A stretch of DNA of 42,829 bases, taken from Symbiobacterium thermophilum (GTDB lineage Bacteria; Bacillota; Sulfobacillia; DYFQ01). The position numbers and the translations under genes are program-made. The notes beneath the pieces are model-generated. The model did not search any database. It was not told where the DNA came from and worked only from the letters and a program-made list of their open reading frames with translations. Numbering within the stretch: the first letter of the stretch is position 1; the number at the start of each line of letters is the position of its first letter. Positions 1 to 42,829 of this stretch are shown here, in pieces. The DNA lies in contig DYFQ01000025.1 in NCBI GenBank assembly GCA_020725105.1, positions 1 to 42,829 of the forward strand. Reading direction: 5' to 3'.

Positions 1-1
1 C

Positions 2-31
2 ATTGGCTTCGAGCGGCGGCGTGGGGCGTAG
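2..31 (+). CDS. possible 3' end of an upstream gene (partial)
   Basis: The frame beginning at base 2 reads IGFERRRGA and stops at TAG (29-31). The stop overlaps the AGGAGGT ribosome binding site of the next gene, the usual spacing inside an operon. In transporter operons of this type the substrate-binding protein often precedes the two permeases, and a basic tail after a hydrophobic residue would suit a membrane-anchored C-terminus. Only nine codons are visible, so the identity is a guess. Confidence 0.22.
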   Translation: MGFERRRGA

Positions 32-44
32 GAGGTAGCGGGGC

Positions 45-995
45 TTGCGCCAGTACATCATCCGGCGGCTGTTTCAGGCCATCCCTCTTCTCGTCGGCAT
101 CAGCCTGGTAACCTTCATCGTGATCCACCTGGCCCCGGGCGACCCGGCGTCGCTGCTCATCGACCCCCAGGCCTCGCCCGAGGACTTCGCCCGGATCCGG
201 GCCGTCTACGGCCTGGACAAGCCGATCCCCGTCCAGTACGCCCTCTGGTTCGGGCGGATGATCCGGGGCGACTGGGGGCGGTCGTTCATCGACCGGCAAC
301 TCGTCTGGACCAAGATCTGGCAGCGGGTGCCCATCACCCTCACCATCTCGGTGATCACCTTCTTCATCTCGCTGCTGGTGGCCATCCCGGTCGGGGTCGT
401 CAGCGCCCTTCGCCAGTACTCCGTGCTCGACTACGTCGGGACCGTGTTCTCCTTCATCGGCCTGTGTCTGCCCAACTTCTGGTTCGGCCTCATGCTGATG
501 CTCTTGTTCGCCATCAAGCTCGGCTGGCTCCCGTCCCACGGCATCGCGACCTACGGCACGGCCTTCGACCTGTGGGACCGGGCCAGACACCTGATCATGC
601 CCGTCATCGTGCTGGGCTACGGTGGGGCGATGGCCGCCTACATGCGCCACACCCGGTCGAGCCTGCTGGAGGTCATCCGGCAGGACTTCATCCGGACGGC
701 CCGGGCCAAGGGCCTGGCCGAGCGGGTGGTCATCTTCAAGCACGCCATCCGCAACGCCCTGCTGCCGCTGATCACCCTGTTTGGCCTGGCGCTCCCCGGC
801 TTCTTGAGCGGCGCCGTCATCACCGAGCAGCTATTTGCCATCCCCGGGATGGGCCAGCTGGCCATCCAGTCCGTGTTCAACCGGGACTACAATGTTCTGA
901 TGGCCATCACCATGCTGTCGGCCACCATGGTCGTGGTCGGCAACCTGGTCGCGGACATCATGTATGCGTGGGTGGACCCGCGCATCCGTTACTAG
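45..995 (+). CDS. oligopeptide/dipeptide ABC transporter permease, DppB/OppB type
   Basis: This is a 316-residue integral membrane subunit of a peptide-class ABC importer. It begins with the DppB/GsiC N-terminus (RRLFQAIPLLVGISLVTF, then HLAPGDP) and has about six hydrophobic segments. The EAA loop that contacts the ATPase is visible near residues 210-235 (RTARAKGLAERVVIFKHAIR), and the protein ends in the family-typical YAWVDPRIRY. The start is a TTG preceded by AGGAGGT at 30-36, a good spacing. It lies 39 bp upstream of the partner DppC-type permease. No ATPase or binding protein for this pair is in the window; they may lie upstream. The class is certain, the substrate is not (peptides, nickel and some sugars use this fold). 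Confidence 0.93.
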   Translation: MRQYIIRRLFQAIPLLVGISLVTFIVIHLAPGDPASLLIDPQASPEDFARIRAVYGLDKPIPVQYALWFGRMIRGDWGRSFIDRQLVWTKIWQRVPITLTISVITFFISLLVAIPVGVVSALRQYSVLDYVGTVFSFIGLCLPNFWFGLMLMLLFAIKLGWLPSHGIATYGTAFDLWDRARHLIMPVIVLGYGGAMAAYMRHTRSSLLEVIRQDFIRTARAKGLAERVVIFKHAIRNALLPLITLFGLALPGFLSGAVITEQLFAIPGMGQLAIQSVFNRDYNVLMAITMLSATMVVVGNLVADIMYAWVDPRIRY

Positions 996-1034
996 CCGAG
1001 GTCGGGCAAGATCACGCCGGGCTTCGAAGCGGGA

Positions 1035-1970
1035 GTGAGCGGAGTGAGTCGGATGCCCCAGGTGGAGCTGGAACGGCCGACGGTCACTGAAGCGCCGGGG
1101 GTCCGGGCGCCGGAGGTGCGCGCCGAACCGTGGGCCCGGATCTTCTGGCGCCGGTTCCGCCGGCACAAGCTGGCCCTGGTCGGCGCCCTGGTCCTGCTCG
1201 CCCTCATCTCGTCGGCCGTCCTGGCTCCGTACATCGCCGAACACTCCCCCCGCAAGACAAACCTGCTCAACCGGCTGAAGCCGCCAGACGCGGCCAGGGG
1301 AAACTACTTCGGCACCGACTATTACGGGCGGGACATCTTCGCCCGGGTGCTCCACGGCGGGCGCATCTCCCTGACGGTCGGCTTCCTCTCCGTGGCCATC
1401 CTGGCCACCATCGGGATCACCCTGGGCGCCGTCGCCGGCTATTACGGCGGGCTGATAGACAACCTGATCATGCGCTTCACCGACATCGTGCTTTCCTTTC
1501 CCGCCCTGTTCCTCTTGATCTACGTTATCGCCGTCGTCGGGCCCAGCGTCACGAACATCATCATCGTCATCGGCGTGCTGTCGTGGCCGGGCGTGGCCCG
1601 GCTGGTGCGGGCGGAGTTTCTCAGCCTCAAGACGCGGGACTTCGTGGAAGCCGCGCGGGCCCAGGGGGTTCCGGACTCCCGGATCATCTTCCGGCACATC
1701 CTCCCCAACTCCATGGCGCCGATCATCGTCGCCGCCACGCTGGCCATCCCCGGCGCCGTCCTGGCGGAGACGGGCCTCAGCTACCTTGGGCTGGGCGTGC
1801 AGCCGCCCACGCCAAGCTGGGGGAACATCCTCTACGAAGGGCAGGCCCACATCCGGCGGGCCTGGTGGTACACCTTTTTCCCCGGGCTCTTCATCTTCGT
1901 GACGGTCATGGCCTTCAACCTGGTCGGGGACGCGCTGCGGGACGCGCTGGATCCCCGGCTGAAACAGTAG
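1035..1970 (+). CDS. oligopeptide/dipeptide ABC transporter permease, DppC/OppC type
   Basis: This is the second permease of the importer, up to 311 residues. It has an N-terminal cytoplasmic tail (OppC_N region, WRRFRRHKLALVGALVLLAL), the GTDYYGRDIFARVLHGGRIS motif after the first periplasmic segment, the EAA loop (VEAARAQGVPDSRIIFRHIL) and the LSYLGLGVQPPTPSWG segment diagnostic of DppC. Starts are ambiguous: GTG at 1035, or ATG at 1053 with GGAG about 8 bp upstream. The ATG would give 305 residues and is perhaps more likely. It lies downstream of the DppB-type gene, and the next ORF starts 12 bp after its stop, suggesting one transcript. Confidence 0.93.
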   Translation: MSGVSRMPQVELERPTVTEAPGVRAPEVRAEPWARIFWRRFRRHKLALVGALVLLALISSAVLAPYIAEHSPRKTNLLNRLKPPDAARGNYFGTDYYGRDIFARVLHGGRISLTVGFLSVAILATIGITLGAVAGYYGGLIDNLIMRFTDIVLSFPALFLLIYVIAVVGPSVTNIIIVIGVLSWPGVARLVRAEFLSLKTRDFVEAARAQGVPDSRIIFRHILPNSMAPIIVAATLAIPGAVLAETGLSYLGLGVQPPTPSWGNILYEGQAHIRRAWWYTFFPGLFIFVTVMAFNLVGDALRDALDPRLKQ

Positions 1971-1982
1971 GGAAGCTGACCG

Positions 1983-2672
1983 ATGGCTGGACCGGCAAGG
2001 CGGGCGGGGCGGGACGCGGGCCGGCCGGCCCTGCCGTGGCTGGCCGGCATCTACGGGCTGGTGGCTCTTGCCCTCACTCCCTGGCTCGTCCGGCTGGCCT
2101 ACCACAACCCGCCCGTCTACCACAGCCTGCCCGACGCCGGGATCCGCCTGTTCCTGCCGCGGAGTCTCGAGGGCTGGAGGGTGGCCGACGTGCCGCTGCC
2201 GGCCGAGACGCCGCTGGACCGCCAGGGGGAGGGGATCCGGGCCGCCGCCTGGGGGGGTCTGGTGGTACTCCAGGTCCGCCGGGTGCCGGCCGGGACCGAA
2301 GCGGGACCCCAGGCCCTGGCGGAGCGGGTGGAAGCCCTCCGGAAGGAGCGGCGGGCCGGCTATTACTACCGCTTCTGGGAGGCGCCGACCTACCGGGTCT
2401 GGAAGGCTGAAGGCTCGTTCCGCCACCTGCCGGGGATCAAGACCATCAAGGACATGGACCTGCGGGTCGAACTTCCCCTGGTGGGGCGGCGAGTGGTCAG
2501 GTACCGGTTCCTGGAGGCCTATGTCGTCGCCCGGGACGACGGGGAAGCGGCCCTTTACCACGCCAGCTTCGCGGTACCCCTCCGGCTTTACGGCTACTTC
2601 GACCTGGACCACCGGTGGATCTTCGCCGGGGTGAAACTGGGGGCGGCGGCCAGGCAGGAGGAAGGACCGTGA
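1983..2672 (+). CDS. hypothetical membrane-anchored protein, 229 aa
   Basis: I do not recognise this family. The N-terminus is Arg-rich and followed by one hydrophobic segment (about residues 20-38, WLAGIYGLVALALTPWLVRL). This suggests a single-pass anchor with the remaining 190 residues outside the membrane. The rest is mixed alpha/beta without repeats or an obvious catalytic motif; YYYRFWEAPTYRVW and YLDH-like aromatic stretches recur. It starts 12 bp after the DppC-type gene and its TGA overlaps the GTG of the next gene, so it is probably co-transcribed with both. A helper role for the transporter or an unrelated envelope function are both possible. Confidence 0.75.
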   Translation: MAGPARRAGRDAGRPALPWLAGIYGLVALALTPWLVRLAYHNPPVYHSLPDAGIRLFLPRSLEGWRVADVPLPAETPLDRQGEGIRAAAWGGLVVLQVRRVPAGTEAGPQALAERVEALRKERRAGYYYRFWEAPTYRVWKAEGSFRHLPGIKTIKDMDLRVELPLVGRRVVRYRFLEAYVVARDDGEAALYHASFAVPLRLYGYFDLDHRWIFAGVKLGAAARQEEGP

Positions 2673-3046
2673 CGTACCTTGTGTTCTACCTCCTGATCCT
2701 GCTCTGGCTGGGGGTGGCCGCCCTGGCCGACCGGTGGCTCAGGCGGCGGATGGCGGGCTTTCCGGACTTTCCGGCCTGGATAGCCCCCGTCGCGGCGTTT
2801 TTCATGGTCGGCGCCGGCCAGGTGGTCAACGGGCAGTTCGCCAAGGGCCTGCTGGGTTTCGCCATCTACTGGGGTGTCCGGATCCAGGCGATTCCCACTC
2901 CGCCACAGCTTCGCGGCCTTCACGTCAAGGAGGTCCTCTTTCCCCTCTGGGTACTCCTGATCGCGGACGCCGCCTGGGTCGCCTTCCGGCGCTGGCGGCT
3001 GGCCAGGCCAAGCAGCCAGCCCCGGTTCACTGGTTCAAGGGCTTGA
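2669..3046 (+). CDS. small multi-pass membrane protein, 125 aa
   Basis: The start chosen is GTG 2669, which overlaps the previous stop as GTGA and has AGGAGGA at 2656-2662. An ATG at 2615 would put 18 unlikely residues in front. The protein has about three hydrophobic segments (TYLVFYLLILLWLGVAALA; the stretch around GAGQVVNGQFAKGLLGF; VLFPLWVLLIADAAWVAF). The G-x-GQ-x-x-NGQ-x-x-KG motif resembles the loop of TM2-like small membrane proteins that have G-x-GQ-x-Y-NGQ. The C-terminus overlaps the 3' end of the opposing HtrA-like gene by 20 bp. The function is unknown. Confidence 0.7.
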   Translation: MTYLVFYLLILLWLGVAALADRWLRRRMAGFPDFPAWIAPVAAFFMVGAGQVVNGQFAKGLLGFAIYWGVRIQAIPTPPQLRGLHVKEVLFPLWVLLIADAAWVAFRRWRLARPSSQPRFTGSRA

Positions 3047-3971
3047 GCCGGGGCATCTCTTCCACCGGCAGCTTCAACTCGACCAGTTCGGCTCCCCGCA
3101 ACACGGTGACGGGCACCGTCTCTCCGGGCCGGTGCGCCGCCAGCACCTTCCGGATCATGCCCACGCCGCCGTTGACCGGCCTGTCCTCGACCCGCACCAC
3201 CAGGTCCAGTTCCCTCACCCCGGCCCTCTCGCCCGGGCCGCCCGGCGCCACCACGCTCACGGCCAGCCCCCGGTCCACCGGCAGCTTGAACAGCTGCACC
3301 AGTTGGGGGTCGATGAACTCCGGGTCACCGCTGAACCCGAGCCAGGGGTGGGTCGCGTAACCGTACTCGATGAGCTGGTGGGCGATGCGGCCGATCACGT
3401 CCACCTGGACGGCCAGCCCCAGGGTCTCCGTCCACGGGATGCCGCACAGGCCGATGAATTCGCCGTTGAGCCAGGCCAGGGCGCCGCCGTTGTTTCCCGG
3501 GTGAATGGCGGCGTCGGTGATGATGAGGCCGTCCACCGGGAGCCGTTCCGGGCGGTAAACGGTGCGGTCGGCCCCGGTGATCACGCCGAGGGTGACGTTG
3601 TGTTCCACCCCGAAGGGGCTGCCGACGCCGATGGCCAGCTGTCCGGGCGCCAGCCGGTCGGCCCGGCCGAAGCCGGCCAGCTCCACCGAGACACGGCGAT
3701 CCAGGCGCAGCAGAAGCAGGAAGTAGAGGGGGTCGGCTCCCACCACCGACGCGCCGTACTTCTGGCCGTCCGCCGTCTGCACCATGACGTCCCTGGGCGT
3801 TCCCTGGCCGCGGACGACCGTGACCACGTGGTAGCCGTCGATCAGCACCCCCGACCCGACGGTGATCCCGTCTTCCCGGGGGTAGCGCATCCGCACGTGC
3901 ACCACGGCCGGGCGGATACGCGAGACGGCTGTGGCAACCTGTTCCGAGAAGGGATCCGGATGAAAGCTCAT
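3027..3971 (-). CDS. HtrA/DegP-like protein with degenerate catalytic triad (pseudoprotease) and PDZ domain
   Basis: The 314-residue protein has a trypsin-like S1C fold (about residues 12-195) and one C-terminal PDZ domain (about 215-310; HPWLGFSG, GLAVSVVAPGGPGERAGVRELDLVVRVEDRPV). It aligns well with DegP, but each triad position is changed. The His of TNNHVV is Arg54 (TVVRGQ). The Asp of DPRSDIAL is Phe84 (DPLYFLLL). The Ser of GNSGG is Asn161 (PGNNGGAL). Peptidase activity is therefore not expected. There is no signal peptide or membrane segment, unlike most HtrA proteins, so it is probably cytoplasmic. The ATG at 3971 matches the domain start; a much longer upstream frame is antisense to purD. 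A role as a PDZ-dependent peptide-binding scaffold or chaperone is inference. Confidence 0.9.
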   Translation of the reverse strand: MSFHPDPFSEQVATAVSRIRPAVVHVRMRYPREDGITVGSGVLIDGYHVVTVVRGQGTPRDVMVQTADGQKYGASVVGADPLYFLLLLRLDRRVSVELAGFGRADRLAPGQLAIGVGSPFGVEHNVTLGVITGADRTVYRPERLPVDGLIITDAAIHPGNNGGALAWLNGEFIGLCGIPWTETLGLAVQVDVIGRIAHQLIEYGYATHPWLGFSGDPEFIDPQLVQLFKLPVDRGLAVSVVAPGGPGERAGVRELDLVVRVEDRPVNGGVGMIRKVLAAHRPGETVPVTVLRGAELVELKLPVEEMPRLKPLNQ

Positions 3972-4086
3972 GCGGCCGTATTCTGCCCACCTACCGGCTT
4001 TTCCCTGCCTGGCCCGGAGGGCAGGTGCCGGCCGGTGGCGGTCGAAGCAAAGACTGGAGGTCGAGCGGTTCGGGGGAGGTGGCAGG
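3972..4086. promoter_or_regulatory. divergent intergenic region between HtrA-like gene and purD
   Basis: This 115-bp gap separates two divergently read genes, so it must hold whatever promoters they use. The only clear element is the purD ribosome binding site GGAGGT at 4075-4080, six bases before GTG 4087. I see no convincing -35/-10 pair and no purine riboswitch. Confidence 0.35.
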
Positions 4087-5415
4087 GTGCGCGTCCTGAT
4101 CGTGGGCGGGGGTGGCCGGGAACACGCCCTGGCGTGGGCGCTGGGGCGCGGCCCGGGCGTCCGGACCCTCTTTGCCGTTCCAGGCAACCCGGGCATCGGA
4201 GCACTGGCCCGCTGCCTGGCGGGAGACGCCGGGTCGCCGGCCGAGGTGGTTGCCCTGGCCCGGAAGGAAAGGGTCGACCTGGTGGTCGTGGGGCCGGAAG
4301 CGCCACTGGTGGCCGGGGTGGTTGACGCCCTGGCGGAGGCGGGCATCCGGGCCTTTGGACCCACCAGGGCGGCGGCCGCCATCGAGGGCTCCAAGGCCTT
4401 CGCCAAGGACCTGATGGCCCGGCACGGCATCCCCACCGCCAGGTTCGAGGTGTTCGAGACGCCCGAGCCCGCCCTGCGGTACTTGCGACGGGTTGGCGCC
4501 CCGGTGGTGGTCAAGGCCGACGGCCTGGCCGCCGGCAAGGGTGCCATCGTCTGCCCCGACCTGGCGGCGGCGGAGGCCGCGGTCCAGCAGGTGCTGGTGG
4601 AACGTGCCTTCGGCGCGGCGGGCGACCGGGTGGTGATCGAGGAGTTTCTCGAGGGCCAAGAGGTGTCCGCCTTCTGTGTCACCGACGGCGAGACGGTGGT
4701 CCCGCTGCCGGCGGCCCAGGACCACAAGCGGGTCTTTGATGGCGACCGGGGGCCCAACACGGGGGGCATGGGAGCCTACTCCCCGGCCCCCTGCTACCCG
4801 CCGGAGCTGGCCGCCGCCGTCGAGGATCAGGTACTGGCCAGGACGGTCCGGGCCCTGGCGGCGGAAGGCCGACCTTTCCGCGGCGTGCTCTACGCCGGGC
4901 TGATGCTGACCCGTGAGGGCCCGCGGGTGCTGGAGTTCAACTGCCGGCCGGGGGACCCTGAGGCTCAGGTCATCCTGCCCCGGCTGGCCTCGGACTTTCT
5001 CGAACTGGTCGAGGCCACCCTTGCCGGCCGCCTGGCGGAGGTGGCGGTCAGGTGGCGGCCGGACGCCTGCGTCTGCGTGGTGCTGGCCTCGGGGGGCTAC
5101 CCGGGAAGCTACCGGACCGGCCTGCCCATAAGCGGGGTCGAGGAAGCAAGCCGGCTGCCGGACGTGCTGGTGTTCCACGCCGGGACCGCCTGGCAGGAGC
5201 CGGTCCGGGGCCCGGCGGGCGGCGCGCCGGGAGGCAACACCGGAGCCGGGCGGCTGGTGACGGCCGGCGGCCGGGTGCTGGGCGTGACCGCCCTCGGCCC
5301 CGACCTGTCCGCGGCCGTCGGGCGGGCCTACGCCGCCGTCGGGCGGATCAGCTTCGACGGCATGCACTACCGGAGGGACGTCGCCCACCGGGCCCTCCAG
5401 GGGCCGCGGCCGTAG
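4087..5415 (+). CDS. purD: phosphoribosylamine--glycine ligase (GARS)
   Basis: This is the ATP-grasp enzyme joining 5-phosphoribosylamine and glycine to GAR, step 2 of de novo purine synthesis, in the cytoplasm. The chosen GTG start (GGAGGT six bases upstream) gives 442 residues beginning VRVLIVGGGGREHALAWAL, the standard GARS_N opening. The N domain is followed by the ATP-grasp core (AFGPTRAAAAIEGSKAFAKDLM; VVVKADGLAAGKGA; DHKRVFDGDRGPNTGGMGAYSP; LEFNCRPGDPEAQ) and the GARS_C domain (VLASGGYPGSY). Residues around 375-395 are a Gly/Pro-rich loop a little longer than usual. It stands alone here: no other pur gene is adjacent, which is unusual since purD normally closes the purHD pair. It ends 10 bp from the convergent amidohydrolase gene. 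Confidence 0.95.
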   Translation: MRVLIVGGGGREHALAWALGRGPGVRTLFAVPGNPGIGALARCLAGDAGSPAEVVALARKERVDLVVVGPEAPLVAGVVDALAEAGIRAFGPTRAAAAIEGSKAFAKDLMARHGIPTARFEVFETPEPALRYLRRVGAPVVVKADGLAAGKGAIVCPDLAAAEAAVQQVLVERAFGAAGDRVVIEEFLEGQEVSAFCVTDGETVVPLPAAQDHKRVFDGDRGPNTGGMGAYSPAPCYPPELAAAVEDQVLARTVRALAAEGRPFRGVLYAGLMLTREGPRVLEFNCRPGDPEAQVILPRLASDFLELVEATLAGRLAEVAVRWRPDACVCVVLASGGYPGSYRTGLPISGVEEASRLPDVLVFHAGTAWQEPVRGPAGGAPGGNTGAGRLVTAGGRVLGVTALGPDLSAAVGRAYAAVGRISFDGMHYRRDVAHRALQGPRP

Positions 5416-5425
5416 GCTCCGGGAG

Positions 5426-6418
5426 TCAGTCGTTTGCCGCTTCGGCAGCCGGGGGCCTGGCGGCGCCTTCGCCGGTCGCCGTGGTCTCCGCGGCGTCCAG
5501 GCGGAGCAGCCGGGCGGCGTTGTCGCGGAAGATGGCCCGGACGTCTTCCGGCTTCAGGTTCAGCCAGTGGCAGACCCGCAACTGGTCCTGCAGGTAGCGG
5601 TAGGCAAACCCCCGCGGGAACCAGCTCGAGTCGGTGCCGAACACGATCCGCTCCGGTCCGACCGTCTCGTAGAACCGGCGGAAGAGGGTTTCCAGGTCCA
5701 GGGGATACGGCGTCCAGCGCATCCACTCGTTGGTGCCCGAGGTGTCCACCAGGACGTTGGGACAGCTCCAGCACAGGTGGAGCAGTTCCCGGGGGTAGCC
5801 GCAGCCGAAGTGGGGGACCACGAAGGAGACGTCGGCGTACTCCCGGGCCACGGGATAGAGGGTCAGCGGGTTGATCTGCGGGTGCCAGGCCACCCCGCCA
5901 CCCCGGCCCAGCAGGCCGAAGTGAATCAGCACGTAAAGCCGGTTGTCGGCCAGATAGCGCCAGATGGGGGCGAGCGACGGGTCCTCGAGGGGCCTGGAGA
6001 ACCGGGGGCCGATCATCTTGTAGCCGCGGACCCCGAGTTCCCGGTGGGCGCGCTCGAGTTCCTCGGCCGCGCCTTCGCCGCACGGGTCGTGAAAGGCCAG
6101 GGCGCAGAACTTGTCGGGGTGACGCCGGACCACGGCCGCCAGGGCGTCGTTGGAGCTGCCGGTGATGAAGACGACCTTCTCCAGGTCGTAGCGGTCCACT
6201 TCCTCGGCCCAGCGATCGGCGAGGGCCGCCTCTTCCTCGGGAGTCTGAGCCATCGGCTCGGGTTCGGCGAAGTCCCAGGTCTCCCGCATTCGCTGCCAGG
6301 TGTAGCGGTTGTACTCGGCCACCCGGGGGTGGGAATGGCCACCCCACCTTCCGGCGGGAAAGTGAACGTGGCTGTCGATGACCTTCCAGGATCGTTCGAG
6401 GCTGTTGTGCTGTGCCAC
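5426..6418 (-). CDS. metal-dependent amidohydrolase (amidohydrolase 2 family)
   Basis: This is a TIM-barrel hydrolase or decarboxylase of the ACMSD/amidohydrolase-2 group, 330 residues. Metal-site residues are visible: HxH at 17-19 (IDSHVHF), His in VLIHFG, His in VVPHFGCGYP and Asp in FGTDSSWFPRG. The C-terminus has the usual NAARLLRL. Start: GTG at 6418 has GGAGG five bases upstream; an ATG at 6451 would add 11 residues without a comparable site. Family members hydrolyse or decarboxylate ring or carboxylate substrates, and I cannot assign one. It stands between convergent purD and the divergent amino acid importer, so it may share regulation with the importer. Confidence 0.88.
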   Translation of the reverse strand: MAQHNSLERSWKVIDSHVHFPAGRWGGHSHPRVAEYNRYTWQRMRETWDFAEPEPMAQTPEEEAALADRWAEEVDRYDLEKVVFITGSSNDALAAVVRRHPDKFCALAFHDPCGEGAAEELERAHRELGVRGYKMIGPRFSRPLEDPSLAPIWRYLADNRLYVLIHFGLLGRGGGVAWHPQINPLTLYPVAREYADVSFVVPHFGCGYPRELLHLCWSCPNVLVDTSGTNEWMRWTPYPLDLETLFRRFYETVGPERIVFGTDSSWFPRGFAYRYLQDQLRVCHWLNLKPEDVRAIFRDNAARLLRLDAAETTATGEGAARPPAAEAAND

Positions 6419-6539
6419 GGGGACCTCCGGTCGTGTGCGCCGCCCCGCCACAGTACCGGCGGATTCCCGGCGCCCCAGATGATACCAGACCGGCGGTCCG
6501 GACGCCAGGCAGCGGCAGCCCGGCCCGCCTCACGAGGCA

Positions 6540-6545
6540 ATTATA
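6540..6545 (-). promoter_or_regulatory. candidate -10 box for the amidohydrolase gene
   Basis: The minus strand reads a perfect TATAAT here, about 120 bp upstream of the GTG start and standing out in GC-rich surroundings. No good -35 is found at 16-18 bp upstream, so the call rests on the -10 alone. Confidence 0.3.
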
Positions 6546-6616
6546 GTCCACCCACGCCGTCGAAGCCTGCTCTCCACGGTGCCGGCAGCCGTAAACACGG
6601 GCTCGAGACAGGAAGA

Positions 6617-6645
6617 TTGGCTTGCGTGCCGAATGCTTACATAAC
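6617..6645 (+). promoter_or_regulatory. candidate sigma-A promoter for the amino acid importer
   Basis: TTGGCT (6617-6622) and CATAAC (6640-6645) are 17 bp apart, each matching 4 of 6 consensus bases. The pair lies in a locally AT-richer stretch just upstream of the lipoprotein gene. A weak match, given mainly because the operon must start in this 257-bp gap. Confidence 0.28.
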
Positions 6646-6675
6646 TTGAGCCGGGAAAAAGAGGGGAGAGGGATT

Positions 6676-7578
6676 ATGCGTCGGATCATCCGCGGGCCCC
6701 TGGTGGTCCTGGCCGTCGTGCTGGTCGCCGCCCTTGCGGCTACCGCCTGCCAGCCCCGGCCGGCCCAACCCCAGGCGGCAAATGACCTCCTGGCCGAAGT
6801 GCTCGCCCGAGGCGTCTTGCGGGTGGCCACCGACCCCAACTACCCGCCCCAGAGCTACCTGGACGAGGCCACCAAGCAGTGGACGGGCTTCGACATCGAC
6901 GTGGCCCGGGAGATCGCCAGGCGGCTCGGGGTCGAACTGGAGTTCGTGACACCCGACTGGGACCTGATCACCGCCGGTAACTGGGCCGATCGCTGGGACC
7001 TGAGCATCGGCAGCATGACCATCACCCCCGAGCGCGCCAAAGGGCTGCACTTCACGCAGCCGTACTACACCACGCCGGCCCAGGTCTTCGTTCACGCCTC
7101 CAACACCTCGTACCGGTCGCCCGCCGACCTGTCCGGCAAGCGCATCGGCGTCTGCGGCGGCTGCACCTACGAGGAGTACCTGACGAAGACCCTCAGCATC
7201 CCGGGGGAGACCATCAACTTCGTCATCGACGGGGCCGACATCCGGGCCTACCCGACCGACCTGTACGCCGTGGAGGACCTGGCCCTGGGTGACGGGGTCC
7301 GCCTGGACGCGGTCATCACCGCGCTGCCGACCGGACTCGAGGCCATCGAGGCCGGGGTGCCACTGAAGCCGCTCGGTGACCCGATCTATTTCGAGTACCT
7401 GGCCGGCGCCGTGGACCGAAACGCCAGCAAGAACCCGGTCCCCTTCGTCGAGAAGGTCAGCGAGATCATCAAGGCGATGCACGCCGACGGCACCCTGAAG
7501 CGGCTGTCGGAGCAGTACTACGGCGTCGACCTGGCGGCCGCCGCCGCCGCCTTCAAGCCGCCGCCGGAAGGGTATTGA
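6676..7578 (+). CDS. polar amino acid ABC transporter substrate-binding lipoprotein (SBP family 3)
   Basis: This extracellular solute receptor has 300 residues. It carries a lipoprotein-type signal peptide (RRIIRGPLVVLAVVLVAALAATAC) with the lipidated Cys at 25; the lipobox ATAC is weaker than LxxC. The SBP_bac_3 fold follows: GVLRVATDPNYPPQSYLD, the ligand loop WTGFDIDVAREIARRLG, DWDLI, SIGSMTITPERAKGLHFTQPYY and LSGKRIGVCGGCTYEEYL. CGGC may form a disulfide. ATG 6676 is preceded by GGAGAGGG. It is followed 10 bp later by the permease and then the ATPase, a complete PAAT importer. Neighbouring amino acid catabolic genes suggest an amino acid or betaine-like ligand, but the ligand cannot be read from sequence. 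Confidence 0.93.
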   Translation: MRRIIRGPLVVLAVVLVAALAATACQPRPAQPQAANDLLAEVLARGVLRVATDPNYPPQSYLDEATKQWTGFDIDVAREIARRLGVELEFVTPDWDLITAGNWADRWDLSIGSMTITPERAKGLHFTQPYYTTPAQVFVHASNTSYRSPADLSGKRIGVCGGCTYEEYLTKTLSIPGETINFVIDGADIRAYPTDLYAVEDLALGDGVRLDAVITALPTGLEAIEAGVPLKPLGDPIYFEYLAGAVDRNASKNPVPFVEKVSEIIKAMHADGTLKRLSEQYYGVDLAAAAAAFKPPPEGY

Positions 7579-7588
7579 CAGGGGGTCC

Positions 7589-8410
7589 ATGGTCCCGGGT
7601 GCGGTCCGCCCGGTAGACGTAGCTGACGCCGCCTGGGGCGAGCGGCAACTCCTGGTCCAGGCGCGGCAGCGGCGGGTCCGCCAGCTCCAGCTGTTCGCGG
7701 TCTGGCTGGGGATCATCGTCCTGGTCGCGGGCGTACTGGTCCGCTTCAACCTGGACGTCGGGTTCATGACGACCTGGGGGTGGTTCATCCTCAGCCGGGG
7801 GGTGCCAACCACCCTCGGCGTTTCGCTGGCGTCCATCACCTTCGCCACCGTGCTGGCCCTGATCGGCTCGCTGATGCGGATCAGCCGGAGCCCCATCCTG
7901 TCGGGCATCGCCAGCTTCTACGTCTCGCTCTTCCGGGGCACCCCGCTGCTGGTTCAGATCTACATCATCTACATCGGCCTGCCGCAGCTGGGGATCGTGC
8001 TGCCCGCCATATTCGCCGGGGTCCTGGCCCTCAGTCTCAACTACGGCGCCTACATGACCGAGATCTTCCGGGCGGGCATCCAGTCCATCGGCCACGGCCA
8101 GCGGGAGGCCGCGCTGTCGCTGGGGATGACCCCGCAGCAGACCTTCCGGCGGATCATCTGGCCACAGGCCGTGCGCCTCATCATCCCGCCCATCGGCAAC
8201 GAGTTCGTGGCGATGCTGAAGGACTCGTCGCTGGTGTCGGTGATGGGCATCTGGGAGCTGACCTTCACCGCCACCAAGTCCGGGCGGCCGCGCTTCAAGA
8301 ACATGGAGGCACTGCTCATCGCCGCCGCCGCCTATTGGGTCCTCACCGCCCTGTTCTCCACCATCCAGAGCCTGATCGAGTCGCGGCTGGGGAAAGCCCA
8401 TGAGCGCTGA
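7589..8410 (+). CDS. polar amino acid ABC transporter permease (HisM/GlnP type)
   Basis: This 273-residue membrane subunit of the PAAT importer has an N-terminal cytoplasmic extension of about 35 charged residues before the first hydrophobic segment ([17 protein letters not shown]). The family core includes [55 protein letters not shown] and the EAA loop [28 protein letters not shown] 7589 follows a GGGGG-type ribosome binding site. The 3' end overlaps the ATPase start by 11 bp, implying translational coupling. Confidence 0.93.
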
Positions 8411-9197
8411 AGAGCGGTTCGCCGGCGGTGAGCGAGCCGTGAACGGCGAGCCCGTCGTCCGGGTCAGGAACCTGCACAAGTGGTTCGGCCGCCTCCACGT
8501 GCTGCGGGGGGTGGACCTGGACGTGGCCGAGCGGGAGGTCGTGGTCATCATCGGCCGTTCCGGCTCGGGGAAGAGCACCTTCCTCCGCTGCATCAACTTT
8601 CTCGAGGAGCCGTCGGCCGGCGAGGTCGCCGTGGCCGGAATCAGCATCCCCGCCGGTCACCGGGGGCGCGAACTCAACCGGGACCTTCTGAAGCTCCGGA
8701 TGAGGACGGGCATGGTCTTCCAGGAGTTCAACCTCTTCCCCCACATGACCGTGCTGGAGAACGTCAGCGAGGGGCCCGTCACGGTGAAGCGGATCCCGCG
8801 GGCCGAGGCCGTCCGGATGGGCGAGCACTTCCTGGCGAAGGTAGGGCTCCTTGACAAGCGGGACGAGTACCCCATCCGGCTGTCCAGCGGCCAGAAACAG
8901 CGGGTGGCCATCGCCCGGGCGCTCTGCATGGAGCCCAGGGTGATGCTGTTCGACGAGCCCACCAGCGCCCTCGACCCGGAACTCACCGGCGAGGTGCTGG
9001 ACGTCATGCGGCAGCTGGCCCGGGACGGCATGACCATGCTGGTCGTCACCCACGAGATGGGCTTCGCCAGGGACGTGGCCGACCGGGTCATCTTCATGGA
9101 AGACGGGATCTTCGTGGAGCAGGGGCCGCCGGACGTCATCTTCCGGCGGCCCCAGGATCCCCGCACCCAGCGCTTTCTCCAGCGGGTGCTCGACTAG
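8400..9197 (+). CDS. polar amino acid ABC transporter ATP-binding protein
   Basis: This is the 265-residue ATPase of the importer. Walker A is GRSGSGKST (52-60), the Q-loop is [17 protein letters not shown], Walker B is [14 protein letters not shown], and the H-loop is VVTHEM. The ABC signature reads [15 protein letters not shown]: the second position of LSGGQ is Ser rather than Gly, a tolerated but less common change. The ATG at 8400 lies within the end of the permease gene. The stop at 9195-9197 overlaps the stop of the convergent dehydrogenase gene in a shared CTAG. Confidence 0.94.
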
Positions 9198-10360
9198 GCC
9201 TCCAGGGGGCGCTCCGCCACCCGGATCCCGCGCCGGTCCAGTTCCAGCCTGAACTCGGCGTACAGCTGGGCGTCGGCAAAGGCGTGCTCCAGGGGGACGA
9301 CCCCCCGGTCTCCGATCCGGCCCCGCAACAGCATCCCCACCAGAATTGAGCAGGTGTACGCCGTGGTTCGGGCCATGGACGTCGCCCCGGTGGCCTCGTC
9401 GTAGAAGTCAAGCATCTCGAACTCCCAGCCGGCCGGCTTACCCGCCCGCTCGCCCCGGACGACGACGCGGAGGACCGAGACGTCGGCCTCGTCACCCCGC
9501 TGCAGGAGCGGGGTCAGGAGCGCCGCCGTCACCCGCCGGGGGACGACTTCCTGGCCGTCCACCCGCACCGGCTCCGTGGCGAAAAACCCGCATTCCCGCA
9601 AGAGCAGCACCTGGTCCCGGTGACCCGGGTAGCGGACCGTCTTCTCGGCCAGCCGGCGAAAGCCCATGGCCAGGCCGGTTCGGGCCAGGGTGCCCAGGCC
9701 GTAAGTGTAAAAGGCCTCGCAGCGGCCAACCGGTGGGGAGAAGGTGATCTCCTCCAGCCCGTCCAGGGCCTCCACCGCCACCAGTTGCCCGTCCCTGATG
9801 ATGAGGGCGGGGGCCACGTACTCGTCGATCACCGTCTCCAGGGAGAACACCAGCCGGTAGTTGAGGGGCGGCTCGGGGCGTAGCGGCAGCCCGCCGACGT
9901 ACACCACACCTTCCACCGCCCGGTCGAGCCGGGCCGCTCCCTGGCCCACCAGCGCGTTGGTCAGGCCGGGTGCCAGCCCGCAGCCCGGCAGCAGGGTTAC
10001 GCCGGCCGCCCGGGCGGCCGGGTGGTGGTCAAAGATGTCGAAGCCTTCGGCCGACCCGGTCAGGTCGGCCAGGGAAACGCCCGCCTCGATGGCGGCCTCG
10101 GTGACCTGGCGGACCGCCGCCACCGGGTAGGCGCCGGCGACCACGTCGGCCCGGCGCATGGTTTCCACCAGTGCCCCGCGGTCCCACAGGTCCAGCACCA
10201 GCCCCTGGCAGCGGTCGCGACCGAACCGGCTGACCACGCCCTGCACCCGCCCGGGGTCGATGTCGGTCACCACCACCCGGTCGGCAATACCGTATCTGAA
10301 CAGGTCATCGACGATGGCCGGCCCCATCAGGCCCGCTCCCAGCACCAGCACGGTTGCCAC
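9194..10360 (-). CDS. lysine 6-dehydrogenase-like protein (saccharopine dehydrogenase family), copy 1
   Basis: This NAD(P)-dependent oxidoreductase has 388 residues. The Rossmann motif is at the start ([10 protein letters not shown], GxGxxG at 7-12), and the catalytic and C-terminal region resembles Geobacillus L-lysine 6-dehydrogenase ([36 protein letters not shown]). That enzyme deaminates the epsilon carbon of lysine to the semialdehyde, which cyclises to piperideine-6-carboxylate. The GTG start at 10360 has GGAGAGGTG upstream. It starts only 4 bp after the MttB-type gene and is the last gene of the minus-strand operon. The family is firm, lysine itself is not proven: another omega-amino acid may be the substrate. 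Confidence 0.88.
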
Positions 10361-10364
10361 GGGA

Positions 10365-11822
10365 TCACCTCTCCACAAAAGGAAGTGCCTGGCAGCCATG
10401 GGCCGCCATGATCCGGCGCATGGCCGCCGCCAGCGCCCCGGCCCGGTCGGCGGGGGGCGCCGGCGCCTGGTGGCCGGCCAGCAAGACCTCCACCTGCTTC
10501 CGGGCGCGGGCCCACGCGTCCGGGGACCCGCTTTGCGCCCAGGCCTGGCGTTCCAGCCGGTCGATGACGGCACCGGGTAGGTGGGACTCCTCCCGGAACC
10601 AGCGCCGGGTGTGTCGCTGGCCCAGGTAGTCGGCGCCCGGCCCGAGCTCGACGATGAGTTCCGTGGCCAGGGTCTCGCCGGAGACCGAGATGCCGCGGAG
10701 CAGCCGCTGGACCATGCCGGCCAGTTCGGCGTCGAGGACCAGCTTCTCGCGGCTGTGGGTATTCTCGAAGTCCAGCGTGCCCAGGCCCGAGATGACGTTG
10801 ATCCGGGCCAGCGCGGCCAGGACGCCGCTCAGGGCCGTCTCCAGGCCGGCCTGGGCGTCCACCTCCTTGGCGTCGCTCAGGGCCGCGTAGGTGTGGGTGG
10901 GCAGGCGATAGTGCTTCCCCAGCTGGGCCGAGGCCACGCCGATCATGGTGGCCTCCACGGCGCTCAGGGGCGTGGTACCGTACCGCATGTCGAACTGGAC
11001 CGGGGCCCCACCCCAGACCACCCGGGCGCCGGGCCGGACCGTTTGCGCCAGCACCACGCCGCTCAGGGTCTCGGCGGCGTGCAGCGCCACGCTGCCGGCC
11101 AGGGTGGCGGGGGACGCGGCGCCGGGCATGGGCATGGAGACAAACTCGATGGGCAGGTTGGCCGCCGCCCCGTCCATGACGTTGGCGGCGCTGATGGCGG
11201 TCCACTTGAGCGGCGGGGACGGGCAGACGTCAAAGACGGCGCAGGGGGCGTCCCCGGCCTGGTCGTCGCTGACCGCGTCCAGGAGGGTCTTCATGTCCCA
11301 CAGGCCGGGCTCGCTGAAGGCGCCGGTGACGACGGGTTTGGCCGAGTGGGAAAGCACCAGGAACAGCCGGTAGCTGTCGGCGAGTTCCTTGGGGGCTTCC
11401 GCGGCCACCACGGCGGTGGACTGCAGGCTCACCTGGGGCAGGGCGTCGGCCACCCTTACCAGGTCCACCAGGTCACGCGCCGTGGACGGGCGGGCCGTGC
11501 CGTCGCTGTCCAGCACGCGCACGGCGCAAGAGCCCGGGGCGAAGTGGACCTGGTCGCCGCCCACCTGAAGCGCCGCCCGCCCGTCCCGGTCGTAGAGGGT
11601 GAACGAGTCAGGGCAGCTCAGGAGGGCCCGCTCCACCAGGGACCGGGGGAACCTGACCCGCCGGGCGGCGAAGTCGACCCGGGCGCCCTTCTCGGCCAGG
11701 TGCTCCAGGGCCCGGGGGTAGTCGATGTACACGCCACTCTCGGCCAGCACCCGCAGGGCCGCTTCGTGGACGGAGGCTACCTCCCCGTCGGAGAGGACGC
11801 GGAGCGTGCCAGGCCGGCTCAC
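10365..11822 (-). CDS. MttB-family corrinoid-dependent methyltransferase, non-pyrrolysine
   Basis: This 485-residue TIM-barrel protein of the trimethylamine methyltransferase superfamily (COG5598) begins TLRVLSDGEVASVHEAALRVL, the usual N-terminus. Later motifs include HSAKPVVTGAFSEPG, VWGGAPVQFDMRYG, and YRLPTHTYAALSDAKEVDAQAGLE. The frame contains no internal amber codon, so it is not a pyrrolysine enzyme. Characterised non-Pyl members (MtgB, MtpB, MtcB, MtyB) take a methyl group from glycine betaine, proline betaine, carnitine or gamma-butyrobetaine and pass it to a corrinoid protein. The GTG at 11822 overlaps the corrinoid gene's TGA (GTGA) and has GGGAGGTGG upstream, so the two are coupled. 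The methyl donor here is unknown. Confidence 0.93.
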   Translation of the reverse strand: MSRPGTLRVLSDGEVASVHEAALRVLAESGVYIDYPRALEHLAEKGARVDFAARRVRFPRSLVERALLSCPDSFTLYDRDGRAALQVGGDQVHFAPGSCAVRVLDSDGTARPSTARDLVDLVRVADALPQVSLQSTAVVAAEAPKELADSYRLFLVLSHSAKPVVTGAFSEPGLWDMKTLLDAVSDDQAGDAPCAVFDVCPSPPLKWTAISAANVMDGAAANLPIEFVSMPMPGAASPATLAGSVALHAAETLSGVVLAQTVRPGARVVWGGAPVQFDMRYGTTPLSAVEATMIGVASAQLGKHYRLPTHTYAALSDAKEVDAQAGLETALSGVLAALARINVISGLGTLDFENTHSREKLVLDAELAGMVQRLLRGISVSGETLATELIVELGPGADYLGQRHTRRWFREESHLPGAVIDRLERQAWAQSGSPDAWARARKQVEVLLAGHQAPAPPADRAGALAAAMRRIMAAHGCQALPFVER

Positions 11823-12496
11823 GGGGCGCCACCTCCCGGCCCGGGAGCCGCGCCCTCGACCAGCCGGAGGGCCAGCTTGACCGCCTCGGGGGCATTGGGC
11901 GCGTAGCCGTCGGCCCCGATCTCCGCCGCCCACTGGCCGGTGACGGGAGCGCCGCCCACCAACACCCGGACCGCCTGCCGCAGCCCGGCCGCCTCGAGCG
12001 CCTGGATGGCCGCCTTCTGCTGGAGCATGGTGGTGGTGAGCAGGGCGCTCAGCCCGACCAGGCTGGGTTCGAGTTCGCGTACGGCTTCGACCAGCCGGTC
12101 CGCCGGCACGTCCTTGCCCAGGTCGTGCACCTCGAAGCCGGCCGTGCGGAGCATGGCCCCGACGATGTTCTTGCCCAGGTCATGCACGTCGCCTTTCACC
12201 GTCGCCATCACCACCCGGTGGCTCGGCTGGCGCCGGCCGCCGGCCAGGAGCGCCGGCTCCACCAGCTCGTTGCACCGCTTGAAGACGTCGGCGGCGGCGA
12301 CCACCTCGGGCAGGAAGACCTCGCCCCTGTTCCAGCGCTCTCCCAGTTCGAACATGGCCTGGGACATGCCCGAGTCCAGGATGGTCCGGGGGTCGACCCC
12401 GGCTTCCAGGAGCCGCCCGGTGGCCGCGAGCGCTCGTTCGTCGTCGGCCTCCAGGATCGCGTCGCGCAGTTCCTTAAGCTCTTCTTGTGCCTGCAC
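11819..12496 (-). CDS. MttC/MtbC-type corrinoid protein
   Basis: This methyl carrier has 225 residues, with an N-terminal helical cap (B12-binding_2, about 1-85) and a C-terminal Rossmann-like cobalamin domain (about 90-215). The lower-axial His motif is DVHDLGKNIVG (His105). SALLTTTM and VGGAPVT are typical of the family. The protein shuttles methyl groups between an MttB-type methyltransferase (next gene) and a second methyltransferase acting on tetrahydrofolate or CoM, which is not in the window; nor is a RamA-like activator. Start: GTG 12496 lies 8 bases after GGAGG. An ATG at 12502 is too close to it, and GTGs at 12517/12520 overlap the previous stop but lack a site. Confidence 0.93.
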   Translation of the reverse strand: MQAQEELKELRDAILEADDERALAATGRLLEAGVDPRTILDSGMSQAMFELGERWNRGEVFLPEVVAAADVFKRCNELVEPALLAGGRRQPSHRVVMATVKGDVHDLGKNIVGAMLRTAGFEVHDLGKDVPADRLVEAVRELEPSLVGLSALLTTTMLQQKAAIQALEAAGLRQAVRVLVGGAPVTGQWAAEIGADGYAPNAPEAVKLALRLVEGAAPGPGGGAP

Positions 12497-12513
12497 CGGC
12501 ATCGCCTCCCGGC

Positions 12514-13692
12514 TCACCACTCACGCTCAACCGTCAATCGTTCGCGGACCCTGAACCCCCGGCGCGCCATCTCCCGGGCGAAATACGGGCCTGGAAGCGC
12601 CAGTTCCACCGGCCTGGCCCCCCGCGGCGTGACACCGGTGGCCATGGCGATGGCCATGATGGAGGCGTGCCAGCCCGTCGTCCGTTCCATGGCCGTGAAC
12701 CCGGTGGCCTCGTCGTGGTAGTCCACGAGCTCCAGGACCACCTCGGCCGGCCGTCCGTCCTTCTCGCCCAGGCAGCGTACCCTGAGCGCCACCACGTCGC
12801 GGTCGTCCGGCTCCGGTCGCAGGCGCGGCTCCAACAGGGCGTGGAGCACCTGGCGCGGCGAGACGGAAACCTCGCCCACCCTGACCGGCTCCTCGTCCAG
12901 CAGGCCGGCGTCGAGGAAGGCCCTGATCCGCTCGTAGTGCCCTTTGTAGCGGAGAGTCTTGTTCTGAAAGGTCTTGAGCTTGCCCCGGAAGGTGAAGGGG
13001 GCCGTCGAGGTGCCGCCGGCGGTGGTGAAGGCCTCCAGCGTCCCCAGGGGCGGGAATTCCACCTCCTCGTACTCGGTGAAGGTGGGCACCTCCACCACTT
13101 CCCCGTCCCGCAGGAAGATGGCCCGGCCGTGGTACTCGTTGGTGAGCCCGGCGATGTGGAAGGTGAGGACGTAGTTCCAGGGCGGGCGGGGATGCTGCAC
13201 CAGGCCGCCGTCCCACAGGTAGACCTCTTCGGGCCGGTCTAGGAGGCCCATGGCGTAAACCGCCATGGACGTGCCCATCCCCGGCACCTGGCCGCAGTCG
13301 GGCACCAGGCTCACCCCGGCGCGGGCCGCCTCACCGTCCAGGCGCAACTGCTCCAGCACCAGGTCGGTGTTGCCCCCCAGGTCGCACAGGGAGGTGCGCG
13401 CCTCGATGGCGACCCGGGCGATCTCCAGGTTGTGGTAGTAGGGCACCGCGCTCACGCAGGCGTCGGTACCCTTGAGAAAGGCCAGGAGCCCTTCCCGGTC
13501 GGTCACGTCGACCGCGGCGCCCCGGGCCACCTCCCGCCCGAGAAGCTCGTTGACCCGCCCGGCTGCTCCCTCGGCCACCTCGGGGTTCACGTCTCCGATG
13601 AGGACCGACCCGGCGTCGCCGAACCGTCCCAGGTCGTAGGCGGCCGCCCGGCCCTGGCGCCCGCCGCCAAGCACCGCATAACGGTAGGCCAC
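12514..13692 (-). CDS. lysine 6-dehydrogenase-like protein (saccharopine dehydrogenase family), copy 2
   Basis: A 392-residue relative of the protein at 9194-10360, with the same architecture. The Rossmann N-terminus is YAVLGGGRQGRAAAYDLG, and later come DLGGNTDLV, PDCGQVPGMGTSMAVYAMG, PPLGTLEAFTTAGGTST and GFTAMERTTGWHASI. It differs from copy 1 in the nucleotide loop (GGGRQG against GAGLMG) and in the barrel-facing residues, so the two copies probably have different substrates or form a heteromer. GTG 13692 follows GGGGAGGTG at good spacing. It precedes the corrinoid protein gene with essentially no gap. LysDH-like, but the substrate is unproven. Confidence 0.87.
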   Translation of the reverse strand: MAYRYAVLGGGRQGRAAAYDLGRFGDAGSVLIGDVNPEVAEGAAGRVNELLGREVARGAAVDVTDREGLLAFLKGTDACVSAVPYYHNLEIARVAIEARTSLCDLGGNTDLVLEQLRLDGEAARAGVSLVPDCGQVPGMGTSMAVYAMGLLDRPEEVYLWDGGLVQHPRPPWNYVLTFHIAGLTNEYHGRAIFLRDGEVVEVPTFTEYEEVEFPPLGTLEAFTTAGGTSTAPFTFRGKLKTFQNKTLRYKGHYERIRAFLDAGLLDEEPVRVGEVSVSPRQVLHALLEPRLRPEPDDRDVVALRVRCLGEKDGRPAEVVLELVDYHDEATGFTAMERTTGWHASIMAIAMATGVTPRGARPVELALPGPYFAREMARRGFRVRERLTVEREW

Positions 13693-13715
13693 GACTGCAC
13701 CTCCCCTTGCTCGGT

Positions 13716-14024
13716 TCAGGTTCGGACTTGTCGCCCGTAGGCGTGGATGATCCGGTTGATCTCCGCCTGCACCGCACCGTCCAGCGGCAACGGCTCGTGC
13801 CGGCCCAGAAGGGCCCGGTACCTGGCTCGAGCCCCCGCCTCGGCGAGGACCCCAAGCACCCGGCGCGAGGGCATGAGCACCCCCACCCGGTCCAGGACGG
13901 CAAGGGTCCGTTCGTGTAGCCTGGTCACGGCGCTGGTGGAGAGGACGTCCAGCCGGAGCCCGCTCTCCAAGGGTTGGAGCCGGCGCTGGCCAGCCCCGGC
14001 GCCCGTACCCGACGGCTCAGGCAT
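13716..14024 (-). CDS. mini-MttB: N- and C-terminal ends of an MttB protein joined, barrel missing (possible pseudogene)
   Basis: This 102-residue frame is the first ORF of the minus-strand operon. Residues about 25-65 (LDVLSTSAVTRLHERTLAVL, DRVGVLMPSRRVLGVLAEAGAR) match the first 45 residues of the intact MttB downstream. Residues about 66-100 (YRALLGRHEPLPLDGAVQAE, INRIIHAYGRQ) match its last 40 (EVLLAGHQAPAPP and following). About 380 residues in between, the whole catalytic barrel, are absent, yet the frame stays open. ATG 14024 is the likely start, with a purine-rich stretch upstream. It is either a degraded gene removed by a clean in-frame deletion or a retained small protein built from the MttB terminal helices. 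Confidence 0.6.
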   Translation of the reverse strand: MPEPSGTGAGAGQRRLQPLESGLRLDVLSTSAVTRLHERTLAVLDRVGVLMPSRRVLGVLAEAGARARYRALLGRHEPLPLDGAVQAEINRIIHAYGRQVRT

Positions 14025-14061
14025 GGGACTCGCCGCCTCTCTGTCCCCGAAACGCAGGTGC

Positions 14062-14090
14062 TTGAACTGTACACAGAAATTGTATACACT
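14062..14090 (+). promoter_or_regulatory. candidate promoter of the GntR regulator with overlapping operator palindrome
   Basis: TTGAAC (14062-14067) and TACACT (14085-14090) are 17 bp apart. The perfect palindrome TGTATACA (14081-14088) overlaps the -10 and TGTACA (14068-14073) sits just after the -35, together a TGTACA-N7-TGTATACA arrangement. FCD-type GntR regulators commonly bind short TNGT-x-x-ACNA palindromes, so this suits an autoregulated operator that would also control the divergent methyltransferase operon. Confidence 0.42.
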
Positions 14091-14143
14091 ACTACCAGGT
14101 ATTGTACCGGCTGGCAGCGGTGCGGTCAAGCGGAGGGAGCGTC

Positions 14144-14866
14144 ATGACCGACCAGGCGGACCCGGGCAAGGGGAGTTCAAACGTGACCAGGCCGTTTCAG
14201 GCAAGCAGCGAGGACCGGGTCTACGCGCGGCTTCGCTCGGCCATCGTCAAGCGCTACATCGGCCCGGGCAAGCAACTGGTGGAGGAGAGCCTGGCCAGAC
14301 AGCTGGGCGTCAGCCGCACGCCGGTCCGCGCCGCCATCCGGCGCCTGGTCTACGACGGTTTCGTGGAGGTCGTCCCCCATCGCGGGGCGTTTGTCATCCG
14401 GCCCACCAGGCGCGAGATCGAGGACGCCTTTGCCGTCCGGATCGGGCTCGAGCGCATGGCGGCCCGCCTGGCGGCAGGCTGCGTCTCGCCTGAGGACCTG
14501 GCCTGCCTGGATGAGCTCATTGAAGAGGAGGCGGTGACCTTTGGTTACCGGAACGTGGAAGCCTATTATCGGGTCAACGACGCCTTTCACCTGAAGCTGG
14601 CCGAAGCCAGCGGCAACAGGACGCTGCGGAAGTTTGTGGCCGACGTCCTGGCCAGGGTGAACATCTACCTGATCCTCTTTGACCCCTTCATGCGGCTTGA
14701 GGTAAACCCCTCTCCCGAGCAGCACCGGGACATCGTGAACGCGCTCAGGCGGCGCGACCCGGCCGGCGCGGAAGAGGCGGTTCGCCGGCACCTGGAAAAC
14801 ACCCTGGCCGGGTTGGAACTGGATAAGGTCGCCGAGCAGTACCCTGACGACTACCTCGCCGTTTAG
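14144..14866 (+). CDS. GntR family transcriptional regulator, FCD (FadR/VanR) subfamily
   Basis: This 240-residue repressor or activator has an N-terminal winged helix (about 22-92: VYARLRSAIVKRYIGPGKQL, EESLARQLGVSRTPVRAAI, GFVEVVPHRGAFV) and a C-terminal FCD ligand domain (about 98-225). Likely metal/ligand residues are Asp and His in NDAFHLKLAEASGNRTL and the His residues in EQHRDIVNAL and RRHLENTL. ATG 14144 follows GGAGGGAGC. It is divergent from the MttB/LysDH-like operon with TGTATACA between them, so control of that operon and of the neighbouring plus-strand catabolic genes is likely. FCD proteins usually sense carboxylic acids. Confidence 0.93.
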   Translation: MTDQADPGKGSSNVTRPFQASSEDRVYARLRSAIVKRYIGPGKQLVEESLARQLGVSRTPVRAAIRRLVYDGFVEVVPHRGAFVIRPTRREIEDAFAVRIGLERMAARLAAGCVSPEDLACLDELIEEEAVTFGYRNVEAYYRVNDAFHLKLAEASGNRTLRKFVADVLARVNIYLILFDPFMRLEVNPSPEQHRDIVNALRRRDPAGAEEAVRRHLENTLAGLELDKVAEQYPDDYLAV

Positions 14867-14884
14867 CTCCAGCGTTGGCTGCTT

Positions 14885-14906
14885 CGGCCTCCGGCGGCGG
14901 CTTTTT
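14885..14906 (+). terminator. weak candidate terminator after the GntR gene
   Basis: A short imperfect stem (GCTGC with GCGGC, one G-U pair) is followed directly by TTTTT at 14902-14906, about 20-40 bp after the GntR stop. The stem is short, so confidence is low. The rest of the 179-bp gap to the next gene shows nothing clear. Confidence 0.28.
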
Positions 14907-15045
14907 GATTCCGGCCGGCCTCCCGAGGCCTGCCTGAAGGATAACCGGCTGTCGGGCCGCGGCAGGTGAGCCGTCGGCATCCCGCGAACACCAGGGCGAA
15001 ACCTGGTTGCTGCAGCGCAAATGGCCAGCGGGCAGGGGAGGAGCT

Positions 15046-15474
15046 ATGGGCGCCAGGGCCGCGCGGGGAGAGCGGGCGGGCCGAACCGTTCTGGTCACCG
15101 CCTACGCCAAGGCTCCCCACGGCACATCCATGTACGAAGTGTACAAACACTGCGGTGTCGTCCTGGAGATTGACCCCCTGGACCACCGGGTCGTAGCTGC
15201 GGAGTTTACCGTCATCACGGACCTGGCCGGCGAGTTCCTGCGCCGGCTGGTCGTGGGCTACGACGTCTCCAGAGGCGTGGAACCTCTGGCAAGAAAGCTG
15301 AGCCAGCAATACCTGGCCCCGTCTCAGCAGGCAATGATCCGTTGTCTGGCGGTGGCCTTTCAGCGTTACAACGAACGGGCGGGCCACCGGGAGCAAGCGG
15401 CACCGGCCGGCGAGGCGGCCCCCTCAAGGCTGCGGCCGGCGGTGGGCAGGGAGTTCCGTGGGGAGCAGGATTAA
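15046..15474 (+). CDS. DUF3870 domain protein
   Basis: This 142-residue protein carries the DUF3870 domain over about residues 13-105 (VLVTAYAKAPHGTSMYEVYK, then GVVLEIDPLDHRVVAAEFTV, then GEFLRRLVVGYD). ATG 15046 has GGGGAGGA at 15035-15042; an upstream TTG at 15007 lacks a site. The Ala/Pro-rich C-terminal 30 residues look disordered. No biochemical function is established for the domain to my knowledge. It lies between the regulator and the CoA-transferase genes, so a role in the same catabolic pathway is possible. Confidence 0.82.
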   Translation: MGARAARGERAGRTVLVTAYAKAPHGTSMYEVYKHCGVVLEIDPLDHRVVAAEFTVITDLAGEFLRRLVVGYDVSRGVEPLARKLSQQYLAPSQQAMIRCLAVAFQRYNERAGHREQAAPAGEAAPSRLRPAVGREFRGEQD

Positions 15475-15552
15475 GCCGGGGCGCCACGGAATAGTCCTGA
15501 TGCACGCGGTTTATCTGTAACGGCCGGCTTGCCGCTGGCCTGGCGAGCAGAT

Positions 15553-15613
15553 AAAGCCTAGCGCCGCGCGCCGGACGGGCGACCCCGAGGCGCGATGTGT
15601 GGCTGGGCTTTTT
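15553..15613 (+). terminator. large stem-loop ending in a T run, terminator or attenuator
   Basis: AAAGCCTAGC (15553-15562) pairs with GCTGGGCTTT (15602-15611), ten pairs with one G-U. An inner stem pairs CGCGCC (15567-15572) with GGCGCG (15589-15594). The outer stem ends in TTTTT (15609-15613). This lies in the 224-bp gap between the DUF3870 and CoA-transferase genes. It could end the upstream transcript or attenuate the long downstream operon. Confidence 0.42.
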
Positions 15614-15698
15614 GTCTGGTTTCGGACCTCTCGCCAGTGGCCGCGGGAAGCCGGCGCGTGACCGCGGCGGAGGCCGCGGGTCAATCGGAGGTGACCGG

Positions 15699-16610
15699 AT
15701 GAGTTCCTCAAAGCTCATGTCGATGGCGGACGCCGTCCGGAGCTTCGTTCGCGACGGTGACGTGGTGTACCTGGCCGGCTTCACGCACCTGATCCCGTTC
15801 GCGGCCGGGCACGAGATCATCAGGCAGGGGCGGCGGGAACTCACCCTCTGCCGCGCCACGCCCGACCTGGTCTACGACCAGATGATCGCCGCCGGCTGCG
15901 CCCGCAAGGTCGTGTTCAGCTGGGCCGGTAACCCGGGAGTCGGTCTCCTGCGAGCCTTTCGCCGGGAGGTGGAAGCGGGCCGCCTGGAAGTGGAGGAGTA
16001 CACCCACTTCGGCATGGTCGCCAGGCTGACGGCGGCGGCCATGGGCCTTCCCTTCTTCCCGCTCCGCACCAACCAGGGCTCCGACCTTCCGGCGGTCAAC
16101 CCCAATCTCCGGACGGTCAGCTGTCCCTACACCGGCCAGCCCCTGTCGGCCGTGCCCGCTCTTCCGGTGGACGTGGCCGTCGTCCACGTCCAGCGGGCCG
16201 ACCCGACGGGCAACGCCCAGGTCTGGGGGATCATCGGGGAGCAGCGGGAGGCGGCGTTCTCGGCCCGGCGGGTCATCGTGAGCGCCGAGGAGATCGTCGA
16301 TCCCGAAGTCATCCGGGCCGACCCCAACCGGACCCTGATCCCCGACTTCATGGTGCACGCGGTGGTCCACGAGCCCTGGGCGGCGCACCCCTCCTACGTC
16401 CAGGGCTATTACGATCGGGACAACGACTTTTACCTGGCGTGGGACGATGTGTCCAGGGACCCCGCTCAAACGCGCGCCTGGCTGGACGAGTGGGTCTACG
16501 GGGTGACGGGGCGCAACGAGTACGTTTCCAAGCTCGGCGGCGAGCGGCTGGAAAGCCTGCGCCCCGAGCCGCTGGAAAGCCCGCCGGTGAACTACGGTAT
16601 CTACCGGTAG
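15699..16610 (+). CDS. CoA-transferase subunit A (glutaconate CoA-transferase GctA-like)
   Basis: This 303-residue alpha subunit of a family I CoA-transferase has the typical start (LMSMADAVRSFVRDGDVVYL, then AGFTHLIPFAAGHEIIRQG). Later come the GctA-like GNPGVGLLRAFRREVEAG, EEYTHFGMVARLTAAAMGLPF and DVAVVHVQRADPTGNAQVWG. It binds and positions the substrate; the catalytic Glu is on subunit B. ATG 15699 has CGGAGGTGA upstream. The next gene encodes subunit B after 42 bp. Such enzymes move CoA between a short-chain acyl-CoA and a free acid, often the entry or exit step of amino acid fermentation. The acid is not identifiable here. Confidence 0.9.
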   Translation: MSSSKLMSMADAVRSFVRDGDVVYLAGFTHLIPFAAGHEIIRQGRRELTLCRATPDLVYDQMIAAGCARKVVFSWAGNPGVGLLRAFRREVEAGRLEVEEYTHFGMVARLTAAAMGLPFFPLRTNQGSDLPAVNPNLRTVSCPYTGQPLSAVPALPVDVAVVHVQRADPTGNAQVWGIIGEQREAAFSARRVIVSAEEIVDPEVIRADPNRTLIPDFMVHAVVHEPWAAHPSYVQGYYDRDNDFYLAWDDVSRDPAQTRAWLDEWVYGVTGRNEYVSKLGGERLESLRPEPLESPPVNYGIYR

Positions 16611-16652
16611 CTGAACCAGCCGCCCGCGGGGCGGCAGCTGTGGAGGTGCACC

Positions 16653-17441
16653 GTGGCCGCGACGGCCGGAGTGACTCGCTACACGGCACAGGAGATGATG
16701 ATCGTTGCCGCCGCCCGGCGGCTCCGCGACGGGGAGCGGGTGTTCGTGGGCATCGGCCTGCCCAACCTGGCCTGCAACCTGGCCAAGCGGCTCCACGCCC
16801 CGGGCATCCAGATGATCTACGAAGCCGGGGTGGTGGGCGCGCGGCCGCTGAGGCTGCCCCTTTCCATCGGCGACCCCACCCTGGTGACGGGCGCCCAGTC
16901 GGTGTGCTCCATGTTTGACGTGTTCGCCTTTTACCTGCAACGGGGCCTGGTGGACGTGGGCTTTCTCGGCGCCGCCCAGGTTGACCGGTTCGGGAACCTG
17001 AACTCGACGGTCATCGGGCCCTACGACCGGCCCAAGGTGCGGATGGGAGGCAGCGGGGGCGCCTGCGACATCGCGTGCCTGGCCCGGCGGGTGTTCGTCC
17101 TCATGCCGCACCAGATTCGCCGCTTCCCCGAGCGGGTGGACTTCGTCACCAGTCCCGGCTATCCCGGCGGCCGGGAGGGCCGCCGGGCGCTTGGCCTGCC
17201 GGACGGGGGCCCGGACACGGTCATCACCAACCTGGGCGTGCTGGGCTTCGACGAGGGCGGCGAGATGGTGCTGACGTCGGTCCACCCGGGCGTGTCCCCC
17301 GAGGACGTCCAGGCGAATACCGGCTGGCCGCTGAAAGTGGCCCCGGCGCTCGAGGTGACCCCCGAGCCCACCGACGAGGAACTGCGCCTGATCCGCGAGG
17401 AACTGGACCCCCGCGGCCTCTACCTGCGCCGGATGGAGTGA
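16653..17441 (+). CDS. CoA-transferase subunit B (GctB-like)
   Basis: The 262-residue beta subunit carries the catalytic carboxylate, most likely Glu57 in MIYEAGVVGARP, which forms the enzyme-CoA thioester. It shows VFVGIGLPNLACNLAKRLHAP, then FLGAAQVDRFGNLNSTVIG, then MGGSGGACDIA, as in GctB/CatJ-type subunits. GTG 16653 follows GGAGGTG. Its TGA overlaps the ATG of the aminotransferase gene (TGATG), so translation is coupled. Confidence 0.91.
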   Translation: MAATAGVTRYTAQEMMIVAAARRLRDGERVFVGIGLPNLACNLAKRLHAPGIQMIYEAGVVGARPLRLPLSIGDPTLVTGAQSVCSMFDVFAFYLQRGLVDVGFLGAAQVDRFGNLNSTVIGPYDRPKVRMGGSGGACDIACLARRVFVLMPHQIRRFPERVDFVTSPGYPGGREGRRALGLPDGGPDTVITNLGVLGFDEGGEMVLTSVHPGVSPEDVQANTGWPLKVAPALEVTPEPTDEELRLIREELDPRGLYLRRME

Positions 17442-18727
17442 TGGCCTTGAGCACCGTGATTGACCCGACCGTTCACCTGTCTCCGGTCACCGCCCGCGTC
17501 ACCGACCTGCCCATCGAGCGCGGGGAGGGCTCGTACCTCTACACCACCGACGGCCGGCGGCTCATCGACTTCGTGGCCGGCGTCGCCGTCCACGCCCTGG
17601 GCCACTGCCACCCGGCCGTGGTCCGGGCCGTGCGGGAACAGGCTGGCCGGCTGATGCACCTCTGCGCCAACTACGGTTATTACCCGCCCCTGGTCCAGCT
17701 GGCGGCCACCCTGGCCCGCCTCGCCCCGCCGCCCCTTGACACGGCCTTTTTCGGCAACTCGGGAGCCGAGGCCATCGAGGGCGCCATCAAGCTGGCCAGG
17801 CACGCCACCGGGCGCCCGGCCCTCATCGCCTTCAAGGGGGCCTTTCACGGCCGGACCATGGGCGCCGGGTCGCTGACGGCTTCGGGGTCCCGCTACCGGG
17901 AGGGCTACGAGCCTCTTCTGGGATCGGTGTACCACGCCACCTACCCGTACCCGCTGCGGTCGCCCCTGGGGCCCGACCCCGCCCGCGTGGTGGCCGGGGC
18001 CCTGGCCGAGCTGGACTCCCTTTTTGAACTGGTGGTTTCCCCGAAGACGGTGGCCGCCATCGTGGTGGAGCCGGTGATGGGGGAGGGAGGCTACGTCCCC
18101 GCGCCGCCGGGGTTCCTGGAGGGGCTGCGGGAGCGGTGCGACCGCCACGGGATGCTGCTGGTCTTCGACGAGATCCAGACGGGGATCGGCCGGACCGGGG
18201 CCATGTTCGCCTGCCAGCGGTACGGGGTGACCCCCGACGTCCTGGTGCTGGGGAAGGCGCTCGGGTTCGGCCTACCCATCTCGGCCGTGGTGGCATCGCG
18301 GGCGCTGCACGAGACCTGGCCCGCCGGCAAGCACGGCTCCACTTTCGGTGGCAACCCGGTGGCGGCCGCGGCGGGCCTGGCCGGGCTGGCCGTCATCGAG
18401 GCGGAGGGCCTGGTGGAGCGGGCCCGGGAACTCGGCGACGAGCTGGCCGCGCGGCTGCGGGCCCTGGCCGACCGCTTCCCCATCATCGGCGAGGTGCGGA
18501 ACCTGGGCCTGATGATCGGGGTGGAGTTCGTCGGGCCTGACGGATCGCCCAACACCGAGGCGGTCCAGCGGATCCTGCGCTACGCGCTGGAGCACGGCGT
18601 GCTCATGGTCGGCTGCGGGACTCACCGCAACGTGATCCGGTTCATGACCGCCCTCAACATCCCCCGCCACGTGCTGGACGCGGGACTTGAAGTGTTCGAG
18701 GCGGCGGTGGCCCACGCGGAGGGGTAG
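17441..18727 (+). CDS. class III PLP aminotransferase, copy 1 (GabT/acetylornithine-like)
   Basis: This 428-residue fold-type I enzyme has the PLP Lys at 272 (VLVLGKALGFGLPISAVV), FDEIQTGIGRTGAMFACQ upstream of it, FFGNSGAEAIEGAIKLAR for the phosphate pocket, and STFGGNPVAAAAGLAG. Class III enzymes transfer terminal amino groups of omega-amino acids (GABA, ornithine, lysine) or diamines. The start overlaps the CoA-transferase B stop. The M81 gene begins 2 bp after its stop. Next to LysDH-like enzymes it fits terminal-amine catabolism, but that is context, not proof. Confidence 0.92.
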   Translation: MALSTVIDPTVHLSPVTARVTDLPIERGEGSYLYTTDGRRLIDFVAGVAVHALGHCHPAVVRAVREQAGRLMHLCANYGYYPPLVQLAATLARLAPPPLDTAFFGNSGAEAIEGAIKLARHATGRPALIAFKGAFHGRTMGAGSLTASGSRYREGYEPLLGSVYHATYPYPLRSPLGPDPARVVAGALAELDSLFELVVSPKTVAAIVVEPVMGEGGYVPAPPGFLEGLRERCDRHGMLLVFDEIQTGIGRTGAMFACQRYGVTPDVLVLGKALGFGLPISAVVASRALHETWPAGKHGSTFGGNPVAAAAGLAGLAVIEAEGLVERARELGDELAARLRALADRFPIIGEVRNLGLMIGVEFVGPDGSPNTEAVQRILRYALEHGVLMVGCGTHRNVIRFMTALNIPRHVLDAGLEVFEAAVAHAEG

Positions 18728-18729
18728 CA

Positions 18730-20265
18730 GTGGCCCGTCGGGTGCTGGTGGCCGAACTGAGCCACGAGAGCCACACTTTCTGCCCCCTGCTGACGGGGCT
18801 GGAGGAGTTTCACGGCCGCTGGGGGCTGGTCGTCTCGGGCTCGGACCTGGTGGACCGCTTCCGGGGCACCAACACGGTGCTGGGCGGGATGCTGGCGGGC
18901 GCCGCGGCGCGCGGGCTCGAGGTGATCCCGTCGACCAGCGCGGCGGCGTACCCCTCGGGTCCCGTCACCCGGGAAGCGTACGAGACCTTCGCCGGTCGCA
19001 TCCTGGCCGACCTGGAGGCCGCCCGGCCCGACGGCGTGCTGCTGTCGCTGCACGGCGCCATGGTGGCCGGCGGTTACCCTGACCCCGAGGCCGACCTGCT
19101 GGCCCGGGTACGGGGGGCGGTCGGCCCGCGGGTCCCCGTGGTGGCCGTCCTGGACCTGCACGCCAACGTCTCGCAGGCCATGGTCGACGCGGCCGACCTG
19201 CTCCTGGGCTACAACACCTACCCCCACGTGGACACCGGCGAGCGGGGCGAGGAGGCCGCTCGCTGGCTCGCCGCCATCCTGGCCGGCCGGGTCCGGCCCG
19301 TCCGACACCTGGTCAGGCCCCCGGCCTTGCTGGTCAGCATGAACATGCGGACCGACGCCGGCCCCATGGCCGAGCTCTTTGAGCTGGCCCGGGCGGCCGA
19401 GGGCCGGCCGGGGGTCATGGACGTCTCCCTGTTCGGTGGCTTCCCCTACGCCGACGTTCCGGAGGCGGGCTGCGCGGTGGTCTGCGCCGCGGACGGAGAC
19501 CGCGACCTTGCCCGGCGGGTGGCTGCCCGGCTGGCGGGGGAGCTGTGGGCCCGGCGGGAACGGTTTGCGGCCAGCCTGCCGGGACCCGAGGCGGCGCTCC
19601 GGCTGGCCATGCGGGCCCCCGAGGGTCCGGTGGCCCTGGCGGACGTGGCCGACAATCCCGCCAGCGGCGGGGCCGGCGACACGCCGGAACTCCTGCGGGC
19701 GGCGCTGCGGCTGGGGGTGCCCGACGCCCTGGCCGCGCTGTACTACGACCCGGAGACGGTGGCCCTGGCCGACCGGCTGGGGGTTGGCGCCGAGGGCGAT
19801 TTCCTCATTGGCGGCAAGGTGTACCCGGCCCACGGACCGCCGGTGGAGGTCAGGGCCCGGGTCCGACGCCTGTCCGACGGGCGGTTCACCAACCGCGGCC
19901 CCATGGGCCGAGGCGTTGGGGTGGACCTCGGCCGGACGGCGGTCCTGACGGTGCTGGGCGGGCCGGGAGTCGCCTCGCCGCCCGGCGGGGTCGACGTGGT
20001 CGTCGCCAGGAGCCGGATGTCCACCAACGACCCCGAGCTTTTCCGGGTACTCGGCCTGGAGCCGACCGCCCGGCGGCTTTTGCTGCTCAAGGCCAAGGGC
20101 CACTTCCGGGCGGCGTTCGACCCCATTGTGAGACAGATCATCGACGTGGACGCACCGGGCTTCGCCAGCCTGGACCTGAACCGCTTCGAGTACCGGCACG
20201 TCCGGCGGCCCGTGTTCCCGCTGGACCCCGTGGACTGGCAGCCTCCGGCGCCCGCCACCGGCTGA
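18730..20265 (+). CDS. M81 family (MlrC/microcystinase C-like) protein
   Basis: This 511-residue protein has the M81 N-terminal domain (VLVAELSHESHTFCPLLTGL, GVLLSLHGAMVAGGYPDPEA, VVAVLDLHANVSQAMVDAAD, LLGYNTYPHVDTGERG), which supplies His/Asp ligands for Zn, and the MlrC C-terminal domain from about residue 300 (LADVADNPASGGAGDTPELL, MSTNDPELFRVLGLEP). MlrC cleaves linear peptides in microcystin degradation; most homologues sit in amino acid or hydantoin-like catabolic clusters with unknown substrates. GTG 18730 lies after GGAGGGG. Its neighbours on both sides are class III aminotransferases. Confidence 0.9.
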   Translation: MARRVLVAELSHESHTFCPLLTGLEEFHGRWGLVVSGSDLVDRFRGTNTVLGGMLAGAAARGLEVIPSTSAAAYPSGPVTREAYETFAGRILADLEAARPDGVLLSLHGAMVAGGYPDPEADLLARVRGAVGPRVPVVAVLDLHANVSQAMVDAADLLLGYNTYPHVDTGERGEEAARWLAAILAGRVRPVRHLVRPPALLVSMNMRTDAGPMAELFELARAAEGRPGVMDVSLFGGFPYADVPEAGCAVVCAADGDRDLARRVAARLAGELWARRERFAASLPGPEAALRLAMRAPEGPVALADVADNPASGGAGDTPELLRAALRLGVPDALAALYYDPETVALADRLGVGAEGDFLIGGKVYPAHGPPVEVRARVRRLSDGRFTNRGPMGRGVGVDLGRTAVLTVLGGPGVASPPGGVDVVVARSRMSTNDPELFRVLGLEPTARRLLLLKAKGHFRAAFDPIVRQIIDVDAPGFASLDLNRFEYRHVRRPVFPLDPVDWQPPAPATG

Positions 20266-20275
20266 GGAAGGCGCG

Positions 20276-20297
20276 GGCGGCCCGCCGGCGGCCCGCC
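20276..20297 (+). repeat. 11-bp tandem repeat in the intergenic gap
   Basis: GGCGGCCCGCC occurs twice in direct succession (20276-20286 and 20287-20297), just before the ribosome binding site of the second aminotransferase. The unit is self-complementary enough to fold. It may affect translation or be incidental GC-rich sequence. Confidence 0.4.
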
Positions 20298-20314
20298 GTG
20301 AAGGAGCGACGATC

Positions 20315-21649
20315 ATGCGTCACATCTTCACCCGGAATCTGCTCAAGCGCTACCCGGTCATTACCCGGGCCGAAGGGTCGTACCTGTTCGACGAAGGGGA
20401 CCGGGCGATCCTTGACGGCTGCAGCGGCGCGGTGGTGGTGAACCTGGGCCACGGCCACCCGGAAGTGATGGCCGCCCTGGAGACCCAGGCCCGCCGGGTG
20501 ACCTTTGTCCACACGTCCCTGTTCGTGACCGACGCCCTGGCCGAGGCGTCCGAGGCGCTGGCGGGGGTGCTGCCACCGGAGCTGGGGACCATCTACTTCG
20601 TCAACTCGGGATCCGAGGCGACGGAGACCGCCATCAAGCTGGCCCACGCTTACTGGCGAGCGGCAGGCCGCCCCGAGAAGCACCTGGTGGTGGCCCGCTG
20701 GGACAGCTACCACGGCAACACCCTGGGGGCCCTGTCGGCGTCTGGCCACCGGGCCCGGCGGGCGCCGTACGCCGAGTTGCTGCTGCCCTTCCCCCACTTC
20801 GACGCGCCGAACCTCTACCGCCGGCCCCAAGGGACCGACCCTTGCGCCTACGGCCGGGAGCGCGCGGAGCGGCTGGCGGAGGCGCTGGAAGCGGTCGGCC
20901 CGGAACGGGTGGCGGTGGTCATGGTGGAGCCGGTGGTCGGGTCGTCCCTGGCGGCCATGCCGCCGCCCGAAGGGTACCTCGCCCGGCTGGCCGAGATCTG
21001 CCGGACCTACGACGTGTTGCTGGCGGTGGATGAGGTCATGTGCGGCGCCGGCCGCACGGGGCGGTGGTTTGCCTTCCAGCACGCCGGCATCACCCCCGAC
21101 CTGGTCTGTTTCGGCAAGGGCGTGTCCAACGGGGTGACCCCGGTGGCCGGCGTGGCGGCCCACGGCCGACTGGTAGAGGCAATCCGGGCCGTGGGAGGAG
21201 GCTTCGTCCACGGCCACACCTTCGGCGGCAACCCGCTGGGCATGGCCGTGGTCCGGGCCGTGGTCGAGGTCATGGTCAGGGAGCGACTGGTGGAAGCCGT
21301 TGTCCCGCGAGGGCAGGCTCTCAGGGAACGCCTGGTCGGGCTGGCGGAGGAGTTTTCTGTCATCGGCGACGTGCGAGGCGCCGGGCTGCTCCTGGGGGTG
21401 GAACTGGTGGCCGACCCGGCGACGCGCCGGCCGTTCGCCCCCGAGGCCAACGTCACCGGGCGGCTTTCGGACCTGCTCATCGAGGAGGGCCTGGCGCTCT
21501 ACCCGTGCCCCGGCATCGCCGACGGCCGGGCGGGCGACGGGTTCATCGTGGCGCCGCCCTACACCGCCACCGACGAGGACTTCGACCGCCTGGCAGACAG
21601 CTTCCGGCGAGCCCTGAAGCGGCTGGTGCCCACCCTCAAGGCCGGCTAG
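20315..21649 (+). CDS. class III PLP aminotransferase, copy 2
   Basis: The 444-residue enzyme has PLP Lys268 in CFGKGVSNGVTPVAGV, DEVMCGAGRTGRWFAFQHAG upstream of it, FVNSGSEATETAIKLAHAYW and HGHTFGGNPLGMAV. It is diverged from copy 1 (longer N-terminus, DSYHGNTLGALSASGH in place of AFHGRTMGAGSLTASG). This resembles the YhxA/adenosylmethionine-type or beta-alanine/pyruvate group more than GabT. ATG 20315 follows GAAGGAG. Two non-identical class III transaminases in one operon suggests two amino transfers in the pathway, or one acting on a D- or beta-amino acid. Confidence 0.92.
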   Translation: MRHIFTRNLLKRYPVITRAEGSYLFDEGDRAILDGCSGAVVVNLGHGHPEVMAALETQARRVTFVHTSLFVTDALAEASEALAGVLPPELGTIYFVNSGSEATETAIKLAHAYWRAAGRPEKHLVVARWDSYHGNTLGALSASGHRARRAPYAELLLPFPHFDAPNLYRRPQGTDPCAYGRERAERLAEALEAVGPERVAVVMVEPVVGSSLAAMPPPEGYLARLAEICRTYDVLLAVDEVMCGAGRTGRWFAFQHAGITPDLVCFGKGVSNGVTPVAGVAAHGRLVEAIRAVGGGFVHGHTFGGNPLGMAVVRAVVEVMVRERLVEAVVPRGQALRERLVGLAEEFSVIGDVRGAGLLLGVELVADPATRRPFAPEANVTGRLSDLLIEEGLALYPCPGIADGRAGDGFIVAPPYTATDEDFDRLADSFRRALKRLVPTLKAG

Positions 21650-21697
21650 ACCAGGCGGCCCGGGCGCGGGCCGGGGAACCGGCGCAAGGAGGAGCAG

Positions 21698-22822
21698 ATG
21701 GCGAGGACGGAGCGCGGCGGGCGGGTGCTGCCGCTCATCTCGGTCAGAGCCAGGACTTACCGGGAGGCGGGCGAGGCCATCGGCGCCCGGTGCCGCGAGG
21801 GCATCAGCGCCCTGGTGGAGCAGGTCCGGGCGGCCCTGGCGCGCCGGGGAATCGAGTGGTCCGACCACGTGGCCGCAGTGGCCCCGTACCTGGAAGCGGG
21901 CCGGACGTTTGACCCCCGGTACGTTGAGGAACTGGAGGGGGTGGCTTCGGGCGCCGGAATCCCGTTTCCGGACCTGTTCGCCGTGGCCTGCCAGGAGGAC
22001 CCTTCGCGGGTGGCGCCCGCGCCCCGCGGGTGCACTGACTTCGTGGCGACCCCGGCGGCCACGGGCGACGGTACCGTGCTCGCCTGCCACAACGAGGACG
22101 TGGCGGCCGGCTGGGAGCCCCTGGCGGCCATTCTCCGGCTGCAGGTGGCCGACGAGCCTGAGTTCCTGGCCTCGTGCTACGCGGGGATCGTGCCCACCAC
22201 CGGCTTCAACGAGGCCGGCATCAGCCTGACCGGCAACGCCCTCGAGCCCAACGACGTGCGGGTGGGCGTCCCGAAGATCTTCGCCGTCCGGCGGGCGCTG
22301 GCCTCACGCCACCTGGGGGAAGCCTTGCGGGCGGCGGTTCCCCCCGGCCGCGCCTCCAGCTACAACAACATTCTGGCCACCTCCGACGGGCTGGCCTACA
22401 GCGTCGAAGGCTCGGCGACCGACTTCGAACTCCTCCCCCTGGAGGACGAGGGCTTCCTGGTCCACACCAACCACTACGTGGCCCCCAGGATGCGGCGCTA
22501 CGAGGCAGATCCCGCGGCCGTCTTCGGCTCGGTCATCCGCTACGACCGGGCCCGCCAGCTGGTGCGGGAGCACCTGGGCCGGTTGTCCAGGCGTACGGCC
22601 CAGGCCATCCTGGCCGACCACGCCCATGCCCCGTACAGCCTCTGCCGCCACCTGGCCGAGGGCTCCGGCACGGGCTGGCGGGGCAAGACCGTCTTCTCGG
22701 TCATCGTGGAGCTGACCCGCCTGACCCTCTGGGCCTGCTGGGGGAACCCGTGTGAAGGTGAGTTCGTGCCTTACCGCCTGGCGAGTGACGAGAAGGCCGA
22801 GACCCGGGAGGCCGGCGCTTGA
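21698..22822 (+). CDS. C45 family Ntn hydrolase (acyl-CoA:6-APA acyltransferase-like)
   Basis: This 374-residue member of the penicillin acyltransferase/C45 autoproteolytic family has the expected nucleophile Cys112 in RGCTDFVA, which becomes the N-terminus after self-cleavage between Gly111 and Cys112. Other hallmarks are ACHNEDVAAGWEPL, GIVPTTGFNEAGISLTGNAL and TSDGLAYSVEGSATDFELLP. Bacterial members are mostly amidases of unknown specificity. ATG 21698 has AAGGAGGAGC upstream. The TGA overlaps the TTG of the next gene. In this operon it may release an amino acid from an N-acyl derivative. Confidence 0.9.
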   Translation: MARTERGGRVLPLISVRARTYREAGEAIGARCREGISALVEQVRAALARRGIEWSDHVAAVAPYLEAGRTFDPRYVEELEGVASGAGIPFPDLFAVACQEDPSRVAPAPRGCTDFVATPAATGDGTVLACHNEDVAAGWEPLAAILRLQVADEPEFLASCYAGIVPTTGFNEAGISLTGNALEPNDVRVGVPKIFAVRRALASRHLGEALRAAVPPGRASSYNNILATSDGLAYSVEGSATDFELLPLEDEGFLVHTNHYVAPRMRRYEADPAAVFGSVIRYDRARQLVREHLGRLSRRTAQAILADHAHAPYSLCRHLAEGSGTGWRGKTVFSVIVELTRLTLWACWGNPCEGEFVPYRLASDEKAETREAGA

Positions 22823-24450
22823 ACTCTCACGCCGGCGACGGGGCCGGGCCCGCGGAGCTTCGCGCTGCAGGCGCCGCGCCGTGGGTCATGTTCCGCTTCG
22901 ACGGGATACCGGTGTCCGGCATCCAGGGCGAGCCCCTGGCTTTCGCCCTGTTTCGTGCGGGTCACGCCGTGCTGGGAAGGACCCTCCGCCGGGCGCTGCC
23001 CCGCGGGCTCTTCTGCGGGGCCGGCCACTGTTTCGAGTGCCGGGTTACAGTGGACGGGCAGCGGAACCGCCGGGCCTGCCTCGTCGGAGTTCGTCCCGGG
23101 CTTGATGTCAGGTCCGAGGGCGGCATGGCCGCAGTCCTATCCGGCGGGCTCCAACCGCTGCGGGCCGAGGCGTCATCTCCAGCGGAGTCCGTTGACCTGG
23201 CGGTGGTGGGTGCCGGGCCCGCCGGTCTGGCAGGGGCGGCCGCCGCGGCGCGGCCCGGCGCACGGGTGGCGATCCTCGACGAAAGACCGGGGCCCGGCGG
23301 GCGCCTGCCGTCGTTGATGCACCCCCACCCGCGCCAGCCCCCGCAGAACTGGTGGCGCGGGGCCGGGCTGGCCGGGGAACTTGTGGCCGAGGCCCGCTCG
23401 ACCGGAGTCAGGCTGCGACCCGAGACGGCGGTATGGGGCCTGGTCCCGCACGCCGGTCGCTGGCTGGTGCTGGCCGACGGCCCGGAAGGGTGCCTTGGCG
23501 TCAGCGCCAGCCGGGTGCTGGTGGCCACCGGGGCCGCCGAGACGCCCCCGCCGCTTCCGGGCTGGACTCTCCCGGGGGTCGTGACCGCCGGTGCCTGCCA
23601 GTCCCTGGTCACGGGCCATGGGATCCGGGCGGCCCGCCGGGCGCTGGTGGTGGGAGTCAATCCGCTCGGCATGGCCGCCGCCTGTCATCTTGACCTCGCC
23701 GGCGTCGAAGTGGTCGGGGTCTGCCACCCGCCCAGGACCGCATTCACGGGCCGCCTGGGGTGGCCCGGGCTCGCTCTGGCCGACCTGGTGCGGAGCGGTT
23801 CCCGCCTGGTCCTGAGCTGGCCACTGCGCCCCTTGGCCAGCCTGCTGGCCCTTGTCCAGGCGGCAGGCGCCCAGGCCGGGTGGGCAACCTGGCTGACGCC
23901 CCGCGTGGCGGTGGGCGGCGCGCGTCTGCTGGCCGACCGCGCTGCTGTCCGGCTGGAAGGGGATAGCCGCGTCCGCGAAGCGTGGCTGGCGCCGGTGACC
24001 CCGAACGGCCGGGTCGTCGGGCCGCCCGAGCGGGTGGAGGTGGACCTGGTGGTCCTGGCGGGCCGGGTCTCGCCAGTGGCGGACCTGGTGGAGCAGGCCG
24101 GCTGCGCCTTCACGGCCGTGGGGCCGTCCGGGGACCGGCTTCCCCTGGTCGGGCCCGGTCAGGAGACCTCAGCGCCCGGCCTGTACGTGGCCGGAAGCGC
24201 AGCGGGAGTAGGAAGCGCCCTGGTGGCTGTGGCGCAGGGCCGCCTGGCTGGCTTCGCGGTGGCGGCCAGCCTGGGTCACCTGGCTCCGCGGGCGGCCAGG
24301 GCGGCCATGGCAGCCGCCCGCCGGGAGCTCAACGCGGCCTGGCGCCGGACGGACCTCGGGATCGCGCCCGGAGTGTATCGGGCGGGGCGTGTCATGCCGC
24401 GGCAATGGCGGAAGTACGGGGCCTCCGAGCAGGTGACCCCCGATGGATGA
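22819..24450 (+). CDS. [2Fe-2S]-FAD oxidoreductase, HcnA-HcnB-type fusion lacking the BFD domain
   Basis: The 543-residue protein has two parts. Residues about 20-105 are a Fer2_4 ferredoxin domain with Cys66, Cys71, Cys74 and Cys87 (C-x4-C-x2-C-x12-C). Residues about 123-500 are an FAD-dependent pyridine-nucleotide-disulfide-type domain (DLAVVGAGPAGLAGAAAAA; LYVAGSAAGVGSALVAVAQG). This equals HcnA plus the FAD part of HcnB, as in sarcosine oxidase alpha or opine and hydrogen cyanide synthase complexes. The C-terminal BFD [2Fe-2S] domain normal for HcnB is absent here and instead starts the next gene. The TTG at 22819 overlaps the previous stop, with GGGAGG 7 bases upstream. It should oxidise an amino acid-like substrate together with the next protein. 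Confidence 0.88.
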   Translation: MNSHAGDGAGPAELRAAGAAPWVMFRFDGIPVSGIQGEPLAFALFRAGHAVLGRTLRRALPRGLFCGAGHCFECRVTVDGQRNRRACLVGVRPGLDVRSEGGMAAVLSGGLQPLRAEASSPAESVDLAVVGAGPAGLAGAAAAARPGARVAILDERPGPGGRLPSLMHPHPRQPPQNWWRGAGLAGELVAEARSTGVRLRPETAVWGLVPHAGRWLVLADGPEGCLGVSASRVLVATGAAETPPPLPGWTLPGVVTAGACQSLVTGHGIRAARRALVVGVNPLGMAAACHLDLAGVEVVGVCHPPRTAFTGRLGWPGLALADLVRSGSRLVLSWPLRPLASLLALVQAAGAQAGWATWLTPRVAVGGARLLADRAAVRLEGDSRVREAWLAPVTPNGRVVGPPERVEVDLVVLAGRVSPVADLVEQAGCAFTAVGPSGDRLPLVGPGQETSAPGLYVAGSAAGVGSALVAVAQGRLAGFAVAASLGHLAPRAARAAMAAARRELNAAWRRTDLGIAPGVYRAGRVMPRQWRKYGASEQVTPDG

Positions 24451-26098
24451 CCAGCTGATCGTCTGCCGGTGCGAGGAGGTCACCCTGGCCCAGGTGGAAG
24501 TGGCGGTCAGTCGCGGCGCCCGTTCGATCATGGACCTGAAGTTCCACTGCCGGGCCGGAGCCGGTCATTGCCAGGGTCGCCAGTGCCAGCCTCTGCTGGT
24601 GGCGCTGCTGGCGGCCCGGCTCGGCCTCCAGGCCGGCGCGGTCCAGGGTCAGGCACCGCGGCAGCCCCGGCGCCCGGTCTGCCTGGCCCGTCTGGCCGAG
24701 GAGCGCCCCGCGTTTCCCGACCGCGATGCCCTGACACTGTTGCCGCCCGAGGCCGAGCGTCCGCCGGCCCCACCGCCCGAAGGTTCGCCGGTCAGGCCGT
24801 CGGTGGGGTCAGCCCGTTCCCGCCCGGCGCTCGGCCCCGACGTCGTGGTGGTGGGGGCCGGAGTGGTGGGAGCGGCGACCGCATACTACCTCGCCCGCGC
24901 CGGCCTGAGGGTTGTGGTCCTGGATCAGGCCGGCATCGCCCGGGAGGCTTCCGGGCGTAACTCTGGCGGCATACGCCAGCACGGACGAGGGGTGGATCTG
25001 CCGTTGGCCCGCGAAGCCCTGCTCCGGTGGGCCGAACTCAACGACGAACTGGAGGAGCCGTTCGGGTGGCGGCAGGCCGGCGACGTCCTGGTGGCGCTGA
25101 CCGAACGGGAGATGCTGCGGCTGGAGCGGGCCGCGCAGGTCCAGCGGGAGGCCGGGCTCCACGTTGAACTGGTTGACCGGGCAGGGCTGCGGGAATTGCT
25201 CCCGGGGCTCACTCCCCGGGCCCTGGGGGGAAGCCATTGCCCCACTGACGCCCAGGCCAACCCGGTGCTGGCCGTCTGGAGCCTGGTCAACGCCGTGCGG
25301 CGGCGGGGCGGGAGCGTCCTCACCGGGACAACCGTTCTCCGCCTGCTGACCGGGCGGCAAGGAGTTCGAGGCGTCGTGACCAGTCGCGGGACCTTCCAGG
25401 CGCCCATCGCGGTCCTGGCGGCGGGGCCCTGGACCCGTTCGCTGGCCCTGACGGCCGGCGTATCCCTGGAGCTGCTGGCCCGCCGCTCGCAACTGGCGGT
25501 CACCGAACCGCTGCCCGGCACCGTCCGGCCCTTCTTCGCCGGCAACGCCATCTACGGCCGGCAGACCGACGAAGGCAACATTGTCTTCGGCGGGGGCGGG
25601 TCCTGGGAGCGGGTGGAGGAGGATCCCATCCCGCTACCGAGAGCCCGGACTGCCCGAGCCGCCACGCCCCGGACTCTCGGCCGGCTGGCCACGCGGCTCC
25701 TCGAACTCTTTCCGGGGCTCGGCGGGGTCACCGTCCTGCGGGCGTTTTCGGGTCTTGTCGATCTCACCCCTGACGGCCTGCCCCTCGCGGGCCCGGTGCC
25801 GGGGGTGCCCGGCCTGTACGTGGCCGCCGGGACGAGCGGCCACGGCTTCGGGATCGCGCCCGCCATCGGCCACCGGTTGGCCGAAGCCATCGTCACCGGA
25901 ACCGTGGCCCCCGCCCTCCATCGCTTTGCCCCGCTCCGCTTTCCGCCGGACCTGGACTTTCCGAAGGCCTACCGGGCGCGCTACGGCTCGTCCGCCGAGC
26001 CCGTCGAAGGAGTGGTGGCCCAACTGGGCCTTTCCGAAGGAGTTGCCCTGACCGCGGACGGAGGGAGCTCTTGTTGCCAGAGTTCAACGGCGAGGTGA
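24443..26098 (+). CDS. BFD [2Fe-2S] domain fused to DAO-family FAD dehydrogenase (HcnC/sarcosine oxidase beta-like)
   Basis: The 551-residue protein has a BFD-like iron-sulfur domain at residues 1-60 with ligands Cys8, Cys10, Cys43 and Cys48 (VCRCEEVT; GHCQGRQCQP). A Pro/Arg-rich linker covers 65-130. A D-amino-acid-oxidase-fold FAD domain covers about 132-520 (DVVVVGAGVVGAATAYYLAR, GRNSGGIRQHGRGVDLPLA, DLTPDGLPLAGPVPGVPGL, AAGTSGHGFGIAPAIGHRLA). DAO-type subunits oxidise C-N bonds of amino acids, sarcosine or opines. ATG 24443 overlaps the previous gene by 8 bp. The last 118 bp, about 40 residues beyond the usual family end, overlap the convergent ATPase gene. The tail reads SSCCQSSTAR and may be a product of the insertion junction. 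Confidence 0.88.
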   Translation: MDDQLIVCRCEEVTLAQVEVAVSRGARSIMDLKFHCRAGAGHCQGRQCQPLLVALLAARLGLQAGAVQGQAPRQPRRPVCLARLAEERPAFPDRDALTLLPPEAERPPAPPPEGSPVRPSVGSARSRPALGPDVVVVGAGVVGAATAYYLARAGLRVVVLDQAGIAREASGRNSGGIRQHGRGVDLPLAREALLRWAELNDELEEPFGWRQAGDVLVALTEREMLRLERAAQVQREAGLHVELVDRAGLRELLPGLTPRALGGSHCPTDAQANPVLAVWSLVNAVRRRGGSVLTGTTVLRLLTGRQGVRGVVTSRGTFQAPIAVLAAGPWTRSLALTAGVSLELLARRSQLAVTEPLPGTVRPFFAGNAIYGRQTDEGNIVFGGGGSWERVEEDPIPLPRARTARAATPRTLGRLATRLLELFPGLGGVTVLRAFSGLVDLTPDGLPLAGPVPGVPGLYVAAGTSGHGFGIAPAIGHRLAEAIVTGTVAPALHRFAPLRFPPDLDFPKAYRARYGSSAEPVEGVVAQLGLSEGVALTADGGSSCCQSSTAR

Positions 26099-27078
26099 CA
26101 CCGCGCCTGGTGGCCGCCAGCCAGCGTAACCAGGGGAGGGTCTTCCGTTCCGCAGATATCCTGGCACCACGGGCAGCGGGGATGAAATCGACAGCCCCGT
26201 GGAATGGCGATGGGATTGGGTGTTTCGCCTTGCAGAACGATTCGCTGGCGACCCGTGGCCGGTGATGGATCGGGTACGGCGGACAGAAGAGCCCTGGCAT
26301 AGGGATGAGCGGGGCGCTCGAGCACCGATTCAACAGGCCCATCCTCAACGATCCTGCCGAGATACATGATCAGTACGCGATCACAGAGGTAGCGGGCGAT
26401 AGACAGGTCGTGGGTGATGATGAGATAGCTCAGGCCGTGGGAGTCTCGCAGCCGGGCGAGGAGCTGGATGATATCGATCCGGCGAGAAACATCGAGCATT
26501 GAGACGGGCTCGTCAGCCACGATCAGCGAAGGCCGCAGTACCAGGGCGGCAGCGATGGCAACCCGCTGGCGCTGACCCCCGGACAGCTCGTGCGGGTAGC
26601 GATCAAGGAAGTCCGACGCCGGCTTCAGACCGGTCTCTTCAAGTACCTGGATGACCCGGGCGTGTCGCTCACTCTCGGACCTTGCCAGTCCATGAGCGAT
26701 CAAGGGTTCGACAACGATCTGATACACGCTCTGTCGCGGGTTCAGGGCCTCGTATGGGTCCTGATAGATTGCCTGAACCCGGCGGCGCATTGCTTTCAGC
26801 TCCCGCCCTCGCAGGTGCGTCAGGTCTTTGCCTTCAAAGACAATGGAACCGCCGGTCGGTTCAAGCAGCCGCAGGAGCGTCTTGGCGGTTGTGGTCTTGC
26901 CGGAGCCGCTCTCTCCGACCAGTGCCACGCTCTCGCCGGGCAGTATCTGAAAAGTGACCCCATCAACCGCTCTCACGTGCCGCATGCGAGGGCCTAGAAT
27001 GGACCCGAGCAGCCCCGAACGAACCGGAAACCATTTACGCAAGTCCTTCACACTGACCACGGGCGCAACCATGTTCAT
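25981..27078 (-). CDS. oligopeptide/dipeptide ABC transporter ATP-binding protein, DppF/OppF type
   Basis: This 365-residue ATPase has Walker A GESGSGKTT, signature ELSGGQRQRVAIAAAL, Walker B LIVADEPVSMLDVS, H-loop IITHDL, and the C-terminal oligo_HPY region with its Cys cluster (GCRFHPRCPWCQDIC, ARCHLAVE). The family normally ends near CHLAVE; here about 32 further residues (ending TPSTGSADEP) are read antisense to the dehydrogenase gene. The ATG at 27078 overlaps the OppD stop as ATGA. A second ATG at 27072 is better spaced from GAGAGGG. It is the last gene of the lower-GC transporter operon. Confidence 0.93.
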   Translation of the reverse strand: MNMVAPVVSVKDLRKWFPVRSGLLGSILGPRMRHVRAVDGVTFQILPGESVALVGESGSGKTTTAKTLLRLLEPTGGSIVFEGKDLTHLRGRELKAMRRRVQAIYQDPYEALNPRQSVYQIVVEPLIAHGLARSESERHARVIQVLEETGLKPASDFLDRYPHELSGGQRQRVAIAAALVLRPSLIVADEPVSMLDVSRRIDIIQLLARLRDSHGLSYLIITHDLSIARYLCDRVLIMYLGRIVEDGPVESVLERPAHPYARALLSAVPDPSPATGRQRIVLQGETPNPIAIPRGCRFHPRCPWCQDICGTEDPPLVTLAGGHQARCHLAVELWQQELPPSAVRATPSERPSWATTPSTGSADEP

Positions 27079-28076
27079 GGGCCCTCTCTCGGGTAGAGGT
27101 GACATGCCGCCAGGTGTCCAGCCATGACCGGCCTTGGCTGCGGCTCCGCTTCCCCACACTCAGCGATGGCCGCAGGGCAGCGGTCACGGAAGTAGCATCC
27201 GCGAAGAGGCTGGGTCAGGTCCGGTGGGTCGCCCGGAATGGGGCGTAACGCCACTCTTGGACCTCGGATTCTCGGGATTGCCGAAACAAGACACTGAGTG
27301 TATGGGTGCTTGGGGGCACGAAACAAGGCGTCCACAGGCCCGGATTCAACAAGCTTGCCCGCATACATCACCAGTATGTGGTCACACAGCTCAGCCAGAA
27401 AGGCAAGATCATGGCTGATGACCACCAGACTTAGCCCCAACCTACCCTGGAGGTCGCGTAGCAGTTCCAGGATCTGCGCCTGCACCATCACGTCGAGTGC
27501 CGTGGTCGGCTCGTCCGCGATCACGACCTTCGGCCCGCACGCCAGAGCCATGGCGATCATAACCCGTTGCCGCATGCCACCACTGAACTCATGGGGGTAT
27601 TCGGACGCGCGCCCCTGGGGGATACCGACCAGTTCAAAGAGCTCGGCCACCCTGCGGTAGGCCTGGGCCGGCGGAACGCCGTCATGAAGCACGATGGCGT
27701 CTGCAGTCTGCTCGCGTACGCTTCGTACAGGATTCAAGGCGTTCATCGCGCCCTGAAAGATCATTGCGATCTCTTTCCACCGAATCCGTCGAACCTGGCG
27801 TAGCGGCATCCGGAGCACGTCCTGACCACGGTATCGGATGACGCCACCCGCGATCCGGCCGCCAGGCGGCAACAGCCGCATGAGAGAAAGCCCCACCGTG
27901 GTTTTTCCACAACCCGACTCGCCCGCAAGACCCAGAATCTGCCCTGGGGCCACCGAGAAGGAGATGCCGTCCACGGCCCTGAGCAAGCCACGACGGGTAT
28001 CGAAATACGCTCGGAGGTCGAATACCTCAAGCAGTTTGGGTCTGGCTGTCTGGTTCTGGTTCTGCCCACTGGCCAC
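27075..28076 (-). CDS. oligopeptide/dipeptide ABC transporter ATP-binding protein, DppD/OppD type
   Basis: The 333-residue ATPase has Walker A GESGCGKTT, Q-loop FQGAMNALNPV, signature EFSGGMRQRVMIAMAL, Walker B VVIADEPTTALDV, H-loop VISHDL, and the oligo_HPY C-terminus (GCYFRDRCPAAIAEC, AACHLYPREG). The GTG at 28076 has GGAGGG 12 bases upstream, a long spacing, so the exact start is less sure. It lies between the DppC-type permease (17-bp gap) and the DppF-type ATPase (4-bp overlap). Confidence 0.93.
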   Translation of the reverse strand: MASGQNQNQTARPKLLEVFDLRAYFDTRRGLLRAVDGISFSVAPGQILGLAGESGCGKTTVGLSLMRLLPPGGRIAGGVIRYRGQDVLRMPLRQVRRIRWKEIAMIFQGAMNALNPVRSVREQTADAIVLHDGVPPAQAYRRVAELFELVGIPQGRASEYPHEFSGGMRQRVMIAMALACGPKVVIADEPTTALDVMVQAQILELLRDLQGRLGLSLVVISHDLAFLAELCDHILVMYAGKLVESGPVDALFRAPKHPYTQCLVSAIPRIRGPRVALRPIPGDPPDLTQPLRGCYFRDRCPAAIAECGEAEPQPRPVMAGHLAACHLYPREGP

Positions 28077-28093
28077 GGCCGTCCGAGTCCCTC

Positions 28094-28999
28094 CTAGCGC
28101 CTCCTGAGCCGCGGGTTGGTTATCTCGTCAAGGGAATACCCCACCAGGCTGAATCCGAGGACCAACAGGATGATGGCAACCCCAGGCGGGACGATGAACC
28201 AGTAGGCTCCCATGGACGTGGCTCCGCGGCTGAAGGCGAAATGCAGCATGGTTCCCCAGCTAGGCCGACCAGGATCGCCCAGCCCCAGGAAACTCAGAGT
28301 GGCCTCGGAAAGAATGGCCAGCGCGACCGTGAGCACCGTGTTGGCGAGGATAAGGGGAACGACGTTGGGCAGGATGTGAACGTAGAGGATCCTCGCGTCT
28401 GAGCAGCCTATCGACCTGGCACGTTCTACGAACGCTCTCTCCCGCAGGGAAAGGGTCTCGGATCGGACGATTCGAGCCGTACTGGTCCAGCCGGTAAGTC
28501 CGATGACCAGGATGATTATGGACAAGCTGGGGCCAACCAGTGCTACCAACAGGATCATGAGCGGTAGCCACGGCACAACGAAGAAGAGATCGGTCACCCG
28601 CATGAGGCCTTCGCCCAACCATCCTCTGTAGTAACCCGCCAGCAGCCCTACCACTGTTCCGACCACCATCGAGATGGCCGTGGCCAGGATGCCGACGGAC
28701 AGGGAGACTCTTGTTCCCCAGACGACCTGGCTGAGGACATCGCGGCCGACATCGTCCGTGCCGAGCCAGTGGCCGCGCTGTGGGGGCAGGAAAGATGTTC
28801 CTTGTCCCGCTGATCGGGCAGGATCATGCGGCGCAAGCCACGGTGCGAAAACGGCCGTGAAGGCGAAGATCACGATGAGCACGGCTCCAACCATGCCGAG
28901 CGGGTTGCGCCGGTACAGACTCCAGAACTGGAGCAGGTCTTTGAGGAACCTGTTCTGGCGACTGCCTCGCTGGGGGGAGTCATGGGTTCGGGTTTTCAA
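28094..28999 (-). CDS. oligopeptide/dipeptide ABC transporter permease, DppC/OppC type (second system)
   Basis: This is a roughly 301-residue permease: LQFWSLYRRNPLGMVGAVLI at the N-terminus, then GTDDVGRDVLSQVVWGTRVS, the EAA loop VERARSIGCSDARILYVHIL, and LSFLGLGDPGRPSWG. The frame stays open back to 29146, but that would overlap the binding-protein gene and translate a hairpin. The best available start is TTG 28999, just after the hairpin, with only a weak AAGAACGGGA site. A non-standard or different start is possible. Confidence 0.88.
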   Translation of the reverse strand: MKTRTHDSPQRGSRQNRFLKDLLQFWSLYRRNPLGMVGAVLIVIFAFTAVFAPWLAPHDPARSAGQGTSFLPPQRGHWLGTDDVGRDVLSQVVWGTRVSLSVGILATAISMVVGTVVGLLAGYYRGWLGEGLMRVTDLFFVVPWLPLMILLVALVGPSLSIIILVIGLTGWTSTARIVRSETLSLRERAFVERARSIGCSDARILYVHILPNVVPLILANTVLTVALAILSEATLSFLGLGDPGRPSWGTMLHFAFSRGATSMGAYWFIVPPGVAIILLVLGFSLVGYSLDEITNPRLRRR

Positions 29000-29017
29000 G
29001 TCCCGTTCTTGATGACC

Positions 29018-29053
29018 GGAGGCGGTGGGTGGACCGGTCCACCCACCGCCTCC
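29018..29053 (-). other. 36-bp perfect palindrome (hairpin) between binding-protein and permease genes
   Basis: The left half 29018-29035 begins GGAGGCGG and is the exact reverse complement of 29036-29053; there is no mismatch. In RNA this gives up to 16 GC-rich pairs with a minimal loop. It lies 17 nt after the binding-protein stop and 18 nt before the permease start. There is no T run on the minus strand, so it is more likely a processing, stability or partial-termination element than a full terminator. Confidence 0.8.
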
Positions 29054-29070
29054 CGCGTGTCGCTGAGACG

Positions 29071-30858
29071 TCACCTTGTGGTCGCCCGTCGAGCCCGGGC
29101 GAGCGCCACCGCCGCCACCACGAGAGCTATGATGGCAACAAGCCACGGTAGATTTGCACCAGCAGCCGGTGCTGCCGTCGGTTCCTCTGGGACCGCGGGG
29201 GCCTGCACCAGGTGGAGGGTCCTGGAAGTCTGGACGTTCAACTTGGACAGCATCCCGTCCACCATCAGCACGGGGCCGTCAAACAGATCGGCTCTGTACG
29301 CCTGTACCCGCATCGGGCTCCACAGGACGATATACGGGAGGTCCCGCAGCAGAAGCTCCTGCATTCGCCAGACCAGTCGCTGCCGTTGGGCATCGTCTAC
29401 CGCCCGCCTTTGCTCCTCGTAGAGCTGGTCGTATTCCGGGTTGCAGTACCCGACGTCCTGCCACGAGCCGATCTGGGCGCAAATCATGGTCATCAGGTTG
29501 AACTCCGGGTCAGGGTCTCCCGACCAGTTCCAGATCAGGAGATCGAAGTTGTGGTCGACGACTCCGTCTCCGTCATCATCCACGTAGACCAGGGCCCCCA
29601 GATCCTCTGTCATGATCGGAGTGGCCTTGATGCCGACCTTGGCCCACCACTCCGATAGGAACTGGGCTGCCCGAAAAGCGGCCGCGTCACTCATGATGTT
29701 GAACCGGAACTCCAGGCGCTGGCCGCGCGGACCTTCGCGGACGCCGTCTGCGTCCCGGTCCAGGTACCCTGCCGCCTCAAGAATCGCACGCGCTTTGTCA
29801 AGATCGAAGGGGTAATCGTTCAGGCTTGCGTTGAACCACTTCTCGTTGGCCGGTGAGATCACGCTCAGACCGGGCTGGCCGTAACCGTAGAGAACGGTAT
29901 CCACCAGAAACTGCTTGTCCACGGCGTGGGCCAACGCCTGCCGTACAGCCGGGTCAAACAGCAAGGGATTACCCTTGCCGCCCTCCAGGCTGTTGATGAT
30001 GACCTCGGTGAACCAGAAAGACGGGACGGAAACAACCTTGATGCGCGGATCCTGTGTCAGGCGGCTTACCAGTGATGGAGGCACCTCCCGGACCCCGTCC
30101 ACCTCTCCGGCCCGCAGAGCCTGAACGGCCGCCTCATCGTTCTGAAACTCGATGAGCACCAGGGTGTCCAGATATGGCCTGCCTCTCCAGTATTCCGTGT
30201 TGGCCACGAGCCGGAGAAACTGTCCCTTCTTCCATTCCCCGAACTTCCAGGGGCCGGATCCCATCACAGGTTCGTTCGGGAAGGCCATGACCTCGTCGCG
30301 GGAGCTGAATCCACCCCAGACGTGCTTGGGGAGAATCAGCACGTTGCGAATGTTGAACAGGAAGGTGGCCAGCGGCTCTTCGAGTCGAAACACTACCGTA
30401 TCAGGCTGTGGGACCGTGACCTCGGCAATTGAATCGACGTATGCGGCAAAGGTACCGAGCTCGTACTCTTTGATGAAGTCGAAGGTGAACTTCACGTCCT
30501 CAGCCGTCAGGGGTCTGCCGTCATGCCACTTTGCCTGGTCGGTCAGACGGAAGGTCCACTGCAAGCCGTCTGGGGACGCGGACCACTCGGTCGCCAGGCC
30601 GGGTACGTAGTTGAAGTCCTCGTCGTAATCGATCAGGCTCTCGTACATCAGACGACTGATCATCAGGCCGGCTTCAAGGATGGTCACAAACATGTTCATG
30701 GTTTCAGGTCCCGAGTAGGCCCAGCGGAAAGTACCACCGTAGGGCTTGTTCTCAGCTGCCGGGGCTGCCGCCGCTTCCGTGACAGCTATGGTACCGAGAC
30801 ACAAGACCATCGCCAGGACCACCCAGCGCCGCCAGTGTGAACCTGATAGCCTGCTCAC
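29071..30858 (-). CDS. peptide ABC transporter substrate-binding protein (SBP family 5) with C-terminal membrane anchor
   Basis: The 595-residue extracellular receptor has a Sec signal peptide (RRWVVLAMVLCLGTIAVTEA, AAA-P), with no lipobox. The SBP_bac_5 body shows GGTFRWAYSGPETMN, EWSASPDGLQWTFRLTDQAK, WHDGRPLTAEDVKFTFDF and GSGPWKFGEWKKGQFLRL. Two Ca-loop-like stretches (DRDADGVREG, DDDGDGVVDH) are typical of related proteins. After a Pro/Ala linker the protein ends in one membrane helix and basic residues (NLPWLVAIIALVVAAVALAR and ARRATTR). It is thus probably tethered by its C-terminus instead of by lipid. The GTG start follows GAGGAGGTG. The ligand is presumably a peptide or similar and is unproven. 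Confidence 0.93.
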   Translation of the reverse strand: MSRLSGSHWRRWVVLAMVLCLGTIAVTEAAAAPAAENKPYGGTFRWAYSGPETMNMFVTILEAGLMISRLMYESLIDYDEDFNYVPGLATEWSASPDGLQWTFRLTDQAKWHDGRPLTAEDVKFTFDFIKEYELGTFAAYVDSIAEVTVPQPDTVVFRLEEPLATFLFNIRNVLILPKHVWGGFSSRDEVMAFPNEPVMGSGPWKFGEWKKGQFLRLVANTEYWRGRPYLDTLVLIEFQNDEAAVQALRAGEVDGVREVPPSLVSRLTQDPRIKVVSVPSFWFTEVIINSLEGGKGNPLLFDPAVRQALAHAVDKQFLVDTVLYGYGQPGLSVISPANEKWFNASLNDYPFDLDKARAILEAAGYLDRDADGVREGPRGQRLEFRFNIMSDAAAFRAAQFLSEWWAKVGIKATPIMTEDLGALVYVDDDGDGVVDHNFDLLIWNWSGDPDPEFNLMTMICAQIGSWQDVGYCNPEYDQLYEEQRRAVDDAQRQRLVWRMQELLLRDLPYIVLWSPMRVQAYRADLFDGPVLMVDGMLSKLNVQTSRTLHLVQAPAVPEEPTAAPAAGANLPWLVAIIALVVAAVALARARRATTR

Positions 30859-30965
30859 GACAACACCTCCTCGATGGTGCTGGCCCGGGCGGGGCCCTCT
30901 TCAGTCGGGCACCGTCCCAGAAGCCGGACTCTGGTTTGTCCGGGCGGCCCTAGCTTTGAGCCCAC
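30855..30965 (-). CDS. putative 36-aa leader ORF upstream of the binding protein
   Basis: In the 134-bp gap between the DppB-type permease and the binding-protein gene, a GTG at 30965 is preceded by AAGGAGGT. It opens a 37-codon frame (starts VGSKLGPPGQTR, ends STIEEVLS) whose TGA overlaps the binding-protein GTG as GTGA. Spacing from the site to GTG is short (about 3 nt). The binding protein's own GAGGAGGTG lies inside the last codons. This layout would couple translation, but the peptide may be chance. Confidence 0.35.
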   Translation of the reverse strand: MGSKLGPPGQTRVRLLGRCPTEEGPARASTIEEVLS

Positions 30966-30992
30966 CTACCTCCTTCCAAGGGCGAAGCCCGG

Positions 30993-31955
30993 TCAGTACT
31001 TGACCCGTGGGTCAAGGTAAGCGTAAAGAATGTCTGCCAGCAGGTTGGCTACAATCACCGCCGCCGCGATGACCAGGAAAGAACCCTGTAGGAGCGGGTA
31101 GTCTCGATTGAGCACTGCCTGGTATATGAGCCGGCCCACTCCGGGCCACGTGAACACGATCTCGGCCTGGAGCGCCCCTGCGACGGAGAAGCCGAGGTTC
31201 ACGGCGATCACGGTGACCAGCGGCAGCATGGCGTTGGGTAGAGCATACCGTCGGATCACCTGGTCTTCGTTGAATCCCTTGGCCCGCGCCGTCAGGATGT
31301 AATCTTCGGTCAATACTCCCAGGAGAGAATTGCGCATGATCAGGGAGTACTGGCCCAGCAACACCAGGGTGAGAGTACCGGCGGGCAATACCAGGTGGCG
31401 CGCGACGTCGGCGAGGTAGGCCCAATACGCCGGAAACGTGGCGCCCGGGGTTACCATTCCCGAAATCGGCAATCTTCCGGCAAAGAGTACTATCACGATC
31501 ATGGACAGCCAGAAGGTAGGCACCGACCACAGGACCAGCGATACGGTCAACCCCGCGAGGTCGACGGCTCCCCCGCGGCGTCGAGCCGCCCACAGCCCGA
31601 TAAGTACACCCAGGACAATGGCCAGCACATTGGCCAGCATCATGAGCAGGACGGTGGCAAGTAACCGCTCACCGAGGATTTCCAGCACCGGGCGTTTATA
31701 AGTGAAGGACAGCCCCAGGTTGCCCCTGAGGAGATTGGCGAGGTAGAGCCAGTACTGAGTGCCCAGAGGCTGGTCCAGGCCGAACATTGCCGCCAGCCGG
31801 TTCATCTCCTCCGGCGTTATGCGTGGGTCTCTGAAGAGCTTTCGAACCGGATCGCCAGGCAGCATTCGAAACAGAAGAAAGTTCAGGGTGAGGACAATGT
31901 ACAGGCTGACGATTGTGTCAGCTACTCTTCGCAGGACGTACGCCCGAAACCCCAT
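30993..31955 (-). CDS. oligopeptide/dipeptide ABC transporter permease, DppB/OppB type (second system)
   Basis: This 320-residue permease is the first gene of the lower-GC operon. Its N-terminus is FRAYVLRRVADTIVSLYIVL, then FRMLPGDPVRKLFRDPR. The EAA loop is LTARAKGFNEDQVIRRYALP, then FTWPGVGRLIYQAVLNRDYP, with the terminal YAYLDPRVKY typical of DppB. ATG 31955 has GAAGGGAG four bases upstream. Operon order is dppB, binding protein, dppC, dppD, dppF, with the binding protein second, not first as is common. Confidence 0.93.
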   Translation of the reverse strand: MGFRAYVLRRVADTIVSLYIVLTLNFLLFRMLPGDPVRKLFRDPRITPEEMNRLAAMFGLDQPLGTQYWLYLANLLRGNLGLSFTYKRPVLEILGERLLATVLLMMLANVLAIVLGVLIGLWAARRRGGAVDLAGLTVSLVLWSVPTFWLSMIVIVLFAGRLPISGMVTPGATFPAYWAYLADVARHLVLPAGTLTLVLLGQYSLIMRNSLLGVLTEDYILTARAKGFNEDQVIRRYALPNAMLPLVTVIAVNLGFSVAGALQAEIVFTWPGVGRLIYQAVLNRDYPLLQGSFLVIAAAVIVANLLADILYAYLDPRVKY

Positions 31956-32384
31956 GGGGCTCCCTTCTCGACGACGAGCGCCCTGATATCGCGGCAACCG
32001 CCCGGCGTGCCTTGTGCCTGACTCTGGTCCACACAGAAAACCAAGACCCACCCGTCCGGACACTCGCGTGCCAGATGAGCAGGTCCTGCTGGAGGTGCTG
32101 AAGGCCTCTTGGTGCCCGTTTAGGTGAGGTTTGTGGCCCCACCACGGGACGCCGTCTCCCTTGCTGTTTCCTTCCAGCGCCCGTTTATACAGGAGTACGG
32201 TATACAGAGGGCTGTTTCCTGCCGGCTCAAAGCTCTTTGCATCATAGCGGCGGAGCGGGGGCGACTTCTCCCCCCGCTCGATCACGCATGGGCCGACCCG
32301 TACGTTACGCGTCTCCGACCCGTGCCGGCGTTGAGCATGCCGCCCCAGCCTGGCTGGGGCGGCCGTGGCCCCAGGCCAGGGTAG
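31956..32384. promoter_or_regulatory. 429-bp non-coding region upstream of the dpp-like operon
   Basis: No gene is supported here. Two exact copies of GCTGTTTCCT lie at 32163-32172 and 32211-32220. Between them TATACAG occurs twice (32186-32192 and 32201-32207), the second inside GTATAC. On the minus strand this gives a TATAAA -10-like box upstream of dppB without a good -35. The cluster is the best candidate for the operon's promoter and operator. A GC hairpin near the ROK gene is listed separately. Confidence 0.4.
32339..32363 (-). terminator. GC hairpin after the ROK kinase gene, weak terminator candidate
   Basis: GCCGCCCCAG (32339-32348) pairs perfectly with CTGGGGCGGC (32354-32363) around a 5-nt loop, 21 bp after the ROK stop in the minus direction. 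No T run follows, so termination would be inefficient or factor-assisted. It also marks about where base composition changes. Confidence 0.4.
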
Positions 32385-33302
32385 CTAAGGGTGGCCTCGA
32401 CCGGCCGCCAGGGCCATGGCGCCCAGCAGGGCCGACTCGGCGCCCAGCGCGGCCGGCACCACCTCGGCCGTGTCACGGAAGGTAGCCATGGTGTAGCGGG
32501 ACACCAGGGATGCCAGGCGGTCGAACATGAGCGGCCCGGCGGCGGCCACGCCCCCGCCCACGACGACCAGCTGGGGGTCGAGGCAGTGGATCAGGCTGGC
32601 GATGCCCCGGGCCAGGGCGTCCATGGCCTCGCCCCAGACCGCCAGGGCGTCAGGGTCGCCTCCGGCGGCCCGGCGGGCAACCCACGCGGCGGTGACCCCT
32701 CGTGCCCGCCGTCCCAGCCGTTCCCGCGCCAGACGGGCAATTGCCGGGCCCGAGGCGTAGGCTTCGAGACACCCGGCGCGGCCGCAGGCGCAGGGACGGC
32801 CATCGGGCACCAGGGTCAGGTGGCCGAACTCGCCGGCGTTGCCCCGCCCACCGGACACCAGCCTGCCTCCGGCGACGATCCCGCCGCCGATGCCCGTGCC
32901 CACCGCCAGGTAGATGAGGTCGGTGCAGCCCCTCCCCGCCCCGAACCGGTACTCACCCAGGGCGCCGGCGGTGGCGTCGTTGGCCAGGACCACCGGGACG
33001 CCCAGGGCTTCGGTGAGCCGGTCCCGCAGGGGGAACCCCTCCCACCCGGGGAGGTTGGGGAGGGCCAGGACCCGTCCCGCCTCCAGGTCCAGGGGTCCCG
33101 GACACCCGACGCCCGCCGCCAGCAGCCGCCCCCTGGCCAGGGAACGGGCGAGCCTGACGACGTCGGCCACGATGGCCTCGGGGCCCCGTTCCGGCCGCGT
33201 CGGAAGGGTTCGCCTGGCCCGCAGGCCGCCGGCCCCGTCACCCACCCCCACGGCCAGCTTCGTGCCGCCCAGGTCCACACCGAGTACCAGGCCGTCGCCC
33301 AC
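32385..33302 (-). CDS. ROK family sugar kinase (glucokinase-like)
   Basis: The 305-residue protein has the phosphate-binding start LVLGVDLGGTKLAVGV, catalytic Asp in LANDATAGALGEY, GTGIGGGIVAGGRLVSGGRGNAGEFGH, and the ROK zinc motif CACGRAGCLEAYAS. It is expected to phosphorylate glucose, N-acetylmannosamine or a similar hexose with ATP. There is no DNA-binding domain, so it is a kinase, not a ROK repressor. I chose GTG 33302, which starts just before the domain; an ATG at 33350 adds 16 basic residues and lacks a ribosome binding site. Confidence 0.9.
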   Translation of the reverse strand: MGDGLVLGVDLGGTKLAVGVGDGAGGLRARRTLPTRPERGPEAIVADVVRLARSLARGRLLAAGVGCPGPLDLEAGRVLALPNLPGWEGFPLRDRLTEALGVPVVLANDATAGALGEYRFGAGRGCTDLIYLAVGTGIGGGIVAGGRLVSGGRGNAGEFGHLTLVPDGRPCACGRAGCLEAYASGPAIARLARERLGRRARGVTAAWVARRAAGGDPDALAVWGEAMDALARGIASLIHCLDPQLVVVGGGVAAAGPLMFDRLASLVSRYTMATFRDTAEVVPAALGAESALLGAMALAAGRGHP

Positions 33303-33384
33303 GGTGGCACCCCCCGCCCACCCGCTTCGACGCGCCGTTCCTCTCTTCATTGCGTTTTATCGCTCTGAGTTTCCTGCTTCACAG

Positions 33385-33640
33385 CGGTCAGCCCGCCGGA
33401 CCCCGCTCCGCCGGGTGCCCCGGGTCTTGCGCACCAGCCCGCAAGCCTCGCATCCAGAGACTCGCTCCCTCCGACCACCCGGCGTCCGCGATCGACCGCG
33501 CCAGACGCCGGTTCCGGACCGGCCCCCGCACCGGCTCGGGGTCGGGCCGCTGGCGTTCCACCGTCAGCGACACGTGCCACCTGTCCGCCTCCCGGCTCAC
33601 GGTGGCCGGGTACCGGCCGCCGGACCGGGTGGACTGGCTG
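33385..33640 (-). pseudogene. decayed TnpB (IS200/IS605-family OrfB) remnant
   Basis: Translated pieces match separated parts of TnpB. The segment YPATVSREADRWHVSLTVE is the strand typical of the mid N-terminal half. NRRLARSIADAGW follows after a deletion and is the helix near the RuvC core. In the +1 frame at 33421-33452, CEACGLVRKTR matches the zinc finger. The pieces are joined by deletions and a frameshift, so no function is possible. No terminal hairpins or TnpA were seen. It fills the gap between the ROK and aldolase genes. Confidence 0.6.
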
Positions 33641-33713
33641 GCGCGCGGCCCACGGCCGCGGTAAGCTGGGTGGTGGAAGTGGCCAGGCGAGACATGCCGG
33701 GGGGCGACCGGGA

Positions 33714-34343
33714 ATGCTTGAAAGTTTACGCCGGCGGGTCTGTGACGTGGCCGTGGAGATGGAGCGGCTCGGGCTGGTGCGCGGGACCGCGGGCAACGTG
33801 AGCGCCAGGGACCCGGACGGCTCGGGCCTCGTGGCCGTGACTCCCACGAGCCTGCCCTACCGCCGGATGACGGCTGACGACGTGGTGATCCTGGACCCGG
33901 ACGGCAGCGTCAGGTGGGGGCGGCGCCGGCCCACCAGCGAGACCCCCATGCACACCGTCGTCCTCCGGGAGCGGCCGGACGTGGGCGGGCTGGTGCACAC
34001 CCACTCCATCCACGCTCTCAGCTTCGCCGTGGTGAACCGCGAGATCCCCGTGGTGCACCTGGAGGCCGTCTACCGGCTGGGCGAGGTCGTCCCGGTAGCC
34101 CGTCACGCCCCGCCGGGCACCGAGGAACTGGGCCGCCGGGCCCTGGAGGCCCTGGGCGGGCCCGATGGCCCCCGGGCCTGCCTGCTACAGAACCACGGCG
34201 TCCTGGCCGTCGGCGCCGGCGTCGAGGAGGCGCTGGCCAACGCGCTGGCGGTGGAGGAAGCGGCCCACTGCTATCACCTGGCCCTGCGGCTGGGCGAGCC
34301 CATCAGGGTCACCAGGGACCACTTGCGGCGGAGCATGGATTGA
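33714..34343 (+). CDS. class II aldolase/adducin family (L-fuculose-phosphate aldolase-like)
   Basis: The 209-residue zinc aldolase has Zn ligands His95 and His97 (GLVHTHSIHAL) and the third His in LLQNHGVLAVG. The catalytic acid is Glu76 (TSETPMHTVVL). The phosphate loop residues are GTAGNVSAR (24-32) and TPTSLPYRRM. It should cleave a sugar phosphate to DHAP plus an aldehyde, or epimerise a pentulose phosphate. ATG 33714 has only a weak GGGGGG-type site. Next to the ROK kinase it may form a small sugar-processing set, although the two are transcribed divergently. Confidence 0.9.
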   Translation: MLESLRRRVCDVAVEMERLGLVRGTAGNVSARDPDGSGLVAVTPTSLPYRRMTADDVVILDPDGSVRWGRRRPTSETPMHTVVLRERPDVGGLVHTHSIHALSFAVVNREIPVVHLEAVYRLGEVVPVARHAPPGTEELGRRALEALGGPDGPRACLLQNHGVLAVGAGVEEALANALAVEEAAHCYHLALRLGEPIRVTRDHLRRSMD

Positions 34344-34384
34344 TACTACGTCGGCCGCGGCCGGCGGAGGGGGGGCCATGGCCG

Positions 34385-35263
34385 TCACGCCTGGTCGGCC
34401 CCGAGCCCGGCGACGAAGCCGGGGCTGAGGACGCCGCGGCAGACCTCCTCGACGGGACCGGTCTGGCGGAGCGACCAGTCCGGGCCGACTTCCACCTCCA
34501 GTTCACCGCCCTCCATCACCACCCGCACGCCGGGGCCCACCAATCCCAGCCGGCGGCAGGCGGCCGCCGCAGCGCAGGCGCTGGACCCCGACGCCAGGGT
34601 GTGGCCGGCGCCCCGCTCCCAGACGAGCATCCGCACCCGGTCCCGCCCCTCGACCGTCGCCAGTTGAACGTTGGTGCGCCGCGGGAAGGCGGGGTGGGTC
34701 TCGATCGCCGGTCCCAGGCTGAAAAGGTCGTCCCGGGTCCAGGCCTCGCCCACTATCACGCAGTGGGGATTGCCGATGGAGAGCGCCGTCACGGACAGGC
34801 GCCGGCCGGCCGCCTCCAGGGTCTCGCCGACGACCTCGCGGGCCGGCCCGGTCATGGGGATCTGGTCGCTCCGGAAGCTGGCCCGGCCCATGCCGACGGT
34901 GACCGCCCGCACCCGGCCACCTTCGACCCGGAGGCGGCACTCGACCATCCCGCCGGGAGTGTCGACGGTAAAGGTCTCGCGCGGGGTGTAGCCGTGGCTG
35001 AACAGGAAATGGGCAAAGATCCGGAGCCCGTTGCCGCTCTTTTCTGCCTCGCTGCCGTCGGGGTTGAGGATCCGGAGGCCGAAGTCGGCTCGGTCCGGGG
35101 GGACCAGCAGGAGGATGCCGTCGGACCCGACCCCGTAGTGGCGGTGGCAGATGCGGCGAACTGCCTCCGCCTTGAGGCCAAAGCCCAGCCGCGCCCCGTC
35201 GAACACCAGGTAGTCATTGCCCAGCCCGTGGGCCCGGACGAACTCGTTCTCCGCCAGCCCCAT
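34385..35263 (-). CDS. DapF-family epimerase homologue with both catalytic cysteines replaced by serine
   Basis: The 292-residue protein has the full two-lobed DapF fold. Residues equivalent to those binding the distal end of diaminopimelate in Haemophilus DapF are kept: Asn16 (GLGNDY), Asn67 (LNPDGSEAE), Asn165 (GNPHCV), Asn198 (RRTNVQL), Glu216-Arg217 (WERG). The base cysteines are not: Cys73 is Ser76 (EKSGNGLR), and Cys217 is Ser225 (HTLASGSSACA), where GETxACGTGACA is normal. Normal two-cysteine epimerisation is unlikely. The start is ATG 35263 with AAGGTGGG upstream. It follows the aldo/keto reductase gene by 49 bp. It may act on another substrate by a different base pair, or be inactive. 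Confidence 0.88.
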   Translation of the reverse strand: MGLAENEFVRAHGLGNDYLVFDGARLGFGLKAEAVRRICHRHYGVGSDGILLLVPPDRADFGLRILNPDGSEAEKSGNGLRIFAHFLFSHGYTPRETFTVDTPGGMVECRLRVEGGRVRAVTVGMGRASFRSDQIPMTGPAREVVGETLEAAGRRLSVTALSIGNPHCVIVGEAWTRDDLFSLGPAIETHPAFPRRTNVQLATVEGRDRVRMLVWERGAGHTLASGSSACAAAAACRRLGLVGPGVRVVMEGGELEVEVGPDWSLRQTGPVEEVCRGVLSPGFVAGLGADQA

Positions 35264-35312
35264 GCCTTCACCCACCTTGCACGACTCTGACGCCGCGCAG
35301 GCGGCACGGCGC

Positions 35313-36290
35313 TCAGTTTTGGCCCGGCCCCACCAGGACCGCCCCCTCCAGGCGGCGGTCCACTTCCGCCCAGACCTGGTCGCCCAGGCGGACCCCGGCG
35401 GCCTTCGCATTCTCCTCCACCTGCTCCGGCCGCGTGGCGCCGGTGAGGGCGCTGGATACCTCCGGCCGGCGGAGCACCCAGGCCAGGGCCAGCTGGCTCG
35501 GGCTGAGGCCGTGCTCCCGGGCCAGGGGCACCAGCCGCTGCACGGCTTCCAGGACCGGATCGGACATGAGCCGTTGCATCCAGCGGCCCTGGTCCGGGTC
35601 GGCGGCCCGGGTTCCCGGCGGTGGCGCTTGCCCCGGCCGGTACTTGCCGGTCAGCACGCCCTGGGCCAGGGGAGAAAAGGGCACGAGGCCGATGCCCTCC
35701 CGGGCGCAGAGGGGCATGATCTCGGCCTCGATCAGCCGGTGCAGCAGGTTGTAGACGGGCTGGTCGGCGGCGATGGGGTCCAGTCCCAGCCGGCGTGCCA
35801 GGTAGACGGCGTCGGCGATCTGGGCCGCCGTCCATTCGCTTATGCCCACGTAGAGCACCTTGCCCTGGGTCACCAGGTCGTCCAGGGCCCGCAGCGTCTC
35901 CTCCGGGTCGGTTTCGGGGTCGTACCGGTGGCAGTAGTAGAGGTCGATGTAGTCCAGGCCCAACCGCCTCAGGCTGGCGTGGCACTGCTCCATGATGTGC
36001 TTTCTTGACAGGCCCCGGTCGTTGGGCCCGTCGCCCATGGCGCCGAAGACCTTGGTGGCCACGACGTAGCTGGATCGGGGCAGCCCCCGAAGGGCTTCGC
36101 CCACCACCTCCTCGGCGGCCCCCCGGGCGTAGACGTTGGCGGTGTCGAAGAAGTTGATCCCCAGGTCGTAGGCCCGGTGAATGGTGGCGACGGCGGCCTC
36201 CCGCTCCACGGCGGCGCCGAAGGTGAGCCAGCTTCCCAGGGAGATGGCGCTCACCTTGAGGCCGGTCTTGCCCAGCCGGCGGTATTCCAC
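35313..36290 (-). CDS. aldo/keto reductase
   Basis: The 325-residue NADPH-dependent TIM-barrel reductase has a complete catalytic tetrad: Asp49 and Tyr54 (FFDTANVYARG), Lys80 (VATKVFG), His121 (LYYCHRYD). The cofactor site near the C-terminus reads SSALTGATRPEQVEENAKA. Sequence style (YRRLGKTGLKVSAISLGSW) places it with the YajO/potassium-channel-beta-like branch. Those enzymes reduce aldehydes and ketones broadly. GTG 36290 has GAGGAAGG upstream. It lies 41 bp after the Lon-like gene. Confidence 0.93.
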   Translation of the reverse strand: MEYRRLGKTGLKVSAISLGSWLTFGAAVEREAAVATIHRAYDLGINFFDTANVYARGAAEEVVGEALRGLPRSSYVVATKVFGAMGDGPNDRGLSRKHIMEQCHASLRRLGLDYIDLYYCHRYDPETDPEETLRALDDLVTQGKVLYVGISEWTAAQIADAVYLARRLGLDPIAADQPVYNLLHRLIEAEIMPLCAREGIGLVPFSPLAQGVLTGKYRPGQAPPPGTRAADPDQGRWMQRLMSDPVLEAVQRLVPLAREHGLSPSQLALAWVLRRPEVSSALTGATRPEQVEENAKAAGVRLGDQVWAEVDRRLEGAVLVGPGQN

Positions 36291-36331
36291 GGCGATCCCT
36301 TCCTCGTGGCAGCCCCTGGCCGCGGGGTTTG

Positions 36332-38989
36332 TTAGGCGGTCCCGCCGCTCGGCCGGCCGGTCCGGTCCCGGTCGTCCTCCGGCGGCGGGGCCGGGCGGTC
36401 CCGGTCGTCCTCGGGCGGCGGGCTCGGGGGTTCCTCGGGCGGCTCGGGCGGCTCCGGCGGCCCGGGGGGTTCGCCCGGCCCCTCCTTCCGGCGCCGCGCC
36501 CCGCGATCCTCGTCGTCCTCGGCCCGAGCGCGGGGCGGTCTCGCGTACTGGCGCATCCGCTGGGCCAGCTCCCGCAGGCGCCGGTCCACCAGCTCGTTCA
36601 CGGTTCCCCGGGGGTAGCGGCCCCGGGCGTCCGGCTCGCCGGCGGGGACTCCGGTGAGCAAGGCGATCCCCTCGTCGATGGTCCGGATGGCCCACACGTG
36701 GAACCGGCCCTCGGTGATGGCCCGGCACACCTCGTCCCGCAGCATCAGGTTGGGCACGTTCTGGTGGGGGACGATGACCCCCTGACGCCCGGTGAGGCCC
36801 TTGACCTTGCAGACGTAGTAGAAGCCCTCGACCTTCTGGTTGATGCCCCCCACTGGCTGGATCTCGCCCTTCTGGTTCACCGAGCCGGTGACGGCGATGC
36901 CCTGGTCAATGGGCAGCCCCGACAGCTCCGAGAGGAGAGCGAAGAACTCGGCGACCGAGGCGCTGTCGCCGTCAACCTCGTCGTATAGCTGTTCGAAGGT
37001 GAGGGTGGCCGAAAGGGAGAGCGGCTTGTCCTGGGCGTACCTGCCCCCCAGGAGCGCGCCCAGGATCATCACGCCCTTGGAGTGGATGCGTCCCGAGAGG
37101 TCGGTCTCCCGCTCGATGTTGACCACGCCCCGCGCGCCCACGAAGGAACGGGCGGTGATCCGGTTGGGCTTGCCGAAGGCGTAGTCGCCCAGGTTGAGCA
37201 CGGCCAGGCCGTTGACCTGGCCCAGCGTTGCGCCTTCCACGTCGACGAGCAGGCTCCCCCGGGCGATGAGTTCCCGGATCTTCTCCTCGATCCGGTTGGA
37301 GCGGTAGATCTTCTCCTCCAGCGCCCGGGAGACGTGCTGGGCCGTGACCAGCGACCTGCCGTCGTGCCGGGCCCACTCGGCCGCCTCGTAGATGATCTCG
37401 GTGACCTCGTTGAACCTGGCCGAGAGCTTGGTCTGGTCCTCGGCCAGCCTGGAACTGTAGTCGACCACCCTGGCGACTGCCGACCGGTCGAAGTGGGGCA
37501 GGTTCCGCTGGTGGCAGATGGAGGCCACCACCGAGGCGTACTGGTTCAGCGTATCGGGGGTGCGGTCCATCTCGGTGTAGAAGTCGGCCCGGACCTTGAA
37601 CAGCTTACGGAAGTCCTCGTCAAACGTATAGAGCACGTAGTAGATCAGGGGATTGCCGACGAGCACCACCTTCACCCGGGAGGGAATGGGCTCCGGCCGG
37701 AAGCTGGCGGTGGGGATCAGCCCGTACTGCTCGTGGATGTTCTCGGTCCGGATCTGGCCGCTCTTCAAGGTCCGTTTCAGGGCGTCCCAGGCGAACGGGC
37801 TGGTCAGGACGTCCCTGGCCTGGAGCACGAGGTACCCGCCGTTGGCCCGGTGGAGCGCCCCCGGCTTCACCATGGTGAAGTCGGTGTGCAGCGTGCCGAG
37901 CTCGCCCCGGTACTCGACCTTGCCCACCAGGTTGTAGTAGGTGGGGTTGGGCTCTACGACCACCGGCGCCCCCCGGGTGTCGGAGTGGTCCACCAGCAGG
38001 TTCACCCGGTAGCGGACGAAGGCGTCACGGCGGCCCCGCATCTGGCGGAGGAGCACCGCCGGAAGCTGGGCCTCGGGCTCGCCGTCGTCCCGGAAGTCGT
38101 CCAGGTGCTCCACCACGTCCTGCTGCACCTGGTCCAGGTACTGGCGGACCCCTTCCTGGTCCCGGTACTTGTCCTTCAGCCGGCTCACCAGGTAGCCGGC
38201 GCAGTAGATGCCGACCTCTCCCTCGAGCGTCTTGAGCCGGTCCCGGGCCTCTTTTTCAAGCTGGCGCACCCGCCGCATGCCCTCCTGGACCTGGGCCTGG
38301 AGGTCCCGGCCCCGCTGGGCGATGGCTTCCCGCGTCTCTTCGGGGAGCTGGGTGAACTCCTCCTGGCTCAGGGGCTCGCCCTGGGCGTTCAGGGGGACGG
38401 TCATGATCCCGGTTGGCGTTCGCGACACGGCGAACTGCCGCTGGCGGGCGTCGGCCTCCAGTTGCTCCCAGACCGCGGTCACCGACTGCTCGACGCCCTG
38501 CACCAGCTCGCGCTTGCGCTTCTCGTATTCCTCGCTGGCAAAGGCCTTGCGGATCTCCTCTTTCAGGTCCTCTATCAGTTCGTCCATGTCCCGCCGGAAC
38601 TCGGCCCCCCGCCCCGAGGGCAGGCGCAGGGCCGTGGGCTGGTCCGGCTGGTTGAAGTTGTACACGTAGCACCAGTCGTCGGGGGGGATGCCCCGGGCTG
38701 CCACCTCCCGGACCTTGGCCTGGGTATAGGTGGTCTTGCCCGTGCCCACCGGCCCGGAGATGTAGATGTTGTAGCCCGGCTGCTGCATGGTGAGGCCGAA
38801 GTCGAGGGCCCGCACCGCCCGCTCCTGGCCGATGATGGCGTCCAGGGGCGAAAGCTCCGCCGTGGTCTCGAAGGGAAAGACGGCGGGGTTGCAGATGGCG
38901 CATAGCTGCTGGGCACCGATCCGGAGGCTCTCCCGGAGCTTTTGCACCTGGTCTCCCGGCTGGGATCGCTTGTTTTTCAAGGCACTCAT
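36332..38989 (-). CDS. Lon-like ATP-dependent protease (COG1067, AAA_32 plus S16 domain)
   Basis: The 885-residue protein starts with a CxxC-bearing segment (Cys30, Cys33). It then has the AAA domain with Walker A GPVGTGKTT (Lys85), a coiled-coil-rich insert (about 190-330, Glu/Arg/Gln-rich) and the C-terminal Lon protease domain. The Ser-Lys dyad is intact: Ser676 (DGDSASVAEF) and Lys719 (GGINQKVEGF), the 43-residue spacing seen in E. coli Lon. The last 50 residues are a Pro/Glu/Asp tail with PPPEDDRDR twice, encoded by a 17-bp repeat. ATG 38989 lies immediately after AGAGGG. A cytoplasmic quality-control protease, without the usual Lon N domain. Confidence 0.93.
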   Translation of the reverse strand: MSALKNKRSQPGDQVQKLRESLRIGAQQLCAICNPAVFPFETTAELSPLDAIIGQERAVRALDFGLTMQQPGYNIYISGPVGTGKTTYTQAKVREVAARGIPPDDWCYVYNFNQPDQPTALRLPSGRGAEFRRDMDELIEDLKEEIRKAFASEEYEKRKRELVQGVEQSVTAVWEQLEADARQRQFAVSRTPTGIMTVPLNAQGEPLSQEEFTQLPEETREAIAQRGRDLQAQVQEGMRRVRQLEKEARDRLKTLEGEVGIYCAGYLVSRLKDKYRDQEGVRQYLDQVQQDVVEHLDDFRDDGEPEAQLPAVLLRQMRGRRDAFVRYRVNLLVDHSDTRGAPVVVEPNPTYYNLVGKVEYRGELGTLHTDFTMVKPGALHRANGGYLVLQARDVLTSPFAWDALKRTLKSGQIRTENIHEQYGLIPTASFRPEPIPSRVKVVLVGNPLIYYVLYTFDEDFRKLFKVRADFYTEMDRTPDTLNQYASVVASICHQRNLPHFDRSAVARVVDYSSRLAEDQTKLSARFNEVTEIIYEAAEWARHDGRSLVTAQHVSRALEEKIYRSNRIEEKIRELIARGSLLVDVEGATLGQVNGLAVLNLGDYAFGKPNRITARSFVGARGVVNIERETDLSGRIHSKGVMILGALLGGRYAQDKPLSLSATLTFEQLYDEVDGDSASVAEFFALLSELSGLPIDQGIAVTGSVNQKGEIQPVGGINQKVEGFYYVCKVKGLTGRQGVIVPHQNVPNLMLRDEVCRAITEGRFHVWAIRTIDEGIALLTGVPAGEPDARGRYPRGTVNELVDRRLRELAQRMRQYARPPRARAEDDEDRGARRRKEGPGEPPGPPEPPEPPEEPPSPPPEDDRDRPAPPPEDDRDRTGRPSGGTA
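36363..36412 (-). repeat. 17-bp direct repeat encoding the Pro/Asp tail of the Lon-like protein
   Basis: CGGTCCCGGTCGTCCTC occurs at 36363-36379 and 36396-36412, a 33-bp (11-codon) offset, so slippage would keep the frame. It encodes the repeated EDDRDR element of the tail. Confidence 0.7.
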
Positions 38990-39209
38990 CCCTCTACCCT
39001 GAATCAGGAGGCGATCGTTGCCTTCGCGGACGCGCGATGGGGTTCCTGTCTGAGTTTGGCCGGGCAGGCGGGGGGCCACTCGCCTGGCCGTCCTCCAACC
39101 GGAGGTGGCTGGGTGCCCCACCGGTCCCAGGAGCCAGCGGGGCCGGCAGCGAAGATAGCCGGCGAGAGCAGCCACGAAAGTCGCCGCGCGGGCGGGGGAG
39201 GGGTGGATC

Positions 39210-39539
39210 ATGGAGGCCTTCTACGCGTATCACTGGGAGACGGTGCCCCCGGAGAAGGTGCACCCGGGAATCACCCGACAGCAGATCGACGGTGAGCACG
39301 TGACCGTTGTCCGGTACCAGTACGCCCCCGGGTCCGTCTATCCCGAGCACTCCCACCCGGAGGAGCAGGTCAGCATCGTCATCCGCGGGCCCGTCCGGGT
39401 GACCGTCGCCGACGTGACCAAGTCCTTCTGGCCGGGAGACGTGGTGGTGATACCGGGCGCGGCGCCCCACGCCATCCACGCGCCGGAGAACACCCCGGCG
39501 GAAACCATCACCGTGATCGCCCCGGCGCGGGGCCGGTGA
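39210..39539 (+). CDS. cupin domain protein
   Basis: This 109-residue single-domain cupin has motif 1 at about 38-60 (YAPGSVYPEHSHPEEQVSIV, metal ligands His47, His49 and Glu/Gln after) and motif 2 at about 75-92 (PGDVVVIPGAAPHAIHAPE). ATG 39210 has GGGGAGGGG upstream. Its TGA overlaps the GTG of the BtrH-like gene, so the two are translated together. Small cupins may be isomerases, dioxygenases or ligand sensors; nothing here decides which. The Lon-like gene is divergent; the 220-bp gap shows no clear promoter. Confidence 0.88.
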   Translation: MEAFYAYHWETVPPEKVHPGITRQQIDGEHVTVVRYQYAPGSVYPEHSHPEEQVSIVIRGPVRVTVADVTKSFWPGDVVVIPGAAPHAIHAPENTPAETITVIAPARGR

Positions 39540-40552
39540 TCCTGCCCGGCTTCCGGCACCACCCCGGCCACCACTGCGGTTCCACGGCCCTGCGGAACCT
39601 GGCGGTCTACCACGGCCTCGAGGTGACCGAAGCCATGTGCTTCGGCCTGGGGGCCGGGCTGGGTTTCGTCTACGTGGAGTCGGAGGCCACGTCTCCCACC
39701 AGGCTTCTAATGCCGCGGGCTCCCGAGCTGGAGAGGACGTTTTTCCATCACCTGGGGGTCGACTTCGAGTGGCGGTCCGGCCTCCAGTTTCCCTGGCCGG
39801 CCATGGCCGGCTGGCTTGACGCGGGGGTTCCCGTCCTCATCCTTTGCGACCTGCGCCACCTTGACTACTACAACACCCGGACCCACTTCTCGGGCCACTC
39901 GGTGGTCCTGGCCGGCTACGATCCGGCGCCGGACCGCGTCTACCTGGCCGACACGGGGTTCGAGGGTCTGCAGGAGGTTCCCCTGACCACCCTGGCCAGG
40001 GCCATGGTATCCCCGCACCCCCCCTTTCCGGTGCGCAATCACTGGCGGGAGGTACCTTCCTTCGTCGGGCCGGCCGGCCCGCCGGTGGCCGTGGCCGGGG
40101 CCGCCCGGCGGGCGTTGCTGCGGGCCGCCAGGGCGATGCTCGAGCCTCCGGACCCCGCCATGGGGGTGGCCGGACTGAAGCGACTGGCCGAGGCCGTCCG
40201 CCGCTGGGGAGAGGCCCCTGACTGGTCCTGGTGTGCCCGCTTTGCCTACCAGGTCATCGAGCGGCGGGGCACCGGCGGGAGCGCCTTCCGGCGGCTGTAC
40301 GCCGAGTTCGTGGCAGAGTGCGAAGCCTTGGCCACGAGCGCGGACGGCGAGCCCCTGGCCGGCCTGGCCGGACGAGGTCTCGGGGAGGCCATGGCCGCCA
40401 TCGCCCGCCGGTGGACCGACCTGGCCGAGGCCTTCAAGGCGGTGGCCGAAGGCGACGATCCGGGTGCCTTCGCCTCCCTCGGCCCGCTGGTGGCCGACCT
40501 GGTGGCCTCGGAAGAGCAGTGGTGCCGGACGGTTCTGGCCGCCCTGGGCTGA
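39536..40552 (+). CDS. BtrH N-terminal domain / DUF4872 protein
   Basis: This 338-residue protein has the BtrH_N cysteine-protease-like domain at the start: HHCGSTALRNLAVYHGLEV (Cys14 as likely nucleophile), GAGLGFVYVESEA, FSGHSVVLAGYDPAPDRVYL with His, and LADTGFEGLQ. The C-terminal half is DUF4872-like, helical. BtrH in butirosin synthesis transfers an aminoacyl side chain from a carrier protein to an aminoglycoside. Here no carrier protein or biosynthetic genes are near, so the function is open: acyltransferase, amidase or peptidase. The GTG start overlaps the cupin stop. Confidence 0.78.
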   Translation: MILPGFRHHPGHHCGSTALRNLAVYHGLEVTEAMCFGLGAGLGFVYVESEATSPTRLLMPRAPELERTFFHHLGVDFEWRSGLQFPWPAMAGWLDAGVPVLILCDLRHLDYYNTRTHFSGHSVVLAGYDPAPDRVYLADTGFEGLQEVPLTTLARAMVSPHPPFPVRNHWREVPSFVGPAGPPVAVAGAARRALLRAARAMLEPPDPAMGVAGLKRLAEAVRRWGEAPDWSWCARFAYQVIERRGTGGSAFRRLYAEFVAECEALATSADGEPLAGLAGRGLGEAMAAIARRWTDLAEAFKAVAEGDDPGAFASLGPLVADLVASEEQWCRTVLAALG

Positions 40553-40642
40553 TCCGAGGCCCGGTGATCCCACGGCCGGCCGCTTGCCCGGGGGGCCAAG
40601 GTAGACAGGCGCCGGCCCCGGCCGGTAACATAAGCATGATAA

Positions 40643-40663
40643 GGCGCCGCTTCGGGCGGCGCC
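40643..40663 (+). other. stem-loop just before the LytS-like gene
   Basis: GGCGCCGC (40643-40650) pairs exactly with GCGGCGCC (40656-40663) around TTCGG. The stem abuts the GGAGG ribosome binding site at 40664-40668. It may mark the end of the upstream transcript or restrain translation of the kinase gene. The rest of the 126-bp gap shows nothing clear. Confidence 0.5.
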
Positions 40664-40678
40664 GGAGGCGGTGGTTGG

Positions 40679-41836
40679 TTGGCCCGCTCGTCGACCCGCG
40701 CGGACCCCGCCCGGCGGCGGCGGTCCGTCTTTCCGCCCTGGGACGGCATGACGGCCCTGAAGGAAGTGGCCGAGGTGGCCAGGTCGGCCTTCAGGTACGG
40801 CCTCACGGCGTCGACTGCCGCCGAGGTGTGCCAGGTGCTTCACCGGAACCTTGGACTGTTTTCCGTCTCCATCGTGACCCGCCGCCAGGTGCTGGCCTTC
40901 GTGGGACCCGGAGCCGACCATCACCAGCCCGGCTCGGAGATCCAGACCTCCCTCACCAAGCGGGTCTTCCGGACCGGCGAGACGCTGCTGGCGGCCTCCC
41001 GGGCCGAGATCGGCTGCCCGGTGCCCGGCTGTCCGCTGGAGTCGGCCATGGTGGCGCCCCTCAAGGTCCATGGGGTAACCGTGGGCGCCCTCAAGGTCTA
41101 CCAGGGCGCGGGAGAGGTGTTCCGCCCGGGCGTCCCGGAGGCGGTGACCTTCCTGGCCGATCTCATCGCCACCCAGCTTGAGCGGGCTGAACTCCAGTCT
41201 GAGGTGGAACGGCTTTCCCGGGTCGAACTCCGGGCCATGCGGGCGGAGATCTCGCCCCACTTCGTGTTCAACGTGCTGAATTCGGTGGCGGCCCTGATCG
41301 GCGCCAACCCGGAGCGGGCCCGGGACCTCGTCCTTGACTTTGCCGATTTCCTGCGCAACACCCTGCAGCAGCACGGGGAGTTCTGCTCCCTGGCCGAGGA
41401 ACTCTGGTACGTCGAGAAGTACCTGGCCTTCGAACGGCTCCGGCTGGGCGACCGGCTCCGCGTGGTGGTGGACGTGACCCCTGACGTCCAGGACACCATC
41501 CTGCCTGTCCTGACGGTAGAGCCCCTGGTGGAGAACGCGGTGACCCACGGCATCGAGCCCCGGCCGGGCGGGGGAACGGTCTGTGTCCGGGCCCGGGCCG
41601 ACGGCGACGACGTGGTCATGAGCGTGTCCGACGACGGGGTGGGCATCCCCGAGCCCCGTCTGGCGCTGGTCCTTGACCGCGGCTCCGGATCCCGGCTGGG
41701 GATCGGGCTGGCCAACGTCCACGAAAGGCTGCGGGCCCTGTACTGGCGGGAACAGGGGCTGGTCATCGACAGCGCCGAGGGCCGGGGCACCACGGTCAGC
41801 TTCAGGGTCCCCCGCCACGGAGGATCGGGCGGATGA
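40679..41836 (+). CDS. LytS-like sensor histidine kinase, soluble (GAF, His_kinase, HATPase_c)
   Basis: The protein has up to 385 residues. A GAF domain (about 40-170; FVGPGADHHQPGSEIQTSLT, IGCPVPGCPLESAMVAPLKV, as in LytS) is followed by the His_kinase box with phospho-acceptor His194 (EISPHFVFNVLNSVAALI) and HATPase_c (VEPLVENAVTHGIEP, SDDGVGIPEP, GSRLGIGLANVHERL). The 5TM membrane module of classical LytS is missing and there are no transmembrane segments, so sensing should be cytoplasmic through GAF. Starts: TTG 40679 with GGAGG 10 bases upstream, or ATG 40748 (362 residues) without a site. It overlaps the regulator gene by 4 bp. Confidence 0.9.
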   Translation: MARSSTRADPARRRRSVFPPWDGMTALKEVAEVARSAFRYGLTASTAAEVCQVLHRNLGLFSVSIVTRRQVLAFVGPGADHHQPGSEIQTSLTKRVFRTGETLLAASRAEIGCPVPGCPLESAMVAPLKVHGVTVGALKVYQGAGEVFRPGVPEAVTFLADLIATQLERAELQSEVERLSRVELRAMRAEISPHFVFNVLNSVAALIGANPERARDLVLDFADFLRNTLQQHGEFCSLAEELWYVEKYLAFERLRLGDRLRVVVDVTPDVQDTILPVLTVEPLVENAVTHGIEPRPGGGTVCVRARADGDDVVMSVSDDGVGIPEPRLALVLDRGSGSRLGIGLANVHERLRALYWREQGLVIDSAEGRGTTVSFRVPRHGGSGG

Positions 41837-42594
41837 GCCGCCGCCACGCCTTTTCCGCCCTGGTGGCTGACGACGAGCGGGCCGGCAGGGACGAACTCAC
41901 CCGCCTGTTACGGGAAGCCGGGGTCTCCCGGGTCACGGCCGTGGCCACGGCCGCCGAGGCCCTGGCTGAACTCCAGCGCCAGCCATACGCCGCCGTCTTC
42001 CTGGACATCCAGATGCCGGGGCTGACGGGCATGGAAGCGGCCCGGGTGATCAACGCCATGCCACGCCCTCCCCGGCTGGTGTTCGTCACCGCCCACGCCG
42101 ACCACGCCGTCGAGGCGTTCGCTCAGGCGGCCGCCGACTACCTCCTTAAGCCGGTGACCCTGGAGCGGCTCCGGAACACCCTGGAGCGGCTGGGTTTCGC
42201 TCCCGGCAACCGGGCGGCGCCCGCGGCCGGGAGTTCCGACGGCGAGGCGGTCCGGGTGCCCAGGCGCCTGGCGGCGGCCGGCAGGGACGGTCGGGTCGCG
42301 CTGCTGGACCCGGCCGAGGTCCGGTACTGCTACGCCCAGGGGGATTCGTGCTTCGCGGTGACCCGAGACGCGGAGTACCGGGTCCGGGAGACGCTCACGC
42401 GCCTTGCGGCACGGCTTCAGGCGGAAGGGTTCGTCCGCGTCCATCGTAGCTACCTGGTGAACCTGGAGCACGTGGTGGAAGTCCACCCGTTCTTCGGCGG
42501 CACCTACCTGCTCAAGCTGAACGACCGCCGGGGCTCTGAGGTGCCGGTGAGCCGGCAGGAAGGGCGCAAGCTGAAGCTTTTGTTCGGTCTATAG
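41833..42594 (+). CDS. LytTR family response regulator
   Basis: The 253-residue regulator has a receiver domain at 1-125 (acidic Asp13-Asp14, phospho-acceptor Asp58 in FLDIQMPG, Thr in VTAHAD, Lys in YLLKPV). A LytTR DNA-binding domain follows at about 150-253 (VRYCYAQGDSCFAVT, FVRVHRSYLVNLEHV, VPVSRQEGRKLKLLF). The ATG overlaps the kinase stop (ATGA), so the two form one operon. In Bacillota such pairs often control an adjacent transporter or carbon-starvation-type gene, which would lie beyond the window edge. No LytTR target repeats were seen inside. Confidence 0.94.
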   Translation: MSRRHAFSALVADDERAGRDELTRLLREAGVSRVTAVATAAEALAELQRQPYAAVFLDIQMPGLTGMEAARVINAMPRPPRLVFVTAHADHAVEAFAQAAADYLLKPVTLERLRNTLERLGFAPGNRAAPAAGSSDGEAVRVPRRLAAAGRDGRVALLDPAEVRYCYAQGDSCFAVTRDAEYRVRETLTRLAARLQAEGFVRVHRSYLVNLEHVVEVHPFFGGTYLLKLNDRRGSEVPVSRQEGRKLKLLFGL

Positions 42595-42598
42595 GCCC

Positions 42599-42619
42599 GA
42601 CGCCGATCCCTCGGCGTTT
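42599..42619 (+). terminator. candidate terminator after the LytTR gene
   Basis: GACGCCGA pairs with TCGGCGTT around TCCC (core stem 42601-42606 with 42611-42616), ending in TTT, 5 bp after the stop. It is a compact GC hairpin with a short T run. The last 210 bases of the window show no convincing gene; a 65-codon frame there lacks coding character. Confidence 0.42.
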
Positions 42620-42829
42620 GGCCCTGGCGGTGGAAGGCGGTCTGGTCGATCCCGCGGTCGCCCGGCAGTGCTGCACCCGCTGGCGGCGGCTGTCGGGAGC
42701 GGGGAGCGCCTTGAAGCTACCCGGTCTCCGGCTGGCCACCGGGTGGCGGGGATGTGGTCTTCACGCCGCCGGGAGCCTCCCCGGTGCTGGCCTGATCCGC
42801 CGCGCGACCGCCTGAAGTACCCTGCCGGG

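Follow-up and report, generated by a model that had tools for sequence, protein, structure and literature searches.

An HtrA homologue devoid of its catalytic triad belongs to a conserved, probably ancient protein clade in a class of Firmicutes

The window, that is, the whole stretch of 42,829 nucleotides analyzed here, carries on its reverse strand a gene for an HtrA homologue, called pseudo-HtrA in the following, in which the residues of the catalytic triad are replaced. This gene, its domains and key codons, and its nearest neighbors are located as follows.

3027..3971, reverse strand: pseudo-HtrA gene, 314 aa, with a trypsin-like domain and one PDZ domain, without signal peptide; one of the 28 members of the pseudo clade
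3447..3857, reverse strand: Trypsin_2 (S1C) domain, residues 39–175 (Pfam)
3066..3344, reverse strand: PDZ domain, about residues 210–302; in the pseudo clade the more constrained half of the protein
3810..3812, reverse strand: codon CGC of Arg54 at the His position; Arg occurs here only
3720..3722, reverse strand: codon TTC of Phe84 at the Asp position
3489..3491, reverse strand: codon AAC of Asn161 at the Ser position; Asn occurs here only
3549..3557, reverse strand: Tyr139-Arg140-Pro141, in 28/28 pseudo members, a motif absent from the intact HtrAs compared; expected site of the L3 loop
3501..3503, reverse strand: His157, in 28/28 pseudo members; Asn in 42/42 intact HtrAs compared
2669..3046, forward strand: ORF of 125 aa, convergent; its 3' end overlaps the pseudo-HtrA gene by 20 bp
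4087..5415, forward strand: purD, the divergent neighbor

The ATG start of the gene agrees with the starts of its orthologues. Most clade members begin with MD(P/A)(W/F)S..I, thereby placing an aromatic residue at the N-terminus, and in the alignment the start of the window protein sits at the same motif. Both Pfam matches exceed their curated cut-offs and give the order of a trypsin-like domain followed by a PDZ domain: Trypsin_2 scores 50.8 bits (cut-off 27.6) over residues 39–175, and PDZ_2 scores 38.2 bits (cut-off 27) over residues 233–302. With the NCBIfam HtrA/Do model TIGR02037, the window protein reaches 153 bits, which is under the cut-off of 416.2. However, an intact short paralogue encoded in the same genome (L047) likewise stays below this cut-off with 274 bits, and therefore the TIGR02037 score does not separate a dead from an intact short HtrA.

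An export signal or a membrane anchor is usual in bacterial HtrAs, although not strictly required. The first-pass annotation had described the window protein as lacking a signal peptide, and this holds: within its first approximately 78 residues the highest 19-residue hydrophobic mean is 1.38, and no such segment precedes the fold. Furthermore, none of the 28 clade members has a hydrophobic segment ahead of the fold, which suggests that the protein is most likely located in the cytoplasm.

The arrangement of the neighboring genes was also read correctly at the outset, with two small ORFs convergent with pseudo-HtrA and purD divergent from it. These two ORFs, of 229 and 125 aa, overlap each other (1983–3046, forward strand) and lie downstream of an oligopeptide-type ABC permease pair; neither has a Pfam or NCBIfam match. 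Elsewhere in the window, a gene of the trimethylamine methyltransferase (MttB) family lies between two saccharopine dehydrogenase-like genes (9194–13692, reverse strand). In addition, positions 36332–38947 of the reverse strand encode a LonC/LonB-like protein of 871 aa (284 bits to Thermus TTC1975, a LonC), which has a proline/aspartate-rich C-terminal tail and a catalytic Ser motif, DGDSAS, that looks intact.

Between families, the neighbors of pseudo-HtrA vary. The upstream neighbor is divergent in most genomes, the downstream gene is usually not tightly linked, and pseudo-HtrA usually stands alone. purD is found nearby in families f1 and f16 only, PanD diverges from pseudo-HtrA in f38/f44, and a Fur-type regulator (named by eye) lies near it in f23 and f48, in one family together with a P-type ATPase. 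Since the context differs between families, the neighbors give no functional clue, and an operon-based function, including a link to purD, was dropped. Upstream of the pseudo-HtrA genes, no CIRCE or CtsR-type operators stood out, the scores over the set being no better than those of shuffles; a role as a heat-induced chaperone therefore gets no support. A link to sporulation through the presence of spo0A was uninformative, as 143 of the 154 genomes in the class possess this gene. In three genomes of the Symbiobacterium-like genus in family f22 (loci L039, L043 and L093), pseudo-HtrA has a second spo0A copy at a distance of about 4 kb.

The fold of the protein had been presumed intact, and structure prediction bears this out. 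The AlphaFold2 model (66 rows) has a pLDDT of 94.7 and a pTM of 0.90, and in this model the HtrA fold of pseudo-HtrA is complete. When the model was compared by Foldseek and VIA-align, the best matches were DegQ, DegP, DegS and other HtrAs with Z of about 30 over nearly the full length, the identity to DegQ, DegP and DegS being 26–30%. No MamO chain is among the listed structure matches, which carries no weight for or against. The HtrA-type platform is probably trimeric.

Pairwise, HMM and MAFFT multi-way alignments all place Arg54, Phe84 and Asn161 where HtrAs have His, Asp and Ser. In a profile alignment to the solved DegQ/DegP chains the same columns face His, Asp and Ser/Ala, so that the initial assignment of the three residues is confirmed. 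Among the 28 full-length members, position 54 is Gln in 21, Pro in 5, Arg in 1 and Gly in 1; position 84 is Phe in 24, Tyr in 2, Gly in 1 and His in 1; and position 161 is Thr in 14, Val in 6, Ala, Met and Ile in 2 each, Asn in 1 and Ser in 1. His and Asp are thus gone in all 28 and Ser in 27, no member keeping more than one residue of the triad; H-D-S is found in 42/42 other HtrAs of the same tree. The question raised at first sight, whether the Arg/Phe/Asn combination is conserved in related genomes, has a divided answer. The exact triplet occurs in the window genome alone, Arg54 and Asn161 being private to it. The loss of the triad is conserved: the His position is usually taken by Gln, the Asp position by Phe, and the Ser position by Thr, Val or others. 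As the triad is absent throughout the clade, its loss is a clade property. With no general base, no Asp and usually no nucleophile, peptide cleavage by the S1 mechanism would not be expected, and judging from these lost residues the window protein is not expected to be proteolytic. The sole member that keeps the Ser (L097 in G086, with GNSGG) has Gly in place of His and Phe in place of Asp; this Ser is either a relic of the order of loss or a reversal.

The changes extend beyond the triad. Around the active site, Q151, N157, T177, F186 and P189, which the intact HtrAs compared conserve completely or almost completely, are also altered, N157 being replaced by His, T177 by Gly and F186 by Leu. 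The surrounding S1C motifs are accordingly less well preserved than had been claimed.

A search of 60 relatives gave 12 further genomes with orthologues at 46–55% identity. A profile search of the 154 genomes of the class then yielded 30 matches, spread over 29 genomes that represent 13 families; these include a second, equal-scoring copy in G087 and a match in G140 that is split over two contigs. In G087, pseudo-HtrA and its 20-kb surroundings appear twice (L094 and L107, on contigs C7 and C47) with identical gene order and equally high scores, which is probably assembly redundancy. Within the class, a score gap sets the clade apart, full members reaching at least 388 bits and everything else, intact paralogues included, at most 281 bits. 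The clade takes in Thermaerobacter marianensis, and another of its genomes (G021) we take to be, probably, that of Symbiobacterium thermophilum. Being one of the more divergent members, the window protein is a poor query, and a scan of the genome contigs with it alone returned one distant match only. Outside the class, no clade match was seen among 398 genomes sampled over the phylum; the same is true for 72 genomes of the neighboring class of G408, in which the best matches (in G408 and G585) are intact.

The origin of the clade was addressed with a maximum-likelihood tree of 70 sequences from which the triad columns were left out. The pseudo clade is monophyletic with support of 100/100, and its sister (99/92) is formed by those intact HtrAs of the class that are short and lack a signal peptide. 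Together, these two clades are set apart from the longer HtrAs (100/99), and L084, an intact homologue from the neighboring class, falls outside the two. This topology is most simply explained if an ancestor within the class duplicated the gene once, the triad was lost a single time, and transmission was mostly vertical. In the window genome the sister short HtrA is encoded at L047:8168-9157 (G000:C64), has an intact triad and lacks a signal peptide. Many genomes of the class carry signal-less intact HtrAs of this type, as do two from the neighboring class (L084 and L131). A third trypsin-like protein of the window genome (L048:2543-3541, G000:C38) has weak Pfam matches to the N- and C-terminal domains of plant NARROW LEAF 1, the NAL1_N match scoring 24.5 bits, under the cut-off.

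Selection on the gene was estimated by the Nei-Gojobori method from congeners within families. The dN/dS of pseudo-HtrA is 0.08–0.25 compared with 0.06–0.33 for the intact paralogue, and in the same genera the pseudo gene has similar or lower values. Selection therefore constrains the dead copy about as strongly as the living one. Of the two findings named in advance as overturning a selected function, a relaxed dN/dS near 1 and orthologues with an intact triad, neither is seen. No full-length member has an interrupted reading frame. These results, together with the predicted fold and an intact triad in 0 of the 28 full-length orthologues, support the original proposal of a selected, non-proteolytic HtrA.

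The constraint has also shifted within the protein. At a matched overall identity of 0.4–0.6, conservation in the pseudo clade is higher by approximately 0.10 for the PDZ domain than for the trypsin-like domain, whereas in intact HtrAs the PDZ identity minus the protease-domain identity is −0.10 for the short and −0.21 for the long proteins. The PDZ excess of the pseudo clade is clear when distant pairs are compared, but for close pairs it is small or absent. At the same time, seven clade-specific residues are invariant in 28/28 pseudo members, namely Tyr139, Arg140, Pro141, Val146, His157, Arg195 and Phe213, while G177, L186 and Phe84 are near-invariant. The invariant polar residues H157, R140 and D147 lie near the loops of the former active site along the sequence. 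In DegS and DegP, loop L3 couples the PDZ domain to the active site, and by comparison with the DegP motifs Tyr139-Arg140-Pro141 would fall within this loop. Since new residues are strictly conserved in the protease domain, this domain is not merely a passive handle for PDZ.

Several explanations can be weighed against these data. Ordinary decay of an active HtrA, or a sequencing error, might be suspected from the window triplet, as no other member has it; the triad is, however, absent in all orthologues from 13 families, the frames are open and dN/dS is low, which refutes this explanation for the clade and leaves it hardly any probability. That a new catalytic set replaced the S1 triad to yield a different enzyme is suggested by the invariant H157, R140 and D147, but no nucleophile is conserved, as position 161 varies among T, V, A, M, I, N and S and Phe predominates at position 84; we regard such an enzyme as very improbable. 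The former active site could also have become a site for a small ligand or a metal, with His157 and Arg140 as candidates, both being invariant in the clade and, like Tyr139 and Pro141, not in intact HtrAs. The metal-binding pseudoprotease MamO (PMC4794232) and the Fur-type regulator and P-type ATPase mentioned above speak for a sensor of this kind. However, the metal site of MamO uses other positions, the residue ahead of the Asp position being Tyr here, only a single invariant His has been newly gained in the clade, and metal-related neighbors are limited to two families, which makes a sensor improbable.

The main rival is a regulatory subunit that joins an active HtrA of its own cell in mixed trimers, or otherwise activates or inhibits it, in which case the sister short intact HtrA would be the natural partner. 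The two are sister clades, both without signal peptides, and the short intact paralogue occurs in 19 of the 29 pseudo-carrying genomes, that of the window included (L047). Furthermore, MamO activates MamE-dependent proteolysis, and pairs of inactive and active proteins arose three times in magnetotactic bacteria (PMC4794232). The other 10 pseudo-carrying genomes, among them G041, G054 and G016 at 99–100% completeness, lack the short intact paralogue, so that partnership with it is not obligatory in general; conversely, family f37 and two genomes of f38 have the intact HtrA with no pseudo one detected. In addition, the pseudo and intact genes are not linked, and the long HtrAs look membrane- or export-type and would thus reside in another compartment. 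We consider a regulatory subunit rather unlikely, albeit the strongest of these alternatives.

The PDZ domain of HtrAs binds C-terminal peptides, and in the pseudo clade the strongest constraint falls on this very domain. For this reason we favor, with a probability of roughly 55%, an ancient, selected cytoplasmic pseudoprotease that serves as a PDZ-led peptide-binding scaffold, adaptor or holdase on an HtrA platform. The first suggestion of a PDZ scaffold, a chaperone or a regulator is thereby narrowed but not decided: the constraint on PDZ argues for PDZ-led binding, and the 10 genomes without the closest active paralogue argue against an obligatory regulator of that paralogue.

According to the favored scaffold reading, the starting point would be the duplication of a short signal-less HtrA in an ancestor belonging to this class of Firmicutes. 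One of the two copies would then have lost His, Asp and usually Ser, with an aromatic residue filling the Asp position, fixed new residues in the regions of loops L3 and L1, and been passed on mostly vertically. Its PDZ domain may still bind peptides or exposed protein C-termini on the HtrA-type, probably trimeric, platform, so that a client would be held or presented but not cut; client binding is the most likely activity of pseudo-HtrA. A bolder and clearly less probable extension, which we put forward tentatively, is that the former active site has been rebuilt as a new conserved site, with YRP in L3, His157 in L1 and Phe as a plug where Asp used to be, and that this site is coupled to the strongly constrained PDZ domain. 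The allosteric switch of HtrA might then control binding or partner activity instead of cleavage in a class-wide, ancient cytoplasmic family.

Annotation by fold or profile would label these genes as serine peptidases although cutting is not expected. A dead HtrA that has long been kept over 13 families, mostly in genomes that also encode a living sister, amounts to a natural experiment that separates binding from cutting; the clade proteins come from thermophiles and should purify easily.

In comparison with DegQ, DegP and DegS, pseudo-HtrA shares the fold and the domain order, but those are active, exported proteases, with two PDZ domains in DegP and DegQ. The protease-dead DegP S210A, which retains chaperone activity in E. 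coli, resembles it as an HtrA without proteolysis and illustrates that a dead HtrA can serve as a chaperone (PMC5023192); that mutation is engineered and the protein periplasmic, whereas the loss in pseudo-HtrA is natural and ancient. The closest relatives, L047 and its orthologues, have the same domain layout and length and form the sister clade, but they possess His-Asp-Ser, keep the usual residues of the active-site region and have a protease domain that is more conserved than PDZ.

HtrA pseudoproteases have rarely been described in bacteria. In the literature searched, which covered few subscription journals, the only ones found were MamO and the inactive MamEs of magnetotactic bacteria, and no paper joining Symbiobacterium, Thermaerobacter and HtrA was found. 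MamO is a pseudoprotease of the Deg branch that belongs to proteobacterial magnetosomes and has a di-histidine site for metal binding; in strain AMB-1 it keeps His and Asp, has Thr in place of Ser and carries a transporter domain (PMC4794232). The likeness of MamO and the inactive MamEs to pseudo-HtrA lies in the Trypsin-2/Deg branch, the degenerate triad, the retention of HtrA duplicates and the non-catalytic role (PMC4794232). The marks of a MamO-type pseudoprotease, a triad degenerate across orthologues together with purifying selection, are both found in the present clade, and 25 of the 28 members match the NCBIfam MamO model at E ≤ 1e-5, the window protein scoring 30.3 bits, far under the cut-off of 800. 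In contrast to MamO, the present clade has lost His and Asp throughout, lacks the di-histidine, one His of which would immediately precede the Asp position (Tyr83 in 28/28 members), consists of short soluble proteins of trypsin-like and PDZ domains, and belongs to Firmicutes with no magnetosome link. HtrA-derived pseudoproteases are thus already known from magnetotactic bacteria, and the present clade is an independent case with a more thorough loss, in another lineage and probably another compartment.

Follow-up and report, generated by a model that had tools for sequence, protein, structure and literature searches.

The 42,829-nucleotide stretch of DNA analyzed here (the window) encodes a protein that is a DapF homologue by sequence, fold, and substrate site, yet is not a canonical DapF. 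The thiol-thiolate cysteine pair that defines DapF was tested for and is absent, Ser76 and Ser225 standing in its place, and we therefore file the protein not as a canonical DapF but as a Ser/Ser variant. Judging from alignments, a structural model, and genome content, we consider it likely to be a working diaminopimelate (DAP) epimerase in which the serine pair replaces the thiol-thiolate pair. We also lean, less firmly, toward the wider proposal that in two phyla and in the window's lineage the only DAP epimerase is a fully active, thiol-free Ser-Ser racemase, with Ser228 and changed residues at the helix ends replacing the thiolate chemistry.

Identification of a DapF homologue with two catalytic-site serines

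The NCBIfam profile TIGR00652 matches residues 7 to 279 of the protein at 225.3 bits (cut-off, 114.65), and both halves of the protein match PF01678 in Pfam (164.9 bits). The sequence, which contains ...NPDGSEAEKSGNGLRI... and ...WERGAGHTLASGSSACA..., can be aligned from one end to the other with DapF chains of known structure, with 34 to 37% identity to the structures 8qzy, 4ijz, 1gqz, and 9mro. A longer open reading frame starting at 35410 is a mechanical call; the ATG listed in Table 1 was preferred for its fit to the family and for the GGTGGG upstream of it. The AlphaFold2 model (mean pLDDT, 96.1) has the two-domain DapF fold, and the top 16 entries recovered with it in Foldseek are all DapF (TM mostly 0.83 to 0.88). 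Proline racemase and hydroxyproline enzymes appear there only as distant fold matches (12 to 18% identity), and Pfam assigns the protein to DAP_epimerase alone, which places it outside the proline racemase family.

Table 1. Positions in the window of the Ser/Ser gene, its predicted functional residues, and its upstream neighbors
Feature	Position	Strand	Basis or remark
Ser/Ser DapF-like protein, 292 aa	34385..35263	(-)	ATG start 35263; TIGR00652, PF01678, AlphaFold2, Foldseek
Ser76, codon AGC	35036..35038	(-)	Replaces first catalytic Cys (Anabaena Cys75, H. influenzae Cys73)
Asn67, distal DAP-binding residue (predicted)	35063..35065	(-)	Alignment; contacts from PMC12039745
Glu216-Arg217, distal DAP-binding pair (predicted)	34613..34618	(-)	Alignment; contacts from PMC12039745
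Ser225, codon TCG	34589..34591	(-)	Replaces second catalytic Cys (Anabaena Cys224, H. influenzae Cys217)
Ser228, codon AGC	34580..34582	(-)	Third serine, clade-typical; Anabaena Gly227 equivalent
Aldo/keto reductase gene	35313..36425	(-)	PF00248, 271 bits; start approximate
LonB-like ATP-dependent protease gene	36332..39211 (frame)	(-)	PF13654, PF20436, PF20437, PF05362

A preliminary description of this DNA, made from the sequence, had proposed a DapF-family protein with serines for both catalytic cysteines and with its distal-substrate contacts kept, and the alignment to solved DapF chains bears this out. Ser76 and Ser225 align with the two catalytic cysteines and, in the model, directly precede the N termini of helices that begin at residues 77 and 226; the catalytic cysteines of known DapF likewise sit just before helix N termini (PMC12039745). 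The distal end of DAP is contacted in Anabaena DapF by Asn66, Asn164, Asn197, Glu215, and Arg216 (PMC12039745), and all five counterparts (N67, N165, N198, E216, and R217) are present. The motif SGSSAC for CGTGAC also reads as described, as does GHT for GET, though the latter does not mark the clade: GHT is common to the window protein and the Eisenbacteria branch (see below), and many Gemmatimonadota members retain GET.

Comparison of 43 aligned Ser/Ser members with 58 Cys/Cys proteins, all of which have cysteine at both catalytic sites, brought out further differences. S76, S225, S228, L80, Q200, and M250 are fixed in the 43 members, position 228 being glycine in every one of the 58; position 82 is I or V in the former and mostly Cys in the latter. 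The DAP contacts N16, N67, N165, N198, E216, and R217, together with H167, are invariant in the Ser/Ser members, and Asn67, Glu216, and Arg217 are invariant in the Cys/Cys proteins too. In Anabaena DapF, the backbone NH of Gly227 touches the catalytic sulfur (PMC12039745); the exact coincidence of the Gly-to-Ser change at 228 with the loss of sulfur looks, at the sequence level, like an adaptation. The one exception seen among Gemmatimonadota sequences (L274) has glycine at this position. Cys230 was considered as a replacement catalytic residue and rejected: it is fixed in the first 43 members but is Ser or Val in 3 of the larger set.

Distribution and phylogeny of the Ser/Ser clade

Two relatives with the same serine pair, one from Eisenbacteria (55% identity) and one from Longimicrobiales, turned up among genome contigs, the remaining matches being mostly Cys/Cys. 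A profile built from these two and the window protein was run over 395 genomes of Gemmatimonadota, the phylum to which Longimicrobiales belongs, with six candidates scored per genome, and matched 372 of them. Typing of the catalytic positions gave 108 Gemmatimonadota Ser/Ser loci (the 30 best, then 5 and 73 more), and 4 further fragments have serine at the site that can be read; the low scorers among the typed matches, and six of middling score, proved to be Cys/Cys. Together with 7 of the 47 Eisenbacteria genomes and the window's own, this makes 116 typed Ser/Ser genomes. One sequence that read as Cys/Ala in the large alignment (L063) was set aside, the reading being caused by an insertion. 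No typed clade member has cysteine at either catalytic site, and the Cys/Cys orthologues for which the preliminary description had allowed did not appear among them.

Because 115 other genomes have the same pair, it is neither a product of chance nor a sequencing error, and its retention throughout the 116 rules out a pseudogene or decay. A tree of DapF homologues, as suggested in the preliminary description, was built with IQ-TREE from 84 sequences after exclusion of the motif columns; all 29 Ser/Ser rows fall on a single branch (support, 100/100), and the window protein groups weakly with Eisenbacteria (87/63). In essentially all carriers, the Ser/Ser protein is the only DapF found, the exceptions being a second, weak match in one genome (G238) and a few genes split into pieces. 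A second, canonical dapF, which the preliminary description had raised for the window's genome, is not found there, and the Ser/Ser protein is the sole homologue. A paralogue next to a canonical DapF was accordingly rejected, no canonical copy having been found in this genome or in the Eisenbacteria and Gemmatimonadota carriers. A literature search that covered mostly papers available without subscription yielded no publication describing the clade.

Probable position in the pathway from LL-DAP to meso-DAP

The window's genome (73 contigs, 96.8% complete) was searched family by family. It encodes the LL-DAP aminotransferase DapL (NF006756; 550 bits; cut-off, 507), LysA (443 bits; cut-off, 298), and a MurE that exceeds the NCBIfam cut-off for the 2,6-DAP ligase and carries the motif SDNPR; LL-DAP is therefore made and meso-DAP consumed. 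A profile search recovered no meso-DAP dehydrogenase from this genome, and none of the 22 carriers tested has one over the cut-off; on these grounds, a bypass through DAP dehydrogenase was rejected. MurE with the DNPR motif is found in 19 of 21 other carriers, and two Ser/Ser genomes (G042 and G219) yielded no MurE match at E 1e-80. For cultured Longimicrobiia, the literature offered no usable statement on cell-wall DAP. The DAP dehydrogenase search was positive in 6 of the 41 genomes of the window's class. Four genomes of this class (G011, G013, G033, and G039; 81 to 97% complete) gave a match to neither DapF nor DAP dehydrogenase.

In most genomes of the class, a Cys/Cys dapF adjoins dapL, and in many of them the order is a P-type ATPase gene, Cys/Cys dapF, dapL, and then yicC. 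The ATPase gene and dapL are adjacent in the window's genome, with about 65 bases and no dapF between them: the canonical gene has disappeared from its conserved location. That it had merely been missed through incomplete assembly was rejected, the usual site being assembled and empty. Lacking both a DAP dehydrogenase and the canonical dapF, this genome thus shows no link between LL-DAP and meso-DAP other than the Ser/Ser protein. E. coli dapF mutants are viable, and because E. coli tolerates this loss, the sole-copy argument is not proof.

No other DAP genes lie beside the Ser/Ser gene, in keeping with the earlier remark that it stands away from lysine synthesis genes. The lon-like and aldo/keto reductase genes named in that description are indeed upstream on the same strand (Table 1); the latter ends some 50 bases before the start of the Ser/Ser dapF and is probably cotranscribed with it, and we know of no link between an aldo/keto reductase and DAP. 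Neighbors of the Ser/Ser gene vary between lineages, and therefore operon context points to no second function.

Alternative explanations

The protein might bind DAP or a close analogue and carry out other chemistry, such as alpha,beta-elimination or dehydration, with meso-DAP coming from another epimerase or a dehydrogenase. Among members of the proline racemase superfamily, Ser/Thr at the catalytic positions is the mark of a dehydratase (PMC4113996) and Cys-to-Thr replacement accompanies dehydratase instead of epimerase activity (PMC8142540), while the four genomes with neither DapF nor DAP dehydrogenase suggest that another source of meso-DAP may exist. However, no eliminable DAP derivative is known as a metabolite at the step from LL-DAP to meso-DAP, the protein keeps the residues that serve the two ends of DAP, and the same second enzyme would be required in every carrier, all of which makes this alternative unlikely.

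We regard as improbable a role in racemizing or epimerizing some other amino acid, even though DapF-fold enzymes exist for histidine, O-ureidoserine, and 2,4-diaminobutyrate (PMC11602996, PMC8225329) and, in one Gemmatimonadota branch, the gene lies within a his operon ordered purA-hisC-hisB-hisH-dapF-hisF. The distal DAP site (N67, N165, N198, E216, and R217) is invariant, and the protein scores as a DapF equivalog. In the his-linked loci, the Ser/Ser dapF occupies the usual hisA slot between hisH and hisF (L171:8767-9651 and the corresponding positions of L172, L173, and L174), and replacement of HisA was rejected, hisA being present elsewhere in those genomes. Nor would a histidine role explain the clade as a whole, since one Eisenbacteria carrier (G041) has the Ser/Ser gene without any hisA or hisF match.

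A dead pseudoenzyme with a regulatory role is harder still to credit. Both textbook catalytic residues are lost, and E. coli DapF is reported to bind and regulate RppH (PMC4227774); against this, drift would be expected at a dead site, whereas the serine pair and the substrate contacts are fixed in 116 genomes from two phyla and the window's lineage, and there is no other copy to take over the function. Of the changed chemistry put forward in the preliminary description, altered acid/base chemistry, as implied by a double replacement on a conserved scaffold, stands, and the dead, regulatory, and non-epimerase readings become less likely. The description had named as counterevidence a sole dapF with measurable activity in a diaminopimelate-requiring genome, and the genomic half of this holds for the Ser/Ser gene.

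An artifact, whether from misassembly, from misbinning of the contig, or from absence of a canonical dapF because the assembly is incomplete, is barely conceivable: although the assembly is fragmented and less than complete and the nearest clade members belong to other phyla, the place normally occupied by dapF is assembled and contains no such gene, the sole-copy pattern repeats in >100 other genomes, and a misbinned window contig alone would leave the clade finding unchanged.

Proposed mechanism and comparison with known systems

Taken together, homology, predicted fold, DAP site, fixed serine pair, sole copy, pathway, half-way forms (see below), and serine precedents favor a functional Ser/Ser epimerase over a dead or repurposed protein. 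Like known DapF, the protein would grip LL-DAP made by DapL at its distal amino-acid end, through Asn67, Asn165, Asn198, Glu216, and Arg217, and the domains would close after it binds. The hydroxyls of Ser76 and Ser225, placed before helix N termini, would then serve as the base and the acid, each on its own face of the alpha-carbon, giving meso-DAP for LysA and MurE. Ser228 probably assists this acid-base pair and may do so by orienting or activating Ser225.

A thiol is a far stronger acid than a serine hydroxyl, and this counts against a Ser/Ser epimerase, as do the dispensability of E. coli dapF, the location of the gene apart from other DAP genes, and the impairment of Cys-to-Ser mutants. 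The Fusobacterium histidine racemase shares the DapF fold and the two-base logic but is Cys/Cys, and its single Cys-to-Ser mutants lose most activity, with turnover greatly reduced (PMC11602996); such mutants have been built deliberately to slow DapF-fold enzymes for crystallization (PMC11602996, PMC12039745). Structures of DapF Cys73Ser and Cys217Ser (2q9h and 2q9j) show serine at the same positions in the same fold, these being laboratory single mutants as opposed to a natural double-serine protein.

Natural precedents for serine come from the proline racemase superfamily. The structurally characterized 4-hydroxyproline 2-epimerase uses Ser/Cys (PMC4113996) and resembles the Ser/Ser protein in its serine acid/base residue, active 1,1-proton transfer, and overall fold; it differs in having only one serine, in its hydroxyproline substrate, and in belonging to a separate, distant family. 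The Ser/Thr trans-3-hydroxyproline dehydratase (B9K4G4) is likewise free of cysteine at both catalytic positions, and its Ser90 is held by Asn93, three places on, an arrangement comparable to Ser225 and Ser228 (PMC4113996); unlike the proposed epimerase, it catalyzes elimination and acts on another substrate. Cys-to-Thr exceptions have been reviewed (PMC8142540). Canonical DapF (TIGR00652) shares fold, length, DAP-binding residues, and placement at helix N termini with the Ser/Ser protein, which differs from it in having Ser/Ser for Cys/Cys, Ser for Gly at 228, Ile or Val for Cys at 82, and Leu at 80.

Paired cysteines underlie the mechanism of cofactor-independent amino-acid racemases, and chemistry other than that accepted for the DapF family may exist. 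A large natural Ser/Ser clade, with the gene in sole copy in organisms that depend on meso-DAP, makes the question of whether the thiol is required directly testable. Because aziDAP and other covalent inhibitors of DapF react with the cysteines, a thiol-free epimerase, if confirmed, would matter for inhibitor design. Under annotation rules that require the cysteine pair, Ser/Ser bacteria would be recorded as having a broken lysine pathway.

Natural intermediates and other divergent forms

A natural half-way form, Cys/Ser, is the sole DapF in three genomes of the window's class (proteins L032, L038, and L049 of G025, G030, and G019, respectively), two of which lack a DAP dehydrogenase over the cut-off; L032 and L049 adjoin dapL. 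Because the three proteins fall on separate tree branches, serine at the second site probably arose more than once. The natural enzymes and their intermediates (Cys/Ser and Ser/Cys relatives) form a ready test set. Single-copy DapF-like proteins of the Ser/Cys type occur in Acidimicrobiia on a very long branch (L027:6001-6714, L028:3265-3978, and L029:6001-6714). In addition to its canonical protein (L061), a further genome (G031) encodes another DapF-like protein of the Cys/Cys type (L060:5815-6627), which is divergent and has a long branch.
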